Shown here: one piece after another, positions 1-64,000 of the stretch
Layout of the letters: the number at the start of each line of letters is the position of its first letter
Numbering within the stretch: the stretch's first letter is position 1
Assembly (NCBI RefSeq): GCF_000419525.1
Contig: NZ_ATTE01000001.1
Coordinates: forward strand, 558,001 to 622,000
Length of the DNA stretch: 64,000 nt
Reading direction: 5' to 3'
Source: Leucothrix mucor DSM 2157
GTDB taxonomy: Bacteria; Pseudomonadota; Gammaproteobacteria; Thiotrichales; Thiotrichaceae
Program-made: the position numbers and the translations under genes
The notes under the pieces: generated by a model
The model's database searches: none
What the model was told of the DNA's origin: nothing
What the model saw: the letters and a program-made list of their open reading frames with translations, nothing else

Positions 1-927
1 TTAGGCCCTGTTATCAGCAACACCGCTACGATTGCGGGTGGTGGTAACAAACTAGTCTGTGCAAAAATCACTTTGCCAACAGATACTGCTTTCAGCAATA
101 CCGAGGTTAGTATTTACTTCCGGGCGTTATCTGCTTTAACAGACGCTCAGGATATTAAGCATGACAGTGTGTACATGACTGCGGATCATCAGTTGGTTTT
201 AGAGCCAAATCATCGTTCACAGGTAGAGCCGGGCAATAGTGTGATTTACACGCATCAACTCAATAATCCGGGTAATACCGCTTTTACTGGTATCACTTTT
301 AATAGTGTCGACTCACTAGAGACGGAAGGCTGGACTTCAGTACTGTATGAAGATACTAATGATAATGGAAAGCTGGATGCAGACGATAAGCCAGTTGGTA
401 CTTATAGCCTTGATCCAAGCAAAAGCATGCTGATATTTGCAAAAGTCTTTGCTCCAGCTAATACGCCGTATAACACAACGAATATTACTGATATCTCTGC
501 TTCTGGCACTACCGATGCAGGTAGCTCAGTTGTTGTGCCGGTAAGCGTTCAGGACATGACGATTGTTGCCAAAAGCAACATGAAAATTGTGAAACTGCAG
601 GCACCAGATATCAATTGTGACGGTGCTGTTGATCCGGGAAAAAGTTATGGTCTTGATGCCTTTGGGGCTCAGCCTGGAACTTGCGTGTTATACCAGTTGA
701 CGGCGACCAATGCGAGTGCGGAAGCTTCTCACAACGTTCGGATAAACGACTCAATACCTGAATTTACTGGTCACTCCAAGGCTGGTAATTTACCTAGCAT
801 GTCTATACCTAGTGGAACTATTATTCAAGAACCAAGTGAAGGTGGTTCAGGTCTGATTATTGGTAACGCTGGGGTTGTAGAGTCTGGTGAGTCGGTAACA
901 CTGGTGTTTGGGGTTCGTATTGATTAA
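1..927 (+). CDS. C-terminal part of a large DUF11-type surface protein (5' end outside window)
   Basis: The frame is open from base 1, so this is the 3' part of a longer gene; a TTG at 73 is not a credible start because coding sequence continues upstream of it. The 308 visible residues contain repeated Ig-like beta-sandwich text typical of DUF11 or conserved-repeat domains: an EPG.S..YTHQL.N.GN motif near the start, then a second domain with ATNAS. There is an Asp/Asn-rich segment resembling a dockerin or calcium loop (DTNDNGKLDADD), and a second one reading DINCDGAVDPG. Such proteins are exported and cell-surface attached. No C-terminal sorting signal is obvious. A strong hairpin terminator follows. 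The specific role is unknown. Confidence 0.75.
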   Translation, partial: LGPVISNTATIAGGGNKLVCAKITLPTDTAFSNTEVSIYFRALSALTDAQDIKHDSVYMTADHQLVLEPNHRSQVEPGNSVIYTHQLNNPGNTAFTGITFNSVDSLETEGWTSVLYEDTNDNGKLDADDKPVGTYSLDPSKSMLIFAKVFAPANTPYNTTNITDISASGTTDAGSSVVVPVSVQDMTIVAKSNMKIVKLQAPDINCDGAVDPGKSYGLDAFGAQPGTCVLYQLTATNASAEASHNVRINDSIPEFTGHSKAGNLPSMSIPSGTIIQEPSEGGSGLIIGNAGVVESGESVTLVFGVRID

Positions 928-950
928 TTAAAATTCAGATGTCAATACCG

Positions 951-981
951 CACACGGCGCTGATAAGTTCAGCGCCGTGTG
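951..981. terminator. Bidirectional hairpin terminator
   Basis: Perfect 13-bp inverted repeat (951-963 pairs with 969-981, loop TAAGT) placed between the stop codons of two convergent genes. The plus-strand side is followed by TATTTTGG, a weak T-tract. It is likely shared by both genes. Confidence 0.8.
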
Positions 982-1003
982 TATTTTGGCTACTGCAGAT
1001 TAT

Positions 1004-1585
1004 TTACTCAGCTGCAGCTGGCTCTTTCGCATCACTACCCATCTTTGAGTGATCCATTTTCATATCATCAGCCATCTTAGATCCGTCCATTTTGGAGTGA
1101 TCCATTTTGTCATGGTCCATTGATGAGTGTTCCATCATTTTGGTAATATCGACTATGTTATATTCCACTTCAAGCTCTCCGGCCTTCTCGAAAATAACGG
1201 TGCCCTTACGCTGTTCTTCTGGCTTTAACTGTTCCATTAGGCCAATAAACATTAGGTGATAGCCACCTGGCTTCAGTTCAACCGTTTCGCCAGCCGGAAT
1301 CTCCAAGCCGCCATCAACCTGACTCATCTTCATTACGCCGTCGTCCATTGACATCTGGTGAACTTCTACCAGTTGAGAGAATGCGACTTTGCCACCGATT
1401 AACTTATCGGCCTCTTTACCATTATTGGTGATAGTCATGAACCCACCTGCGACAGGTGCCATTGGTGCTGTGGCGCGGGCATAAGGGTCCTTAATAACCA
1501 GATCGCCGACGGTATAATCCGCTGAAAATGCGTTACTACTCAATAAACAAGCGCTCAGAAGTGCAGTGGTAATTAAGCCTTTCAT
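1004..1585 (-). CDS. PCuAC-family periplasmic copper chaperone
   Basis: A 193-residue exported protein. It has an N-terminal signal peptide (MKGLITTALLSACLLSSNAFSA) followed by a PCuAC/DUF461 domain. The Cu(I)-binding set is visible as VHQMSMDDGVMKMSQV followed by GGYHLMFIGL, the family's H-M...H-M pattern. PCuAC proteins pass copper to cytochrome oxidase CuA sites. The C-terminal 40 residues form an unusual Met/His/Asp-rich tail with repeated MDHSKM-like units that probably binds extra copper. The ATG at 1585 was chosen because GGAG lies 10 nt upstream; the ATG at 1594 directly abuts that GGAG. Longer starts would run into the TauE gene. It is the last gene of a leftward group with TauE/SafE and an FAD reductase. 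Confidence 0.88.
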   Translation of the reverse strand: MKGLITTALLSACLLSSNAFSADYTVGDLVIKDPYARATAPMAPVAGGFMTITNNGKEADKLIGGKVAFSQLVEVHQMSMDDGVMKMSQVDGGLEIPAGETVELKPGGYHLMFIGLMEQLKPEEQRKGTVIFEKAGELEVEYNIVDITKMMEHSSMDHDKMDHSKMDGSKMADDMKMDHSKMGSDAKEPAAAE

Positions 1586-1674
1586 TAAAATCATTCTCCG
1601 TATCGTTTTAAAAACAGTTAAGTACAGCGAGTTAGGGCTGTAGAGCAATAGATATGACCGCAGCCAGACTAAAT

Positions 1675-2508
1675 CTATCCCCAGATACTCCAGAGCATGC
1701 GAATTGAGGTCAGGCCTAAGAATAAAGCGAACACCTTTTTTAGGCGTACCGGATTCATATGATGGGCCAATTTCGCACCATAAGGAGCTGTCAGTACGGT
1801 AATTGGGAAAATCAAGCAAGCCGCAATAATGCTGACATAACCAAGGCTAAATGGTGGGCGGTTTTCAACACCTAAGCCAGCCCAGATAAATCCAATAGTT
1901 GCCGGTAGGGCAATTACCAAGCCAAATGAAGAGGCCGTACCGACGGCTTTGCGCATATCATAATTAAACAATGCCATGGTCGGTACCGTTAAAGTACCAC
2001 CGCCAATTCCCATTAATGCTGACAGGGTGCCGATCATAGCCCCAATGGCTCGTTGCACGCTCAGTGAATCGGGTAGTTTTGGAGCAATATTAATGGTATG
2101 AGGGCGGAACATATTGACACTAACTAGCAAGGCAACCACCCCAAATACCAGCCGTAACACATCACCATCGACGTATTTCGAGGCAATGCCACCGGTTAGC
2201 GCACCCATGGCAATTGCAGGCCCCCAAGACTTAACTAACGTCCAATCTACATTTTGGCGCTTATGGTGTGCGCGCATTGATGAGAGGGAGGTCGGGATGA
2301 TAATGGCTAAGGAGGTCCCGACGGCAATGTGCATCGAGACATCAGATGGGAAGTTAAGCAAGCCAAGAATCCAGAATAAAACGGGCACTATCACAATGCC
2401 GCCGCCAACTCCCAGTAGCCCTGCCATGATTCCAGCAATAATGCCGGTAGCGAACAGGCTGAATAGTAAAATTGGCCAAATGTCGGCGATGATCTCAAAT
2501 CCTGTCAT
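1675..2508 (-). CDS. TauE/SafE (TSUP) family membrane exporter
   Basis: This 277-residue protein has about eight hydrophobic helices arranged as two similar halves. The family hallmarks are the glycine motifs GLLGVGGGIVIVPVLFW in the first half and GIGGGTLTVPTMALF in the second. Members move sulfite, sulfoacetate or related anions across the inner membrane; the substrate here cannot be read from sequence. It begins 22 nt after the FAD reductase stop, and the two are probably cotranscribed with the downstream PCuAC gene. A weak GGAA lies 7 nt before the ATG. Confidence 0.88.
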   Translation of the reverse strand: MTGFEIIADIWPILLFSLFATGIIAGIMAGLLGVGGGIVIVPVLFWILGLLNFPSDVSMHIAVGTSLAIIIPTSLSSMRAHHKRQNVDWTLVKSWGPAIAMGALTGGIASKYVDGDVLRLVFGVVALLVSVNMFRPHTINIAPKLPDSLSVQRAIGAMIGTLSALMGIGGGTLTVPTMALFNYDMRKAVGTASSFGLVIALPATIGFIWAGLGVENRPPFSLGYVSIIAACLIFPITVLTAPYGAKLAHHMNPVRLKKVFALFLGLTSIRMLWSIWG

Positions 2509-2529
2509 TAGAGGTTCCGAGGTAGAGGG

Positions 2530-3744
2530 TTAGGTGAAGTCTTTCAGGTTAATAGCCGGATCTATCGCTGCCGATTTGGGTATCGAGTTGCCTGCGGCAA
2601 GAATTTTGCGAGCCATGGTATAAGCAATAGGGTCATTCATGGCATCAACGGCTAGCAATTGCTCATCTTTGTAGTACCAAATAGACTGCGAACCTTCACG
2701 CTTTCCGGGTCGGGTAACGGTGTCGGTATAGCCAAGGTTGAGGCCGGCAATTTGTAGCTTTATAGTATACTGATCTGACCAGAACCAAGGGGTTGGCTGA
2801 TAAGATACTGGTTGACCGAGTATATTGAGTGCCGCATTTTCAGCTTGGTCGACTGCATTTTGAACTGACTCTAAACGAATCCGCTGGTCGTGATAGTCAA
2901 AACTGGCACAATCCCCGGCAGCATAAATATCCGGATCGCTTGTGCGGCTTTGCAAGTCGACTGCAATACCATTCTCAATGACTAAGCCAGCGTCTTTTGC
3001 TAACTGGCTATTTGGTGACACGCCGATACCGGTAATCACAAAGTCCACAGCCAATTCGCTGCCATCATTAAAAATGGCCTTACTCACACGACCATCTGAC
3101 TCTTGTAGTGATGCAAGGCCGGTACTTTCCATAATGGTAACGCCGTGCTGTTGGTGTAGTGCACGGAAATAATCAGACGTCGCTGGGGAAGCAACGCGTT
3201 GCAAAATGCGCTCAGCGAGTTCCACAACGGTGACCTCTAAGCCTAAACCCGCTGCCACAGCTGCGGCTTCCAGCCCGATATAGCCACCACCGACAATCAA
3301 TAGTTTACGGCCTGCCTTAAACTCAGAAGCCATTTGGTCAATATCATGCAGGCTTCGTAGTGTGTAAACGCCGGGTAAGTGGCCTCCAATGACAGCAGGT
3401 AGACGAAAGGGTGTAGAGCCGGTCGTAATCATCAGTTTGCTATAATTCAGTACAGTCCCATCATCAAGCGTGACTGCTTTGGCTTCACGATCAATTTGGG
3501 AAACGCGAACACCTGTTTTCAGCGTTATATGATTTTCCTCGTACCAACTTTGTGGCCTCAGGGCTAAGCGCTCAACGGCCATATCGCCCAACAGGTATTT
3601 TTTGGAAAGCGGAGGTCGTTGATAGGGGAGGTGTTGCTCATCTCCAATCAGAGTAATCGCGCCCTGATAATCTTCCGAACGCAGTTTTGCGATGAACGAG
3701 GCGGCGGCTTGTCCTGCGCCGATAACGATAATGGGGTCTGACAT
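2530..3744 (-). CDS. FAD-dependent ferredoxin/rubredoxin reductase-like oxidoreductase
   Basis: A 404-residue pyridine nucleotide-disulfide oxidoreductase of the putidaredoxin/rhodocoxin reductase type. The N-terminal FAD fold shows VIGAGQAAASF, the second dinucleotide fold shows LLIVGGGYIGLEAAA, and the FAD-binding IYAAGDCA precedes a C-terminal reductase domain. It would pass electrons from NAD(P)H to a small iron-sulfur protein, but no ferredoxin gene is adjacent. The ATG at 3744 was preferred over one at 3792 because AGAGGAAG precedes it at good spacing and the FAD fold starts straight away. It is first gene of the leftward operon with TauE/SafE and probably PCuAC. Confidence 0.88.
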   Translation of the reverse strand: MSDPIIVIGAGQAAASFIAKLRSEDYQGAITLIGDEQHLPYQRPPLSKKYLLGDMAVERLALRPQSWYEENHITLKTGVRVSQIDREAKAVTLDDGTVLNYSKLMITTGSTPFRLPAVIGGHLPGVYTLRSLHDIDQMASEFKAGRKLLIVGGGYIGLEAAAVAAGLGLEVTVVELAERILQRVASPATSDYFRALHQQHGVTIMESTGLASLQESDGRVSKAIFNDGSELAVDFVITGIGVSPNSQLAKDAGLVIENGIAVDLQSRTSDPDIYAAGDCASFDYHDQRIRLESVQNAVDQAENAALNILGQPVSYQPTPWFWSDQYTIKLQIAGLNLGYTDTVTRPGKREGSQSIWYYKDEQLLAVDAMNDPIAYTMARKILAAGNSIPKSAAIDPAINLKDFT

Positions 3745-4130
3745 CTTAACTTCCTCTGTGTAGCAGCGGTTGGCTTGCTTTGCGGCAACCATATCAGTAT
3801 TTGAGGATTTAACGGAAGGCTGTTTTGTGAGTTTTATGATGATTATTGTGTATGCGGCATTTTAGCCAAAACATAGGGGAGGGTTGAAGAGCCGCTCCTT
3901 ACTTCAGATAATACACACGGCTTAATCCGGCAAGATTTTGATACGTCGGTTGAACGTATTGTTTTTGCCGCATAATTTTACAGATTTTCCGATTGTCAGT
4001 TTAACGGTACCGTAATCTGGAGGGGGGCTTGTCTCTGTCCTACATCGGCTTAAGATTGTCCAATATGAATCGTTACTGAATGATGTCAGGTATGCGGACC
4101 CTGATGGTAGTAACGTAGGACAATTAAGCC
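3745..4130. other. 386-bp intergenic region with an imperfect inverted repeat
   Basis: Divergent promoter region between the FAD reductase gene and the zinc-ribbon gene. The only structure seen is an imperfect inverted repeat whose arms are 4046-4061 (CGGCTTAAGATTGTCC) and 4118-4131 (GGACAATTAAGCCG), 56 nt apart. A second pairing, GTCCTAC (4037-4043) with GTAGGAC (4115-4121), overlaps it. The right arm abuts the start of the next gene. No convincing coding remnant was found. Confidence 0.5.
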
Positions 4131-4799
4131 GTGAAGGAGAACGATTTGGGCTTTCATCTGGACAATCACTCGGGCGACAAAGTAGCGTATATCGCCCCTG
4201 ATCCGAACTTTATCTCGGCAATTACCGCCATTACACGGGGATTCCCTTGGGCGCGGCTTGAGACTTTTTTCGAATCACGTTCACTGATTAAAGCAACGGC
4301 GGTTGATCAGGTCTTTCTAATGCGCATTTTGGCATTACAGGAAATACTCTGTTTGGATGATGAGTCAATATTGCTTTGGGTTAAACATCAAATGTACTTG
4401 TTTGCATTTATGTCTCCCGGATATAAGCCAAAGTTGCCATCTATTGCATTACTTCGAGAGTTTCGCGGACAGCTGGATGAGGCTAATATTCTGGAGCCGT
4501 TTCGGGTACGTTGCCAAAAACTCATTGTGCGTTACAGTGAGACAGTGCCAGATGCTTCCCGAGTTGAAATGGCTCCCTCAGTACCCAGTAGTGCGGAATG
4601 GCGTATCAAGTTGAAAGATAAAGACTTGCTGGCTTCAACGGATGAAAACGCCCTTAATCTGCGTATGGATGATAAATGGGTTATTTGTCCGGAATGTCAT
4701 AGCCCTAAGTTAAACCGTTATATGCCACCTCACTGGGATTCATGCAAAGTGGAGCCTTGGGCGCGTTGTCGCCATTGTGGGCATAAGTTCAAAGTCTGA
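4131..4799 (+). CDS. IS5-type transposase-derived protein with C-terminal zinc ribbon
   Basis: A 222-residue protein. Residues about 35-120 resemble the DUF772 N-terminal domain of IS5-family transposases (a helical block including AVDQVFLMRILALQEI and LREFRGQLDEANI). No DDE catalytic domain follows. The protein ends in a four-cysteine zinc ribbon (C186-P-E-C189 and C213-R-H-C216). Full IS5 transposases are about 300 residues or more, so this is either a domesticated DNA-binding protein or a truncated element. Start choice is open: GTG at 4131 has AGGA 10 nt upstream, while TTG at 4146 has a perfect AAGGAG 6 nt upstream. No second inverted repeat of an intact insertion sequence was found downstream. 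Confidence 0.6.
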   Translation: MKENDLGFHLDNHSGDKVAYIAPDPNFISAITAITRGFPWARLETFFESRSLIKATAVDQVFLMRILALQEILCLDDESILLWVKHQMYLFAFMSPGYKPKLPSIALLREFRGQLDEANILEPFRVRCQKLIVRYSETVPDASRVEMAPSVPSSAEWRIKLKDKDLLASTDENALNLRMDDKWVICPECHSPKLNRYMPPHWDSCKVEPWARCRHCGHKFKV

Positions 4800-4800
4800 T

Positions 4801-4820
4801 ACCGCTATCGTTATAGCGGT
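4801..4820. terminator. Hairpin after the zinc-ribbon gene
   Basis: An 8-bp perfect stem (ACCGCTAT/ATAGCGGT, loop CGTT) starts just after the TGA stop. It lacks a T-tract, so it is only a possible terminator or RNA-stabilising hairpin. Confidence 0.4.
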
Positions 4821-4884
4821 GGTTCTGTCAAAATCGATGGTCAGGATTGTTACACTATGCAATCGCTAATCCGGAGAGAGGGAT

Positions 4885-5640
4885 ATGAATCAATCGACAC
4901 AGCCCCTAAAAGCCAAAGTAGCCTTAATTACTGGGAGTGCCCGGCGTATTGGGGCTGAAATTGCCCGTACATTGCATACGGCTGGTGCTTGCGTAGTTAT
5001 TCATTACTCGACATCTGTAACCGCTGCTGAAGACCTTATTAGCGAGCTCAATGCCATCCGTCCCGGGTCATGTTTGGGCTACCAAGCCGAGTTGGGAAGT
5101 GTGGAATCATTGCGCAATATGATTTCAGAAGTGATTCTATTAACCGGAGGTTTGGATATTTTGGTTAATAATGCCTCTAGTTTCCACCCGACACCGATGG
5201 GTAGTATCACTGAGAAAGACTGGGAACAGTTATTTGATAGTAATTTGAAAGGTCCGTTGTTTTTATCACAAGCTGCGGCCCCTTATTTGAAGGCCAGCAA
5301 GGGCTGTATTATCAATATGGTGGACATCCATGCGCAGCGCCCGCTAGCTAAGCACAGTGTGTATTGTGCTGCGAAAGCCGGATTGGTGATGTTGACGCAA
5401 TCTTTAGCACAGGAGCTAGGGCCAGAAGTGCGAGTCAATGCCGTTGCACCGGGCATTATTATTTGGCCAGAAACGGACCAAAATAAAGCGACACAACAAG
5501 ACTTGATTTCGCGAACGGCATTGAAGCGGGAAGGGATGCCAGTCGAAATCGCACAAACGGTTTTGTTTCTGGCACAAAGTGCGACATACATAACGGGGCA
5601 AGTAATTGCAGTGGATGGCGGGCGAACACTTAATCAATAA
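4885..5640 (+). CDS. Pteridine reductase (short-chain dehydrogenase)
   Basis: A 251-residue short-chain dehydrogenase/reductase. The N-terminal cofactor motif reads ALITGSARRIGAEIA; the Arg-rich form of TGxxxRIG suits NADPH and is typical of pteridine reductase/FolM proteins. NNASSF follows at the NNAG position, and the SDR Tyr-Lys pair appears as YCAAKAG. Pteridine reductases reduce dihydrobiopterin or dihydrofolate/dihydromonapterin. A good ribosome site (GGAGAGAGGG) precedes the ATG. It stands alone upstream of gspD, with no folate genes beside it. Confidence 0.82.
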   Translation: MNQSTQPLKAKVALITGSARRIGAEIARTLHTAGACVVIHYSTSVTAAEDLISELNAIRPGSCLGYQAELGSVESLRNMISEVILLTGGLDILVNNASSFHPTPMGSITEKDWEQLFDSNLKGPLFLSQAAAPYLKASKGCIINMVDIHAQRPLAKHSVYCAAKAGLVMLTQSLAQELGPEVRVNAVAPGIIIWPETDQNKATQQDLISRTALKREGMPVEIAQTVLFLAQSATYITGQVIAVDGGRTLNQ

Positions 5641-5787
5641 AATTAATGCTTGCCATTAGTGCTTTTTCGCGCCCTGTGTCGGGCTTGTCTTAGTGTCAGT
5701 GTTTTTTTGATGTTACACTACGTCAATGAGAAAATTATCAGACATCCTGCAATGATGGGATGCATACAATAACTATAGTGAAGCCGA

Positions 5788-8112
5788 ATGAAATGTGAAT
5801 TAAAGAGCTACATCGGGGGACTTAAGGGTCTAACATTAAGTCTGGCAGTGCTATTTGGGGCTAGTTCACCGGTAAGCGCTGATAGTTTTAACCTGAATTT
5901 ACGCGACAGTGATCTGCAAACCTTGGTCCAGATGGTTTCAACTGTCACTGGCCGAAACTTTGTGATTGATAAACAAGTTCGCGGGCAAAAAGTGACCATT
6001 ATTACTGGTCGTGAGATTGATGAGGACGAACTTTACGATTTGTTTTTGTCTGTTCTACAGATGCATGCCTTAGCCGCAATCGAAACCGGCAATATCACCA
6101 AGATTATTCCTGCTAATAAGTCAAAATACCAGCCGGTACCTGTTATCGATGAGCCGACGGGCATTCCTGAGATTGACAAAAAATACGTAGCGCCAGAACA
6201 AGACGCGTTGATTACCAAGGTAATTAAAGTGGAGCATGTTCCGGTTGCCCAGTTGGTACCTATTTTGCGGCCGATGGTTTCACCAACAGGTCACTTACAA
6301 GGCTATACGCCAAGTAACAGTATCTTGGTCACAGACCCCGCTTCCAATGTTGATAAGATCGCCATGTTGATTCGTCGCATGGATCGTCCGGATGAAGATG
6401 AGATGGATGTCGTAACCTTGCGTTATGCGTCAGCCTCTGAGTTAGTGACGACTATTAATGGCTTGCAGGGCGCAGCCGCACAAAAGGGCGTGCAGATAAA
6501 GTATAAAGTGTCTCCAGACACCCGCACCAACAGTATTTTGGTGAGTGGTAGTAAGTCCGGACGCGATAGCGTTAAAGATATTATTCGTCGCTTAGATCGT
6601 CCGAAAGTTAAGACGGCTGAAGTTGAAACCAAAGTGGTCTACTTAAAGTATGCTCTGGCTGAAGATTTATCTAAAGTGCTCTCCGCGACCACGACTAATC
6701 TGGTCAGCAGCGAAGCGACAGCTAAAGGCGGAGCAGGCACGCAAAAAGCGGATGTCTTGATCTCTGCGGATGCGTCGACCAACTCCTTGATTATTAGAGC
6801 AGAGCCTGAGATACAGAAAAATCTGTTGGATGTGGTTCGTCGCTTAGATGTGCGTCGTGCACAGGTAATGGTTGAGGCTGTGATCGCAGAGGTGTCTGAG
6901 GACCTATCTAAAGCCTTGGGTGTACAGCTAGGCCTATACAATAGTGGCGACAGCACAACACCTTTAATCTCAACCAATTATCCAAGTAGCTCTTTTTCGG
7001 TTGCTAGCGTGCTTTCTGGTACCTTGCCGGCGGGTGTAGGTATGTTGTTAGGCATTGGTGGTGGAGAAGCGGGTAGTACCCAATTTGGCGTTTTGATGAA
7101 TGCTTTATCCGGAGACTCAGCTACGAATATTTTGTCGACACCAACATTGGTGACGATGGATAATGTCGAAGCAAGCATGGTGATCGGTCAAAACGTACCG
7201 TTTCTTACCGGAAGCTCGACGACGACTGACAGTGTAACTACTCCATTCCAGACGATTGAGCGTCAGGATATTGGTATCACTTTGAAAATTAAGCCGCAAA
7301 TTAATGCGGGTAACAGCATGATGCTGAAAATTGACCAAGAAGTTTCCAGCTTGGCAGCCAGTAATGCGAGTGCGTCGGATTTGATTACGAACAAGCGCTC
7401 ATTCTCTACTCAGGTTATGGTGGAAGATGGTCAGTTGCTAGTGTTAGGCGGCTTGATGGAAGATACCTATCGAGATACTTTGCATAAGGTTCCTATCTTA
7501 GGGGACTTGCCAATTATCGGTAAAGCATTCCGTAATACGACGACCACCAAAGCCAAGCAAAACCTGATGGTCTTTATTCATCCGGTGATTATGCGGACAG
7601 GTATGAGTGGTGATTTCTACACTCAGCAAAAGTACAGTAAGCTGATTGGTGCTCAGGGCGAAAGTAATGTGAATAGCCGCGGACTTCTAAGCCAAGGCGG
7701 CGCAGTATTCCCTAATAATCCGAATGAGTTGCTAACTAATAGCGATGGCTACTCTACGGGGCAGATTCAGGGCCGCGCGTATTCGACAGGTAAAACACAA
7801 CGTCAGATTGACCTGGAGCGTCATGCTCGCAGCTCTCAACAGCAGGCGAACCCTCAAGTCCAGCGCTATACTGGGAACGCTAACACTGCTGTTCGTCCAT
7901 CGCAGCCATTGACTGTTGCTCAGCGTCAGCAAATTGCCAAGCGCAATGAACAGATTCAACGTCAGAAAAATGAGCAACAACGTCAAGCTGCCAGACAAGC
8001 AGAGCAAAATGCCGTGGAAGCAAATCGACAGCGTCGACTGCAGGCTCAGGCACGTGAAAAGCAACGTTTGTTATTGCTGCAGCAACGTCAAGCTGCGCAG
8101 AACGGAAACTAA
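5788..8112 (+). CDS. gspD: Type II secretion system secretin GspD
   Basis: A 774-residue outer-membrane secretin subunit. A signal peptide ends near ASSPVSA. An N0 domain and three N-domain repeats follow, seen as DSDLQTLVQMVSTVTGRNFVID, VIKVEHVPVAQLVPILRPM and VVYLKYALAEDLSKVL with interleaved RRLDRP motifs. The secretin pore domain spans about residues 358-598, ending in LMVFIHPVIMRT. The C-terminal 170 residues are unusual: they are rich in Gln, Arg and Ala and read as a long helix rather than a normal pilotin-binding S domain. No gspC lies upstream. gspE follows 8 nt after the stop, so D, E and F form an operon. Confidence 0.95.
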   Translation: MKCELKSYIGGLKGLTLSLAVLFGASSPVSADSFNLNLRDSDLQTLVQMVSTVTGRNFVIDKQVRGQKVTIITGREIDEDELYDLFLSVLQMHALAAIETGNITKIIPANKSKYQPVPVIDEPTGIPEIDKKYVAPEQDALITKVIKVEHVPVAQLVPILRPMVSPTGHLQGYTPSNSILVTDPASNVDKIAMLIRRMDRPDEDEMDVVTLRYASASELVTTINGLQGAAAQKGVQIKYKVSPDTRTNSILVSGSKSGRDSVKDIIRRLDRPKVKTAEVETKVVYLKYALAEDLSKVLSATTTNLVSSEATAKGGAGTQKADVLISADASTNSLIIRAEPEIQKNLLDVVRRLDVRRAQVMVEAVIAEVSEDLSKALGVQLGLYNSGDSTTPLISTNYPSSSFSVASVLSGTLPAGVGMLLGIGGGEAGSTQFGVLMNALSGDSATNILSTPTLVTMDNVEASMVIGQNVPFLTGSSTTTDSVTTPFQTIERQDIGITLKIKPQINAGNSMMLKIDQEVSSLAASNASASDLITNKRSFSTQVMVEDGQLLVLGGLMEDTYRDTLHKVPILGDLPIIGKAFRNTTTTKAKQNLMVFIHPVIMRTGMSGDFYTQQKYSKLIGAQGESNVNSRGLLSQGGAVFPNNPNELLTNSDGYSTGQIQGRAYSTGKTQRQIDLERHARSSQQQANPQVQRYTGNANTAVRPSQPLTVAQRQQIAKRNEQIQRQKNEQQRQAARQAEQNAVEANRQRRLQAQAREKQRLLLLQQRQAAQNGN

Positions 8113-8120
8113 ATTGCCCC

Positions 8121-9647
8121 ATGAGTCTTAATATGGATCAGCCTGAAGTAATTGAGTTAGAAGCACCGACTTTAGTGGACTTTCCGTACATGTTCGCTAA
8201 GCGAAATGGTGTGGTATTGGAGCTGGATGAGTCTGGACAGCGAGTCGCCTACTTTCGCTCTAAGCTAACGCCGGCTGTGGCTAATGAAGTCTGCCGTTTT
8301 CTTGGTGAGAAGATTCCATTTCGACCGTTAGAAGTTGATGCCTTTGAAAGCATGGTCGCCCGTCATTATGATCGCAGTGGGGCAGGTGCACGCGCGATGA
8401 TGGATGATTTGGGCGATGAATTCGATTTGAATGATATCGCTGAGTCATTACCCGAGCCGGAAGACTTGCTGGAAGCGGAAGATGATGCGCCGATTATTCG
8501 TTTAATCAATGCCTTATTAAGTCAGGCAATCAAAGAAGGCGCTTCGGATATTCATATCGAAACCTTCGAAAACCGTATGCTGGTTAGGATGCGGGTCGAC
8601 GGTACTTTACGTGAAGTCTTGGAGCCACCCAGAGCGATTGCACCATTAATTGTGTCGCGCTTGAAGGTAATGGCAAAGTTAGATATTGCTGAAAAGCGGG
8701 TCCCTCAAGATGGTCGTATTTCATTGCGGCTAGCTGGCCGACCCGTTGATGTTCGTGTTTCAACACTACCGTCTGGTTACAATGAGCGCATCGTATTGCG
8801 TTTACTGGATAAGCAGGCAGGGCGTCTAAACCTGAAACATTTGGGAATGGATGCTGAAACTGAAAAGCGCCTCAAAGTCTTAATCCAAAAGCCGCATGGC
8901 ATTATTCTGGTTACCGGTCCAACAGGTTCGGGTAAAACCACAACGCTGTATGCCGCGCTGACTGACTTGAATGAAACCTCCCGTAATATCCTGACTGTCG
9001 AAGACCCTATTGAATACTACCTAGATGGAATCGGGCAGACCCAAGTAAACAGCAAAGTGGATATGAGCTTTGCGCGAGGCTTACGTGCTATTTTGCGTCA
9101 AGATCCGGATGTCGTGATGGTTGGTGAGATTCGTGATGTGGAAACTGCCGAAATTGCGGTTCAGGCTTCACTGACGGGGCACTTAGTATTTTCTACCCTA
9201 CATACCAATACCGCTGTCGGTGCCGTCACCCGACTACGTGATATGGGTGTAGAGCCTTATTTGTTATCCTCCAGTTTAATTGGTGTTATCGCTCAGCGAT
9301 TGGTGCGCTTGCTATGTGAGAATTGTAAAGTTCCTCATCAGTCGACTGCGCAGGAAGCTGCAATTCTTGGGGTGTCCCTCGATGATGCGCCAGTGATCTA
9401 CCATGGCGGTGCTTGCCAGAAGTGTAATCAATCCGGATATGTTGGTCGAAACGGTATTTATGAGCTTATTGAAGTGAGTGATGAGGCGCGCAATCTGATC
9501 CATGAAGGTGCCAGTGAAATTGCGCTGGAGCGTTTAGCACGCAAAACCAGCCCGAGTATTCGCCATGATGGTGCCCGACTGATATTAGCGGGTAAAACCT
9601 CTATGGAAGAGGTGCTGCGTGTGACTCGTGAGGAGCTGAAAGAGTAA
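8121..9647 (+). CDS. gspE: Type II secretion system ATPase GspE
   Basis: A 508-residue cytoplasmic hexameric ATPase that powers pseudopilus assembly. Walker A is GPTGSGKTTTLYAA (about residue 265), the Asp box is RAILRQDPDVVMVGEIRD, and the His box is STLHTNTA. The zinc-binding tetracysteine motif of GspE/PilB proteins is present as LLCENCK ... ACQKCNQSGYVGR. The N-terminal N1E-like region is acidic. The ATG at 8121 lacks a strong Shine-Dalgarno sequence, and the gene may be translated by coupling to gspD. gspF begins immediately after the stop. Confidence 0.95.
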   Translation: MSLNMDQPEVIELEAPTLVDFPYMFAKRNGVVLELDESGQRVAYFRSKLTPAVANEVCRFLGEKIPFRPLEVDAFESMVARHYDRSGAGARAMMDDLGDEFDLNDIAESLPEPEDLLEAEDDAPIIRLINALLSQAIKEGASDIHIETFENRMLVRMRVDGTLREVLEPPRAIAPLIVSRLKVMAKLDIAEKRVPQDGRISLRLAGRPVDVRVSTLPSGYNERIVLRLLDKQAGRLNLKHLGMDAETEKRLKVLIQKPHGIILVTGPTGSGKTTTLYAALTDLNETSRNILTVEDPIEYYLDGIGQTQVNSKVDMSFARGLRAILRQDPDVVMVGEIRDVETAEIAVQASLTGHLVFSTLHTNTAVGAVTRLRDMGVEPYLLSSSLIGVIAQRLVRLLCENCKVPHQSTAQEAAILGVSLDDAPVIYHGGACQKCNQSGYVGRNGIYELIEVSDEARNLIHEGASEIALERLARKTSPSIRHDGARLILAGKTSMEEVLRVTREELKE

Positions 9648-10865
9648 ATGCCTGCATTTGAATATAAAGCCCTGAATGCCAAGGGTCATGAAGAAACTGG
9701 TATTTTAGAGGCAGATAATGCGCGGCAAGTTCGGCAAGTGCTTCGCGAAGGTAGCCTGACTCCGCTGAGCGTTGAGCTGGTTGAAAAAAGTGAAAAGAAT
9801 GATGGCGATGTGCTTAAAGTACGGCGTAGTGGAAAAGTAAAGCCTGCGGACATCGCATTAATTACCCGGCAGTTAGCCACCTTAGTGTCATCTGGTTCGC
9901 CACTTGAAGAAGCGCTGGGCATGACCTCCCGTCAAAATGAGCGCCGAAATTTACGGCACGTAATGTCGGCAGTTCGTTCGCGTGTGATGGAGGGGCATAG
10001 CCTTGCAGCGGCACTTAAGACATTCCCATCAGTATTCAACAGCATGTATACGGCGACGGTAGCTGCAGGTGAGCAGTCCGGCCATCTGGGTGCGGTGCTT
10101 GATCGCTTGGCTGATTACACCGAATCCCGACAAGAAATTCAGCAGAAGATGAGCTCTGCTTTAGTCTATCCCGTCATTCTGACGTTCTTATCGATTGCTA
10201 TCGTGTCTGGCTTATTAGTATTTATCGTCCCGAAAATCGTGCGCGTTTTTGAGAGCATGAACAAGGATGTACCGCCAATGACTCAGCTGATGATCAATAT
10301 CAGTGACTTTTTGACCGCCTATGGTTTGTATCTATTGGTAGCTCTGGTTATTGGTTATTACTTGCTTCAGCAGCTATTAAAACTTCCAAAATGGAAATTT
10401 CGTTGGCATCAAATAATGCTACGCCTACCATTAGTTAGAAAATTAGTGCGTAGCGCAAACACCGGTCGCTTTGCCAGAACCTTGAGTATTCTGGCTTCCA
10501 GTGGCGTACCTATCCTCGATGCCATGTCTATTTCCTCCCGAGTCGTTCAGAACTTACCGATGCGTAAAGCGGTAGAAGATGCTGCAATCAAAGTACGGGA
10601 AGGAATGCCGATCAATAAGGCGCTTGAGCAGTCAGGGTATTTTCCACCGATGACGGTGTATTTGATTGCCAGTGGTGAAAATAGCGGAAAGTTAGATGAG
10701 ATGTTGGAGCGTTCGGCGGTTCAGCAAGAGCGGGAAACCGATACCTTGATTGGCTCGATGCTAAGTTTGTTTGAGCCAATTTTGATCTTGGTGATGGGTG
10801 GAATGGTGTTGTTGATTGTAATGTCTATACTATTACCCATCCTCAATTTGAACCAGTTAGGCTAA
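9648..10865 (+). CDS. gspF: Type II secretion system inner-membrane protein GspF
   Basis: A 405-residue protein with two T2SS-F cytoplasmic domains (about residues 70-195 and 270-395) and three transmembrane helices (near 170-195, 225-245 and 375-400). The family motif ITRQLATLVSSGSPLEEAL is repeated later as FARTLSILASSGVPILDAM. It is the platform protein that couples the GspE ATPase to the pseudopilus. The ATG is directly adjacent to the gspE stop (TAAATG), indicating translational coupling. GspG and later genes do not follow. Confidence 0.95.
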   Translation: MPAFEYKALNAKGHEETGILEADNARQVRQVLREGSLTPLSVELVEKSEKNDGDVLKVRRSGKVKPADIALITRQLATLVSSGSPLEEALGMTSRQNERRNLRHVMSAVRSRVMEGHSLAAALKTFPSVFNSMYTATVAAGEQSGHLGAVLDRLADYTESRQEIQQKMSSALVYPVILTFLSIAIVSGLLVFIVPKIVRVFESMNKDVPPMTQLMINISDFLTAYGLYLLVALVIGYYLLQQLLKLPKWKFRWHQIMLRLPLVRKLVRSANTGRFARTLSILASSGVPILDAMSISSRVVQNLPMRKAVEDAAIKVREGMPINKALEQSGYFPPMTVYLIASGENSGKLDEMLERSAVQQERETDTLIGSMLSLFEPILILVMGGMVLLIVMSILLPILNLNQLG

Positions 10866-10922
10866 TTAACATACTTACTCGTATCTTTAAAATATTAGAA
10901 TCAATCCCTTACGGAGTAAACC

Positions 10923-11642
10923 ATGAAGTCTTTTTTAGCTAGCCTGTGCATTTTGTTGTCCCTGATGGGGGCTGCGCAACCGTTGATGGCGAAAGATGCC
11001 AGTACGAGCACTGGAGCGGGAAAAGTTGATACCAAAAATGCCGTCGTCAATCTTAATAAAGCGGACGCAAATACCCTGCAGTATTATTTAAAAGGCATTG
11101 GTGCAGTACGCTCGAAAGCCATTATTGATCACCGTAACAAGAATGGCGCATTTAAAAGTGTCGATGACTTGTTACAGGTAACAGGTATTGGTAAAGCAAC
11201 ACTGAGCGGTATCAAATCTAATTTGTCTTTATCTCGTGGTGAGTTCACTGCGCCTAAAGTGGCTGCATCGGCTAGCAGTACGAAGAAAACTACATCCAGC
11301 GCTAGCAAAACAAGCAGCACAGATAAAGCGTCTGAGAAAGCGACTGCTAGTAAAGGCCTGAAGGATTCATCGTCAAGCACGACGGCTACGGACACAAAGT
11401 CAGCTAAATCTTCCAAAGATGATAGCAAGGCTGATACTAAGTCAGCGAAAACAGACAGCAAAGCGACTAAGACTAGTAGTAAAGAGACTAAGAGCTCAAC
11501 AACGTCATCATCAAGCAAGGATAAGAAGGCGGCTAAATCTAAGAGCAAGAGTTCTGATAAGTCAAAATCTACAAAGAGCAGCGCGAAATCTAAAAAAGAC
11601 AGCACGAAGAAAAAAGTGCTGGCAGCTGATAAAAAGTCATAA
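10923..11642 (+). CDS. Exported ComEA-like helix-hairpin-helix protein with Lys/Ser-rich tail
   Basis: A 239-residue protein with a signal peptide (MKSFLASLCILLSLMGAAQPLMA) and one ComEA-type helix-hairpin-helix domain at about residues 40-100 (VNLNKADANTLQYYLKGIG and VDDLLQVTGIGKATLSGI). This domain binds double-stranded DNA in periplasmic competence proteins. The last 130 residues are low-complexity Ser/Lys/Thr/Asp with KSSKxxSK-like units, resembling histone H1-like or AlgP tails, and should be disordered and positively charged. It may belong to the gspDEF transcript (57-nt gap) or be independent: CGGAG sits before its ATG. A DNA-uptake or DNA-binding role in the periplasm is inferred. Confidence 0.82.
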   Translation: MKSFLASLCILLSLMGAAQPLMAKDASTSTGAGKVDTKNAVVNLNKADANTLQYYLKGIGAVRSKAIIDHRNKNGAFKSVDDLLQVTGIGKATLSGIKSNLSLSRGEFTAPKVAASASSTKKTTSSASKTSSTDKASEKATASKGLKDSSSSTTATDTKSAKSSKDDSKADTKSAKTDSKATKTSSKETKSSTTSSSSKDKKAAKSKSKSSDKSKSTKSSAKSKKDSTKKKVLAADKKS

Positions 11643-11697
11643 ACAACGAATGAGTTAAATTTGACCGGCTTATTTGTCGGAAAAATGTAACTGACTA

Positions 11698-11729
11698 GCC
11701 AGATATTATTCCCGATATCTGGCTTTTTT
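11698..11729 (+). terminator. Rho-independent terminator
   Basis: A 9-bp stem (GCCAGATAT/ATATCTGGC, 8-nt loop) is followed directly by TTTTTT. It ends the gsp/HhH transcript and isolates galE. Confidence 0.92.
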
Positions 11730-11788
11730 GTGCCTGCCGTACTAGTCTAGAATAGTGATTCCCCAATTAAAAAAAGTAGACACTGTTT

Positions 11789-12805
11789 ATGAAAATTCTA
11801 GTAACGGGTGGCGCGGGTTATATCGGTTCACACACATGTGTTGAGTTGGTCGAGGCCGGATACACACCGATTGTGTTTGATAACCTGTCAAACAGTTCCA
11901 CCGTGGCATTAGATCGCGTTAAAACCATTACCGGTAAAACTATCGATTTCGTTGAAGGCGACATTCGTGACCCTAAAGCGCTAAAAAAAGTGATGACGGA
12001 TCATGACATTGAAGCCGTTATCCACTTTGCTGGCTTAAAAGCGGTCGGTGAGTCTGTGGCTAAGCCACTGATGTATTACGATAACAATGTTGCCGGCAGT
12101 GTTACTTTGTTAGAAACAATGGAAGCCTGTGGTGTTAAAAAAGTCATTTTTAGCTCTTCAGCAACAGTTTATGGCGATCCTGCCTCAGTGCCCATTCTAG
12201 AAGACTTTCCAATTAGCGCGACTAATCCATACGGCCAGTCCAAGCTGATGGTCGAGAATATTATGCGGGATTTGTATAAGTCCGATAACAGCTGGAATAT
12301 TTCCCTGCTGCGCTACTTCAATCCGGTTGGCGCACATGAAAGCGGTTTAATCGGCGAAGACCCAAGTGATATTCCAAACAACTTGATGCCTTATATTTCA
12401 GGTGTTGCAGTGGGCCGCTACGAGAAGCTGTCTGTGTTCGGTAGTGACTATGAGACGCCGGATGGTACCGGTGTGCGTGATTACATTCATGTGGTCGACT
12501 TGGCTAAAGGCCACGTTAAAGCCTTACAAGCTTTTGAAAACCCTGAAGTGGATAATCTATTTACCGTAAACTTGGGAACAGGTATCGGTTTCTCAGTACT
12601 GGAAATGATTAATGCATTTGCGGCGGCTTCAGAGAAAGAAGTGGCTTACCAGATTGTAGATCGTCGTCCTGGCGATATCGCTTGTTGCTATGCTGATCCT
12701 GCTTTGGCTGAGCGCCTATTAGGGTGGCGTGCTGAGAAGGACATTAAAGCAATGTGTGAAGATACTTGGCGCTGGCAGCAGAATAATCCTCAGGGATACC
12801 GCTAA
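11789..12805 (+). CDS. galE: UDP-glucose 4-epimerase
   Basis: A 338-residue extended SDR matching GalE along its whole length. The NAD fold reads MKILVTGGAGYIGSHT, the catalytic dyad is in SSSATVYG and YGQSK, and the substrate loop DGTGVRDYIHVVDLAKGH is intact. It interconverts UDP-glucose and UDP-galactose for surface polysaccharide. The next gene encodes a Wza-like export lipoprotein, so it may serve the same polymer, though no other glycan genes are adjacent here. Confidence 0.94.
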   Translation: MKILVTGGAGYIGSHTCVELVEAGYTPIVFDNLSNSSTVALDRVKTITGKTIDFVEGDIRDPKALKKVMTDHDIEAVIHFAGLKAVGESVAKPLMYYDNNVAGSVTLLETMEACGVKKVIFSSSATVYGDPASVPILEDFPISATNPYGQSKLMVENIMRDLYKSDNSWNISLLRYFNPVGAHESGLIGEDPSDIPNNLMPYISGVAVGRYEKLSVFGSDYETPDGTGVRDYIHVVDLAKGHVKALQAFENPEVDNLFTVNLGTGIGFSVLEMINAFAAASEKEVAYQIVDRRPGDIACCYADPALAERLLGWRAEKDIKAMCEDTWRWQQNNPQGYR

Positions 12806-12904
12806 GCCAAAAGTACCGTCAGGCAATCTGTCTGGCGGTGCTGATCAGCCCTTAAACAATAAATTAATGATAAAAATAACAAAATAAATTAGGACGGTCT
12901 TTTT

Positions 12905-13699
12905 ATGAAACATGCATTAATCTTATGCCTGCCCGCTATTCTGCTGTTGAGTGGATGTAGCGTGTTGGGTGGTAAAGACGATAAGAAAACCACTAACGCT
13001 CAGGACGTGAGCACTATTCGGGCCTTAAATCAAGACTTCCAAACGGCTTCTTACAGGCCTGATGAGGACAGCTTTGATGTGCCGAGTGTGTCGGGACGTC
13101 GCGCTGATAAGAGTCCGGCAGCGGCCTATGCTGCACTATCAAATGCTCAAAGCACGATGATTAGTGAGCAGGATAAGTTAGATGTGACGGTCTTTAAAGT
13201 CGATGAGCTTTCCGCGCGCGACTTAACGGTTGAAACTAACGGTGCTATTTCTCTGCCGTTGCTAGGCAGTGTGGTGGTGCGTGGTTTAAGTATTACTCAG
13301 GCTGAGCAGAAAATCGCGGGCTTATTACGTCAAACCTATATGCAAGATCCTAAAGTCACCGTGACTCGTAAAGAGCAAGCATTTAAGCGAGTGACTGTTG
13401 AAGGTGCGGTTAGAACCCCGGGTGTTTTCCCAATCACTGGTCGTATGACATTCTTGCAAGCCATTGCTTTATCGCAAGGATTGACAGACTTGGCCAATGA
13501 TAAAAGTGTGGTAGTGTTCCGTAACGGCCGTCAGTACGGCGTTAATCTGGACTTGATTCGTAAAGGTGAGGCACCGGATCCGATTCTTCAAAATGATGAC
13601 CGTATCGTGGTCTTGAAGTCGGATAACAAGGTGCTGGAGCAGAAGGTTATTAACTACTTGCCTGCGTTATTATCACCATTTTCGTTGCTGGCTCAATAA
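12905..13699 (+). CDS. Wza-like polysaccharide export lipoprotein
   Basis: A 264-residue lipoprotein with signal peptide and lipobox (LLLSGC). A polysaccharide export (Poly_export) domain lies at about residues 75-155 (LDVTVFKVDELSARDLTV, ISLPLLGSVVVRGLS) and an SLBB domain at about 160-235 (VEGAVRTPGVFPITG). The family forms the outer-membrane channel for capsule or exopolysaccharide. No Wzc-like kinase or Wzx/Wzy lies beside it, so it is an orphan part of an export machine or works with another locus. Confidence 0.88.
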   Translation: MKHALILCLPAILLLSGCSVLGGKDDKKTTNAQDVSTIRALNQDFQTASYRPDEDSFDVPSVSGRRADKSPAAAYAALSNAQSTMISEQDKLDVTVFKVDELSARDLTVETNGAISLPLLGSVVVRGLSITQAEQKIAGLLRQTYMQDPKVTVTRKEQAFKRVTVEGAVRTPGVFPITGRMTFLQAIALSQGLTDLANDKSVVVFRNGRQYGVNLDLIRKGEAPDPILQNDDRIVVLKSDNKVLEQKVINYLPALLSPFSLLAQ

Positions 13700-13712
13700 G
13701 CAGTATTTGATA

Positions 13713-13747
13713 TCAGGCAAGCCATTGTGAATCCATGGCTTGCCTGA
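13713..13747. terminator. Bidirectional hairpin terminator
   Basis: A perfect 13-bp stem (TCAGGCAAGCCAT/ATGGCTTGCCTGA, 9-nt loop) lies between the convergent Wza-like and SOUL genes. T-tracts are poor on both sides. Confidence 0.75.
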
Positions 13748-13755
13748 ATCATTGA

Positions 13756-14382
13756 TTACTCAACGTTGATATGCACTTCGTGACGTCGAATCAATGGCAC
13801 GGCCCAAGGGCTGTCATAAATCACTGAACGAGCAGCTGAGCTAGGCTTCAGGTTTTTCTGCCTGGCCCATGTTTCCAGCGCTTCTGCCTTACGCGTGATT
13901 AAGTTCTCACTGCGGTAGCCTTGAAAGTTAATGACAGCTACTTTCAAACGCGGCAGAACTTTAAAGGTAATGCTATCGTCCATTGGCTTTGGCAATGTTG
14001 CCAGCGAGTAAGCTTCGGGCAGTGCTACTGAAGTCAGCCACACACCATTCACATTCTCTTCATAGTACGGCAGTGTCAGCTCAATGCGTGGCGCTTTAGC
14101 ACCATCTGCAACCGTGATCGGCGGATTGACCGAAATAGTCTGTTTAGCCTGATTATTACCAGAGACATAAGCCGTCAGCTTATTATAGCCGGCCCGGGTT
14201 GCCATTAGATAAGGGCCTTCGGTCGCGGCCTGAGCAATAATGAGTGGCTCATACATTCTGACTTCGAAATTATTTTCAATCTCTAAGGTTGCGTATAGCG
14301 CTTCTTCACCGGGACGTTGTCCCAGCAGGCTGCAGCCGGATAGAAAAATAGCGGTGAGTAAAGCGGTAGCAAGTGGCTTCAT
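13756..14382 (-). CDS. SOUL-family heme-binding lipoprotein
   Basis: A 208-residue lipoprotein with lipobox FLSGC near residue 17. The mature part matches the SOUL/HBP fold: FEVRMYEPLIIAQ at the start, YNKLTAYVSGNN in the middle, and the conserved ending YDSPWAVPLIRRHEV. Family members bind heme or related tetrapyrroles; in bacteria the role is not well defined. It probably sits in the periplasm, attached to a membrane. The DUF1456 gene upstream ends 33 nt before this start, so the two could be cotranscribed. Confidence 0.82.
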   Translation of the reverse strand: MKPLATALLTAIFLSGCSLLGQRPGEEALYATLEIENNFEVRMYEPLIIAQAATEGPYLMATRAGYNKLTAYVSGNNQAKQTISVNPPITVADGAKAPRIELTLPYYEENVNGVWLTSVALPEAYSLATLPKPMDDSITFKVLPRLKVAVINFQGYRSENLITRKAEALETWARQKNLKPSSAARSVIYDSPWAVPLIRRHEVHINVE

Positions 14383-14415
14383 GTTGAATATCCAAATCGA
14401 TAAAGGTGAGCGGAA

Positions 14416-14892
14416 TTAGATTTCCTCTGTCTGGCTGTGGCGTTGCTGATAAGTCGCAAGCCCGCGCAGAAATTGGCGAAGTGTATTATCGTTACACTCA
14501 CGGTAGTGCTTATGGTTTTCTTTACGAAACAATGAGCTGAGTTTGTGGCGGGAGAACTGAATGTTAGCCAGTCCAAAGATGTTTAACATCTCATCTTCGT
14601 AAAGCTCCATGGCAATTCTTAATTTCTTCAGAATTTTATTGTTCGTCAACGTCTCATCAGCAGCAACCGGTAGTGGGTCACCTCCACGACGATGAACAAT
14701 CAAACCATTCAAAAAATGTAATAAAGCCTTATCAGAGATTATTTCTCCAATATCATCAGACTCTTTTCTCGAAAAACTCTCAATTGCATCTTCAGAACAC
14801 TCGGACTGACCTGCGGTAAAAACGGCAGCAGTCGTTGGAGTGTCAAGTTCAAGTGCGTAACGAATTCTGCGAAAGGCTTCGTTATTGTGCAT
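14416..14892 (-). CDS. DUF1456 (YehS-like) family protein
   Basis: A 158-residue cytoplasmic protein made of two similar halves of about 70 residues, each starting with an IRYAL/LRIAM helix and ending in a helix with FLNGLIVHRRG or FLRGLATYQQR. That duplicated layout and these motifs are those of the DUF1456/YehS family, whose function is unknown. GGAA lies 6 nt before the ATG at 14892. Confidence 0.8.
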   Translation of the reverse strand: MHNNEAFRRIRYALELDTPTTAAVFTAGQSECSEDAIESFSRKESDDIGEIISDKALLHFLNGLIVHRRGGDPLPVAADETLTNNKILKKLRIAMELYEDEMLNIFGLANIQFSRHKLSSLFRKENHKHYRECNDNTLRQFLRGLATYQQRHSQTEEI

Positions 14893-15071
14893 ATAGCGTT
14901 CCAGATAATAATTTCAGGTGCAGATGCTACCACACAACCGGAGCCGCTTAACCGAGCGAATGCAGAGATTTTCAGGAATTTACACTCGTTGCTGGCAGAT
15001 TAACAATTTCACAACCATAGAGGATGCTATAAACTTGTCATATCTGGGGTAATAACAGCTAAGGTAGCCGT

Positions 15072-15452
15072 GTGACACAAATACTCTCAATTATGCTGGG
15101 CGGAGCTTTGGGGGCGGTGTCCCGCTATGGCGTATCACATTTTATCTATGTGATCTGCGGCCGAGGCTTTCCTTATGGAACGCTGGTTGTTAATGTACTG
15201 GGTTCGCTGCTAATGGGCTACTTAAGCGTATACCTAATGGCAAAAACGAATATTGACCCCGCATTAAAAATGGCAGTATTAGTGGGCTTTTTAGGCGCAT
15301 TTACGACCTTCTCCACCTTCTCCATGGATACTTTAATCTTAATTGAGGCCGGTGAAGTAGGGCGGGCACTGCTCAATATGTTCATTAGTGTCAGCTTTAG
15401 TCTGGCAGCAGTTTGGCTCGGGGTAGTACTTGCCCGTTCAATGAAATTCTGA
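15072..15452 (+). CDS. crcB: Fluoride ion channel/exporter FluC (CrcB)
   Basis: A 126-residue protein with four membrane helices. Family signatures are GGALGAVSRYG near the N-terminus, VVNVLGSLLMG, and GFLGAFTTFSTFS containing the polar track. Fluc proteins work as antiparallel dimers that expel fluoride. The start is a GTG with AAGG 5-6 nt upstream. It is followed 24 nt later by serS, an arrangement suggesting cotranscription. No fluoride riboswitch was recognisable upstream. Confidence 0.93.
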   Translation: MTQILSIMLGGALGAVSRYGVSHFIYVICGRGFPYGTLVVNVLGSLLMGYLSVYLMAKTNIDPALKMAVLVGFLGAFTTFSTFSMDTLILIEAGEVGRALLNMFISVSFSLAAVWLGVVLARSMKF

Positions 15453-15470
15453 AAATTACGGTTTAAATAG

Positions 15471-16751
<1,281 letters not shown>

Positions 16752-16766
16752 ACAATTAAGCAATTT

Positions 16767-16798
16767 ACACCGTGAGATGGAGCAATCTCTCACGGTGT
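16767..16798. terminator. Hairpin terminator after serS
   Basis: An 11-bp perfect stem (ACACCGTGAGA/TCTCACGGTGT, 10-nt loop) 15 nt after the serS stop. The T-tract is missing, so termination strength is uncertain. Confidence 0.65.
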
Positions 16799-16978
16799 TG
16801 GCTTAATATACAAGTATTTACTAATTTATAATAAAAACAAGTACTTAAAAAGTATTCACTGTCCCCACTGGTCGGATAGTGCTTGTTACTGATTGATCAC
16901 TTTGCGGCCAGTGTTTATAGTGTTACTAATCATAAAAATAACAGTGGGAAGTTAAATAGCTTTCCGAGAGGTGTAACA

Positions 16979-17515
16979 ATGACCCCGCAGCGTAATATCG
17001 CAAGTCAGAAAGGGTTTTCTTTAATTGAGGTAATGATCTCAGTATTAGTGATGTCTGTAGGGCTTCTAGGTTTAGGAGGACTGCAAATGGTGTCACTAAA
17101 AAGCAGTAATAATGCTCATTTTCGAACCGTAGCCAGTTTGGCTGCTACAGAACTAGCAGATCGTATGCGATCAAACCCGATGGCCATCGCGGCTGACCAG
17201 TACTCTGCATCTATGGACGTAAAAAGCTGCGAGACGGTCCCTGCAAAGCAGTGTGTAACTGGCATTAGCTGTAGTCCTGAAGAATCGGCAACCTATGATT
17301 TATATCGAGTGAATTGCGGTATAACTCAGGACACTTTTCAAACTGGCGGTATTCAATACGATTTACCTGAAGCTTTTCTTTCAGTGGGTTGTGGAGCCGT
17401 CACCTGTGATACGGGCCTTGAGCATACTATCTTGGTTCGCTGGAATGAGACCGATGACGGTGATAGTGATGATGCGGTACAGGTGCGCAGCTACGAATTG
17501 AACTTCATTCCCTAA
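16979..17515 (+). CDS. pilV: Type IV pilus minor pilin PilV
   Basis: A 178-residue prepilin. The class III leader and N-helix read QKGFSLIEVMISVLVMSVGL, with cleavage by PilD expected after Gly and Glu at +5. The sequence then matches PilV (LGGLQMVSLKSSNNAHFRTVASLAATELADRMRSNP). The ATG at 16979 was chosen because GAGAGG precedes it and the leader is short. It is the first gene of a minor-pilin operon ending in two pilY1 genes. The fimT, fimU and pilE partners are absent here. Confidence 0.88.
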   Translation: MTPQRNIASQKGFSLIEVMISVLVMSVGLLGLGGLQMVSLKSSNNAHFRTVASLAATELADRMRSNPMAIAADQYSASMDVKSCETVPAKQCVTGISCSPEESATYDLYRVNCGITQDTFQTGGIQYDLPEAFLSVGCGAVTCDTGLEHTILVRWNETDDGDSDDAVQVRSYELNFIP

Positions 17516-17548
17516 AAAAATAATTAAAAAGGCTGGAGCAAGCTTGTT

Positions 17549-18436
17549 ATGCACAACCAGATAAAAATAAAAAAAATGCAGGGTTTATCTCTCATTGAGC
17601 TAATGATCTCAATGGTGATTTCTTTGTTTCTGATTGGAGGATTGACCAGTGTCTATATTAGTACTCGTGCCTCAGACAAAATACGGGTTGAAGTCAGTGA
17701 GATGGAAGAAAATGCCCGAACAGCGTTGTTGGCGATTCGGAATATTGTAAGCCATGCGGGTTATCCCTCTATCTACAATCACACCATCGATGAGCCGTTT
17801 TACGCGGAAGCAGACAATATTCCTAACCCCGACTGTAGAACGGGTGGGGCGAAAGAGTCGTTGATTGCCTATAAGCCAATTCTAAAGAAGAAAACAGAGA
17901 ACTCAAAAGGCGGTAAGCGCGATACTCTATTAACGGTATTTATGGCTGACAACCCGGATATGGTTGGCGCACCTCCGGGGTTACTAACGCAAGACTGTAT
18001 GGCTTCGACTATTACTGCGCAGTGCAGCTCTGACCCGATGGGCGGTATGTACAATCCTACTGAAGCAAAAATTTATAACTACTTATACATAACTACTAAT
18101 AGCGGACGACGTGCCTTGACGTGTATGGGGTCACTGGGTGGTGCGCAACCCATTGCTGAAAATATTGAGAATATGCAGTTTTTATATGGTGTGTCAGTTG
18201 GAAATGACATGGTCTATAAAAATGCAACTCAGGTTACCGCCGATGGTGACTGGGGTAGCGTGATTAACGTACAGGCAGGGATTCTGGTACGTTCGGAACG
18301 TGAAGTGTTAGACACGGATGAAAAGAAAGTCTTCTTATTGTTGGATCAGAAGATAACAACAGCCAAGGATCGCAGAATCTACAAGGCGTATACTACAACA
18401 GTTGTATTGCCTAATCGCATAACAAAAGAGCTTTAA
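17549..18436 (+). CDS. pilW: Type IV pilus minor pilin PilW
   Basis: A 295-residue prepilin with leader MHNQIKIKKMQG and mature start LSLIELMISMVISLFLIGG, Glu at +5. The family segment SEMEENARTALLAIRNIVSHAGY follows the helix. Minor pilins of this class form the pilus-tip priming complex with PilV, PilX and PilY1. The pilX start lies 3 nt after its stop, so the two are translationally linked. Confidence 0.9.
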   Translation: MHNQIKIKKMQGLSLIELMISMVISLFLIGGLTSVYISTRASDKIRVEVSEMEENARTALLAIRNIVSHAGYPSIYNHTIDEPFYAEADNIPNPDCRTGGAKESLIAYKPILKKKTENSKGGKRDTLLTVFMADNPDMVGAPPGLLTQDCMASTITAQCSSDPMGGMYNPTEAKIYNYLYITTNSGRRALTCMGSLGGAQPIAENIENMQFLYGVSVGNDMVYKNATQVTADGDWGSVINVQAGILVRSEREVLDTDEKKVFLLLDQKITTAKDRRIYKAYTTTVVLPNRITKEL

Positions 18437-18439
18437 GCT

Positions 18440-18913
18440 ATGAATAATACTAAAAAATACAGTACTCAAGCAGGTATGACGCTGGTCACATCATTGATGA
18501 TGTTGTTGGTCATGACAATTTTAGGTGTCACCGCGATTCGTCTATCCTCCGTTGACTTATTGATCGCTAATAACTACCAGCATCAGCTAGCGGTTTATCA
18601 GGCTGCAAAATCGGCCAATAGCGCCAATTCAAATCTCTATAATTTATATACTTGGATTACTGTGAAGCAGGATCCTGCGGATATTAGTGAGAAGGAAGTG
18701 GTTTCAAAGACAGGCGTAGCCGACCTGGATATTCAATACCCTTGCCGTGGTCGGGGTGATTTGGCGAGTAGCATTGGTCCTAATGCACCACCTTGTAATT
18801 TATATATGTTTAGTGTTGATTCTCGTATCAAAGGAACCGGAGCAAAGGACACTCACTACCAAGGAGCTGGTAAGGAAGTTCCGAATACTACAAAGTCAAG
18901 CACGCTTAAATAA
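18440..18913 (+). CDS. pilX: Type IV pilus minor pilin PilX
   Basis: A 157-residue protein with leader ending QAG and mature start MTLVTSLMMLLVMTILGVTA. The +5 position is Thr rather than Glu, a departure common in PilX/GspK-type tip subunits. AIRLSSVDLLIANNYQHQLAVYQAAKSA matches the conserved region after the helix. It sits between pilW and the first pilY1, as in Pseudomonas. The C-terminal part is short and has several cysteines. Confidence 0.85.
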   Translation: MNNTKKYSTQAGMTLVTSLMMLLVMTILGVTAIRLSSVDLLIANNYQHQLAVYQAAKSANSANSNLYNLYTWITVKQDPADISEKEVVSKTGVADLDIQYPCRGRGDLASSIGPNAPPCNLYMFSVDSRIKGTGAKDTHYQGAGKEVPNTTKSSTLK

Positions 18914-18970
18914 CGAGTCTGCTTTAAGCCCCACTCAATAAAAAAATTATAATACCGGGTACTGAATACC

Positions 18971-21900
18971 ATGAATAAACTTACTCACAGCCTGACTGTG
19001 CGAACAATGTTGGCGGTCACCATTTTAGGTGCCAGCCATTTGTCGCAAGCCGATGATACTGAAATTTACTTTTCTGAAAACCTAACCAATGTTCGTCAAA
19101 ACGTCATGTTCGTCATTGACGGCTCTGGTTCGATGAATACCACTATAGAGAAATGGGGTAGCGAAACACGTCTGGATGTTATGAAAAATGCACTGACATC
19201 CGTACTGCAAGCTGCACCTGATAATCTGAATGTTGGTCTAATGAACTTTGGTGAATTGGGTGAGCATTTAGGTGGTCATGGCGTTAAGTTTCCGGTCAGT
19301 CCTATTGATGATGAGGCATTGCCCATTGTTACATCAAAGTTTGATAGCAGTGAGTGGTGGCGCAGCAGCATCCCAGAGCCTTCCTCTACCATTACAGTGC
19401 GTGATTACCTTTCAGACATTACCGACTGGTACTGGAAAGATAACTGGTATGACAATAAGTACAATGGAAAGAGTGTCAAAGAAATGACTCGAACCGGTGC
19501 TACACCACTGGTTGATGCCTTGTATGAGGCAGGCCTGTATTTTCGTGGTGATAAGGTAACTTTTGGCTTAGGCCCTGCAAGTTATGATAATCGCTGGTCG
19601 GCACATCCTTCGACCTACGATCAGGATATTATTCAAACATCCTGCACTAATACCGAGACTCAAACTGTTGATGGACAAATTGACTTTGATGATGAGGAGT
19701 ATCCGTGGTTGCAATGTGCTAATAGTGACAATACTTCAGTGTCCTATGCTAATTGTAAAGCGACTGAGTCTTGCACAACAACACAGGGTAATTTAACTTC
19801 CTCTAAAGTTTGTGGCTTTGACTATGATCAGTCTTTTTGGGATGGCTATAATGCAAATTTTGCGAAATATTGGTATAAATGGCCATATGCCTATCAGTCT
19901 AACAATAGTAGACGAAACCCGCGTTATTGTTACACAAGCTATGAAGAAGAAAGCGCAACCACTTGTAGCTACAATGTTTGTACAGCTACCGGGCCGTCAA
20001 TTAAGCCAAACTATGTCAGCCCAATAACTCAAGAGTGCCAAAGTAACTATATCGTATTGCTTTCAGATGGCGAGCCAACCAGTTATCTTGATGATTACTA
20101 TGACTATAATGAAACTTATAAAGGTCTGAAGGCTGGTACACACCCTACGATGACTGATAAGTCAGATGCCAGCGATACCTTTACGCATAATGATTGTGAA
20201 ACAAGTAGCAGTAAATTTCCTAGTGGCTTCCATGATGGTGTGTGTGGCCCTGAAATAGCGCGTTTCCTTGCGAATACAGATAACAGTGATCTACCAGGTA
20301 CTCAGTCAGTTAGAACATATACGGTTGGTTTGGGCTTGAGTGGAGATCCATCTGCGGAAAACTATCTGAAAAGTTTGGTGACCACCGATGATGACCCGTC
20401 AACTCCTGAAGTAGAAGGTTATTTCTCGGTAGAGAACGAAGAGCAGATTGCGGCTGCATTTAGCAATATCTTGACAGAGATCAGCTCAACAACTACATCA
20501 TTTGCATCCCCGGGTTATACCGTTAATGCGAGAACGGGTCTTGAGAATGAAGATGTTATCTACATTCCAGTATTTGATAAGCAGCTCGCGCCACGTTGGA
20601 ACGGTAACCTTAAAAAGTTCTCCCTTAAAAAGGATGTTGATGGTTCTAATAGCACAATTGTTGGTAAGACAGGTAAGGTTGCTGTATCTGAACTCGGCGT
20701 GTTCTATGACAATGCAATTGACTTGTACTCATCTTCAACGACTGGAGATGGAAATAATGTAAGCAAAGGTGGTTTGGCCAATCTGATCAATCCTAATACT
20801 CGAAAGGCGCTAACCAATATTGCCTGTACTAAGCTGCCGTGTATTTTGGATACGGTAAGTAATAGATTGTTGCCTGAAAACACCACACTATTGAATTTAG
20901 ACCTAACCTCGGTATTTGGCATTTTGGACCTGTCTTTCTTAACAGACTTAACAGGTTTGTTGTCAGGTCAAAGTCAGTCTGAGGCAAGAATCGAGAAGAC
21001 AAAAGGTCTGGTCAATTTTATTCGTGGAAGAACTTGGAATGAGACAACAGAGAGCTATGACCTGAATCCTCGTATGGGTGATATGTTGCACTCTGAGCCA
21101 GTAATCGTAACCTACGATAAAGACTACAAAGCATCCGCTTCAGAAGACAAATCTTACAATAAGCAGGTAATCTTTGCAGGAACCAATGAAGGTTATTTGC
21201 ATGCATTTGATACAGTTTCGGGGCAAGAGTTGTTTGCCTTCATGCCTGAGTCACTGATCAAAAACATCAATGTACAATATGAAAACACAGGCTCGGGAAA
21301 TCACGCCTACGGTATCGATGGAATTATCACTACGTGGACCAGTGATAAAAACAAAGATGGTGTGATTAGTGCGCAAGATGGCGACCATGTTTACCTGTAC
21401 TTTGGTTTACGTCGTGGTGGTCGTGAATACTACGCAATGGATGTAACTGATCCGACTGATCCTAAATTATTGTGGGAGTTGAACTCCTCAACCAATAAGT
21501 TCGAAAATCTTGGTCAGTCCTGGTCTACACCTTATGTCACTCAAATCAGAGTGAGTGATACTGAGCTACGCGAAGTTGTGATATTCACGGGTGGTTATGA
21601 TGAAAACCAGGATATTCAGGACATTGATCAGCGAGCCACGAGCGATAGCATGGGTAATGATGTGTTCATCGTTGATGCTCATACCGGTGCTTATATTTGG
21701 TCAGTGCAGGGCGGTACAACCGGTAGTGCGCCATTAAGTGGAGCGTCTGAGTTGACTCACAGTATCCCGGGCGGTGCTAGATTGCTGGATATGAACCGTG
21801 ATGGTGCTATCGATCGCATGTACTTTGCAGATACTGGCGGTAAAGTATGGCGTCTGGAGTTGCCAATGGGTCCTGATTACGGACTGAGTGGTGCGAAGCT

Positions 21901-22651
21901 CATTGAGTTTGCCGATCTGGCGAGCGGAACGGGTGAGGATGCCCGCATGTTTTATAATGAGCCAGATGTGGCTTTGCTAAAACATAAAGGTCAAAACTGG
22001 TTAACCGTTTCATTGGGTAGTGGTTATCGTTCTCATCCTGCAGATGGCACGGTATCGGACAAGTTCTTTGTACTGTTGGATGCGGCAGTCAATACGCCAC
22101 TAACGAAAAACCTTGCAGGTGACGAAGACTTCACGGCGATTGAAGTGAAGGATATGGTTGAGGTGAGTACCTCTGGCAGCGCTGTTAATCAGGGTGCAAT
22201 GACTGATCAAACCATCTTTGATGTTGAGAATAAGTCAGGTTGGTATTTGGTGTTACCGGAAGATGGTGAGAAGGTCTTATCCACGAGTGTTACTTTGGAA
22301 GGTAAAGTGATGTTTACCACCTTGGTGCCAGGGTTAGGCGTAGATATGACTGATATCGATGTCTGTACCGCTCCGGCGACACAGGGACGCCTGTACTCAT
22401 TGAATATTCTGACCGCCGAAGCGGGTAGTGATTTGAATGATGATGAGGATATAACAGATGCAGATCTCTTTACGTTGGTTTCCTCGAATGAGATTCCGGG
22501 TACGCCTCAGCTGGTATTTAACTCGCCATACTGTGCAGATGGAGAGTGTAAGCACCTTGTAGATATCCGGGTTGGTAAGAAAAACTCAGCGGTAACCAAC
22601 TACAATTCTGACTTTCTGGAAAGTGTGTTCTGGACGAACCCAACCAAGTAA
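18971..22651 (+). CDS. pilY1: PilY1 family pilus tip adhesin, first copy
   Basis: A 1226-residue secreted protein with a signal peptide. It starts with a von Willebrand A domain whose MIDAS motif DGSGS is at residues 50-54. A Cys-rich insert interrupts the VWA region (about 220-350). The C-terminal half is the PilY1 beta-propeller, with motifs PRWNGNLKKF, VIFAGTNEGYLHAFD and FGLRRGGREYYAMDV. The calcium loop of PilY1 is seen in DMNRDGAIDRMYFAD (about residue 940). PilY1 caps the pilus and governs extension, retraction and surface sensing. The next gene is a paralogue. Confidence 0.92.
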   Translation: MNKLTHSLTVRTMLAVTILGASHLSQADDTEIYFSENLTNVRQNVMFVIDGSGSMNTTIEKWGSETRLDVMKNALTSVLQAAPDNLNVGLMNFGELGEHLGGHGVKFPVSPIDDEALPIVTSKFDSSEWWRSSIPEPSSTITVRDYLSDITDWYWKDNWYDNKYNGKSVKEMTRTGATPLVDALYEAGLYFRGDKVTFGLGPASYDNRWSAHPSTYDQDIIQTSCTNTETQTVDGQIDFDDEEYPWLQCANSDNTSVSYANCKATESCTTTQGNLTSSKVCGFDYDQSFWDGYNANFAKYWYKWPYAYQSNNSRRNPRYCYTSYEEESATTCSYNVCTATGPSIKPNYVSPITQECQSNYIVLLSDGEPTSYLDDYYDYNETYKGLKAGTHPTMTDKSDASDTFTHNDCETSSSKFPSGFHDGVCGPEIARFLANTDNSDLPGTQSVRTYTVGLGLSGDPSAENYLKSLVTTDDDPSTPEVEGYFSVENEEQIAAAFSNILTEISSTTTSFASPGYTVNARTGLENEDVIYIPVFDKQLAPRWNGNLKKFSLKKDVDGSNSTIVGKTGKVAVSELGVFYDNAIDLYSSSTTGDGNNVSKGGLANLINPNTRKALTNIACTKLPCILDTVSNRLLPENTTLLNLDLTSVFGILDLSFLTDLTGLLSGQSQSEARIEKTKGLVNFIRGRTWNETTESYDLNPRMGDMLHSEPVIVTYDKDYKASASEDKSYNKQVIFAGTNEGYLHAFDTVSGQELFAFMPESLIKNINVQYENTGSGNHAYGIDGIITTWTSDKNKDGVISAQDGDHVYLYFGLRRGGREYYAMDVTDPTDPKLLWELNSSTNKFENLGQSWSTPYVTQIRVSDTELREVVIFTGGYDENQDIQDIDQRATSDSMGNDVFIVDAHTGAYIWSVQGGTTGSAPLSGASELTHSIPGGARLLDMNRDGAIDRMYFADTGGKVWRLELPMGPDYGLSGAKLIEFADLASGTGEDARMFYNEPDVALLKHKGQNWLTVSLGSGYRSHPADGTVSDKFFVLLDAAVNTPLTKNLAGDEDFTAIEVKDMVEVSTSGSAVNQGAMTDQTIFDVENKSGWYLVLPEDGEKVLSTSVTLEGKVMFTTLVPGLGVDMTDIDVCTAPATQGRLYSLNILTAEAGSDLNDDEDITDADLFTLVSSNEIPGTPQLVFNSPYCADGECKHLVDIRVGKKNSAVTNYNSDFLESVFWTNPTK

Positions 22652-22678
22652 CGACAATAATAAAAAGAGTACTTAGCG

Positions 22679-25600
22679 ATGAAAAGTTCCCGATTCCATC
22701 TGACCTCAGCGGCGGCTGCATTAGGTGTATTAATAGCTGTCTCTAGTCAAATGGCTATCGGGGACGATACTGAGATTTTCTTCTCTGAGAGTATTAGTAC
22801 GGTCAATCCTAACGTTATGTTTGTGATTGACGTCTCTGGCTCAATGGATGAAGAAGTGTCAGGCTCAGGTGGTTTAAGTCGTTTGGAAGTGATGCAAAGT
22901 GCCTTAAGGACGGTACTTAAAACAGCACCTGAAAACCTGAATGTTGGTTTGATGAATTATGGTGAAGTGGCTCATCGCAATGAAGGCCACGGCATCAAGT
23001 TTCCGGCAAAGGATATCACTGGAGAAGCTTTGCCGATTGTTGGCGAAAAATTTCCGGCTGATGAGTGGGGTAATCAACCTTGGTGGCAAAGCAGCATTCC
23101 AGAGCCTGCCGCGACTCTGACGGTGCGTGATTACTTATCGCAGATAACGGACTGGTACTGGAAAGATGGTTGGTACTCTGTAGCTTATGGTGGCAGTACG
23201 GCAGTTGAACTGGAGCATGTTGGAAATACTCCCATTGTTGAAGCACTGTATGAGGCAGCCCTGTATTTTCGTGGTGAAAAAGTTACGTATGGCTTAGGTG
23301 ACTCAGGGAACTGGAATCGCTGGTCCGCTCACCCGTCCACTTATGAAGGTGATCCGATAACGTGGAATGGTGATATTTGTAAATCCACCTACACCGCAAG
23401 TCAAAGCACACCGATTGATTTCGCTAATAATGAATATCCTTGGTATCGATGTCCTGCTGATCCCAATAACTTAGGGCCAGACGGGACTTATGCAAACTGT
23501 AAATCACTTGAAAACTGCACGACAACCACTACAGAGGTCTGTGTAGAGTCAGTACCCAGTGTTTGCTCAGAATGGAGTACTGATGAGGGTGGTAAGAGTT
23601 ATTGCTCTGGTACTTGGTCTGGTGGCGGCTGTAAAGATGGTATTACTAAGTCGGTTACCGAAACCAGTTGTAGTTATGAAATTTGCGGTGGTGGAAATTC
23701 GACTGAACCAAATTATGTGAGTCCCATAACTGAGTCTTGCCAAAGTAACTTTATTGTCCTGTTATCCGATGGTAAGCCCCAATATTCATACTCTTACGAT
23801 AGCGCCGGAAACCGTGACGGAACAAATTCACCTGGGCCGACGTATTGGGGCTTCAAAGATGGCAGGTTTACACCAATGGTTGATCAAGCGGATAGTTCCA
23901 ATACCTTCGGTTCTGATAATTGCGATGCTAATCCCACGCCGAGTGGATTCCGTAGTGGTGCTTGTGGGCCTGAGCTAACCAGCTTTCTGGCTAACAGTGA
24001 TCACAACAGTGACTTGGTTGGTCCGCAGACGATTGATACCTATGCGATCGGTTTTGGTCTGGATGGTGAGCCTGCAGCACAAGAATACCTGAAAAGTTTG
24101 GTTTCAACCGATGACCCTTCAACAGAGGCTGTGGAAGGCTATTTTTCTGCTGAAGATGAAGTTCAGTTATCGCAAGCTTTTAGCAGCATTCTGGCTAAAA
24201 TCGGCTCTACTACAACGTCGTTCGCATCGCCTTCTTACAGCGTTAATACCAAAACGGGTATTCAGAACGAGGAGTTTGTGTATATTCCGGTGTTCGATAA
24301 AGCGTTGACGCCGCGTTGGAATGGTAACCTTAAAAAGTTTAAATTAGTCAGCGATGGCACTAAGACGTCTATCGTCGGCAAGAATAACAAAGCTGCGGTA
24401 TCTGACCTTGGTGTGTTTGAGGAAGATGCTAAAGACTTATGGTCGGCAACTTCAGAGGCTGATGGTCGTGATGTAACGGCTGGTGGTGTCGCCAATCTAA
24501 TCAACCCAAATACCCGTAAAGCGGTGAGTGACCTTAAGTGTACGACGTACCCTTGTGCATTGATGGTGGCGGATAACCGCATTAACCCTGCAAATGCCTT
24601 TGATACGGGTGGCTTAATCACGAATGATGTCATGGGATTGCCGGATACTACGACGGTTGAAACACGTCAGGCAATGGTTAACTTCATTCTGGGTCGTAAG
24701 TTAAATACTGAAACCGGTGAGTATGAGTTGTTTCCACATATGGGAGATATGCTGCACTTTGAGCCATTGGTGATGACCTACGATAAGAACTATCGTGAAA
24801 ATGCAAGCGAAGCGATTGAATACAATAAGCAGGTCATTTATGCCGCAACTAATGAAGGCTACCTACACGCCTTTGATACCACTTCTGGTAAAGAGCTGTT
24901 TGCCTTTATGCCATCATCGTTGATGAGAAATATTCAAACGCAATATTACAACACGGATACTGGGAGCCACAGTTATGGTGTGGACGGTATTTTAACCAGC
25001 TGGTTTGACGATAAGAATAAAGATGGCGTAGTGGATAGCGCCAGCGGTGACCGTGTTTATTTATACTTCGGCCTACGTCGAGGTGGGCGCGAGTATTATG
25101 CACTGGATGTCACAAATCCCAAGGAGCCTAAAGTGCTTTGGAAGGTGAGTGCAAATGTGGTTAGTGCCATAGAAAATGATAAAAAGTGTAAAGAGCATCC
25201 GGGTCTACACCTTGGCGAACTGATCAGTAATGGACTTCACTTGGGTAAGTACAAAGATGCCGCCTGCGATCCAAATATACATGCCGGAGAAGGTGACTTT
25301 GCAAACCTGGGGCAAAGTTGGTCAACGCCTTATCTAACCAAAATACGCACGAGTGGTTCCACGTTTAAAGAGGTCGTGATTTTCAGCGGTGGCTATGACA
25401 TCAATCAGGATATTCAAGATCTGGATGATCGCGCAGCTGCTGACAGTATGGGAAATGATGTTTTCATTGTTGATGCACTAACCGGGCAGCGAATTTGGTC
25501 GCTGCAAAGCAGTGCGCTTGGTGGTGCTGCGTCCAACGGAACAAGTTCTGTGTCGCACAGTATTCCGGGTGGCTTACGTATCCTGGATATGAATCAGGAT

Positions 25601-26467
25601 GGTGCGGTTGACCGTGTATATTTCACGGATACTGCCGCTCAGGTTTGGCGCTTGGAGTTTCCAGTTGGCCCAAGTTATGACTTGAAAGGTGCACGTTTAA
25701 TCAAGCTAGCCGACCTTGGTGGTAGTGGCAGTAACTCGCGAATGTTCTTTAATGAGCCGGATGTTGCTTTGCTCAAGCATAAAGGGAAGCCGTGGTTGGC
25801 GATATCGGTTGGTTCTGGATACCGTGCGCATCCTGCAGATGAAACAGTAGCTGATGCTTTCTATGTGTTACTCGATGCCGCAGTCAATACACCATTGGAG
25901 TCTAGTGCCTTTGGTGATGGTGCATTTGCAACGCTTACCGAGTCTGACCTGGTGCAAGTGAGCGCTACGGCAGGCCAATCGGCTTCGGCGATCAATCAGG
26001 GTGATCTAACGGGGCAAACCATTTTTGATGTTGAAAATAAAGCGGGCTGGTTTCTCAAGCTTCCCAATGTGGGCGAGAAAGTATTGTCTACCAGTATTAC
26101 CGCACAGGGTAAGGTGATGTTTACCACCTTAGTACCCAATGCGGGTGCTTCTGAAGCGGTAGTAGATTTGTGTACTTCACCACTGACACAAGGCCGTTTC
26201 TATTCGCTTGACCTGCTAACCGCAACTGCAGGGGATGATTTAAATAATGATGGTGTGGTCGGTGATGCTGATCTGTTCACGGTGATATCGGCGAATGAAA
26301 TACCAGGCTCACCGCAGCAAATATTTAATGAGCCGTTTTGCAGTGATGAAAGTAGGCGCTGTACTCAGAGTATTGATGTGCGGGTTGGTAAGGCCAATAA
26401 TCCGGCAGTGAGTTATGATGCATCATTCCTTGAAAATGTATTTTGGAAAAATCCTCCTAAAAATTAA
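22679..26467 (+). CDS. pilY1: PilY1 family pilus tip adhesin, second copy
   Basis: A 1262-residue paralogue of the preceding gene with the same plan: signal peptide, VWA domain with MIDAS DVSGS at residues 51-55, Cys-rich insert, and C-terminal propeller. The propeller carries FGLRRGGREYYALDV and the calcium loop DMNQDGAVDRVYFTD (about residue 970). The two proteins align closely through the propeller but differ in the VWA insert (about 230-350), and this copy has an extra Lys/His/Cys-containing insert near residue 835-870. That pattern suggests alternative tip adhesins with different binding surfaces. It starts 27 nt after the first copy. Confidence 0.92.
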   Translation: MKSSRFHLTSAAAALGVLIAVSSQMAIGDDTEIFFSESISTVNPNVMFVIDVSGSMDEEVSGSGGLSRLEVMQSALRTVLKTAPENLNVGLMNYGEVAHRNEGHGIKFPAKDITGEALPIVGEKFPADEWGNQPWWQSSIPEPAATLTVRDYLSQITDWYWKDGWYSVAYGGSTAVELEHVGNTPIVEALYEAALYFRGEKVTYGLGDSGNWNRWSAHPSTYEGDPITWNGDICKSTYTASQSTPIDFANNEYPWYRCPADPNNLGPDGTYANCKSLENCTTTTTEVCVESVPSVCSEWSTDEGGKSYCSGTWSGGGCKDGITKSVTETSCSYEICGGGNSTEPNYVSPITESCQSNFIVLLSDGKPQYSYSYDSAGNRDGTNSPGPTYWGFKDGRFTPMVDQADSSNTFGSDNCDANPTPSGFRSGACGPELTSFLANSDHNSDLVGPQTIDTYAIGFGLDGEPAAQEYLKSLVSTDDPSTEAVEGYFSAEDEVQLSQAFSSILAKIGSTTTSFASPSYSVNTKTGIQNEEFVYIPVFDKALTPRWNGNLKKFKLVSDGTKTSIVGKNNKAAVSDLGVFEEDAKDLWSATSEADGRDVTAGGVANLINPNTRKAVSDLKCTTYPCALMVADNRINPANAFDTGGLITNDVMGLPDTTTVETRQAMVNFILGRKLNTETGEYELFPHMGDMLHFEPLVMTYDKNYRENASEAIEYNKQVIYAATNEGYLHAFDTTSGKELFAFMPSSLMRNIQTQYYNTDTGSHSYGVDGILTSWFDDKNKDGVVDSASGDRVYLYFGLRRGGREYYALDVTNPKEPKVLWKVSANVVSAIENDKKCKEHPGLHLGELISNGLHLGKYKDAACDPNIHAGEGDFANLGQSWSTPYLTKIRTSGSTFKEVVIFSGGYDINQDIQDLDDRAAADSMGNDVFIVDALTGQRIWSLQSSALGGAASNGTSSVSHSIPGGLRILDMNQDGAVDRVYFTDTAAQVWRLEFPVGPSYDLKGARLIKLADLGGSGSNSRMFFNEPDVALLKHKGKPWLAISVGSGYRAHPADETVADAFYVLLDAAVNTPLESSAFGDGAFATLTESDLVQVSATAGQSASAINQGDLTGQTIFDVENKAGWFLKLPNVGEKVLSTSITAQGKVMFTTLVPNAGASEAVVDLCTSPLTQGRFYSLDLLTATAGDDLNNDGVVGDADLFTVISANEIPGSPQQIFNEPFCSDESRRCTQSIDVRVGKANNPAVSYDASFLENVFWKNPPKN

Positions 26468-26518
26468 CATTAGGGATTGCGAAACCTAAAAACAGAGGGT
26501 AAGATCTGTCTCCTCTTT

Positions 26519-26595
26519 AGGCGCGTAGCTCAGTTGGTTAGAGCACTACCTTGACATGGTAGGGGTCGGTGGTTCGAATCCACTCGCGCCTACCA
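26519..26595 (+). tRNA. tRNA-Val (anticodon GAC)
   Basis: Full cloverleaf: acceptor AGGCGCG (26519-26525) pairs with CGCGCCT, D-arm GCTC/GAGC, anticodon stem CTACC/GGTAG around TTGACAT with anticodon GAC at 26553-26555, and T-arm GGTGG-TTCGAAT-CCACT. Discriminator A and an encoded CCA end the gene. It reads GUC and GUU codons. Confidence 0.96.
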
Positions 26596-26646
26596 GATTT
26601 GATAAAGTCACTTCATAATCGTTTGTTAGTGACTACAGATCTGGTA
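26591..26646. other. Inverted repeat overlapping the tRNA-Val 3' end
   Basis: TACCAGAT (26591-26598) pairs with ATCTGGTA (26639-26646), with an inner pair AGTCAC/GTGACT (26606-26611 and 26629-26634). The left arm includes the tRNA discriminator and CCA. It could be a trailer hairpin that terminates or guides 3' processing. No T-tract follows. Confidence 0.45.
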
Positions 26647-26788
26647 AATGTCTAATATCCATATTACTTCCTATCTGTTTTTTTCTGTTATCCCATTTGT
26701 TTGTGGGGTAGAATACTTAGTGTATTTTATATGCAAAAAATGTCTTTTTCAGACTAATATTCAACAATAAAAATGATTAGGAGGCACC

Positions 26789-27337
26789 GTGAAGGGCGTT
26801 ATTTTCACAGAATTTCTTGAAATGGTTGAGGATAAATTTTCTCCCGAAATTGCAGACAGAATGATTGAGGCATCCAACCTTTCAACGGGAGGCGCTTATA
26901 CATCTGTCGGTACCTATCCACACAGTGAACTGGTGGAGATGGTCGGGCATTTGAGTGAAGAATCAGAGATCGATGTTGTCCCATTAATCAAAGTCTTTGG
27001 TCAGCACTTGTTTGGTCGATTTGTAGAGTTGTATCCCGAATTTTTTGGTAACGTTGACTCTTGCTTTGGCTTTCTGGCACTAATCGAAGATCATGTGCAT
27101 GTCGAAGTCCGTAAATTGTACCCGGATGCCGAGTTACCAACCTTTGGTACTGAGCAGCCTGAGCCTTTAGTGCTGGAAATGACTTACCAGTCTACACGTC
27201 CATTTGCTCCGGTAGCTGAAGGTCTGATCCGTGGCTGTATTGAGCACTTTCAGGAAGACATCACATTAACGTCTGAAAATTTATCAGGTGTGGAAAACAC
27301 GCATGTGCGGTTCAGGCTTGAAAAAACAGCGGCTTAA
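26789..27337 (+). CDS. H-NOX heme-based nitric oxide sensor
   Basis: A 182-residue heme NO/O2-binding protein. The opening MKGVIF and [16 protein letters not shown] are family signatures. The heme-ligating His is H104 in [16 protein letters not shown]. The propionate-binding YxSxR motif is Y133-Q-S-T-R137. The lack of a clear distal-pocket Tyr motif favours NO rather than O2 sensing, as usual in facultative bacteria. A strong ribosome site (AGGAGG) precedes the GTG start. The hybrid kinase starts 2 nt after its stop, the standard H-NOX/HahK or HnoK pairing in which ferrous-NO H-NOX changes kinase activity. Confidence 0.95.
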
Positions 27338-27339
27338 CG

Positions 27340-29100
27340 GTGAGTGACGAATTAGAGCTATACAAACGACGTCTTCAACGTGAGCGAGCTGCCAGAAAGC
27401 AGGCGGAGTCTTTGTTGGAGCGTAAAAGCCGCGAGCTTTACGACAGCAACAATAGCTTACAAACGCTTGCAGAGTCTTTAGAAGAGCAAATCCTTCAGCG
27501 TACCAGTGAGCTTAAGCAAGCGCGTGATGTGGCATTGGCTGCCAGTGAGTCTAAAACGACGTTTCTGAGCACCATGAGCCACGAAATACGCACGCCCATG
27601 AACGGCATTATCGGTATGTCGTATTTGTTGCTTGATACTGAACTGACTCCCGAGCAGCGGCGTCAGGCTTCGGTGATTCTATCCTCATCGCAGTCCTTGC
27701 TACGTATCATCAATGACATCCTCGATTTATCGAAGCTTGAAGCTGGCAAGTTTGAAATTCTCAATGAGACGTTCGTGCTAAGCGACTTGCTGGACGATAT
27801 TTTCGGTTCTATGGCAATTACAGCGGCGAATAAGCAACTTGAATTGTTATGCCAAACCGACTGCAGCGTTCCGCAAAAGTTGACCGGTGACCCGCTGCGG
27901 TTACGACAGATCTTAGTTAATCTATTGGGCAACGCACTTAAGTTTACGAGCAGCGGTTACGTCATGCTGCGTGCATTTCGCATTGCCAAAGATAATGACT
28001 CAGTTAGCATTCGTTTTGAAATTAGCGATACCGGGACTGGCTTGGATCAGGTTGCACAAGAGGGCTTGTTTACGCCGTTCTCTCAGGGCAAGTATGACCG
28101 GACCAATCCTCAGGGTACGGGTTTAGGTTTATCGATCTCTAAGCGACTGGCTTTGTTGATGAAAGGTGATATTGGCTTAGAGAGTACCTTGGACAAAGGA
28201 AGTACCTTCTGGGTTGAAATTCCATTTGGGCATACTGATGATCGCTCAGATTGTAAAACGCTAGTAGGGCGCTCGTTTGCCCTGCATGAAAACAATGCTC
28301 TAATTCTTGATATTGTGAAGCGGCAGTTTGCAGCCCTTGGAGCGAATTTAACGGTTGTGAGTTCAGTCGATGAGCTGGTTGAGCTGCATGCGTTAAAGCA
28401 TGAGAATAAAATCGACCGCTTTATTGTTGATCTGGAGCACCTGAAAGACAATGATCAGTCACAATTGCTGAGCCATTTAAAGCAGTCTGATCTACCTGAT
28501 TCCTGGTTATTTGTGCGAAGCATTAATGAATCAAGTTCTGCATTAACTCGCGAGATTCAGCATCAATCGATACCGAGCATGACTAAGCCGCTAAGTCAGA
28601 TTAAGTTCTCACGGCACTTAGAAGCGGTGGTGGATAATGACAAGCAGCGGGATGAAGGTTCTTTGCCGCTACCTACTTCCGCTACGGATAAGCCATGGCC
28701 GCAAAAGCTGAAAAGCGTGCCACGTATTTTGTTGGTTGAGGATAATACGGTCAATCAAATGGTTGCCATGGCCATGCTGAAAAAGATGGGCTTAAAAATC
28801 GAACTGGCTAAAGATGGGATTGAAGCAGTTGAGGCATCTCAGGCCAAAGATTATGACTTTATTCTGATGGATATTCAGATGCCGCGAATGGGTGGTATCG
28901 AAGCGATGAAGCTGATTCGTGCGCAATTGGCCGAGGCAGGTCGCAAGCCCATTCCTATTGTGGCGCTGACAGCTAATGCCATGCAAGGTGCTTCAGAGGA
29001 GTATCGGGGAGAGGGGATGGATGATTACCTGACCAAGCCGATCAACCCGAAAGCGTTGGAAGCTATGTTAATGAAGTGGCTGCTACCGATACTTCAATAA
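27340..29100 (+). CDS. H-NOX-associated hybrid histidine kinase (HahK/HnoK-like)
   Basis: A 586-residue soluble hybrid kinase. An N-terminal coiled coil (1-70) leads to HisKA with phosphorylated H81 in [15 protein letters not shown]. The HATPase domain has N-box [11 protein letters not shown]1 DTGTGL and G2 [10 protein letters not shown] degenerate receiver-like linker (about 300-430) precedes the C-terminal REC domain, with phospho-acceptor D511 in FILMDIQMP and Lys in LTKPIN. It has no sensor domain of its own and takes its signal from the cotranscribed H-NOX. The GTG start is 2 nt past the H-NOX stop. No Hpt partner or output regulator of the Hno type is adjacent; a separate REC-PP2C protein lies 4 kb away. 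Confidence 0.93.
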
Positions 29101-29189
29101 TCAATGACTCCTGCTTAGCGAACAACTAAGTACTCAACGAAGCTTATCAGCAAACGCTTAAAATAGATTATTGCCTCAAAGCCTAAATA

Positions 29190-29228
29190 AAAAAAGGGAC
29201 AACATGTTTTGCATGTTGTCCCTTTTTT
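29190..29228. terminator. Strong bidirectional terminator
   Basis: A 17-bp stem with loop TTTTG. Its core GGGACAACATG/CATGTTGTCCC is flanked by A-tract and T-tract, so it works in either direction between the convergent hybrid kinase and DUF3131 genes. Confidence 0.95.
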
Positions 29229-29246
29229 ATTGGCAGTGCGAACTGA

Positions 29247-30578
29247 TTAGCGGCTGGCTAATTCAGTCTGCTTTGGTTTTAGTAGCGGGCCAAGTTGCTT
29301 ATACGCCAGAGTCTCAAGGATGATTCCGTTAGTATTGGCAGTCAGCGCCTTGTTTGGCTTGCCCGTTTTTTCATACAATCCAGAATACCAGCCTTTATCA
29401 GGATCATACAGCTTGCTGGCCACATCGATTAGCTTGCGGGTGTAATCTGTTTCATATAGTGCGTGCCATCCAAAAGCCGCTTTAGTACTCAGGCTCTTAA
29501 AGTCACTGGCATCATCACCGGATTCGGTAATCGTGTTCCAGGCTTTACCACCCGTAAATACCGTGTTGTAGACAAAGTAGGGCGCTACATCGATGTTATC
29601 TTCACTGACAGCAGTTAGGATGCCAGTATCTTCGTAGCGAGCCTGCTGAACCGAATACACGCGATTTGAGAACTGCTGAGAGATCTGATCAAAGCCATAT
29701 TCAATGCCATCCAAAATATAAGGCTCACTTACCACATAGTTGTGTGCGGTGAACTCCTCAGGGCGGCGGCTATCGGTGGCAATGTTGATGCCATAGATAT
29801 CGATGAATTTTAACCAGGATTGATAATCAATCGCTTCCGCCACGTCATAACCCATTAGTTGCATGGATTTAGCCGCATACTCTTCATAGCCTAAGCGTCC
29901 TTCTTGCAGGATTTGAGTCTTTTTACCCTCACGAAGTGCGCCATACAGGTTGCCTTTGTTGACCATGGCTGCCAAGTCCCAGCGAGCCAAAACTTTCTGA
30001 ACTTCAGGGGTGAACTCCGGATAGTGCCAAACTAATGCATTGATCGGTACCATCACTCGGCCGATATCAATTGCCGACCAGCCAATACCTTGAACGGTCT
30101 CACGGTTGGTATAGTCGACCATTTTCAGGCTAATGGTGTTGTAAGACTTATTCGGTAATTTTCCTTCAAACAACGGCAGTGCTTCCAAGCTCGCAAGCAG
30201 ATTGCCCATGCGATGTTTGAAGTTCTCTTCTGTAATGATCTTCAGTCGATGTGCTGAAATCAGCCCCATCATGTAAGACGAGGTATCCCAGAGCGTCGAC
30301 GCGTTGTACTGATCAACCGAGTTCACCATGCCAGTATCGGCAATGGTATTATTTTCAAAGTACTTCCACGCAATTTTAGCCCACTCCATTTCCTCGGAGG
30401 AAAGGCTGCGCGAAGCAGATAGTGGGATGCTGATTTCATTTTTGATGTTGGCACGTGCAGCCACACGGTTTTCAAAGTCGATATTTTCCATGGTGATGAC
30501 AATACCGAAAGCGGTCGTTAATGCCAGCATAAAAATAATATGACTGCGGGCCCGGATCAGGTTAGTTTTGAAACTCAT
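29247..30578 (-). CDS. DUF3131 domain protein, membrane-anchored (copy 1)
   Basis: A 443-residue protein with one N-terminal membrane helix (about residues 10-30) and a periplasmic DUF3131 domain (about 60-430). Motifs shared with the second copy at 35307 are AKIAWKYFENN, LPNKSYNTIS, LQEGRLGYEEYAAK, VSEDNIDVAPYFVYNTVFTG and KALTANTNGIILE. The fold is expected to be an alpha/alpha toroid like glycan-active enzymes, but no activity is established. Its ATG overlaps the GT2 stop by 4 nt, with GAGGA upstream, so the two proteins are made together and a role in polymer processing is likely. Confidence 0.85.
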   Translation of the reverse strand: MSFKTNLIRARSHIIFMLALTTAFGIVITMENIDFENRVAARANIKNEISIPLSASRSLSSEEMEWAKIAWKYFENNTIADTGMVNSVDQYNASTLWDTSSYMMGLISAHRLKIITEENFKHRMGNLLASLEALPLFEGKLPNKSYNTISLKMVDYTNRETVQGIGWSAIDIGRVMVPINALVWHYPEFTPEVQKVLARWDLAAMVNKGNLYGALREGKKTQILQEGRLGYEEYAAKSMQLMGYDVAEAIDYQSWLKFIDIYGINIATDSRRPEEFTAHNYVVSEPYILDGIEYGFDQISQQFSNRVYSVQQARYEDTGILTAVSEDNIDVAPYFVYNTVFTGGKAWNTITESGDDASDFKSLSTKAAFGWHALYETDYTRKLIDVASKLYDPDKGWYSGLYEKTGKPNKALTANTNGIILETLAYKQLGPLLKPKQTELASR

Positions 30579-32461
30579 GCGGGTTCCTCATTAAGTGAAT
30601 GTTTACTAAAGTCCGGAGTGTCCGTGTCATTAGTTGCGGTCTCTGCCGCATTTTGTTCAGGATCTGGCTTCCAAGTGGCTGCGAATAAAATGCCACTTAA
30701 TGCCAAAATATTGTTAAGTCCCCAGAAGGTATTAAGTAGTACGCCATCCACCGAGAAGCCAATATGGCCCATCGAGAGTTGCCACCAAGCGTAGCCAATA
30801 CCAATCGCTGTTAGCACCATAATGCTCAGCTGTGGAATAATCAGATGAAGGAAAGTACCTTCCTGCCGATCTTTAGGGGTCACTGGAAAGCTAATCTTTT
30901 CGCCTTTCAGTACTGTCCAGATAGCGCGTAAATTGTTCGGGAAGAAAGCCAAATAAGAAGCTTTGGATTGGTAGCCCGCTAACCCCCAACAGCCCACCAT
31001 AAAGGCCAATTCGGTCATTAACAAAAATGGTAAAATATGCGCATAAAAGTCCATGGAGTAAGCTTGTACCGGCGCGATCGCCGTAAACAAGTAAATCAAT
31101 GGTGCGCATAGGAAAATCGCATTCCAGATACCGCCGATGTATGACCAGATTGTGGTGGCATACATTAGTCGCTGTGGCAGGCTCATGCCTTCACGAAACA
31201 CCGGATTATCATTCTTGGCAATATCCAGTGTGCCACCCGCATACTTAAAGCGTTGAATCGTCCAGCTCAGTAAATCTTGAGGGGAGAGCATTTTCGACTC
31301 AACCTCAGGATGCATCACTGATTTCCAGTTACGCTCAGAGTCGCCATGCAATACGATAGAGGTGTAGATATCTTCAGATACATGAAAACGGTACGGTGTA
31401 AATTCGTTATCTTGTAGTACCTGATGCTTCAGTCCAGACTCGGTAATAGCATCCAGCGTTGTTTCACCAGTTAGTTTACGAATCTTCAGGCTGTTGCTGA
31501 TCACTTCTTTATCAATGGATTCAGCGTAGGCCTTAAGCGCGGCTTCCATAACGGCTTCACGGCGGTGAATAGAGCCTGCGCCGCAGCAGAAAGAGGCATT
31601 ACACCAGTTGCGGCGACGTTGAATCACGTCATAAAACATTTTAGGGTCATTCACGAAGGGATCTGCGCCGATGCGCACTTCACCAATCAGCTTCTCAATA
31701 CCGGCACCTAACAGGCGGCCAGGGGTAGAGAGGTGTTTACCAAGTGTCGCTTCCAGTGTTTTACCTTCTGGCAAGTCAAAGAACCACTGAGGGGTTTGCA
31801 CCCAGGCCACACTAGGGTCACGAAAGTAACCTAAGGTGTGTTCTAAAATAGTTGGGAAAGGGCGGGTGTCAGCATCACAGATAACAATGAAGTCGCCACT
31901 GGTTTGCTCCATGGCATTACGTAAGTTACCCGCTTTGTACCCCATGTTATTGTCACGAGTGATGTAGTTAACGCCTTCTTCTTCACTCACCTGCTGCATG
32001 GTTGCCCGCTTACCGTCATCCAACACGTGAATGCTGATATCGATATGGCTTGGGTATTGAACGCGCTTGGCATCCTGAATACTTAAGCGTACCAGTTCAG
32101 GGTCTTCATCATAAGTAGGGAAGTAAACATCGACCTTAATCGGGCGATCTTGCTGTGGTTCGTAGTCGACCACTTCACTTAAATGAGCGGGCGGTTCTTG
32201 CTTCGGTGTGTCTTTCACTTTCCACAAATTGAAGGTGAAAAAACACAAGCCAATGTAAGCCCCTGTTTCTGCAACCACCAAGGGAATCGCGTACCAGAGC
32301 GCTTCCACATTAAGGGAAGAGGTCCAGCGCCAATAGATATACCAAAGCCCTAGCGTTAGGTTGATAACCGCTAAGTACTGCCAGAGCAGCTCTCTGGTTG
32401 GAGAGTGCAGTAATGGCGGTTCGGGAACCCGGTTTTCGAATTTTTCAAAATAAAAACCCAT
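30575..32461 (-). CDS. Cellulose synthase-like GT2 glycosyltransferase without PilZ domain
   Basis: A 628-residue inner-membrane processive glycosyltransferase. Two N-terminal helices lead to a GT2 catalytic domain with VYFPTYDEDPELV, the UDP-binding Asp in VLDDGKR, ICDADTRP, and the catalytic base in HVSEDIYTS. The acceptor motif reads QRFKY where BcsA has QxxRW. About five C-terminal helices would form the polymer channel. The protein ends without a PilZ domain, so c-di-GMP control of the BcsA type is not expected. ATG 32461 is preferred: AAAGG lies 9 nt upstream of it but abuts an earlier ATG at 32470. The polymer product is unknown. Confidence 0.88.
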   Translation of the reverse strand: MGFYFEKFENRVPEPPLLHSPTRELLWQYLAVINLTLGLWYIYWRWTSSLNVEALWYAIPLVVAETGAYIGLCFFTFNLWKVKDTPKQEPPAHLSEVVDYEPQQDRPIKVDVYFPTYDEDPELVRLSIQDAKRVQYPSHIDISIHVLDDGKRATMQQVSEEEGVNYITRDNNMGYKAGNLRNAMEQTSGDFIVICDADTRPFPTILEHTLGYFRDPSVAWVQTPQWFFDLPEGKTLEATLGKHLSTPGRLLGAGIEKLIGEVRIGADPFVNDPKMFYDVIQRRRNWCNASFCCGAGSIHRREAVMEAALKAYAESIDKEVISNSLKIRKLTGETTLDAITESGLKHQVLQDNEFTPYRFHVSEDIYTSIVLHGDSERNWKSVMHPEVESKMLSPQDLLSWTIQRFKYAGGTLDIAKNDNPVFREGMSLPQRLMYATTIWSYIGGIWNAIFLCAPLIYLFTAIAPVQAYSMDFYAHILPFLLMTELAFMVGCWGLAGYQSKASYLAFFPNNLRAIWTVLKGEKISFPVTPKDRQEGTFLHLIIPQLSIMVLTAIGIGYAWWQLSMGHIGFSVDGVLLNTFWGLNNILALSGILFAATWKPDPEQNAAETATNDTDTPDFSKHSLNEEPA

Positions 32462-32524
32462 GGTGAGCATCCTTTATAATTATTATTCTGCTTAACACAT
32501 ACCCAGGGTGATGAGATGTTACAG

Positions 32525-32935
32525 TTAAATTGTCGTCTGCTTTTTTAGGATCAATTGATTGTGATCAGTATGACGATAGTACTCAATGCTATCAGACAGT
32601 GCCTGAATCAGGCATAAACCCCAGCCGCCTTCTGGCATATCATTTATATCTGGAAGCTCTGAGCCCTCCGCGATGGCAGAGCCAGGCGCAGGAATGCCGG
32701 TGTCAGCAATCGAGATCACCGTGCTGCCGTCCTCTAGAGTCAATACAATGTTGATTGCATGGCCCGGTTTTTCCAGATACGCATGCTCAACGACATTGTT
32801 TAATGCCTCAACCAGTATTAATTCCAGCTGACCTTGCAGGTCGACTGAGATCTCATATTCAGTACAATAGTTATACAATAGTTCTGAGGCCTTACGGACC
32901 TCCGAGAAGCTACTATCAATAGTTAGTGTGAACAT
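32525..32935 (-). CDS. RsbW-like serine/threonine protein kinase (anti-sigma factor type)
   Basis: A 136-residue GHKL kinase. The N-box is ELILVEALNNVVEHAY, the G1 box is ISIADTGIP, and the G2-like glycines are in GGWGLCLIQAL. Proteins of this kind phosphorylate a STAS-domain antagonist and bind a partner when it is free. Its antagonist and phosphatase are the next two genes upstream, so the three form a complete partner-switching module. No sigma factor gene is nearby, suggesting a non-sigma target. Confidence 0.88.
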   Translation of the reverse strand: MFTLTIDSSFSEVRKASELLYNYCTEYEISVDLQGQLELILVEALNNVVEHAYLEKPGHAINIVLTLEDGSTVISIADTGIPAPGSAIAEGSELPDINDMPEGGWGLCLIQALSDSIEYYRHTDHNQLILKKQTTI

Positions 32936-33021
32936 TATTTTTCAAAAATGCGGCAATTTAACTCACCGCACTTTCAGGTCCCCCACAGCTGTTTGGTGTT
33001 ATAGATAAGATGCTGTTTCAC

Positions 33022-33357
33022 TCAGCTGAAGTGTTGTTTAGCGCTTTCAAGGTTATCTGACAGAGTAAAAATACGATCCATACGCGTCAGCTTGAATAGT
33101 TCCAGTACTGCGCCGGATGCGCCAAGTACTACCATCTTGCCAGTGCCGCCAACTTGTTTCAGTACTGCTACCATTGCGCCCAGACTGCTACTGTCCATAA
33201 AGCTTAAGCGGCTGATATCAAGAATCAGTTGATTGTTTCCTGACTGGATAATCGCTTCCATTGCCGCCTTAAAATCGGGTGCAACTGAGGCATCCAAGCG
33301 TGTCTCGTCAAGCGTCGCAGTGGTCAGGCCATTGTCTTGTTGTAAATTGATGTTCAT
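33022..33357 (-). CDS. STAS-domain anti-sigma factor antagonist
   Basis: A 111-residue RsbV/SpoIIAA-like STAS protein. The phosphorylatable serine region is LSFMDSSSLGAMVAVL. When unphosphorylated it should bind the RsbW-like kinase encoded next. Its Shine-Dalgarno sequence (GAGG, 8 nt before the ATG) lies directly after the TGA stop of the phosphatase gene, giving coupled translation. Confidence 0.9.
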   Translation of the reverse strand: MNINLQQDNGLTTATLDETRLDASVAPDFKAAMEAIIQSGNNQLILDISRLSFMDSSSLGAMVAVLKQVGGTGKMVVLGASGAVLELFKLTRMDRIFTLSDNLESAKQHFS

Positions 33358-33366
33358 GGTGTAGCC

Positions 33367-34557
33367 TCATTTATTGTTGTTTATTTCGTCGAACTCGAAA
33401 ATCAGAAAGCTGACGTCGTCAGGTAGTTTATTTAGTTGATCGTTACCGAGCCATTCAGTGGCAATGGTCTCTGTAATTTGTTTTGCGCTTTGCTCTTTAA
33501 TCGCTTCAAAGTGCGAGGTCAGGTTGTCGCCCTCCAATACTTCATTGTTCAAGAGCGATGTATTCTCGCTAATGCCATCGGAGTACAGGATAAATTTATC
33601 GCCAGGTTCCATTTGCAGCACTTGGGTCTCGTAATCGGCACCTTCGAACAAGCCAACCGGAAAGCCGTTTATTTCAATCGGTGCAACGGTATTCTCTTTG
33701 TGCTTAATCCAGTAAGGGTGAGGGTGACCTGCTTGCACGTAATAGATTTTGTTTTCTTGCAGATCGACGATTCCAAAAATCATAGTCAGATAGTGATCAT
33801 GTTTTTGTTCAAGCAGTCGTGCATTCAAGTTGTGTGCGAATAGGGCGGGTATTTCCTGTAAGCGATCCCGTGTAACAGCGCCACCGTACAGTCCACGTTT
33901 TAAGCCCAGTGATACCTGAAGCGACATGGATAACATGGCCGCCGAAATTCCGTGACCGGAAATATCAACGCTATAAAACACCAAACAGTCCGTCTGAGTT
34001 TGGTAATAGTCGAACGTATCACCCCCAATAAACACGGCAGGCTTGAAAAACCACTCTGTTTTTACGGACTTTAAACGAAGCGGATCGGGCAACGAACTGA
34101 CCTGAGTGGCGGCGGCATCTTCAAGGTCTTTCTGGATGCGATCATGGGCCTCTCTCAGTGCAGCATTTTTTTCTGCAATGTCATTTTCCAGCGTAACAAC
34201 CCGTTGCGCACCCAGTAAGCGAATGCGGATTTCTTCCAGATTAACCGGCTTGGAAGCAAAGCCGTCAGCGCCTGAGTTAATGGCGTCTAAGATGTTCTTT
34301 TTGCCACTCAGACCGGTTAACAGAATGATGTATATATAATGAGAGAAGTTGGCGGCACGAATTCGCTCGCACAGACCAATACCATCAAGGCGCGGCATTT
34401 GCCAGTCACTGATTACGGCTTCGAATCGACCTTCCTGGAGTTTCTCCCAGGCGTCTTCCCCATCGATTGCCTCAGTTACTGTGTGGCCAAGTTTTTTTAC
34501 CATATGGCATATGATCATGCGCATTTCTTTGGCGTCATCTACGATTAGAATATTCAT
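33367..34557 (-). CDS. Response regulator with PP2C-type phosphatase output (RsbU/SpoIIE-like)
   Basis: A 396-residue protein. The REC domain (1-120) has DDAKEMRM, acceptor Asp in VISDWQMPRLDG, Thr in LLTGLSG and Lys in SKPVN. A coiled coil (about 125-160) links it to a SpoIIE/PP2C domain with metal-binding GGDTFDYY, SVDISGHGISAAML and YSDGISENT. It would dephosphorylate the STAS protein when its REC domain is phosphorylated, so an unlinked histidine kinase controls it. The H-NOX kinase and the kinase at 51922 are candidates in this window. It is the first gene of the leftward arm and has no obvious Shine-Dalgarno sequence. Confidence 0.92.
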   Translation of the reverse strand: MNILIVDDAKEMRMIICHMVKKLGHTVTEAIDGEDAWEKLQEGRFEAVISDWQMPRLDGIGLCERIRAANFSHYIYIILLTGLSGKKNILDAINSGADGFASKPVNLEEIRIRLLGAQRVVTLENDIAEKNAALREAHDRIQKDLEDAAATQVSSLPDPLRLKSVKTEWFFKPAVFIGGDTFDYYQTQTDCLVFYSVDISGHGISAAMLSMSLQVSLGLKRGLYGGAVTRDRLQEIPALFAHNLNARLLEQKHDHYLTMIFGIVDLQENKIYYVQAGHPHPYWIKHKENTVAPIEINGFPVGLFEGADYETQVLQMEPGDKFILYSDGISENTSLLNNEVLEGDNLTSHFEAIKEQSAKQITETIATEWLGNDQLNKLPDDVSFLIFEFDEINNNK

Positions 34558-34764
34558 GCGGCATTAAGGTAAGTCATTGTTTTAATAATTTTTATTATTC
34601 ACTTGTGTGACGAAAAATAAGTGTGACATAATGAAATCCTGCTGTAAAACAGAATTAACAAAAATTAGACAAGCTGTATTTTTTACAGACATATTCTTAT
34701 CTATTCATGTCTTGTGCAGATTGGTTTAACGATAATAATAAGAAAAATAAGCGGGTAAATAATC
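34558..34764. promoter_or_regulatory. Divergent promoter region with candidate operators
   Basis: AT-rich 207-bp region between the two arms of the polysaccharide locus. It holds a direct repeat GTGTGAC (34605-34611 and 34621-34627, 16 bp apart) and two palindromes with CTGT/ACAG ends: CTGTAAAACAG at 34642-34652 and CTGTATTTTTTACAG at 34674-34688. These are plausible binding sites for a shared regulator. The spacing differs from the LexA consensus. Confidence 0.5.
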
Positions 34765-35304
34765 ATGCTCTACCGATCAATCAGCGTTGCGGTCATCGTG
34801 CTGTTGTCGTGGCTGACTTACATGTCAGTGCAGTCTTCTCAGAATCTCAGTCGTCAAATTCAGGGTGTTGCTGGTTTGTATCAGCAATCTTCCGAGCAGG
34901 TTGATGGCATCGTTGAGACTCAAGTGGTCATTACTGATCAGATTAAAGCAATCGAAGCATTCATTGCGAAACAAGACCAGTCGGCAAAAGAGAAAAAACA
35001 AATTCAGGCTAAGTTATCGAAAGAGCAGCAGCTGACAGAGTTATATAAAACTTATGCTGTAGTCTTGAGAGCCGATGCACTGCGCGGCGCAAAAAAATTC
35101 CCAGAAGCGGCAGCATTACTTAAAGGCACCAAGAAAGCCATTTGGAAAGCCGGTGACACCTATAAGGAACACCAAAAAAGTATGCGCGGCCTAATGCAGA
35201 AAGTTGATGCACTGGTTAACGCCTGGAACGCAAAAGACGGTAGCAAAACTGCATTTGATATCCATGAAACTATAAACAAAGTCCTGCAAGATAAAGGTAA
35301 GTAA
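34765..35304 (+). CDS. Membrane-anchored coiled-coil protein of unknown function
   Basis: A 179-residue protein with one N-terminal hydrophobic helix (about residues 5-22) followed by a mostly helical, charged region with heptad-like spacing (about 25-100). It resembles no family I recognise. The position is informative: it opens the rightward arm, and the DUF3131 gene starts 2 nt after its stop. It may act as a periplasmic scaffold for the polysaccharide machine. The upstream ribosome site is weak. Confidence 0.65.
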   Translation: MLYRSISVAVIVLLSWLTYMSVQSSQNLSRQIQGVAGLYQQSSEQVDGIVETQVVITDQIKAIEAFIAKQDQSAKEKKQIQAKLSKEQQLTELYKTYAVVLRADALRGAKKFPEAAALLKGTKKAIWKAGDTYKEHQKSMRGLMQKVDALVNAWNAKDGSKTAFDIHETINKVLQDKGK

Positions 35305-35306
35305 AG

Positions 35307-36752
35307 ATGAGTGAGCAAAATAATAATAACAACGAGAATCGCCGCAAACTTAAACGTTATCTGCCTCTTCTGCTAGGCACAGCTCTGGGAGTGGGTGTCA
35401 TTGCCTGGAGTACGTCTAAGGTTGAAAACACAACGGGCGATCGTGATCCATCAGAGCTATTCGCTTCAAAATCTGCAGAAGATGAAGCAGGGATGTGTGC
35501 AGCGACTAAAGCCGTTAAGCATGCCTGCTTTAGTGCTAAGAGCTGTTTGAGCGAAGAAGATATGAAGACGGCGCGGATTGCCTGGAAGTATTACGAGAAT
35601 AACTACCAGCCCAAAACAGGTCTGGTTAATGCGGCAAACAAATACCCTTCAACCACGATGTGGGATACCGGTTCTGCAATGGCAGCGACGATTGCCGCTC
35701 AGGATTTTGGGATTATCACTCAGAAAGAGTTTGATGATCGCATTGTGGCGTTGATCAAGACGTTGAGCACCATGAAGCTGTTCAATAATGAAGCTCCAAA
35801 CAAGGTGTACAACACTATGTCTGGCGCAATGGTGGATTACCGAAACCAACCGACTGAGGACGGTATCGGTGTCTCTACATTGGATTTGGCGCGTTTGGTC
35901 TCTTGGATGAATACCCTAATCTGCAAATATCCCAAGTTTACCAATCACGCGAATCAGGTGTTATCACGCTGGAAATATGAGCGTTTGATTAAAAATGGCC
36001 AGATGTATGGCTTGGCACGCGATGCAGTGACTAAAAAGATCCGTGTCTTGCAGGAAGGCCGACTAGGTTATGAGCAGTATGCTGGTAAAGTATTCCAAGA
36101 AGTAGGTTTTGATCAAAGCGTTGCGGCAGATTACAACAATGACTTCCGCAGTGGTATGGATATCTATGATGTACCCATTGCTTATGATAGCCGTGACCCT
36201 CGTGTATTAGGTGCTTACAACTATGTGGTCACCGAGTCCTATGGTCTGGATGCAATGGAGCATGGTTACGATGATGTAAACATTCCACTGGTTAGAAATA
36301 TTTTCGATGTTCAAAAAGAGCGTTGGAAGCGTACCGGTATTGTAAGCGCGATCTCGGAGGACAACGTTGACCAAAAGCCGTACTTTGTCTACAACACGAT
36401 CTTTACTGCAGGTCTGCCATGGAATACCACAACCGACCGTGGTGTGCAGTATGACAACCTGAAGAGCGTATCCACTAAAGCGGCAATGACCATGATTGCG
36501 CTTTATCCAGATGATGAATACAGCAAGGTATTGAAAGAGCACGTTGAGAGCGCTTATCACCCTGATAAAGGCTGGTACTCCGGTGTTTACGAGAATGGTG
36601 GTGGTTACAATAAAGCGATTACTGCTAATACTAACGGCATCGTTTTGAGTACTTTGCTCTATAAAAAATACGGGTCATTGTTTGATATTTGCAACGCTTG
36701 CGATCGCAAACTTAAGCTCGACGAAAAAATCTTTGAGCTTCAACAGAAATAA
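35307..36752 (+). CDS. DUF3131 domain protein, membrane-anchored (copy 2)
   Basis: A 481-residue paralogue of the product at 29247. One N-terminal helix (about residues 17-35) follows a basic, Asn-rich start. A Cys-containing linker (four Cys, GMCAATKAVKHACFSAKSC) precedes the DUF3131 domain, which repeats the motifs RIAWKYYENNY, LQEGRLGYEQYAGK, ISEDNVDQKPYFVYNTIFTAG and KAITANTNGIVLS. The tail has a CxxC (ICNACDRK). These cysteines are missing from copy 1 and could form disulfides in the periplasm. AAGG lies 9 nt before the ATG. Confidence 0.85.
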   Translation: MSEQNNNNNENRRKLKRYLPLLLGTALGVGVIAWSTSKVENTTGDRDPSELFASKSAEDEAGMCAATKAVKHACFSAKSCLSEEDMKTARIAWKYYENNYQPKTGLVNAANKYPSTTMWDTGSAMAATIAAQDFGIITQKEFDDRIVALIKTLSTMKLFNNEAPNKVYNTMSGAMVDYRNQPTEDGIGVSTLDLARLVSWMNTLICKYPKFTNHANQVLSRWKYERLIKNGQMYGLARDAVTKKIRVLQEGRLGYEQYAGKVFQEVGFDQSVAADYNNDFRSGMDIYDVPIAYDSRDPRVLGAYNYVVTESYGLDAMEHGYDDVNIPLVRNIFDVQKERWKRTGIVSAISEDNVDQKPYFVYNTIFTAGLPWNTTTDRGVQYDNLKSVSTKAAMTMIALYPDDEYSKVLKEHVESAYHPDKGWYSGVYENGGGYNKAITANTNGIVLSTLLYKKYGSLFDICNACDRKLKLDEKIFELQQK

Positions 36753-36755
36753 ATC

Positions 36756-39700
36756 ATGAGCTCTGCACACACTCATTATTGGCTTAAGCACTCCGGACAG
36801 CAGTTAACCCTGCTGTTCGCGTGTATCTGTGCCTCAATGGGTGCGTCAGCTCAAGAGATTACAGTACCGATTCTTAAGCAAAGCAAGATACTGCAATGCG
36901 CCAGAACTGAAGCTAAGGCTAAAGTGGCTTTGGATGGCTTGTGGGAAATTCAACGAGATGAAGAAGGTATTCCGGATGAGTTACTGCTTAAAGGTCAGAA
37001 GCGAGTGCTGCATGCGGCTAGCTTAGACATTGTGCTGGATGCTTTGCTGAGTACGGCGACTAAGTTTCCTGCATTGCGTAACCAAGCTGAGCGGACCATG
37101 TTGCAATGGAACTACTGCCAGACATTTCGTGGTGGTAGTTTTTACGATATTGAAGTGGATGAGACTGGTCGACAGTCTTTTATGGTAGCAGGGGAGTCAC
37201 CTCTGGGTTGGAGCAGTTTTAAACGTCTTGGCTTTTTTGGTGATAGTGAGTCTCGTTTTATTCCTGAGCTCATCAGCTCTGATGAGCAAAGCTCACGCCA
37301 GGATTTTCAGCATTTATTCCACCGAATTTATCGGGAGCAATGCTTTCCGCATCCGGATACTTCGCAGTTGTTTGAAAGTGAGTTGTTGGATACCAGTAGC
37401 AAAATTACAGCGGAGCCAGCCGGCAAAAATGAAGAGTATCCACATTATTGGGAAACTGATTGTGTGTATCCCCGTGAAGCGCCTGAGTTAGAGACTAAGG
37501 TCGAGATAGTTCCTGTACCTGTGTTGGTGCCTGAATTGCGTTCTGCCTTAGAGCTTTTACCGGTTCCTGTTCTGGTTCCTAATATTCGCAGTCAGGTAGA
37601 GATCTTACCGGTACCTGTTTTAGTACCAGGGCTTCGCAGTGAAGTAGAAATTCTTCCCGTACCGGTTGATATTCCAACGCTGGATACACAGCTGGATATC
37701 GTTCCTGTACCGGTTGAAGTCCCTTTATTGGAAACGCAGTTAGACATTGTTCCAGTAGCGATCGATATCCCTTTATTGGAAGCGACATTAGAAATTATTC
37801 CGGTGCCAGTTGAAGTGCCTGTTTTGGCTTCTCAAGTAGAAACTCTACCGGTTCCAGTTGATATCTTATTACCGAAAACGCTTGTTGAGATTGAAGAGCA
37901 ATCGGTGGATATTCCAGTGTTGGCGAGTAAGGTGACGTTCGACCCTCGGCCCGCGCCTGAAAAGATTTTCAAACGTCCGGCAGCGCCAGTGGTTAAAAAC
38001 GTCGGTGGTAATGGCGGTGGTTATTATGCCGGTGGTACTGGTGGAGTAGCGCCTGTCGTTACTAATTATGCACCAGTAGCTCCTCAGGTGGTTAGGCAGC
38101 CCGTTCGGGTTGCTCAACCCGTACAGCAAGTGGGTCAAGCTCAACCCGTTGTGCAAGTCGCTCAGCCAGTAATCGCTGCACGGCCTTCTTATGTGGTTGA
38201 TAGCAATGCGCCATTGCTGGAGCGTTTACTGGGTCAGATCGGCAATGGGAATGTGCTGATCATTGATAAAATTCAACTGACGGTGAATGAGTACAAAGGT
38301 AACGTTCAAACGGCTATCTCAAGCTCAGATGTGGGTACGACCCAGAATGTTGAGGCGGTTGGTGCGTCAGTGGTTAAAGAGCTGGTTAAGTCACTGCCTA
38401 ACTATAATGTTTCATTGGCTTCTACTTCTACGCCGGCACAGGCTCCACAGCCTGCACCAAAGCCAGCTCCGGTCATTGCTAAGGTTGCACCGGCGGTAAA
38501 AGTGCAAAAGCGTCCGGCACCAAAAAAGTATGTTGCTAAGACTGTGTCGGTGCCTTATTTGCAGCCGATGCTGGTTGTTGGTCAGCCATGGCAGCCAGCG
38601 CCGAAGCCAGTAGTTATTAGCTCTTCAAAGAAGCCACAGAAAAAATCCGTTAAAGTGCCTTCACTGGCAAGTAAAGCGAAGGTGAATCCTTCAGCCAAGA
38701 AGTCAGTTAAAAAGCAGACAAAGAAACAATATAAAGCCCCTGCGAAAAAGCAGACGCAGCCAAAGTCATCCAGTCTTTTTGTTTACAAACCTTATGACTG
38801 GAAGAAAAAGTCAGAAGGGCAGAGTGTTGAAGAGTTACTCCAGGAATATGCGGAGTACGAAGCCAAGCGAAAAGCCGCTCTGGCAGCTAAAAAAAAAATA
38901 GATAAGGCAAATGAAGAAAGACGGACGCCTGTTTGGGAAGAGATTGAAGAAAGGAAGCCACAGCCACGTGTTGAGACTCATTCCAAAGTTGAAACAAGTA
39001 AGCAACAGCCGGTTGAAGTTTCGTTAACCAAGGGCATGGCAATGCCTGAAGAGAAAGTGAGTTTTGATTTCTCAGGCGGCCGTAATGATGATGACGTTAA
39101 AGCATCAGATGTCATTCCATTAACCTTGACTGATGATGCGCCATTGCCGTATCTGATCGAAGAGCATTTTGAGCCGGGTAGTGCGACTAAAAAAACAAGC
39201 AAAAAAGCAACGGCTAAAAAGAAAGAGAAAAAGCCCATTGGATTGGCTGGAAACCTGTATCTGAAAAAGTCGCTGGGTAGCGGCAATATGGGGATCGGTG
39301 GTTCTATCAATCGCAAGTTGGTTAAAGACAGTTACTGGTTTGCGAGAGTTGGCTGGAGTTATTCGCTGGAGCAAAGTGATGACCCGTTTAGCTACTCTTG
39401 GGGTATTGGCTACAGTGATTGGCATGCCGGAACTTTTTCTGCGCAGCTAAACAACTGGGGACCGATCAAGTTAGGCGAGGGCTTAGCGCTTGATAAGGCC
39501 GTTGCCAGCTTCGGTTACTCGGTAAAGTCTGAACTACTCAAGAAGTACCGCTTAAGCGCTTCTGGCGCATTGAATATCCCAATTAAGGGTAATAGTTCTG
39601 TGGCGGCCAATTTCCGCTGGTCACCGAAGGAAAATTGGTACATCAATGCTTCGGTGAGCCAGCCACTAGAAGGTGGTGGAGAGCCTAAGTGGAGCTATGG

Positions 39701-39830
39701 TTTTGGTTATAGCGACTGGCGTCCTAATAAGTTTAATCTGCAGTATTCGAACTACGGTCCAAACGAATTGTTTGATACCAACTACAACAAAAACGGTACT
39801 TGGTCATTTAGCTATAACTGGAAGTTTTAA
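36756..39830 (+). CDS. Large envelope protein with PVPV repeats and C-terminal beta-barrel
   Basis: A 1024-residue exported protein; signal peptide about 1-32 (FACICASMGASA). An N-terminal domain (33-245) with a few Cys is followed by nine tandem 16-residue repeats (249-392) of the form VEILPVPVLVPxLxSx. Then come a Gly/Pro/Gln/Val-rich linker (400-470), a Lys-rich disordered segment (about 560-700) and a C-terminal domain of about 190 residues. That last domain alternates aromatic and polar residues, contains two related WGIGYSDW/YGFGYSDW units and ends in Phe, as outer-membrane barrels do. I infer a trans-periplasmic exporter or porin for the locus polymer. I recognise no named family. Confidence 0.7.
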   Translation: MSSAHTHYWLKHSGQQLTLLFACICASMGASAQEITVPILKQSKILQCARTEAKAKVALDGLWEIQRDEEGIPDELLLKGQKRVLHAASLDIVLDALLSTATKFPALRNQAERTMLQWNYCQTFRGGSFYDIEVDETGRQSFMVAGESPLGWSSFKRLGFFGDSESRFIPELISSDEQSSRQDFQHLFHRIYREQCFPHPDTSQLFESELLDTSSKITAEPAGKNEEYPHYWETDCVYPREAPELETKVEIVPVPVLVPELRSALELLPVPVLVPNIRSQVEILPVPVLVPGLRSEVEILPVPVDIPTLDTQLDIVPVPVEVPLLETQLDIVPVAIDIPLLEATLEIIPVPVEVPVLASQVETLPVPVDILLPKTLVEIEEQSVDIPVLASKVTFDPRPAPEKIFKRPAAPVVKNVGGNGGGYYAGGTGGVAPVVTNYAPVAPQVVRQPVRVAQPVQQVGQAQPVVQVAQPVIAARPSYVVDSNAPLLERLLGQIGNGNVLIIDKIQLTVNEYKGNVQTAISSSDVGTTQNVEAVGASVVKELVKSLPNYNVSLASTSTPAQAPQPAPKPAPVIAKVAPAVKVQKRPAPKKYVAKTVSVPYLQPMLVVGQPWQPAPKPVVISSSKKPQKKSVKVPSLASKAKVNPSAKKSVKKQTKKQYKAPAKKQTQPKSSSLFVYKPYDWKKKSEGQSVEELLQEYAEYEAKRKAALAAKKKIDKANEERRTPVWEEIEERKPQPRVETHSKVETSKQQPVEVSLTKGMAMPEEKVSFDFSGGRNDDDVKASDVIPLTLTDDAPLPYLIEEHFEPGSATKKTSKKATAKKKEKKPIGLAGNLYLKKSLGSGNMGIGGSINRKLVKDSYWFARVGWSYSLEQSDDPFSYSWGIGYSDWHAGTFSAQLNNWGPIKLGEGLALDKAVASFGYSVKSELLKKYRLSASGALNIPIKGNSSVAANFRWSPKENWYINASVSQPLEGGGEPKWSYGFGYSDWRPNKFNLQYSNYGPNELFDTNYNKNGTWSFSYNWKF
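37500..37931 (+). repeat. Nine 48-bp coding repeats (16-residue PVPV units)
   Basis: Nine in-frame units of exactly 48 bp without gaps. The protein pattern is V-E-I-L-P-V-P-V-x-V-P-x-L-x-S/T-x. The first seven are well conserved, while units eight and nine are degenerate (PVPVDILLPKTL, EEQSVDIPVLASK). DNA identity is lower than protein identity, so the array is old. Confidence 0.9.
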
Positions 39831-39907
39831 TTAACGCCCTATTCAGCGTATTTGTGCCAAATTACTTATAATTAATAATAAATAGAAAAAACAGGTAGGC
39901 CATTCCC

Positions 39908-41155
39908 ATGAGTGCATCCAGTACTATGCTTGAACAAGAAATGGCGAATAAAGAAGAGGGGACCCAAAGCTGGGTTTACACCGACACAGGAGCAACAAGA
40001 GATCTACGATTAGATTTTTTGCGTGGCTTTGTCATACCTTTATTATTTGCCAGTCACTTTGAATATTTTTCAGCATTAATGTTTGTTGGCTGGGAGCGAG
40101 CAGGCATTGTCTCGACAGCAGAAATATTTGTGATTCTGGCGGGCGTTGTCGTCGGCATGGTGTTTGGTAAAAAGCTTAAAAAAGATGGCTTGGCTGCTGT
40201 GATGCCATCCCTAATGGACCGCTCGGTTAAACTCTATCTGACTAACGTCATGCTGATTTTAATCATAGCTGGCATACGCTACTTACCTGAAATTGATAGC
40301 ACGATCATTACCACCTTCCACAGTCCATTCAGTGGCAAAACTTTCCCATTATTTCCATCGATGGAGTCAGGCTTTTTCAATCTGATGAGTCAGGCATTAC
40401 TGCTTAGAATCGGACCGCACCAATTCCAGATCATTGGGATGTACGTGGCGATGTTTGTACTGGTGACACCTTTTATATTCTTTATGATCAGCCGCAAGCG
40501 AGTGGCATTATTGCTTGGTATTAGTTGGGTGATTTATCTGATTAACTTTGGTGCTCACGAACCTAACTCTGGCAGTCCAGCGTTTCGTCCAACGGGCGCT
40601 CAGTTTGAGTATGCCTTCCCAATCTTAGCTTGGCAGATGATTTATGTGCATGGCGTGGTCGCTGGATATTTCAAAAAAGAGATTCTGGAGTTCTTTAGCA
40701 CCCAGCAAGGCAAGCTAGTGATGTATGCCTCCTTTGCGCTAACGTTCGCTTTCTTTATTCTGACGTGGAACAATCCTCTGAAAGAGTTTGGTTCAGCGCA
40801 TTTCTCAATGATTTCACCGGATACCTTTCATTCAATCTATGGTCAGTATTTTCAGAAATATAAGTTAGGGCCTGGCCGTGTGCTCAATGCCTTTGTACTC
40901 TTGATAACCATGTATGCGATTCTGACACGCTTCTGGGTGCCAATTAACAAGGCACTGGGTTGGTTCTTCATTCCACTAGGACAAGCATCCTTATACGTGT
41001 TCTTTGTACATATCTTCTTTTTGTTGATCTTGGCTAATACGCCATTACCAGCCATGAATGATTTTTGGATTAATACTGCGATTCATGCCGGTTTGCTATT
41101 TACCGCTTGGGCCATGGTCAGAACCCGTTTTCTGTTTAAGATTATTCCGAACTAA
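39908..41155 (+). CDS. OpgC-like membrane acyltransferase
   Basis: A 415-residue integral membrane protein with about ten helices. It begins RDLRLDFLRGFVIPLLFASH, the OpgC/acyltransferase-3 opening with the conserved Arg/Asp/His region. Typical OpgC features follow: TAEIFVILAGVVVGMVFG, and a C-terminal LGQASLYVFFVHIFFLL. OpgC proteins add succinyl or similar acyl groups to periplasmic glucans. As the last gene of the rightward arm it probably decorates the locus polymer. A terminator follows. Confidence 0.88.
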   Translation: MSASSTMLEQEMANKEEGTQSWVYTDTGATRDLRLDFLRGFVIPLLFASHFEYFSALMFVGWERAGIVSTAEIFVILAGVVVGMVFGKKLKKDGLAAVMPSLMDRSVKLYLTNVMLILIIAGIRYLPEIDSTIITTFHSPFSGKTFPLFPSMESGFFNLMSQALLLRIGPHQFQIIGMYVAMFVLVTPFIFFMISRKRVALLLGISWVIYLINFGAHEPNSGSPAFRPTGAQFEYAFPILAWQMIYVHGVVAGYFKKEILEFFSTQQGKLVMYASFALTFAFFILTWNNPLKEFGSAHFSMISPDTFHSIYGQYFQKYKLGPGRVLNAFVLLITMYAILTRFWVPINKALGWFFIPLGQASLYVFFVHIFFLLILANTPLPAMNDFWINTAIHAGLLFTAWAMVRTRFLFKIIPN

Positions 41156-41206
41156 GTACGACCGAGATGCTGCTGATGATTTCATAGCGTCATTTAGCAT
41201 CGATAT

Positions 41207-41240
41207 AAAAAAGCCGCGCTCATTATGACGCGGCTTTTTT
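41207..41240. terminator. Bidirectional Rho-independent terminator
   Basis: AAAAAAGCCGCG and CGCGGCTTTTTT form a 12-bp stem with a 10-nt loop. It serves the OpgC-like gene and the convergent DUF1244 gene. Confidence 0.93.
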
Positions 41241-41261
41241 GTGTTCTAAATTAAAGCATGC

Positions 41262-41576
41262 TTAGTGGCCGCTGATTTTCGCGTGCAGTGGTTTAGTCTC
41301 TTCGAAGGCCTTGATCTGCTCGTCGCTGGCTTTGGCTTGGTGCTTTTCTTTCCACTCTGAAAACGGCATGCCATAGATGGCTTCACGTGCCTGATCATAG
41401 TCCATGGTTTCGCCCAGCTCAGTAGCTGCTTCCAGATACCATTTGCTCAGGCAGTTCCGGCAGAATCCGGATAGATTCATCAGGTCAATATTTTGAACAT
41501 CGCTGCGTTCCTGAAGGTGGGCGACTAAACCACGAAATGCGGCGGCTTCAGCTTTAATGCGGTTCTCGTTATCCAT
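41262..41576 (-). CDS. DUF1244 family protein
   Basis: A 104-residue cytoplasmic protein. The family core is visible as AAAFRGLVAHLQERSDVQNIDLMNLSGFCRNCLSKW and MDYDQAREAIYGMPFSEWK, including the conserved FCRNCLS pair of cysteines. Function is unknown. The ATG at 41576 is used because AGGAAG lies 7 nt upstream; a longer frame starting at 41630 has no ribosome site. A structured leader with its own terminator lies 55 nt upstream. Confidence 0.85.
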   Translation of the reverse strand: MDNENRIKAEAAAFRGLVAHLQERSDVQNIDLMNLSGFCRNCLSKWYLEAATELGETMDYDQAREAIYGMPFSEWKEKHQAKASDEQIKAFEETKPLHAKISGH

Positions 41577-41894
41577 GTAAACACTTCCTGCACAATGAAA
41601 TCGGCTCAGTATGCCAGAAGTGTTAGGCATAAAAAAAGAGAACCCTTAGGTTCTCCTGGAATATTGTCGTTGCGTTGGCGGCTAAATAGTAGGGAGCTAC
41701 CAACTTCCCGGAGTAAGGTGTAACGACAATTGATGTAAACATGTGACGGTTAGTTTAATGCATATACGATTTTCCTACCTCACTAGGATTAGGTAGGGCG
41801 ATTAAATTGCCATTACCTAGCTATAAGAGGTATTTAACCGCAGTGATTAATCATGTACCGTGATGGCTAATTAATTATTATTACATCCAATAGT
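41577..41894. other. 318-bp intergenic region, divergent promoters
   Basis: It lies between the DUF1244 gene (leftward) and the CysB-like gene (rightward). It holds the structured leader and terminator at 41631-41730, described separately. It also has a short inverted repeat, CTACCT..AGGTAG (41774-41795), on the CysB side that could be an autoregulatory site. No reading frame of note was seen. Confidence 0.5.
41631..41730 (-). ncRNA. Candidate structured leader or small RNA upstream of DUF1244
   Basis: On the minus strand, ATTGTCGTT (41722-41730) pairs with AACGACAAT (41663-41671), enclosing a nested GTTGG/CCAAC stem. Then comes a textbook intrinsic terminator: GAGAACC-TAAG-GGTTCTC (41638-41655) followed by seven T (41631-41637). 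The terminator lies 55 nt before the DUF1244 ATG. The element could be an attenuating leader for that gene or an independent small RNA of about 100 nt. It matches no riboswitch class I know. Confidence 0.5.
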
Positions 41895-42821
41895 ATGGAG
41901 CTTCGTCAATTACGTGCATTGATAACGCTTGTTGAGCATGATTACAATGTCAGCAAAGCCGCTGCACGCTTAAATCTGGTTCAATCCGCCGTCTCCCAGC
42001 AGATTAGTAAGCTAGAGGCTGAGCTGGGTACGCCCTTATTTTTGCGCCACGGTAAGCGACTGATTGGTTTGACCGACACCGGCCAAAAGATCATTGAATA
42101 TGCTTACCGCTCATTGGCAACCATTGAAAATATTTATGAAATTGGTCGTGAGCAAATTAGTACCGGTGAGGGGATGCTCAGAATTGGTGTGACGCATATG
42201 CAGGCGCGTTATATTCTGCCATCGGTAATTAAGCAGTTTCGAGTTCAATATCCGGCGATTGAGTTACAAGTACATCAAGGAACGCCAGCACAGTTGGTGG
42301 AAAAAGCGATTCATGATGAGGTTGATTTTTCTGTGTGCACTGAAGCCTTAGCGGTGAGTCAGGATTTGTTGACGATCCCTTGTTATCGCTGGAATCGAAG
42401 CCTGATTGCACTGGTAGATAATCCGATCTTAAGTCTTGCAAAAATCAATTTAAAGGCGCTCTCAGAAGTGCCATTAGTGACTTATGTTCAAGGCTTTACG
42501 GGCTGTACAGCATTTACCGATACTTTTGAACGAGCGGGTGTTTGGCCTAAAATCGTGCTGAGCGCATCAGATACTGATGTAATCAAAACTTATGTGCGGG
42601 AGGGCTTAGGTGTTGGAATTATTGCCAGTCCAGCCTATGTGGATGATCAGGACCAAGACTTGATCAGACGTGATTTAAGTGAGCTATTTCCGTGGGGAAC
42701 CACGCGGATTGCCTATCAAAAAGATAAGTTTATCCGTCGTCATCAACGCTACTTTATCGACTTATTATTAAAGACCGTGCGACAGCCAGATCGCTGGCAC
42801 GGCCTTATTCCTAGCGAGTAA
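41895..42821 (+). CDS. LysR-family regulator, CysB-like
   Basis: A 308-residue LTTR. The N-terminal helix-turn-helix (1-62) reads VSKAAARLNLVQSAVSQQISKLE. The effector domain has CysB hallmarks: VTHMQARYILPSVIKQF, HQGTPAQL, CTEALAVSQDL, and SDTDVIKTYVREGLGVGIIA. CysB/Cbl proteins sense O-acetylserine, sulfate or thiosulfate status and activate sulfur assimilation. It is shorter than E. coli CysB at the C-terminus. No sulfur genes are adjacent. Its stop lies only 4 nt from that of ppc, with no terminator between. Confidence 0.85.
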   Translation: MELRQLRALITLVEHDYNVSKAAARLNLVQSAVSQQISKLEAELGTPLFLRHGKRLIGLTDTGQKIIEYAYRSLATIENIYEIGREQISTGEGMLRIGVTHMQARYILPSVIKQFRVQYPAIELQVHQGTPAQLVEKAIHDEVDFSVCTEALAVSQDLLTIPCYRWNRSLIALVDNPILSLAKINLKALSEVPLVTYVQGFTGCTAFTDTFERAGVWPKIVLSASDTDVIKTYVREGLGVGIIASPAYVDDQDQDLIRRDLSELFPWGTTRIAYQKDKFIRRHQRYFIDLLLKTVRQPDRWHGLIPSE

Positions 42822-42825
42822 CGAC

Positions 42826-45645
42826 CTAGCCGGTATTACGCATACCTGCCGCTATCGCATTGATCGTTAACAACAAACCATCTAACCATGGCGAGCGCTC
42901 ATCACCTTCAGGGAAGCTACGGTGACGTTTCATTAACGCAATCTGGATATGGTTTAGTGGGTCCAGATACGGCTCGCGACGCTCCAGTGAATAACGCAGT
43001 TTTGGTGCATTCTCCAGTAGGGTATCTTGCTCACAGATATTCAGTACTTCGCTAACCGTCAGCTCATACTCATTGCGAATTTTCGAGAAGATTTTCTGAG
43101 ATTGTGATTGATCAGCCCACAGCTCTGAGTATTCCTTGGCAGTATTCATACGGGCTTTGGTCAGTGACATTTGCACATTACTAAATAGCGCACGGAAGAA
43201 TGGCCATTCCTGATACATTTTCTTGAGTGTTTCTTCGCCCTCTGGAATCTGCTCACGGAAGGCGGACAGAGCAGAACCGATGCCGTACCAAGCAGGTAAA
43301 GTATGACGTGCTTGCGCCCAACCAAAGACCCACGGAATGGCACGGATTGAAGATTTGGAGCGAATCGCCGTCTTACGATGCGACGGGCGTGAGCCGATAT
43401 TTAGCTGACCAATTTCCTGAACCGGCGTGTTCTCATAGAAATAATCTTGGAAACCATCCGTGTTATCCGTCAAATCTCGATAGCTGAATTCCCCGGCTGA
43501 GGCCAGCTGCGCCATGGTAGTTAAGAACAACTCATGATAAGGGCCATGTTTGCGGACTAAGCAGATGCTGCTCTTTAACAAGCCAGTAATACCTACCCCC
43601 AATTCATACACCGCCGTTTCCACGTTGCTGTATTTATTGGAGATGACTTCACCTTGCTCGGTGAATTTGATCTGACCTTTAACCGTATCGGGCGGCTGAG
43701 AAATAATCGCTTCGTGAGTTGGTCCGCCTCCACGTCCTACGGTACCGCCACGGCCGTGGAATAATCGGCAGTTCACACCGTATTTTTCGGTCAGTGCAAT
43801 CACTTCTTTCTGGGCGTTATACAAGCTCCATTGCGAGGCCAAAATGCCGCCATCTTTATTGGAATCAGAATAGCCAAGCATAACTTCCTGTAAGTTGCCT
43901 GAGGCTTCCAGCAACGCTTTGTAGGTTGGGTTAACCAGTAACTTATCCAACACAATTGCGATACGTTGTAAGTCATCAATGGTTTCAAATAGTGGTGAAA
44001 TTTGGATATTCGCGAAATACTTACCGTCCGCATCTTTACCAGCCAAACCGGCCAGACGAGCAAGGAACATCACTTCCATAATGTGGCTGGCATCGTGCGT
44101 CATTGAGATTACGTAAGTGCCGAAAATGCTATCGCCGGTTTCTTTGCGCATATCGACCATCACATCAAATACTTTCAGTACTTCGATGGTTTGATCGCTG
44201 AGTGACTCAGGGTTTGGCTTTGGTAAGGCTCTGTGCTCAATTAACTGAGAGAGTAGGGCAATACGCGCATCTTCATCCATTGAGGCATAGTCGGTATCAG
44301 GACGGAACTGCTGTAATACCTCGATAACGGCATTGGTGTGCTCGGTGGATTCTTGGCGAATATCCAGATCAAACAAACTAAAACCACAGGTCTCGGCTAA
44401 GCGAATCAAGTCTTTTAGCTCACGCGCAGCCGTGGCATGGTCATTATGGCTGTGCAGGGAGTCACGGATCAGATACAGATCATTCATGAACTCATCAATG
44501 CCTTTATAGCCATGGTGATTTGGATCAACCTGTCCATCACCCAAGCGCGCATTGACCTGCAGTAGGGTTTGCTTCAGACGGTAAGCCATGATTTGTAGCT
44601 TGCGGCGGTAAGGCTCGCTCCGCAGGTGATCCGGCTTATCTTTAAATACCGGCTTCAGCAACGTGACCTCATCAGCTTGCATAGACTGAGTGAAGGCGTC
44701 AGTCGGCGTGATATAAGCCGTGTCGTGCGACAGGATATTACGCAGGGCACGAGTGCAACGAATGTATTCATTTAAAATGCACTGCATGTGCAAGCGAACG
44801 GCTTTGCTGGTTAGGTCAGCAGTTACAAAAGGGTTACCGTCGCGGTCACCACCAATCCATGAACCAAAGCGTAATACCGATGGCACGGTGATTTCACCTG
44901 CGCCATAAACCTTACGCATGGCGCGCTCAAAGAAGCGGTACATTTCCGGAATAGCACGGAAAATACTGGTGTCGAAGTAGAACAAACCATAGCGGATTTC
45001 ATCTTCTACGGTGGGTTTGTCTACACGTACTTCATTGGTACGCCAGAGCAGTTGGATTTGTGCTTTCAAGTGGCGCTTGATGGAGTCGCGCTCTTCTTCA
45101 ATCAGGTAATCATTGTGTAACTGATCAAGAATCAGGAAGATGCTACGTTGCAATGTCATTGAGGTACGGCGACGGGCTTCAGTCGGGTGCGCCGTAAATA
45201 CCGGAATGTAGCGCATTTGATCCAGTACAGTCTGTACTTCGCTGGCACTCAGGCCTTGCTGTTTCATATCCTCAACCGCGCCTAAGAACGACCCTTTCCA
45301 TAAGCTGCGTGAGCCGGTGCGGTACAGTTTGCGGCGTTGTCTGTGTAGGAAATCCTCTTCGACGATGTTCGATACCATGTAGAAAATATTGAAGGCACGA
45401 ATAACCTGTTCCAACAGATCAATATCTAATGACTCGATGTATTGCATCAATTCGGCACGTTGCTGCTCGTCGTCTTTTATACTGAGCTGAATATAGCCTT
45501 TTCGCAGATGTTCAACCGCAGTGAAAAGTTCCTCGCCGGAAATTTCGCAAAGTACTTCACCTAACAAGTCACCAACCATCCGGACTTGGTCTTTGAGTGT
45601 GGATACTGCCATCAATGTGTTATCTTGAGCGATTACGTCGGTCAT
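42826..45645 (-). CDS. ppc: Phosphoenolpyruvate carboxylase
   Basis: A 939-residue enzyme that carboxylates PEP to oxaloacetate to refill the TCA cycle. The catalytic His region is VFTAHPTEARRRTSM, the second signature is GYSDSNKDGGILASQW, and the Gly/Arg loop is FHGRGGTVGRGGGPTHEAI. The invariant C-terminal MRNTG is present. AAGGA lies upstream of the ATG. It stands alone, divergent from the radical SAM gene. Confidence 0.97.
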   Translation of the reverse strand: MTDVIAQDNTLMAVSTLKDQVRMVGDLLGEVLCEISGEELFTAVEHLRKGYIQLSIKDDEQQRAELMQYIESLDIDLLEQVIRAFNIFYMVSNIVEEDFLHRQRRKLYRTGSRSLWKGSFLGAVEDMKQQGLSASEVQTVLDQMRYIPVFTAHPTEARRRTSMTLQRSIFLILDQLHNDYLIEEERDSIKRHLKAQIQLLWRTNEVRVDKPTVEDEIRYGLFYFDTSIFRAIPEMYRFFERAMRKVYGAGEITVPSVLRFGSWIGGDRDGNPFVTADLTSKAVRLHMQCILNEYIRCTRALRNILSHDTAYITPTDAFTQSMQADEVTLLKPVFKDKPDHLRSEPYRRKLQIMAYRLKQTLLQVNARLGDGQVDPNHHGYKGIDEFMNDLYLIRDSLHSHNDHATAARELKDLIRLAETCGFSLFDLDIRQESTEHTNAVIEVLQQFRPDTDYASMDEDARIALLSQLIEHRALPKPNPESLSDQTIEVLKVFDVMVDMRKETGDSIFGTYVISMTHDASHIMEVMFLARLAGLAGKDADGKYFANIQISPLFETIDDLQRIAIVLDKLLVNPTYKALLEASGNLQEVMLGYSDSNKDGGILASQWSLYNAQKEVIALTEKYGVNCRLFHGRGGTVGRGGGPTHEAIISQPPDTVKGQIKFTEQGEVISNKYSNVETAVYELGVGITGLLKSSICLVRKHGPYHELFLTTMAQLASAGEFSYRDLTDNTDGFQDYFYENTPVQEIGQLNIGSRPSHRKTAIRSKSSIRAIPWVFGWAQARHTLPAWYGIGSALSAFREQIPEGEETLKKMYQEWPFFRALFSNVQMSLTKARMNTAKEYSELWADQSQSQKIFSKIRNEYELTVSEVLNICEQDTLLENAPKLRYSLERREPYLDPLNHIQIALMKRHRSFPEGDERSPWLDGLLLTINAIAAGMRNTG

Positions 45646-45773
45646 GAGAATTCCTTCGGGATAGAAAGATAATCGGGGTACTACATTAATATTAACGGAA
45701 AAAAAGTTGGCGTAAATGAAATCCTTGCAATGTAAGCCGTGTACGTCAATATTTAAGACTTTATGCCTTTAAG

Positions 45774-47279
45774 ATGATCACTTTAGCCACTTTAAATGCA
45801 CGCTATATCCATACTGCGTTCGGATTACGTTACCTCTATGCAAACCTTGGTGAGCTGCAGGCACAGACGGTGATGCGTGAATTTACGATTCACGAAATGC
45901 CGCTCAATATTGCGGAAAAATTGCTAAGCGATCAACCTACAATTATTGGCATCAGTGTGTATATTTGGAACGTGCGTGAAGTCACTGAGTTGGTTGGAGT
46001 GCTCAAGCAAATTGCGCCTCAGGTGAAAATCGTGTTGGGCGGGCCGGAAGTGAGCCATCCGCCTGATTTACCTGATGTGGCTGAGTTGGCCGATTATGTG
46101 ATTACAGGGCCGGGTGAGCTAAGCTTTCGTCAATTGTGTGAGCAACTGCTACAAGGCCAAAAGCCGTTGAACCGGATTATTAGTGGTGTGTCGGTGCCAC
46201 TTGATCAACTGCAGTTGCCTTATCAGTTCTACTTGGAAGAGGACCTGGCTAATCGCATCACGTATGTAGAAGCCTCGCGTGGGTGCCCGTTTAAGTGCGA
46301 GTTCTGTTTGTCGGCTTTAGATAAAACAGCCAAGCCATTTGAGCTGGGAGCCTTTTTGGATGAAATGGATTCCTTGTATCAACGCGGCGCGCGCAATTTT
46401 AAGTTTATCGATCGGACGTTTAATCTGAAGGTAAAAACCTCGGTAGCGATTCTGGAATTTTTCTTAGAGCGGATGGACGAGGATTTATACCTTCATTTTG
46501 AAGTGATTCCGGATAATCTACCGGATGCTTTAAAAGACATGCTCAAGCGCTTCCCGCCTAATCGTCTGCAATTTGAAATTGGGGTACAAACTTTCGATCC
46601 ACAAATTCAGGATTTGATTAGTCGCCGTCAGGATAACGACAAAACGATCAAAAATCTGCTGTGGCTACGGGAGCATACTGGCGCGCACTTACATACTGAT
46701 CTGATCTTCGGTTTACCGGGCGATACACTGGAGAATTTTGGTAAAAGTTTTGATCAGTTAGCCTTGTTGCGACCACAGGAAATCCAGCTGGGCATTTTAA
46801 AACGTTTGCGTGGTGCGCCAATTAACCGCCACAGTGAAGACTACCAGCTGCGCTATAACCCGCATCCTCCCTACAATATTCTTAGCACTCGCGATATTGA
46901 CTTTAGCACCATGCAGCGAGTGAATCGCTTGGCGCGCTACTGGGATATGATTGCCAATTCCGGGCGCTTTACAGTGAGTTTGCCGGTGATTTTAGGGGAT
47001 CAGCCATTTGTGCGTTTTCTGGCTTTGTCTGATGCGCTCTATATCGCTTCAAACAGTACTTGGAAAATCAATTTACAGCGCTTGTTTGATTTGATTCATG
47101 TGGTTTCGACGGATGTCTTGGTGTTGGATAAGGCAGAATTAGAAGCGGCGTTACTAGAAGATTATCAGCGCTCAGGGCAGAAAGGTGAGCCGGCGTTTGT
47201 GAAGCAGAAAGCGGTGGTTACTGGTAAAAAAATGGGTAAAGGGACTGCGAATAAACGCCAGCAGTTACACAACCAGTAA
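45774..47279 (+). CDS. B12-binding domain radical SAM protein (DUF4080 type)
   Basis: A 501-residue protein. The N-terminal cobalamin-binding-like domain (1-140) starts MITLATLNARYIHTAFGLRYL. A radical SAM core (about 165-390) has the cluster motif CPFKCEFC in YVEASRGCPFKCEFCLSA. The C-terminal region matches DUF4080 proteins. The substrate is unknown. The B12 domain lacks an obvious DxHxxG, so cobalamin may bind base-off without His or not at all. The C-terminal tail is basic. A heptanucleotide array begins 10 nt after the stop. Confidence 0.85.
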   Translation: MITLATLNARYIHTAFGLRYLYANLGELQAQTVMREFTIHEMPLNIAEKLLSDQPTIIGISVYIWNVREVTELVGVLKQIAPQVKIVLGGPEVSHPPDLPDVAELADYVITGPGELSFRQLCEQLLQGQKPLNRIISGVSVPLDQLQLPYQFYLEEDLANRITYVEASRGCPFKCEFCLSALDKTAKPFELGAFLDEMDSLYQRGARNFKFIDRTFNLKVKTSVAILEFFLERMDEDLYLHFEVIPDNLPDALKDMLKRFPPNRLQFEIGVQTFDPQIQDLISRRQDNDKTIKNLLWLREHTGAHLHTDLIFGLPGDTLENFGKSFDQLALLRPQEIQLGILKRLRGAPINRHSEDYQLRYNPHPPYNILSTRDIDFSTMQRVNRLARYWDMIANSGRFTVSLPVILGDQPFVRFLALSDALYIASNSTWKINLQRLFDLIHVVSTDVLVLDKAELEAALLEDYQRSGQKGEPAFVKQKAVVTGKKMGKGTANKRQQLHNQ

Positions 47280-47288
47280 ATCATTGGC

Positions 47289-47407
47289 GATTACGGATTA
47301 CGGATTACGGATTACGGATTACGGATTACGGATTACGGATTACGGATTACGGATTACGGATTACGGATTACGGATTACGGATTACGGATTACGGATTACG
47401 GATTACG
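47289..47407. repeat. 17 perfect tandem copies of a 7-bp repeat (GATTACG)
   Basis: 119 bp of GATTACG repeated 17 times without a mismatch, lying between the radical SAM stop and the terminator. The array is intergenic, carries no reading frame, and is not a CRISPR array since no spacers exist. Perfect identity implies recent expansion by slippage. Confidence 0.98.
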
Positions 47408-47477
47408 GAGTGCTGAGGAATATTTTGTGACTTGGCTTGGTGCTGAAAAGCTTGGCCATTGAGATAAAGTCAGGCAC

Positions 47478-47517
47478 AAAAAGGCTCCCATTGATTAGAT
47501 CAAGTGGGAGCCTTTTT
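47478..47517. terminator. Bidirectional Rho-independent terminator
   Basis: AAAAAGGCTCCCA pairs with TGGGAGCCTTTTT (13 bp) and is extended by an inner TTGAT/ATCAA pairing across one bulged base. It serves the radical SAM gene and the convergent gabD. Confidence 0.95.
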
Positions 47518-47528
47518 TCAGCTAAGTC

Positions 47529-48977
47529 TTAAACAGACATGCAGATGTATTTGGTTTCGAGGTATTCATCGATTCCATGGTGTGAGCCTTCACGGCCCAA
47601 GCCAGAGGACTTGATACCACCAAATGGTGCTACTTCAGTAGAAATCAGACCGGTGTTTACTCCCACCATGCCGTATTCCAGTGCTTCTGACACCTTCCAA
47701 ACACGTGACAAGTCACGAGCGTAGAAGTAAGCCGCCAGACCAAATTCAGTATCATTCGCCTGATGAATAACATCATCAACGGTTTTGAAGCGGAATAGTG
47801 GTGCTAATGGACCAAATGTTTCTTCACGAGCAACCAGCATGGAGCTATCAACGTTAGTTACAATCGTTGGCTGGAAGAAGGTACCACCCAATTCATGCAC
47901 ATCACCACCGGTTAAGATGGTGGCGCCTTTATCAACCGCATCTTTCAGATGTGTTTTAACTTTAGTGATGGCGGCATCGCTGATCAGTGGTCCGGTAGTA
48001 ACTCCTTCATCTAATCCGCTACCCACTTTCAGTTTGCCAACTGCAATTGCCAATTTCTCAGCGAACTGATCGTAAACTGCGTCTTGCACATAAATTCGGT
48101 TAGCGCAGACACAAGTCTGGCCAGCGTTACGGTATTTTGAAATCATGGCGCCTTCGATGGCTGCATCAATATCAGCGTCATCAAATACAATAAATGGCGC
48201 GTTTCCGCCCAGCTCCAAAGACATTTTCTTAACTGTTGGCGCACACTGAGCCATCAACTTGATACCAACACCGGTTGAACCAGTGAAGGACAGTTTACGC
48301 ACGATTGGGCTGCTGGTTAGTACACCACCGATAGCTACGGCGTCACCTGTTACAATGTTCAGTACGCCAGCTGGAATGCCTGCGCGCTCTGCAAGCTCTG
48401 CCAATGCAAAGGCAGAATAAGGCGTTTCAGCCGCAGGTTTGATAACCATTGTGCAGCCAGCAGCTAGTGCCGCGCCGGCTTTACGGGTAATCATTGCCGC
48501 AGGGAAGTTCCATGGCGTAATAGCCGCAGTAACACCGATTGGTTGTTTTAATACAAGAATGCGCTTATCCGGCTGGTGGCCAGGAACGGTTTCACCGTAT
48601 ACACGTTTTGCTTCTTCCCCAAACCACTCAATAAAAGAGGCCGCATAAGCAATCTCGCCTTTGGCTTCTGGCAGTGGCTTACCCTGTTCCAAGGTCATGA
48701 TCATGCCTAGATCATCTTGATTTTCCATCATCAGCTCAAACCAGCGACGCATTTTGTTCGCACGGTCTTTTGCCGTCAGCGCACGCCATGCAGGCAGTGC
48801 AGCATTTGCAGCATCAATGGCGCGTTGCGTTTCTTGCTCGCCCATATTCGGGACGGTGCCAAGTACGTCGCCATTCGCAGGGTTAGTCACTTCAATTGTT
48901 GAAGCGTTATCTGCGTCAAGCCACTCGCCGTTGATGTAACATTTTTGATGAAGCAGCTTGGAGTCGTTTGGTTGCAT
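47529..48977 (-). CDS. gabD: NAD(P)+-dependent succinate-semialdehyde dehydrogenase
   Basis: A 482-residue aldehyde dehydrogenase, close to GabD in length and motifs. The catalytic Glu is in SLELGGNAPFIVFDDAD, the nucleophilic Cys in YRNAGQTCVCANRI, and PWNFPAAMITRKAGAALAAGC is typical of GabD. It oxidises succinate semialdehyde to succinate in the GABA shunt. AGAGGA lies 7 nt before the ATG. No GABA transaminase gene is adjacent. Confidence 0.9.
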   Translation of the reverse strand: MQPNDSKLLHQKCYINGEWLDADNASTIEVTNPANGDVLGTVPNMGEQETQRAIDAANAALPAWRALTAKDRANKMRRWFELMMENQDDLGMIMTLEQGKPLPEAKGEIAYAASFIEWFGEEAKRVYGETVPGHQPDKRILVLKQPIGVTAAITPWNFPAAMITRKAGAALAAGCTMVIKPAAETPYSAFALAELAERAGIPAGVLNIVTGDAVAIGGVLTSSPIVRKLSFTGSTGVGIKLMAQCAPTVKKMSLELGGNAPFIVFDDADIDAAIEGAMISKYRNAGQTCVCANRIYVQDAVYDQFAEKLAIAVGKLKVGSGLDEGVTTGPLISDAAITKVKTHLKDAVDKGATILTGGDVHELGGTFFQPTIVTNVDSSMLVAREETFGPLAPLFRFKTVDDVIHQANDTEFGLAAYFYARDLSRVWKVSEALEYGMVGVNTGLISTEVAPFGGIKSSGLGREGSHHGIDEYLETKYICMSV

Positions 48978-49222
48978 TAAAATGTCCTCTGAGATCTTGA
49001 ATAGAATGGGGTAAACCGGATCGGATTTCCGGTCACGGTAACGGGTGTACTATTAGATCATAAAACCAATTAGATAGTGGTGCCAGTTTGAATTTCTTAA
49101 TAAAGCCAGTACTGGGCTGAGAGGGGCGTGAGCTGAGAAGCTAAAACGGTATGGGGAGTCTAAAAAAGACTGTGGTTTTGGAGGCAGGAACTAGCGAAGT
49201 AGAGGGTGAGTAAAAGTAAAAA

Positions 49223-49251
49223 GCAAGGCGCAGAAGGGTATCTGGCCTTGC
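49223..49251 (-). terminator. Terminator of the cytochrome c gene
   Basis: The stem GCAAGGC/GCCTTGC extends inward with CAGA/TCTG across one bulge. On the minus strand it is followed by TTTTTACTTTT. It lies 22 nt past the cytochrome stop. Confidence 0.85.
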
Positions 49252-49273
49252 CATATCAGAGATATACAGCTGT

Positions 49274-49603
49274 TTATTCAACAGAAGATAAGTACTCTGA
49301 GATTGCTTCGATTTCTTCAGCAGTCACGGCTGCTACCAAAGGCATCATCGCTGCAGTCATACCACCGGTGCGTACGCCTTCTTTGATCATGGTAGTTTGG
49401 GCAATCAAGTACTCTTTATTCTGGCCAGCCAGCTTAGGGTACGTAGGAATAATAGGCGCTTTACCTTCAGCGCCATGACAAGTCACACATAACTTTTCTG
49501 TGTATAGCGCTTTTCCGTCAGCGGCCATTGCAGAAGATGCGCCCAAGCTTGCAATAACTGCTGCACTTAATAACAGGCCATTTACAGTGTTCGTCAGTTT
49601 CAT
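49274..49603 (-). CDS. Small periplasmic class I cytochrome c
   Basis: A 109-residue protein with a signal peptide ending SAMAA. The heme motif is CVTCH, and the likely axial Met lies in GGMTAAMMPLVAAV. The sequence resembles cytochrome c-553/c4-half monoheme proteins (GKALYTEKLCVTCHGAEGK ... YPKLAGQNKEYL). It would carry electrons in the periplasm. The ATG at 49603 is used because AAGGAAA lies 6 nt upstream. It is monocistronic with its own terminator. Confidence 0.92.
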   Translation of the reverse strand: MKLTNTVNGLLLSAAVIASLGASSAMAADGKALYTEKLCVTCHGAEGKAPIIPTYPKLAGQNKEYLIAQTTMIKEGVRTGGMTAAMMPLVAAVTAEEIEAISEYLSSVE

Positions 49604-49786
49604 AAGTATTTCCTTATTAATTATTAAATTCTGTTCGCGCAATGCGCTAGTAGCCAGCTAATCATTGACCTGAAGGGCTACTTAGTCAATATCACTTAGA
49701 GAATGAATTATTAAAGGATGGGTGACTTATTGTTAATCACCCATTTACCTTTAGTTGACCTAAGTCATTGACAGAATGGTTTAATT

Positions 49787-50815
49787 TTAAGGCTGTGACT
49801 CATTCAGTAGATTCTCTACCTGAGAGGTGTAGCGCATGGCCAGATCAAACAATAAAGTACCATCTGCTGCCGTGCCGGATGGTCCTGGCGCTGAGTCATA
49901 AACAATTGCCTGTGCGCCTGTTTGCTGAATCTTAAAAATGAGATTTTGCAGACGGATTTTGTAGTCTTCCTGAGTCACGTCATTAAAGTAATCATTGACG
50001 CTGCTATTAACCCAAACATAATTCGGTAGCTCAGGGCTAACATCTGTTTCAAAGCGTCCTAGAAGATCGCATAAGGTGTTACCACCAACGCCGCTTTGAA
50101 CAATTTTGGCGTCTGGAAAACGCAGTGCTAAGCGGTCTCTAATCACACCATCAGCAAACCAGCTATCACCTAACAACACATGGGTGCCATCATTTGTAAT
50201 GCTATTGGCAACACTGCGATACCCATAATCGGCAATGGCTTTGTAACCAAGCTCATTCGGGTGGCTTGGATCAAAGTAAAAGTTCCAGAGGTTTTGGCCT
50301 GCCAATACCGGGCTCACTAGAGCCGTCGCTCCGGTAAGTGTAATGGTAGTGGCATCCAGTGATGCTATTTGAGCAACATTGTAGTCTAGGTTTTCACTCA
50401 GGTAGGTAATCAGTTGATTAGGTACCAGCGCTGTTGTGGAATCAACTTTTAAGGTTGTAGCACCTGCAGGGGCATCGGCTGTGACGGTTAAGTCAAGAAA
50501 CCCACCTGTTTCACCTGCCAAGGTCAGGTCGCCATTGGTATCAGCTTGGCTGATCACATAAGCCTGATTTCTCAGAAGTCCATAATGCCTTTTCACCCAA
50601 ATAAATGGCTCAATGGGTTCGGCAATGGTCTCACAGCTAACCGTCGTAGCGGAGCCATCCGTATCGCCGCCATCCTCGGTTGTTTTTGGGTCATCCTTTG
50701 TATCTTCATATGAGTTAGCAGCGGTATCGTGGTAGTCGACTTTGGAGTCGCCAGCGCAGCCATGCAGGAAAAGCAGGCTACACAGTAATATCGGGGTAAG
50801 CAGTATCCTTTTCAT
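49787..50815 (-). CDS. Lipoprotein with SGNH-hydrolase blocks in permuted order
   Basis: A 342-residue lipoprotein (lipobox FLHGC, Cys20) with an acidic linker (about 25-60). All four SGNH blocks can be found, but block V comes first: FDPSHPNELGY (D182, H185). Then follow block I LLGDSWFAD (Ser218), block II SGVGGNT and block III VNSSVNDYF (N274). In normal SGNH/GDSL hydrolases block V is C-terminal, so the domain looks circularly permuted. SGNH enzymes hydrolyse acyl esters on lipids or glycans. ATG 50815 has AAAGGA upstream and gives a normal lipoprotein signal. Confidence 0.65.
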   Translation of the reverse strand: MKRILLTPILLCSLLFLHGCAGDSKVDYHDTAANSYEDTKDDPKTTEDGGDTDGSATTVSCETIAEPIEPFIWVKRHYGLLRNQAYVISQADTNGDLTLAGETGGFLDLTVTADAPAGATTLKVDSTTALVPNQLITYLSENLDYNVAQIASLDATTITLTGATALVSPVLAGQNLWNFYFDPSHPNELGYKAIADYGYRSVANSITNDGTHVLLGDSWFADGVIRDRLALRFPDAKIVQSGVGGNTLCDLLGRFETDVSPELPNYVWVNSSVNDYFNDVTQEDYKIRLQNLIFKIQQTGAQAIVYDSAPGPSGTAADGTLLFDLAMRYTSQVENLLNESQP

Positions 50816-51116
50816 TCGAGGTCCTTTCAAAATTTTCATTGTTATTGGATGTATGTGTTTTCAAAGGCAGTTTAGGTGGCTTGAGTCTTGGTTGCGTGTG
50901 CCAGAGGGAGGAGACGAAGCCTTTTATTGATGAGTGGGCTTGTATTCGATTTATGAAGCTAAACACAAGAATGGACTTCGGCTAACTAATAGCCATTTCG
51001 CTGCGTTTTATGTATTATTTGCCCGAAAAAAAACGATTCAAACCGTTAGCGGTTTCCGGTGATAAAAAGGCGTGAATAATTAGGAGCCTTGTGTTGCGCA
51101 AGGGGAGAGGGAGTGT
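50816..51116. other. 301-bp divergent intergenic region
   Basis: Promoter region between the SGNH-like lipoprotein and the C39-like peptidase. It holds a 6-bp hairpin AAACCG-TTAG-CGGTTT (51040-51055), preceded on the plus strand by an eight-A run. On the minus strand this is hairpin, 6 nt, then T8, a weak terminator shape. Nothing else was recognised. Confidence 0.45.
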
Positions 51117-51761
51117 ATGAAGTCGTTAATTCGTAAGTGTTTAGGTTCGTTACTGCTAGTTAGCATGAGTGTGTGCGCAAATGAATCCAATGATCCGTCC
51201 GGAGAATTATTTCTCCTTAGAAAGGCAGGTGATTTGTCTAATTGCGGGCCGATTACTGCATTAATGGCTCGTCAGTATGCTGATCGAAGTTTTGATGTGG
51301 AGAGTCTGTCAGGAGAAGTCATTAAGGCCCGTAAACTATTAGCGGATTATCGCCACCGACCTTCTAGCAAAGATAATGAGGGCTGGTGGAGCTTAAAAGA
51401 TATACAAGTCTATCTGCGTTTTATGGGGGTAAGTAGTCAGCGTGGTGATCTCATTCGTGGTCGAAACTACATCGAACTGAAAAAAGTGATTGATCAGAAA
51501 AAAGTAGCCATTATCAATGTAAATATGAATGACTTACCTCGCGGCAATGAGACCGGAAAGCCTTACGGCACCTTCTATGTACCATTTGGCTGGGGGCATT
51601 TTATTGCTATTGTCGGTTATCAGGAAAAAAATGGAGAGTTGTATTTTGAGACGCATGACTCTTTTTCACCTCAAGGCAAAAGTCGCCTGTATTTAGCGAA
51701 ACATCTTGAGAGAGCCATAAAGCGTTATAATCCTTACTACCTTGAGGTCGCGCCTAGTTAA
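51117..51761 (+). CDS. Secreted C39-like cysteine peptidase
   Basis: A 214-residue exported protein with a signal peptide ending near VCA. The papain-like/C39 layout is seen: nucleophile C43 in LSNCGPITALMA, His161 in GWGHFIAIVGY, and Asp181 in ETHDSF. C39-type domains cleave double-glycine leader peptides or act as stand-alone peptidases or inhibitor-like proteins; here no ABC transporter is fused. The substrate is unknown. GGGAG precedes the ATG. The hybrid kinase gene begins 160 nt later and need not be related. Confidence 0.65.
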   Translation: MKSLIRKCLGSLLLVSMSVCANESNDPSGELFLLRKAGDLSNCGPITALMARQYADRSFDVESLSGEVIKARKLLADYRHRPSSKDNEGWWSLKDIQVYLRFMGVSSQRGDLIRGRNYIELKKVIDQKKVAIINVNMNDLPRGNETGKPYGTFYVPFGWGHFIAIVGYQEKNGELYFETHDSFSPQGKSRLYLAKHLERAIKRYNPYYLEVAPS

Positions 51762-51921
51762 TGGCTGTCAGTGTTCGTTCCTCGCATTTCGTCAGTTGGC
51801 TGATTAGCTTATTAGAGTTTCCTTATTGTTATGGTACTCTATTAAGCATTAATCAAAATAGCATCCGAGCTTTGAGGGCTCCGGTGTTTAATGAAATCGA
51901 CTGCAGAATAATAAAAATATT

Positions 51922-53622
51922 ATGGATATAGTGTGCAAACCAACGCAGACAGACGCTCAGGAGTTACATGACCCTGAGCATCAGCAACTCAAAAAGCAGC
52001 TCGCCTCTCAGGAACGTGAGATTGAACGACTGCGTAAAGATCTTGATATTGCCGAACAAAAATTAGCACATGGCCTGAGCGCTAAAATGGCGTTTCTGAA
52101 TAATATGAATCATGAGATTCGTACGCCCATGAATGGCATTATTGGTATGTCAGCGCTATTGGCAGAGTCCGATCTCAGTCCCCGTCAGCATAGCCATAAT
52201 CAAATAATTTTAGAGTCAGCCAGAGGCTTATTCCGCGTATTAGAAGATACGATGGATCTTGCAGAGCTTGAGGCTAACCAGCTCACACTTAATCCTGAGC
52301 GTTTCAACTTTCATGAAATGGCCAGCAAAGTGTTAACTACGATGGCACCGTTAGCCGCTGAGAAAAATATTGAGTTAATCGGTGCAATTGATGAGGATAT
52401 GCCAGAAACACTAATTTCGGATGCTGGACGGATTAAGCAAATTCTGCAAAATCTGATTAGTATTGCGATCAAGTTCACGGAGAAAGGGCACGTCTACGCT
52501 TCGGGTAATGTTTTATCGCGACATGGTGAATTCGTTACCTTGCGATTTGAGGTGATTGATACCGGTGGCGGTTTGACTCATGATCTTATCGATGAGTTAT
52601 TTTCTTTAAAGCAAAATCAAATTCAGCGGAAGGATTTCGGACACCACGGAACCGGGCTTAGTTTATCCATCAGTCGTCGCTTAGTGGGCCTGTTTAGAGG
52701 CAAAATGGGCGCAGAGCCAGATATTGGCCACGGCAGTAAGTTTTGGTTTGAGATACCTGTTTATGGGGCTGAAGGTGTTCGGGAAGTTACGACTAGGGCA
52801 GGTCATTGCGCTGTATTTCAGGCCAATCTTCCAAATGATGACTACCTAAGCCATTTATTGACTAGTTTATATGGATCGCTTCAGCAAGCTAGCTCACTGC
52901 AAGAGCTTACCCGTTGGGCTGAAGATCCCAAGCAATCATTTAGTAAATTCTTAGTAGATGTTGATGCACTAACTCCTGATGAGCAAAATTATCTGTTTGA
53001 ATTTGTCGCCAACTCGCCTCTGGATAGCAAGCGTTGGGTAATGCTGTGCAACGAAAATGATGACGTGGCAAACAGGTCGTACGCTAATAAAGTCCATGGC
53101 TGGTCTGTGATCGCGCGTCCTTGGTCCCGATTCAAATTACGCATTGCCCTCACGCAAAATACTGCTCATGACTTTGATCCGCTAACGGTTCCAAGCCATC
53201 AGCCCTTGGAAAAGGGGCAAACTCAACCCAGACAGAACCCACATATTCTCTTGGTTGAAGATAACCGCGTGAATCAAATGGTTGCGAAAGCCATTTTGAA
53301 TAAGCTGAATGCCAAAGTGACGATTGCCAATGATGGTATCGAAGCGATTGAGCAATATCTTGAGCATGAGTTTGATTTGGTGCTGATGGATATCAGTATG
53401 CCAAGAATGGATGGTGTGGAAGCGACATGTGAACTTAAGAATATGATGAATGCAGGTGCTAAGCGGGTGCCAGTGGTCGCGTTGACGGCTAATGCGATGT
53501 CGGATTCTAAAGAAAAATACCTCAGCCTTGGCTTAGATGATTATTTAGCAAAGCCATTTCAGGCCCCACAACTCAAACGCATATTGGATAAGTGGTTACT
53601 CCCCAAAAATCGTAATCTCTAA
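51922..53622 (+). CDS. Hybrid histidine kinase paralogue with altered N-box
   Basis: A 566-residue soluble protein similar throughout to the H-NOX-linked kinase. It has a coiled coil (15-55), HisKA with H64 in [13 protein letters not shown], an HATPase domain, a degenerate middle region, and a C-terminal REC with D490 in LVLMDISMP. The HATPase N-box reads QNLISIAIKFT, where the metal-binding Asn is Ile181 (codon ATT). G1 DTGGGL and G2 GTGLSLSIS are retained. It may be a pseudokinase or weak kinase that dimerises with, or competes with, another one. It has no sensor domain and no adjacent sensor gene. Confidence 0.88.
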   Translation: MDIVCKPTQTDAQELHDPEHQQLKKQLASQEREIERLRKDLDIAEQKLAHGLSAKMAFLNNMNHEIRTPMNGIIGMSALLAESDLSPRQHSHNQIILESARGLFRVLEDTMDLAELEANQLTLNPERFNFHEMASKVLTTMAPLAAEKNIELIGAIDEDMPETLISDAGRIKQILQNLISIAIKFTEKGHVYASGNVLSRHGEFVTLRFEVIDTGGGLTHDLIDELFSLKQNQIQRKDFGHHGTGLSLSISRRLVGLFRGKMGAEPDIGHGSKFWFEIPVYGAEGVREVTTRAGHCAVFQANLPNDDYLSHLLTSLYGSLQQASSLQELTRWAEDPKQSFSKFLVDVDALTPDEQNYLFEFVANSPLDSKRWVMLCNENDDVANRSYANKVHGWSVIARPWSRFKLRIALTQNTAHDFDPLTVPSHQPLEKGQTQPRQNPHILLVEDNRVNQMVAKAILNKLNAKVTIANDGIEAIEQYLEHEFDLVLMDISMPRMDGVEATCELKNMMNAGAKRVPVVALTANAMSDSKEKYLSLGLDDYLAKPFQAPQLKRILDKWLLPKNRNL

Positions 53623-53739
53623 GGTTTAAGTACCGGATAGAAAACCTGATAGTCGATGTTAAAAAAAATTATGGTTCCGTATCGTGAGATGCTATACCAT
53701 AAATTGAAATAGACATTGATTCACGATCAGGAGTGGTAC

Positions 53740-55923
53740 ATGAGTAATCGAATTCAACAGGGTGGCTTGCAAGTTGCAGCCTCATTGCATGCATTAGTTG
53801 ATCAGCAAATCCTTCCGGGCACCGGTATTGACAGCGCTACTTTCTGGCAGCGTTTCGAAACGATTCTGAATGAGCTGGCACCACAGAACAAAGCACTGCT
53901 GGCCAAGCGTGATGCGATTCAGGTGAAACTGGATCAGTGGTATCAGCAAAATCAAGGTCCGATTCAGGACATGGATAGCTACAAATCTTTCCTGCGTGAA
54001 ATCGAATACTTAGTTGATGAAGGTGCTGATTTTAGTATTGGTACTCAAGGCGTCGATGCTGAAATTGCTACCGTAGCGGGCCCACAATTAGTGGTTCCAG
54101 TAAACAATGCACGTTTCGCGCTGAATGCGGCCAATGCGCGCTGGGGCAGCTTGTTTGATGCCTATTATGGTACCGATGCGATTGATGATAGCGAAGGCGC
54201 TGAAAAAACAGCGGCTTATAACCCCGTTCGTGGAGAGCGTGTTGTTGCAACGGCTCAGGCCTTTTTGGATGGCGCAATCCCACTAGCTGAAGGCAAGCAT
54301 GCTGATGTTGCCGCCTACGAGCTAACCGGTGACTCCACTATGTCACTCACCGTTAAACTGCAAGATGGCAGCCAAACTCAATTACAAGACTCTGCAAAAT
54401 TCATTGGCTTCCAAGGTGATGCGGCTGCACCAACTTTGCTGTTGTTTGTGAACAATGGCCTGCACATCGAAGTGTGTATTGATCGCGACTCAGTGATTGG
54501 TCAATCAAACCCTGCTGGTATTAAAGATGTCGTGCTCGAATCTGCAATGAGCACCATTATGGATTGCGAAGATTCGGTCGCTGCAGTTGATGCTGAAGAT
54601 AAAACCTTGGTTTACAGCAACTGGTTAGGCCTGATGAAAGGCGACCTGAGCGAAACCTTTGAGAAAGGTGGCAAGCAGTTAACTCGTCGCATGAACCCTG
54701 ACCGCAGCTACACGGCATTGGATGGTAGCGATTTAAGCCTACACGGCCGCAGTCTGCTGTTGGTTCGTAACGTTGGTCATTTGATGACTAATGATGCGGT
54801 ATTAGATGCTAATGGTGACGAAGTTCCAGAAGGAATGCTGGATGCCATGATCACGACAGCTTGCGCGCTGCATGACTTCAACCACACGGGTGACTTAAGC
54901 AATAGCCGCCAAAACAGCATTTACATTGTTAAGCCAAAAATGCACGGCCCTGAAGAAGTGGCATTTGCTAATACGTTGTTCTCTCGCGTTGAAACGGCAT
55001 TGGGCTTAGCGCCAAACACCATGAAAATTGGTGTAATGGATGAAGAGCGCCGGACTACGGTTAACCTGAAAGCCTGTATCCGTGAAGTAAAAGACCGCAT
55101 TGTATTCATTAATACTGGATTCCTGGATCGCACCGGTGATGAAATTCACACTAGTATGGAAGCGGGCCCATTCCTGCCAAAAGACAATATCAAGCAACAG
55201 CCTTGGATTGCCGCTTATGAAAACTGGAACGTCGATATTGGCTTGGAATGTGGCTTCAGTGGTCATGCGCAAATCGGTAAAGGTATGTGGGCAATGCCGG
55301 ATGAAATGGCAGGTATGTTGGAAGCCAAAATTGGCCACCCAATGGCCGGTGCTAACTGCGCTTGGGTACCTTCTCCAACGGCTGCCACACTGCACGCCAC
55401 GCATTATCATCAAGTGAGTGTGTTTGCTCGCCAAGCTGAACTTGCTTCGCGTGAGCGCGCTAATTTGGATGATATTCTGACCGTGCCACAATTAGGCGAT
55501 ATGGCACTGACGCCAGAGCTGATTCAGGCTGAGTTGGATAATAATGCGCAGGGCTTGTTGGGATATGTAGTGCGCTGGATTAATCAAGGTGTTGGTTGTT
55601 CCAAAGTGCCAGACATCAACAATGTCGGCTTAATGGAAGATCGCGCGACATTGCGTATTTCCAGTCAGCACATTGCTAACTGGTTGCGTCATGGCATTTT
55701 GAATAAAGCACAGGTCATGGAAACGCTGGAGCGTATGGCAGTGGTGGTTGATCAGCAAAACGCAGGCGATGCAGCGTACATTCCAATGACGCCAAATACC
55801 GCTGATAGCATTGCTTTCAAAGCCGCTTGCGACCTGATTTTTGATGGCACGGCTCAGCCCAATGGCTACACTGAGCCACGTTTGCATGCACGTCGTCGGG
55901 AGTTCAAGCAATCGATAGCTTAA
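53740..55923 (+). CDS. glcB: Malate synthase G
   Basis: A 727-residue enzyme that condenses glyoxylate and acetyl-CoA to malate. Motifs of the G isoform include [51 protein letters not shown] and [18 protein letters not shown]. The C-terminal active-site Asp region is [27 protein letters not shown]. Length matches the family (about 725). The ATG at 53740 has AGGAG upstream and removes eight residues from a TTG-started frame. An IclR regulator follows directly and probably controls it. Confidence 0.96.
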
Positions 55924-55964
55924 AGCCAAGCGCTAAAAGCAAAGCAGGGGGCTCGGTTCAATCA

Positions 55965-56729
55965 TTGGACCGGGCGTTCAATCTGCTGAGCCAATTAGCC
56001 GAGTCGGGAGCTGATCCGGGAATGAGTCTGGCTGAGCTATCAGCCGCCTCAGGCCTTGCTAACTCCACGACCCATCGCCTGTTGGTGAGTATGAAACATT
56101 TAGGTTATGTGGAATACGAAGAGTCCAAAGGCTTGTGGAGCGTGGGGATCAAGGCCTTTTCGGTCGGTAATGCCTATTTGCGCAAGCGGGATTTCATTAC
56201 GCAGGCGCGTCCAATCATGCGCGAATTGGTTGCTGAGACGGGGGAGACCTCAAATCTTGCCGTGATCAAAGGCGATCGCCATGTATTCGTTGGACAGATT
56301 GAGTGCAAAGAAGTGATGCGGATGGTGGTGCAAGTTGGTAGCGGTGGTTATTTGCATGCTTCCGGTGTCGGTAAAGCCTTGTTATCTGCAATGCAGGAGG
56401 CGGATGTCCGTCAAATTATCGAACGTACCGGCTTAAAGCCCTTATCCGAGAAAACGATTGTCACGATTGATGGTTTATTGGCTGAGCTGGCTAAGATTCG
56501 CAAAACACGTTATGCCTTGGATGATGAAGAACAAACGCCAGGGCTGCGTTGCATTGCCAGTAATATCTATGATGAATATGGTGAAGCGATTGCCGCCGTG
56601 TCGATATCCGGGCCATCGGTGCGTATTTTAGATACGCGTATTGAAGCGATTGCGAACAGTGTCATTCAAAAAGCGGATGCCATTACGCACACTATTGGTG
56701 GAAGGCGTCCTCGTTCCACTGACGGTTAG
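55965..56729 (+). CDS. IclR-family transcriptional regulator
   Basis: A 254-residue (from TTG) regulator with an N-terminal winged HTH (LAELSAASGLANSTTHRLLVSM) and a C-terminal effector domain (VIKGDRHVFVGQIECKEVMRM, SGVGKALLSAM, GLRCIASNIYD). The conserved IclR opening VQSLDRAFNLL runs upstream of the TTG at 55965, so the true start is probably earlier, yet no ATG, GTG or TTG exists in frame between the stop at 55872 and 55965. An ATC at 55911, with GGGAG 8 nt upstream and overlapping the glcB end, is the best alternative. It likely regulates glcB. Confidence 0.85.
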   Translation: MDRAFNLLSQLAESGADPGMSLAELSAASGLANSTTHRLLVSMKHLGYVEYEESKGLWSVGIKAFSVGNAYLRKRDFITQARPIMRELVAETGETSNLAVIKGDRHVFVGQIECKEVMRMVVQVGSGGYLHASGVGKALLSAMQEADVRQIIERTGLKPLSEKTIVTIDGLLAELAKIRKTRYALDDEEQTPGLRCIASNIYDEYGEAIAAVSISGPSVRILDTRIEAIANSVIQKADAITHTIGGRRPRSTDG

Positions 56730-56757
56730 CCATGGAACGAGGCACAGCTCAGGGGAT

Positions 56758-57039
56758 TTAGTCCTGACGCTGAGTCACTTCCAGCAAGTGGTAACCGAAC
56801 TGAGTCTTTACCGGACCCTGAACCGTTCCAACGTCAGCGCTGAATACAACCTTGTCAAACTCAGGAACCATCTGGCCTGGGCCAAAAGTACCTAGATCGC
56901 CACCGCGTCCGCCTGATGGGCAGCTAGAGTTAGCTTTAGCCACTGCACCAAAATCTGCACCGGCTTCAATTTCTTTTTTCAGTTCAAGGCACTTTTCTTC
57001 AGTCGCGACAAGAATGTGTCTGGCGTTTGCACTGGCCAT
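56758..57039 (-). CDS. ppiC: Parvulin-type peptidyl-prolyl isomerase (PpiC)
   Basis: A 93-residue single-domain cytoplasmic rotamase. The fold is clear from ARHILVATEEKCLELKKEI, DFGAVAKANSSCPSGGRGGDLGTFGPGQM, VPEFDKVVFSA and VKTQFGYHLLEV. The length is that of E. coli PpiC. No signal peptide is present. It stands alone, convergent with the IclR gene. Confidence 0.95.
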   Translation of the reverse strand: MASANARHILVATEEKCLELKKEIEAGADFGAVAKANSSCPSGGRGGDLGTFGPGQMVPEFDKVVFSADVGTVQGPVKTQFGYHLLEVTQRQD

Positions 57040-57192
57040 AGTTTAATCCATACTAGTTTATAAAGGAGTGCAAGCTAACTGCTTTTTGAGTCGCTTGCAA
57101 GTTCTCCCATTCCCAAGCTTGCTATACGGCATTGATACGATATAGTTAAGCGGATAAATTCTTAACACTAAAACAACCACAGGATAATGCGT

Positions 57193-57690
57193 ATGGCTAC
57201 GATCACACTTCAAGGCAATCCAATTCATACCAATGGTGAGTTACCCGCTGTTGGCAGCACTGCGCCAGATTTCACATTGACCACTGGCGAGCTGGCTGAT
57301 GTTAGCTTGGCTGAGTACGCTGGCAAGAAAAAAGTACTGAATATCGTTCCAAGTGTCGATACTGGTATCTGTGCTCTTTCAACTAAGCGTTTTAATGAAG
57401 CCGCTGCTGACCATGATGACGCGGTATTTTTGACAATCTCTGCGGATCTTCCATTTGCACAAGGCCGTTTTTGTGGCGCAGAAGGTCTGGAAGCGGTTAA
57501 AACCTTATCCATGATGCGTTCACGCAGCTTTGCAGAAGACTACGGTATTCTGATTACCGATGGCCCATTGGCAGGCTTGTCAGGCCGTGCAGTGATGGTG
57601 CTGAATGCTGAAAATGAAGTGGTTTACACCGAGCTAGTGCCTGAAATCGCTCAGGAGCCAGACTACGATGCAGCATTAGCCGCATTGTAA
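57193..57690 (+). CDS. tpx: Thiol peroxidase (Tpx)
   Basis: A 165-residue atypical 2-Cys peroxiredoxin. The peroxidatic Cys is in PSVDTGICALSTKRFN and the resolving Cys in RFCGAEGLEAV. Tpx reduces lipid and hydrogen peroxides with thioredoxin. ATG 57193 was chosen over ATG 57187 because AGGA lies 8 nt upstream of it. Confidence 0.95.
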   Translation: MATITLQGNPIHTNGELPAVGSTAPDFTLTTGELADVSLAEYAGKKKVLNIVPSVDTGICALSTKRFNEAAADHDDAVFLTISADLPFAQGRFCGAEGLEAVKTLSMMRSRSFAEDYGILITDGPLAGLSGRAVMVLNAENEVVYTELVPEIAQEPDYDAALAAL

Positions 57691-57756
57691 GATTCACTAT
57701 TTACTGAACTGTTAGTCAACGATTTACGCTTGAGTTTTAACAGTAAAAGTATCAAA

Positions 57757-57781
57757 TCTGCCCGCGAAGTTTGCGGGCAGA
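57757..57781. terminator. Hairpin between tpx and creatinase genes
   Basis: A 9-bp GC-rich stem (TCTGCCCGC/GCGGGCAGA, 7-nt loop) in a convergent gap. T-tracts are weak, but position and strength suit a shared terminator. Confidence 0.75.
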
Positions 57782-57822
57782 CTTGTATGTGTTGAGTGTG
57801 TATCTAGGTGGCAGCAGCCAGT

Positions 57823-59040
57823 TTATACAGGCACCACATTAAACTCCGGGCCATACGGATATTTCGTAATATCCTCCGCATCCGTCTCGCCAACCACTAA
57901 AATATCATGCTCCCGATAACCACCAGCGGCCGCTTGGCCGTTTGGAATGGTGAGCATTGGCTCCATCGAAACCACCATGCCGGGAATTAGCTCGGTATCG
58001 ATATCTTCACGCAACTCCAAGCCTGCCTCACGTCCGTAATAGTGCGAGAGCACACCAAAGCTATGCCCATAGCCGAAGGAACGGTATTGCAGTAAATCAC
58101 GTTCAGCAAAGAACTCATTGATCTTGGCGGTGATGCCAGAGCAAGTTGCACCCGGTTTAATCAGGCTAATGCCCAGCTCATGTGCATCGATATTAGCTTG
58201 CCAGATTTGCATGCTGGCATCATCCACTTCACCCACAAACAGTGTGCGCTCAAGGGCGGTGTAATAGCCACTAATCATCGGAAACGTGTTTAAGGACAGA
58301 ATATCGCCACGCTCTAATTTGCGAGCAGTGACTGGGTTGTGTGCGCCATCAGTATTGAGTCCGGACTGAAACCAAACCCAAGTATCGCGGTACTCCGCAT
58401 CCGGAAAGCGTTTGGCAATTTCCAGCTCCATAGCATCGCGTCCGGCCATGGCGACATCAATTTCACGCGTCCCAATTTTAATCGACTCGCGAATTGCATA
58501 GCCGCCAACATCGGCCACGGCTGCACCGTGTTTGATCAGCTCAATTTCAGCAGGGGATTTGTGCATGCGTTGCTGCATGGTGAGGCTGTAGACATCAACC
58601 GTGTTGGCTGGCTTGAGGAAGTGCTTTAATTTGTCGAGTTGCAACAACGTGAGATGGTCGCTTTCAAAGCCAATGTTTTTGCCGCTGCCCGTTACCGACA
58701 GCACAGCGCGCCAGTAATTATCGCGGGTCCAATCGGTAAACGTAATATTATCGCCAAAGCAACGACGCCAAGGCTGTCCCGCATCAATGCCCGCGCTGAT
58801 GGTGACATTCGTATCTGCGGTCACTACACAGGCGTATGGCCTGCCAAAAGCGCAATACAAAAAGCCTGAGTAATAGGCGACATTATGCATTGACGTGAGT
58901 ACAACGGCATCAATACTTTGCTCACGCATAATCTGGCGTAAACCAGCTAAGCGTTGCTCATATTCGGCATTAGAAAAGGGGAGAACGGCTTGCTCACCGT
59001 TATGAAATCGTAGAAATTCAGTACGAGTAGATAATGTCAT
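57823..59040 (-). CDS. Creatinase (creatine amidinohydrolase)
   Basis: A 405-residue member of the pita-bread (M24) fold, matching Pseudomonas creatinase across its length. It hydrolyses creatine to sarcosine and urea. Creatinase features are visible: the substrate Arg in YCAFGRPYA, the catalytic His in GLNTDGAHNPV, Glu in YYTALERTLF and Glu in VSMEPML, along with YRSFGYGHSFGVLSHYYGREAGLEL. M24 metallopeptidase metal ligands are absent, as expected for creatinase. AGAGGT precedes the ATG. No sarcosine oxidase or creatininase gene is adjacent, so the pathway is not clustered here. Confidence 0.9.
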   Translation of the reverse strand: MTLSTRTEFLRFHNGEQAVLPFSNAEYEQRLAGLRQIMREQSIDAVVLTSMHNVAYYSGFLYCAFGRPYACVVTADTNVTISAGIDAGQPWRRCFGDNITFTDWTRDNYWRAVLSVTGSGKNIGFESDHLTLLQLDKLKHFLKPANTVDVYSLTMQQRMHKSPAEIELIKHGAAVADVGGYAIRESIKIGTREIDVAMAGRDAMELEIAKRFPDAEYRDTWVWFQSGLNTDGAHNPVTARKLERGDILSLNTFPMISGYYTALERTLFVGEVDDASMQIWQANIDAHELGISLIKPGATCSGITAKINEFFAERDLLQYRSFGYGHSFGVLSHYYGREAGLELREDIDTELIPGMVVSMEPMLTIPNGQAAAGGYREHDILVVGETDAEDITKYPYGPEFNVVPV

Positions 59041-59221
59041 CGCGACCTCTGCATGGGGCCGTGATTGAGACCCCAGAAGATCCCGGCGTTCAGGACGAAA
59101 TTGGAAATAAATCCGGTCTTTACGTGCTCAGTGCACAGAGTGACGACGCCATCGCCACGCGATAATCATAATGGGATATCGGTGGCTTGGCAATTACAAA
59201 AATGATTCGGTTTAAACGAGG

Positions 59222-59740
59222 CTACTTGTAATACTGCCCGCCCGCATAAATCCAGCCGCTTTCTTTACGGCCTTTAGGGTCATGATGGGTCCAATGCAAT
59301 ACGCCACCTCGGTTATTCCACTCATAACGGCCCTTGATTTTTATTTTATCGCCTTCTCTGACCGGTGCGCGTGGTGCGAGATCAATATTATGAGCCACTA
59401 GTAGCGTGATATCCGGAGCTAGTTTAAATAGGAATTTCTGATGCTGGCTACCTTTAGTATCATCCTTCAGGTTCTTGATCACAGTGCCTTCGGCCGTCAT
59501 CCAAAACTGTGAATTCGTATCTTCTTTAGCTTTACGAATTTTAGTTAGCAGGGCATTCTGATTAGCAATTTCTGGCGCTTGGCCAGATTGCCCGTTTGAT
59601 GCGCTCTGGCCATTGCCACCTAGGCTGCCAAGATCAAAGCTACCTTGAGTAAAATAGTTATAACCACCAACCGCCGCGGCAATCAGCAGGCCTGCAACTA
59701 CTCGGCCAAGTTTATTCATCAGAAAGTTGTTGCCTCGCAT
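59222..59740 (-). CDS. DUF3465 family exported protein
   Basis: A 172-residue protein with an N-terminal membrane anchor or signal (LGRVVAGLLIAAAVGGYNYF) and a Gly/Ser/Asn/Gln linker. The C-terminal DUF3465 domain has the signatures HQKFLFKL, LLVAHNIDLAPRAP and GRYEWNNRGGVLHWTHHDP, then GWIYAGGQYYK. Function is unknown. The OB-like fold and conserved His residues suggest nucleic acid or metal contact, but that is inference. It starts 1 nt after the GTPase stop; a shorter start at 59719 (MNKLGR) is possible. Confidence 0.85.
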   Translation of the reverse strand: MRGNNFLMNKLGRVVAGLLIAAAVGGYNYFTQGSFDLGSLGGNGQSASNGQSGQAPEIANQNALLTKIRKAKEDTNSQFWMTAEGTVIKNLKDDTKGSQHQKFLFKLAPDITLLVAHNIDLAPRAPVREGDKIKIKGRYEWNNRGGVLHWTHHDPKGRKESGWIYAGGQYYK

Positions 59741-59741
59741 A

Positions 59742-61133
59742 CTACGCTTTACCTTTTTTTATAAATGTCATTATTTCTTCTTTAGCTTCTTTCATAATCG
59801 AGTCGCGATCCAAGCTATCCAGAATCTCTGCAACTGCGAGCTTAGGCCCGCTATCACCCCAAGATTTTCCTTTGGCTAAATAGCGCTCCGCAGCGCGACC
59901 GATAATTAGCGTGCTATACCAGGCAATGGCGCCCTGAGTGACCCCGGTTAAAATGGTGGATAAGCCCACCGTGGTAATTTTCAGGGTCGATGACAGTAAA
60001 TTCACTGCCCAGAATGATCCGTAAAGCACTACCATTTGTGCCGCAATGTTCTTAATAAGTTCACCGGCTTCAGATTTGCTCATTGGTAAGCCGTAAATAC
60101 GTGATAGATGCACGATCATACTGACATCAATTGCCACTGCAGCCACCAGATCAGCAATGGGTACAGGGTTTAGCGCCACTGCCACGCCTTTGGCTATGCA
60201 GTACAAATTGATTACGCGTGCGCCAACTTCCTGACGCACTGCTAGCATACGCTCACCAACCTGTTCACTCAGTTGACCGGCAAACAGAGAAGCATTCAGA
60301 GCGGATAAGGTTTTACCTTCGGCCTCAATAATGTCCCACAGCCGCGAGCGCAAATTGATGATATCAACGGGGCGTTGGCGCGTAGACTCATGCTCATTGC
60401 CAAACTCATCTTCGCGAATAATGATTTGCTTACCAGGCGAGGCAGCTGAGAACACAATATTTTCTGGCGCAATTATGCCTGATACACGATCGCGGATAAT
60501 CCCACGCAATTGCATGATTTCGGCTTCGCTGTATTGATCGGATTTATTGACCACCAGAATGATCGGGCGCTTGGCTTCAGCCACTGTTTTCAGGGCTTTT
60601 AACTCAACATCGGTTAGGTCGCTATCCACCACAAACAGCAACATATCCGCGCGCTCAGCCACATCATGTGCCAGCGCTTCACGAGCTTCGCCGTCAATCT
60701 CGTTAATGCCAGGGGTATCGATCAGATAAACGCCGCCGGCATCGACTTCTTTCCAAGCTTCCATATCCGCTTGCTTGGTTTCACCATGTAGCAGGCTCAC
60801 GCTAAACACCTCGCGGCCAATCAGCGCATTCAGCACTGATGACTTACCCACACTTACGCGACCGAATACGGCAATGTGGAGCTGTCCGTGCTCTAGCTTA
60901 TCCAGCATCTGGCGAATCACCTGATAATCCGCCTGCAAGCCATTGCGCACCGACTCCGGCACCCGCTCATCATTGAGCAGTTGAGTTAGGCTCTCTTTGG
61001 CTAAGGCCAGATGGTTATCACCTGAGCGCGAGGGCTCGGCAGGATCAGCGGTCGTCGGATTTTCCGACGGATTCTTTTCGTTGTTCGAAAACCAGTCTGG
61101 CAAATAATTTTGCACGTGATTCCAGATTTTCAC
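59742..61133 (-). CDS. Membrane-associated GTPase with DUF697-like C-terminus
   Basis: A 463-residue Era/TrmE-like GTPase. G1 is GRVSVGKSSV (about residue 90), G3 is DTPG, and G4 is NKSD. The C-terminal half has hydrophobic helices resembling DUF697 (NPVPIADLVAAVAIDVSMIVHL). The GTG start at 61133 has AAGGAG 7 nt upstream and lies inside the previous gene, giving an 89-nt overlap. It is one of a pair of related GTPases that probably act together at the inner membrane, possibly in cell-envelope or ribosome-linked control; the exact role is unknown. Confidence 0.85.
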   Translation of the reverse strand: MKIWNHVQNYLPDWFSNNEKNPSENPTTADPAEPSRSGDNHLALAKESLTQLLNDERVPESVRNGLQADYQVIRQMLDKLEHGQLHIAVFGRVSVGKSSVLNALIGREVFSVSLLHGETKQADMEAWKEVDAGGVYLIDTPGINEIDGEAREALAHDVAERADMLLFVVDSDLTDVELKALKTVAEAKRPIILVVNKSDQYSEAEIMQLRGIIRDRVSGIIAPENIVFSAASPGKQIIIREDEFGNEHESTRQRPVDIINLRSRLWDIIEAEGKTLSALNASLFAGQLSEQVGERMLAVRQEVGARVINLYCIAKGVAVALNPVPIADLVAAVAIDVSMIVHLSRIYGLPMSKSEAGELIKNIAAQMVVLYGSFWAVNLLSSTLKITTVGLSTILTGVTQGAIAWYSTLIIGRAAERYLAKGKSWGDSGPKLAVAEILDSLDRDSIMKEAKEEIMTFIKKGKA

Positions 61134-62544
61134 TCAACATCTCCTTAAACGTCAGCGCAGCAGGAGCCGCTCGTAACTGACCACGTTGTTCCAGGGTTTT
61201 ACTTACAGACTTACCCAATGCATCGAAAATCATGCCATACGCGACAGCATGAACTAAACCACCTGCGACCGTGCCAATGCCCGGAAACGCTTTTAAACCA
61301 TTGCCTGCCACCGCTAAAATCAGCGGCACACTTTTCTTCATCAAATCCTGACTGAAGTTTAGAAATTTGTCGATATCCAGCTGCTTGACTGGCGCATCAT
61401 ACAGCGCACATAAATCCTGCACCATGCGCGTTCCAAGATAGCCCTGAACCACTAAATCTGCACCGGGGCTGACTGAGGCCATGGCACCAACCACTGCTTT
61501 GCGGGTCGAGCTAGTAACAATGTCCTTGGCTTTTCGAGTGCGGAATACGGCTTTTTCTGAGTCCAGCTTTTGCTTTACCAGCACAAAGACCGACGCATCC
61601 CGTAAGGAATCCAGCAGCTCACTTTGCTCATCAATCTCCGCTTGCAGCGCTTCGGCTAGCTCATCAATGCGTGCTTTACGAGGTCGAATCAAAGTTTTCT
61701 CATTGCCATCCTTATCAATCCGAATGACTTCTTCCTCGCCACCTGATTGCACAAAGACCAAACGTGTCTTGCCCAATTCCCGCTCATCAAAGCGTTGTTT
61801 CAATAAGGCGCGCTCTCCGTTGTTATAACGGTCACTTTTATTCAGCGCCACAATCAGCGGTTTGCCAAAACTCATCAGTTCCTGAATATCATCGAACTGG
61901 GTACGTGATAAATCTGAATCCGTCACATAAATGACCAGCTGCGCACGAATCGCTTCTTCATTGGCCATTTCATCCAAGGAGCCACTGGCTTCATTGCGGC
62001 CCGGTAAATCGGTAAGAATTAGTTGATCCCCAGAGCTGGAAGACCAAGTGTATTGTGTGATGGTTTGCGTTGAACCGCCACGTACATTGATATCGATATG
62101 CGCTTCTGGCAGCAGGCTTTTAATAATTGAGCTTTTACCCGTGCTGATATTGCCAAATAACGCGACATAAATAGAGCCGGTATCTTGTCTGGCTTGTAAG
62201 TTTTCTAACTCACGGCGCAGCTCAGCGGTATCCATACCATAGGTTTCTGCTTTTTCCAGCTCTTGTAATACCGTTTCTTCAGAGACGTCTTCATGGTCAC
62301 TCAATGGCAGGCTGGCAGGAGAGCGCAGTAAGCGATAAATCACCCACACCGTCCCGAGCAAAAAGGCAATGATGACACCTAGGTAGCTATAAAAAGCTGC
62401 TGGCGGCAGCAATAGCATACGGTCCCAGATATCCAGAACACTGCGGGTCGCAAAAAAGATAAACAGTAAAAACAGCAGCGCGGAGACGGCAACAACGACG
62501 GCCATGACGCGCTTAAAGGTGGTTCCGGCTTGTTTCATTGGCAT
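61045..62544 (-). CDS. Membrane GTPase, partner of the downstream GTPase
   Basis: A 499-residue protein. Two N-terminal membrane helices (about residues 12-32 and 50-70) precede a GTPase domain with G1 GNISTGKSSI, G3 DLPG and G4 NKSD. The C-terminal domain is helical, with GPVPGxG-like hydrophobic stretches (FPGIGTVAGGLVHAVAYG) that resemble DUF697. It is similar in plan to its neighbour but not identical in motif spacing. The two genes overlap by 89 nt and should be made in fixed ratio. No ribosome site stands out before the ATG. Confidence 0.85.
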   Translation of the reverse strand: MPMKQAGTTFKRVMAVVVAVSALLFLLFIFFATRSVLDIWDRMLLLPPAAFYSYLGVIIAFLLGTVWVIYRLLRSPASLPLSDHEDVSEETVLQELEKAETYGMDTAELRRELENLQARQDTGSIYVALFGNISTGKSSIIKSLLPEAHIDINVRGGSTQTITQYTWSSSSGDQLILTDLPGRNEASGSLDEMANEEAIRAQLVIYVTDSDLSRTQFDDIQELMSFGKPLIVALNKSDRYNNGERALLKQRFDERELGKTRLVFVQSGGEEEVIRIDKDGNEKTLIRPRKARIDELAEALQAEIDEQSELLDSLRDASVFVLVKQKLDSEKAVFRTRKAKDIVTSSTRKAVVGAMASVSPGADLVVQGYLGTRMVQDLCALYDAPVKQLDIDKFLNFSQDLMKKSVPLILAVAGNGLKAFPGIGTVAGGLVHAVAYGMIFDALGKSVSKTLEQRGQLRAAPAALTFKEMLSENLESRAKLFARLVFEQRKESVGKSDDR

Positions 62545-63091
62545 GTTAAAAAACTTATTGTCAGTGGGCGCAGTTTATCACGAGCGATTAAATGCGGTCT
62601 GTAATTCTGCTATACGCGGTGATTTTTAGTAACTTGGCCGGTTGTCGGCCTATTTGCTTGCTTTGTCGGTGGTAACGAGGATAAACGGTCGATAAGCGTT
62701 AACTTGAGCTCGTTCCACAACCATTGATAAACACGCCGTAGATAAAAAGGATTTTATGAAACGCGTTATTATTTCTAGCTTATTGTCTTTCAGCGTGCCA
62801 GTTGAAACTTCCCCCAAACAACAACAGGTTTCAGCGCATCATTGATGTGGCGCAACGCTTTGTTCTGTAGCGATGATCAGGTTAACTTGCATTACATGAT
62901 TAAAAACAGGATGTTAGCCGTGCCCCGAGGTTAGCAGAGCTTGGTGTTAGTTCACCATCCGCGATAAGCCCTGTTAATACACCACTCATGGATACTGGTT
63001 AACTGCTCGTTTGGCCTGATAGCACGACGCAACAATAATTTTATAATGATGTCACCGCTATTGGGCCGGACGAGATTTATCTCAAACCGGC
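62545..63091. other. 547-bp gap holding a decayed gene
   Basis: No intact gene is present. The right two thirds carry the pseudogene at 62756-63112, listed separately. The first 200 bp are the promoter region of the leftward GTPase operon and the upstream region of the decayed gene. No repeat or RNA gene was seen. Confidence 0.6.
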
Positions 63092-63112
63092 TTACAGTCG
63101 TCCACTGCTTTT
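62756..63112 (+). pseudogene. Remnant of an exported-protein gene, frameshifted and interrupted by stops
   Basis: AAGGA and an ATG at 62756 open a 29-residue frame (MKRVIISSLLSFSVPVETSP, then stop) that looks like the start of a signal peptide. After a +1 shift, the next frame gives coding-like text broken by several stops: RFQRIIDVAQRFVL, RAPRLAELGVSSPSAISPVN, and FYNDVTAIGPDEIYLKPAYS up to a final stop at about 63125. The family was not identified. Its 3' end overlaps the end of the leftward DUF58 gene. Confidence 0.4.
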
Positions 63113-64000
63113 AATCGAGAGGTAGCTATTAATCAATGCCACGCCTAAGGCTTCTGGCTTCACATCTACCGCAATTACACCTTGGCTGACTAGCCCATCA
63201 AAGGCTTGCTTACGTTGTTGTAAATAATGATGGGTGGCACTAATGCGCAAGGCTTCTTTCATATCGGTCGGTGGCGTTTCCAGCACTTCATCCAACATGT
63301 TTTCACGCAAACTCGCCATTAGTACTAAATGCCGACGCTGCAATAAGCGCATTGCCGCTTGAAGCTCTGCGCTATCTTCATCGCGGACGTTGCTTAGAAT
63401 AATCACCAGCGCCCGCTTTTTATGGCGAACCAGTAAGTCACTGGCTGCCTGAACATAGTCCGGCGCTTCATTGCCCGGTTGCAGGTCGTAGGTCGTATTG
63501 AGCAAGCGCTGAATGGTGTGATAGCCTTTTTTAGGTGATACCCAGCGATTTGAACCGCCAAAGCTACTCAAGCCGACCGCATCACCTTGTCGTAATGCCA
63601 CATAAGAGAGCATCAACATGGCATTTAGCGTGTGATCGAAGTGCGATAAATCATTATCCATCGCGCGCATCCGGTGGCCGCAATCCAGTAGGAAAATAAT
63701 CTCCTGATCACGTTCATCCTGATACTCACGGGAAATCACTTTGCGAATTCTGGAAGTGGCTTTCCAATCAATCTGCCGGATGCTATCGCCATCGCGGTAT
63801 TCGCGTAGCTGATGAAAACCCTGTCCCTGTCCACGACGTGGCTTTTTGATAATACCCAGCTGACTTAAATGATTATCAGTGGCCAGCAATGCCAATTGCG
63901 GAATGGCCGCAAAGTTAGGGTAGACATGAATCTCAGAGGGTAGCAATAGGCGGTAATCCCGCTCCCAAAGCCGCCAGCGCGAGTACAAATGCAACTGTAC
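63092..64000 (-). CDS. DUF58 domain protein (5' end outside window)
   Basis: At least 302 residues; the frame stays open to the window edge, so the N-terminal membrane part is cut off and the TTG at 63994 is not the true start. The DUF58 core is clear: the motif EYRDGDSIRQIDWKATSR and a VWA-like FLLDCGHRM. DUF58 proteins are usually encoded with a MoxR AAA+ ATPase and VWA proteins and are thought to act in protein-complex maturation at the membrane. Those partners would lie beyond this edge. Confidence 0.88.
   Translation of the reverse strand, partial: VQLHLYSRWRLWERDYRLLLPSEIHVYPNFAAIPQLALLATDNHLSQLGIIKKPRRGQGQGFHQLREYRDGDSIRQIDWKATSRIRKVISREYQDERDQEIIFLLDCGHRMRAMDNDLSHFDHTLNAMLMLSYVALRQGDAVGLSSFGGSNRWVSPKKGYHTIQRLLNTTYDLQPGNEAPDYVQAASDLLVRHKKRALVIILSNVRDEDSAELQAAMRLLQRRHLVLMASLRENMLDEVLETPPTDMKEALRISATHHYLQQRKQAFDGLVSQGVIAVDVKPEALGVALINSYLSIKSSGRL

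Follow-up and report, generated by a model that had tools for sequence, protein, structure and literature searches.

A gene for a predicted lipoprotein lies on the minus strand of the window, the whole 64,000-nucleotide stretch of Leucothrix mucor DSM 2157 DNA that was analysed. The open reading frame has its stop at 49787 and an ATG at 50815 and encodes 342 amino acids; an alternative in-frame ATG at 50839 would give 350. By eye, the gene is flanked on one side by genes for an aldehyde dehydrogenase and a cytochrome c, and on the other by genes for a C39-like peptidase and a histidine kinase. Loci L005, L012 and L013 also have relatives of the first two, which makes synteny of this locus within the genus at least partial. 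The features of the gene are as follows, with residues numbered in the 342-residue protein.

49787..50815, minus strand: open reading frame of the predicted permuted SGNH lipoprotein; relatives with 37-52% identity in its own genome and genus.
50756..50815, minus strand: putative signal peptide with a lipobox-like end, ..LFLHGC (Cys20), predicting a lipoprotein; by eye.
50636..50755, minus strand: acidic low-complexity linker, residues 21-60; from the sequence.
50300..50518, minus strand: predicted beta domain, about residues 100-172; from the model strands.
50210..50293, minus strand: beta5, block V (D182-P-S-H185-P-N) and the next helix, residues 175-202, on the N-terminal side; from the sequence, the model and profiles.
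50159..50191, minus strand: beta1 and block I GDSW (S218, predicted nucleophile), residues 209-219; from the sequence, Pfam and the model.
50075..50092, minus strand: block II GVGGNT, residues 242-247; from the sequence and relatives.
49991..50002, minus strand: block III SVND (N274), residues 272-275; from the sequence and relatives.
49796..49912, minus strand: beta4 and the C-terminal helix, residues 302-340; from the model and structural alignment.

A preliminary description of this DNA had placed D182, H185, S218 and N274 at these positions, and both the sequence and the alignment agree. All catalytic blocks are present in the order V-I-II-III that it had read (DPSHPN, GDSW, GVGGNT, SVND), and model strands at about 108-160 fit its beta-rich segment at 85-165. 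Lipobox-like ends were also seen by eye in relatives (LSGC in L002 and L014, LAAC in L005, LTAC in L006, LTGC in L008 and L009, LHGC in L007). Cys61, before the beta domain, and Cys249, in the block II helix (NTLC), co-occur in the window-type clade including L005-L009; by eye, their equivalents are absent from the other paralogues. From this pattern a Cys61-Cys249 disulfide is likely.

The protein stops where canonical enzymes continue into beta5 and block V. Its histidines are at positions 18, 29, 77, 185 and 212, with none after S218. The preliminary description had allowed for a longer true reading frame with a C-terminal DxxH. The three frames downstream of the stop are interrupted and contain neither a block V nor a C-terminal DxxH, and with no histidine after S218 the catalytic histidine must be N-terminal to the serine.

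Other permuted members, which the preliminary description had left to a search, were found among paralogues, genomes of the genus, a metagenome-assembled genome (MAG), a phage and viral contigs. A protein search found three copies in the genome itself, the window protein and two paralogues, and copies in all 6 other genomes of the genus. The 50 other relatives among the 57 genomes searched, which included its own, had no copy at E<=1e-5, and in the class sample 0 of 273 other genomes matched at E<=1e-8. The single-protein search of genome contigs returned one match, a Thiotrichaceae MAG contig (L004), and among 50,697 phage records only Vibrio phage 1.154.O matched at E<=1e-3. No relative was found on viral contigs with single-protein queries and none with the DNA pattern. 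An alignment-based scan gave 16 viral contigs, and a second scan, for which the query was the beta domain plus block V, found 21 loci. Seven of these are on contigs that the first scan had not given, and 3 of the seven have the same motifs in the same places. Viral contigs number 23 in all. Plasmids gave no match. In phylum samples of 398, 398 and 388 genomes, G489 was the sole other genome matched beyond blocks I-III. It carries the phage form, a 753-residue frame with DVTPHPN, a jelly roll and then GDSW. Three further genomes, in a 398-genome sample, matched over blocks I-III only (L051-L053). The family looks narrow: one genus in several copies and scattered phages and prophages.

On prophage or phage contigs the permuted SGNH domain occurs twice side by side at L025-L030, L033, L034 and L039. 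These paired copies consist of a tail-fibre-like protein followed by a twin that has a signal-peptide-like N-terminus and lacks the fibre part. Such a secreted copy might have the surface of the lysogen itself as its target. At L010, L017, L018, L019 and L023 the SGNH domain is surrounded by repeated 'DGNLSDW'-like modules in long proteins, and no Pfam match over the cut-off was listed for these modules in L010 and L018.

Block V precedes GDSW in L001-L028 and L030-L040, with both motifs degenerate in domain 1 of L007. At L029 the order V-I is found in the secreted protein, and the tail-fibre frame begins after block V and yielded no domain for the tabulation. Among the frames listed from the second viral scan, each of the 28 that fit the block V pattern has GDS further along. 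L118 has an extra GDST more than 120 residues upstream of block V and seven frames have GES likewise; these were taken for fibre parts. Counts from the domain script are a biased test of order, since the script searches for block V on the N-terminal side of GDSW. The loci found with profiles are less biased, as is the listing of the 28 frames, which took in G-D/N/E-S on both sides of block V and the pattern of which missed at least one known member (the L110 fibre). Counted from the first residue of the NFY-type motif, GDSW follows after 37-42 residues in the bacterial branch (23 domains) and after 184-198 residues in the phage branch (25 domains). By eye, block V is C-terminal in canonical SGNH proteins of the same genome (L041, L042, L044 and L047, the last below Pfam's cut-off) and in the nearest matches outside the family, L051-L053. 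The loci examined included neither a protein that combines the beta domain with the usual block order nor an intermediate that has block V twice.

Profile comparisons were used for analysis of the moved segment. PF13472 matches the window protein with E 2.6e-10 and 41.5 bits (cut-off 32.9), aligning residues 205-315 with profile positions 5-115 of 178; block V is missing from the match. A sub-threshold PF00657 match places the upstream residues 169-196 on positions 189-206 of 208. Restoring the canonical order raised the PF13472 score from 43.2 to 46.8 bits and extended the match over positions 21-178, and a single shuffle of block V lowered it to 37.8. Gains were small in two relatives, with restored and native scores of 61.0 and 59.8 for L003 and 65.9 and 61.9 for L018; the profile end was reached in neither. 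PF25182 (NonGDSL) matches blocks I-III of some relatives below threshold (26.3 bits in L003, cut-off 80). In hhalign, 21 bacterial-branch domains in native order aligned with 32 canonical SGNH domains with a score of 105.6 over 120 columns. The restored order scored 127.0 over 155 columns and reached through block V, and none of 200 shuffles of the block V columns attained this score (maximum 113.5). The block V segment alone aligned with canonical columns 155-177 with a score of 28.6, again reached by none of 200 shuffles (maximum 16.4). The 24 phage-branch domains scored 78.7 restored and 74.5 native, a small gain. Of the 33 canonical loci, 32 gave a usable cut and L042 did not; L004 and L040, where the contig ends after block III and block I, respectively, and the degenerate L007 domain 1 were left out of hhalign and the tree. 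These results identify the N-terminal segment as the homologue of canonical block V.

Motif conservation was tabulated over 48 distinct domains, one of them degenerate, after 6 identical copies were dropped from 54. H185 is kept in 47 of the 48 and is lost only in L007 domain 1. The L007 frame (1492-3450, minus strand) encodes two tandem permuted SGNH domains. In domain 1 SHPN has become YTPN, GDSW has become GDGW, GGNT is lost and VND has become VSD; domain 2 is intact (DHPN, GDSW, GGDT, TND). The joint loss at all catalytic positions fits a single shared active site. The residue three before the histidine is D in 27 domains, N in 18 and S, E and H in one each. An acidic residue is found two to four positions before the histidine in 47 of 48 domains, its place shifting, and L004 has none. 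Of the 25 phage domains, 23 have D two positions before the histidine; of the 23 bacterial-branch domains, 13 have D or E four positions before it. Outside the motif, E102 (E42 in the model) is nearly invariant. The DxxH of the preliminary description holds as the homologue of canonical block V, and a strictly conserved aspartate does not. The asparagine in 18 domains and the lack of an acid in L004 make the third triad member uncertain, and judged from these sequences it may be variable or absent. CE2 esterases are described in the available text of PMC9487903 as having a variable or absent third triad member. A C-terminal S-H-x-Y found in some paralogues (TDLSHDY in L003) was considered as the true block V and rejected. 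Near this position the window protein has AMRY, close relatives have SQRY, FMRY, SYRY and ANRY, and phage members have an S-R-S-Y stretch; in the model it falls in the helix after beta4.

There are two readings in which nothing was permuted. One takes the gene for a truncated or frameshifted canonical SGNH gene with its true block V downstream, which would account for the PF13472 match ending at position 115. The match also ends at 113-137 in the seven relatives scanned, including ones with further domains fused after it, and with the three downstream frames lacking a block V and the architecture conserved, we give this reading almost no weight. The other takes the N-terminal SHPN for a chance look-alike, the base being H77 or H212 or no block V histidine being needed. 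Both histidines are as invariant as H185 in the 21 rows of alignment A2, and the acid of the block V motif varies. Against it, H77 is replaced by Ser or Thr in L006 and in domain 2 of both L008 and L009, H212 sits within the beta1 strand six residues before S218, and H185 is lost only in the degenerate copy. A chance motif was ruled out by the profile and shuffle tests, and this reading as a whole is very improbable.

An AlphaFold2 model of the window domain, made with 20 relatives, had a mean pLDDT of 85.9 and a pTM of 0.85. Its elements are beta5 (175-178), H185, a helix (188-202) and beta1 (209-216), followed by alternating helices and strands, beta4 (302-307) and a last helix (322-340). 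The model shows the canonical series with beta5, block V and its helix predicted at the front. Model residues 149-281 align with residues 1-133 of E. coli TesA (1j00) with Z 14.1, and residues 144-281 with residues 1-166 of the acetylxylan esterase Axe2 with Z 13.7-13.8. D191 and H194 of Axe2, named in the titles of its entries, lie past the aligned 1-166, so what stays unmatched in the canonical enzyme is the part that holds block V. In the phage-branch model (pLDDT 88.4, pTM 0.89) the series recurs, and blocks V and I are separated by a jelly roll at 124-275 that the window model lacks. For this jelly roll, the matches to CBM22 modules have Z 13.0-13.5, and that to xylanase 10B (2w5f) has Z 15.0. 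CE2 esterases, in which the SGNH block order is the usual one, take Foldseek ranks 1, 2 and 4 for the phage-branch model (2waa, 2wab, 2wao). These matches have a low TM (0.21-0.29) and a high rmsd (18-20 A), which rearranged domains would be expected to give. A0A2I7RBK1 and A0A2I7RES9, neither of which bears a name, were the best two viral matches of the fold search. AlgX, AlgJ and PatB1 are not among the fold matches listed, nor are DHHW proteins among the 50 listed in the structural alignment of the window model, which ranks Foldseek's own hits; such gaps are not evidence of absence. The circular permutation suggested in the preliminary description is supported by the conserved order, the profile match, the model series with its structural alignment and the joint loss in the degenerate copy.

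The profiles of the bacterial and phage branches align over 161 columns with a score of 356.5, so one permutation event explains both. The beta domain, noted in this respect in the window protein and at L024, may share ancestry with a domain in the tail-tube protein of Acinetobacter phage Mystique (PDB 9n71). Profile A3, headed by a phage member, matches 9n71 over the beta domain with E 2.7e-5, and 9n71 is rank 2 for the window model in Foldseek (E 1.3e-6, TM 0.25). With the bacterial-branch profile A4, 9n71 was not listed at E<=0.01. phrog_1082 matches residues 108-161 with E 3.5e-5. In a tree of 77 core domains the permuted (45 rows) and canonical (32 rows) domains split with support 100/100, and the phage branch is one group (99/99) within the bacterial rows. 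The outgroup branch is long (2.48), columns are few and the bootstrap is unsettled, so the tree sets no direction between bacteria and phages.

Two further readings accept the rearrangement and differ on its origin. The protein could belong, as a remote relative, to one of the permuted families already known (AlgX/AlgJ/WssI or DHHW/PatB1), in which case its permutation would not be independent. The same H-S-G-N block order is described for those families, and the surroundings of block V are alike (YxxTDTHWNxxG in AlgX, NFYFDPSHPNxxG here). PF16822 and DHHW were not listed in a Pfam scan with a limit of E 10, in which HMMER filters drop most matches above 0.1, and a PF16822 search of the genome found nothing. 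Against three AlgX-family proteins the native order scored 15.7 in hhalign (E 0.2), where canonical SGNH domains give 105.6-127.0; the best of four forms reached 18.8 (E 0.054) over blocks I-III only. The test has low power, canonical SGNH itself scoring 25.8 (E 0.0058) against the same three rows. L097 was left out of these rows as its DxH follows GDS; this locus has a PF16822 (ALGX) match and DNHW after GDSF, apparently the usual order. The GDSW block I, the Asn in block III and the [D/N]xxH of block V are unlike the AlgX features given in the accessible part of PMC9487903. AlgX membership was rejected as far as three AlgX sequences allow, and common descent with the known permuted families is improbable. 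The canonical GDSL blocks are kept and the match to canonical SGNH is far better than that to AlgX, which we read as an independent permutation.

A more elaborate origin is conceivable and rather doubtful. The ancestor would have been CE2-like, with a CBM22-like jelly roll followed by an SGNH domain that carried the beta domain before block V, and the whole two-domain enzyme would have been permuted. Tandem duplication and trimming, perhaps in a tailed phage, would have produced the order beta domain, V, jelly roll, I, II, III. That arrangement would survive in phage tail proteins. The bacterial lipoproteins, whose beta domain may be of phage-tail type, would be domesticated copies in which loss of the jelly roll brought V next to I. 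If true, phages would have made or carried a second, independent permutation of a catalytic fold. The tree speaks against this, nesting the phage rows among the bacterial ones, albeit with its root on a long branch; so does the outcome of the viral and phylum scans, which yielded no usual-order ancestor carrying the beta domain.

The best explanation, to which we assign a probability of about 0.85, is that the window protein is a predicted surface lipoprotein with a circularly permuted SGNH/GDSL domain that most likely deacetylates polysaccharide, that its permutation arose once, from a canonical GDSL_2 enzyme and probably independently of AlgX/AlgJ and PatB1, and that tail proteins of phages have it too. 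The chain would run from the beta domain through beta5, block V (H185, D182), a helix, beta1, block I (S218), block II and block III (N274) to beta4 and the last helix. In the folded protein block V would take its usual place beside S218 and H185 would activate the serine, with the block II Gly and the block III Asn forming the oxyanion hole. The enzyme would most likely remove acetyl or similar small acyl groups from a polysaccharide. The starting point of the permutation would have been a TesA/Axe2-like enzyme, rearranged once in the family, and the phage tail proteins, which have a CBM22-like jelly roll between V and I, would share the event. That H185 touches S218, that the protein is an active enzyme with such a substrate and that it sits at the surface are predictions of this explanation. 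Our best guess for function, by analogy, is a surface-anchored carbohydrate O-acetylesterase. The nearest solved relatives include acetylxylan esterases and TesA, and the phage members occur in tail-fibre-like proteins beside a CBM22-like module. Klebsiella prophage tail fibres with SGNH domains were tested with p-nitrophenyl acetate and are called functional esterases in the text available from PMC13123978, which points the same way.

All four canonical blocks are kept in what appears to be a naturally permuted GDSL enzyme, and permuted and usual-order enzymes can therefore be compared with little else changed. The family suggests that the SGNH fold has been permuted more than once and that the former chain ends can accommodate a carbohydrate-binding domain. 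It also suggests that family models ending before block V make such proteins look truncated. It connects lipoproteins of bacteria with tail proteins of phages, a connection that had not been suspected.

Permutation by itself has precedents in the superfamily. Circularly permuted SGNH proteins are already known in AlgX/AlgJ, PatB1/DHHW and WssI, as set out in the accessible portions of PMC9487903 and of the AlgJ, WssI and OatA papers; what stands of the earlier reading is that the permutation is present here. No description of a permuted GDSL_2-type family was found in the open-access literature searched. AlgX and AlgJ have a permuted SGNH-like fold like that of the window family, with the block order given in the available text as H-S-G-Y (H-S-G-D in WssI). 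They are described there with DxH, GTSYS, a block III Tyr and O-acetyl transfer, whereas the window protein has DPSH, GDSW and VND. DHHW proteins and Bacillus cereus PatB1 have a permuted SGNH core with a beta cap formed from the first strands, according to PMC9487903. Their motifs KDS, DXRY and TDHHW, as given in the accessible text, are absent from the window protein, which is set apart by motifs and by the Pfam scan. CE2 esterases carry the carbohydrate-binding domain N-terminally (PMC9487903, available text), whereas in the phage branch it lies between V and I and the bacterial branch lacks it; an N-terminal jelly roll followed by a usual-order SGNH domain is thus not the arrangement of this family. 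Fibres of phage G7C, of Klebsiella prophages and of Pectobacterium phage Possum (gp66) have SGNH esterase domains. The accessible portions of PMC13123978 and PMC9569702, from which these tail-fibre deacetylases are compared by description, do not mention permutation.

The closest comparison is with the canonical GDSL_2 enzymes, which are among the best PDB profile matches and align with the window model with Z 12.4-15.0 and rmsd 1.6-3.0 over 124-135 residues. The window protein has the PF13472 profile of the SGNH superfamily, the block I Ser, the block II Gly, the block III Asn and a homologous block V; it departs from the S-G-N-H order with a C-terminal block V. Axe2, TesA, AlAXEase and 4rsh share blocks I-III and the core strands and helices with the model, and block V, C-terminal in canonical GDSL_2 enzymes, is N-terminal in the window family.
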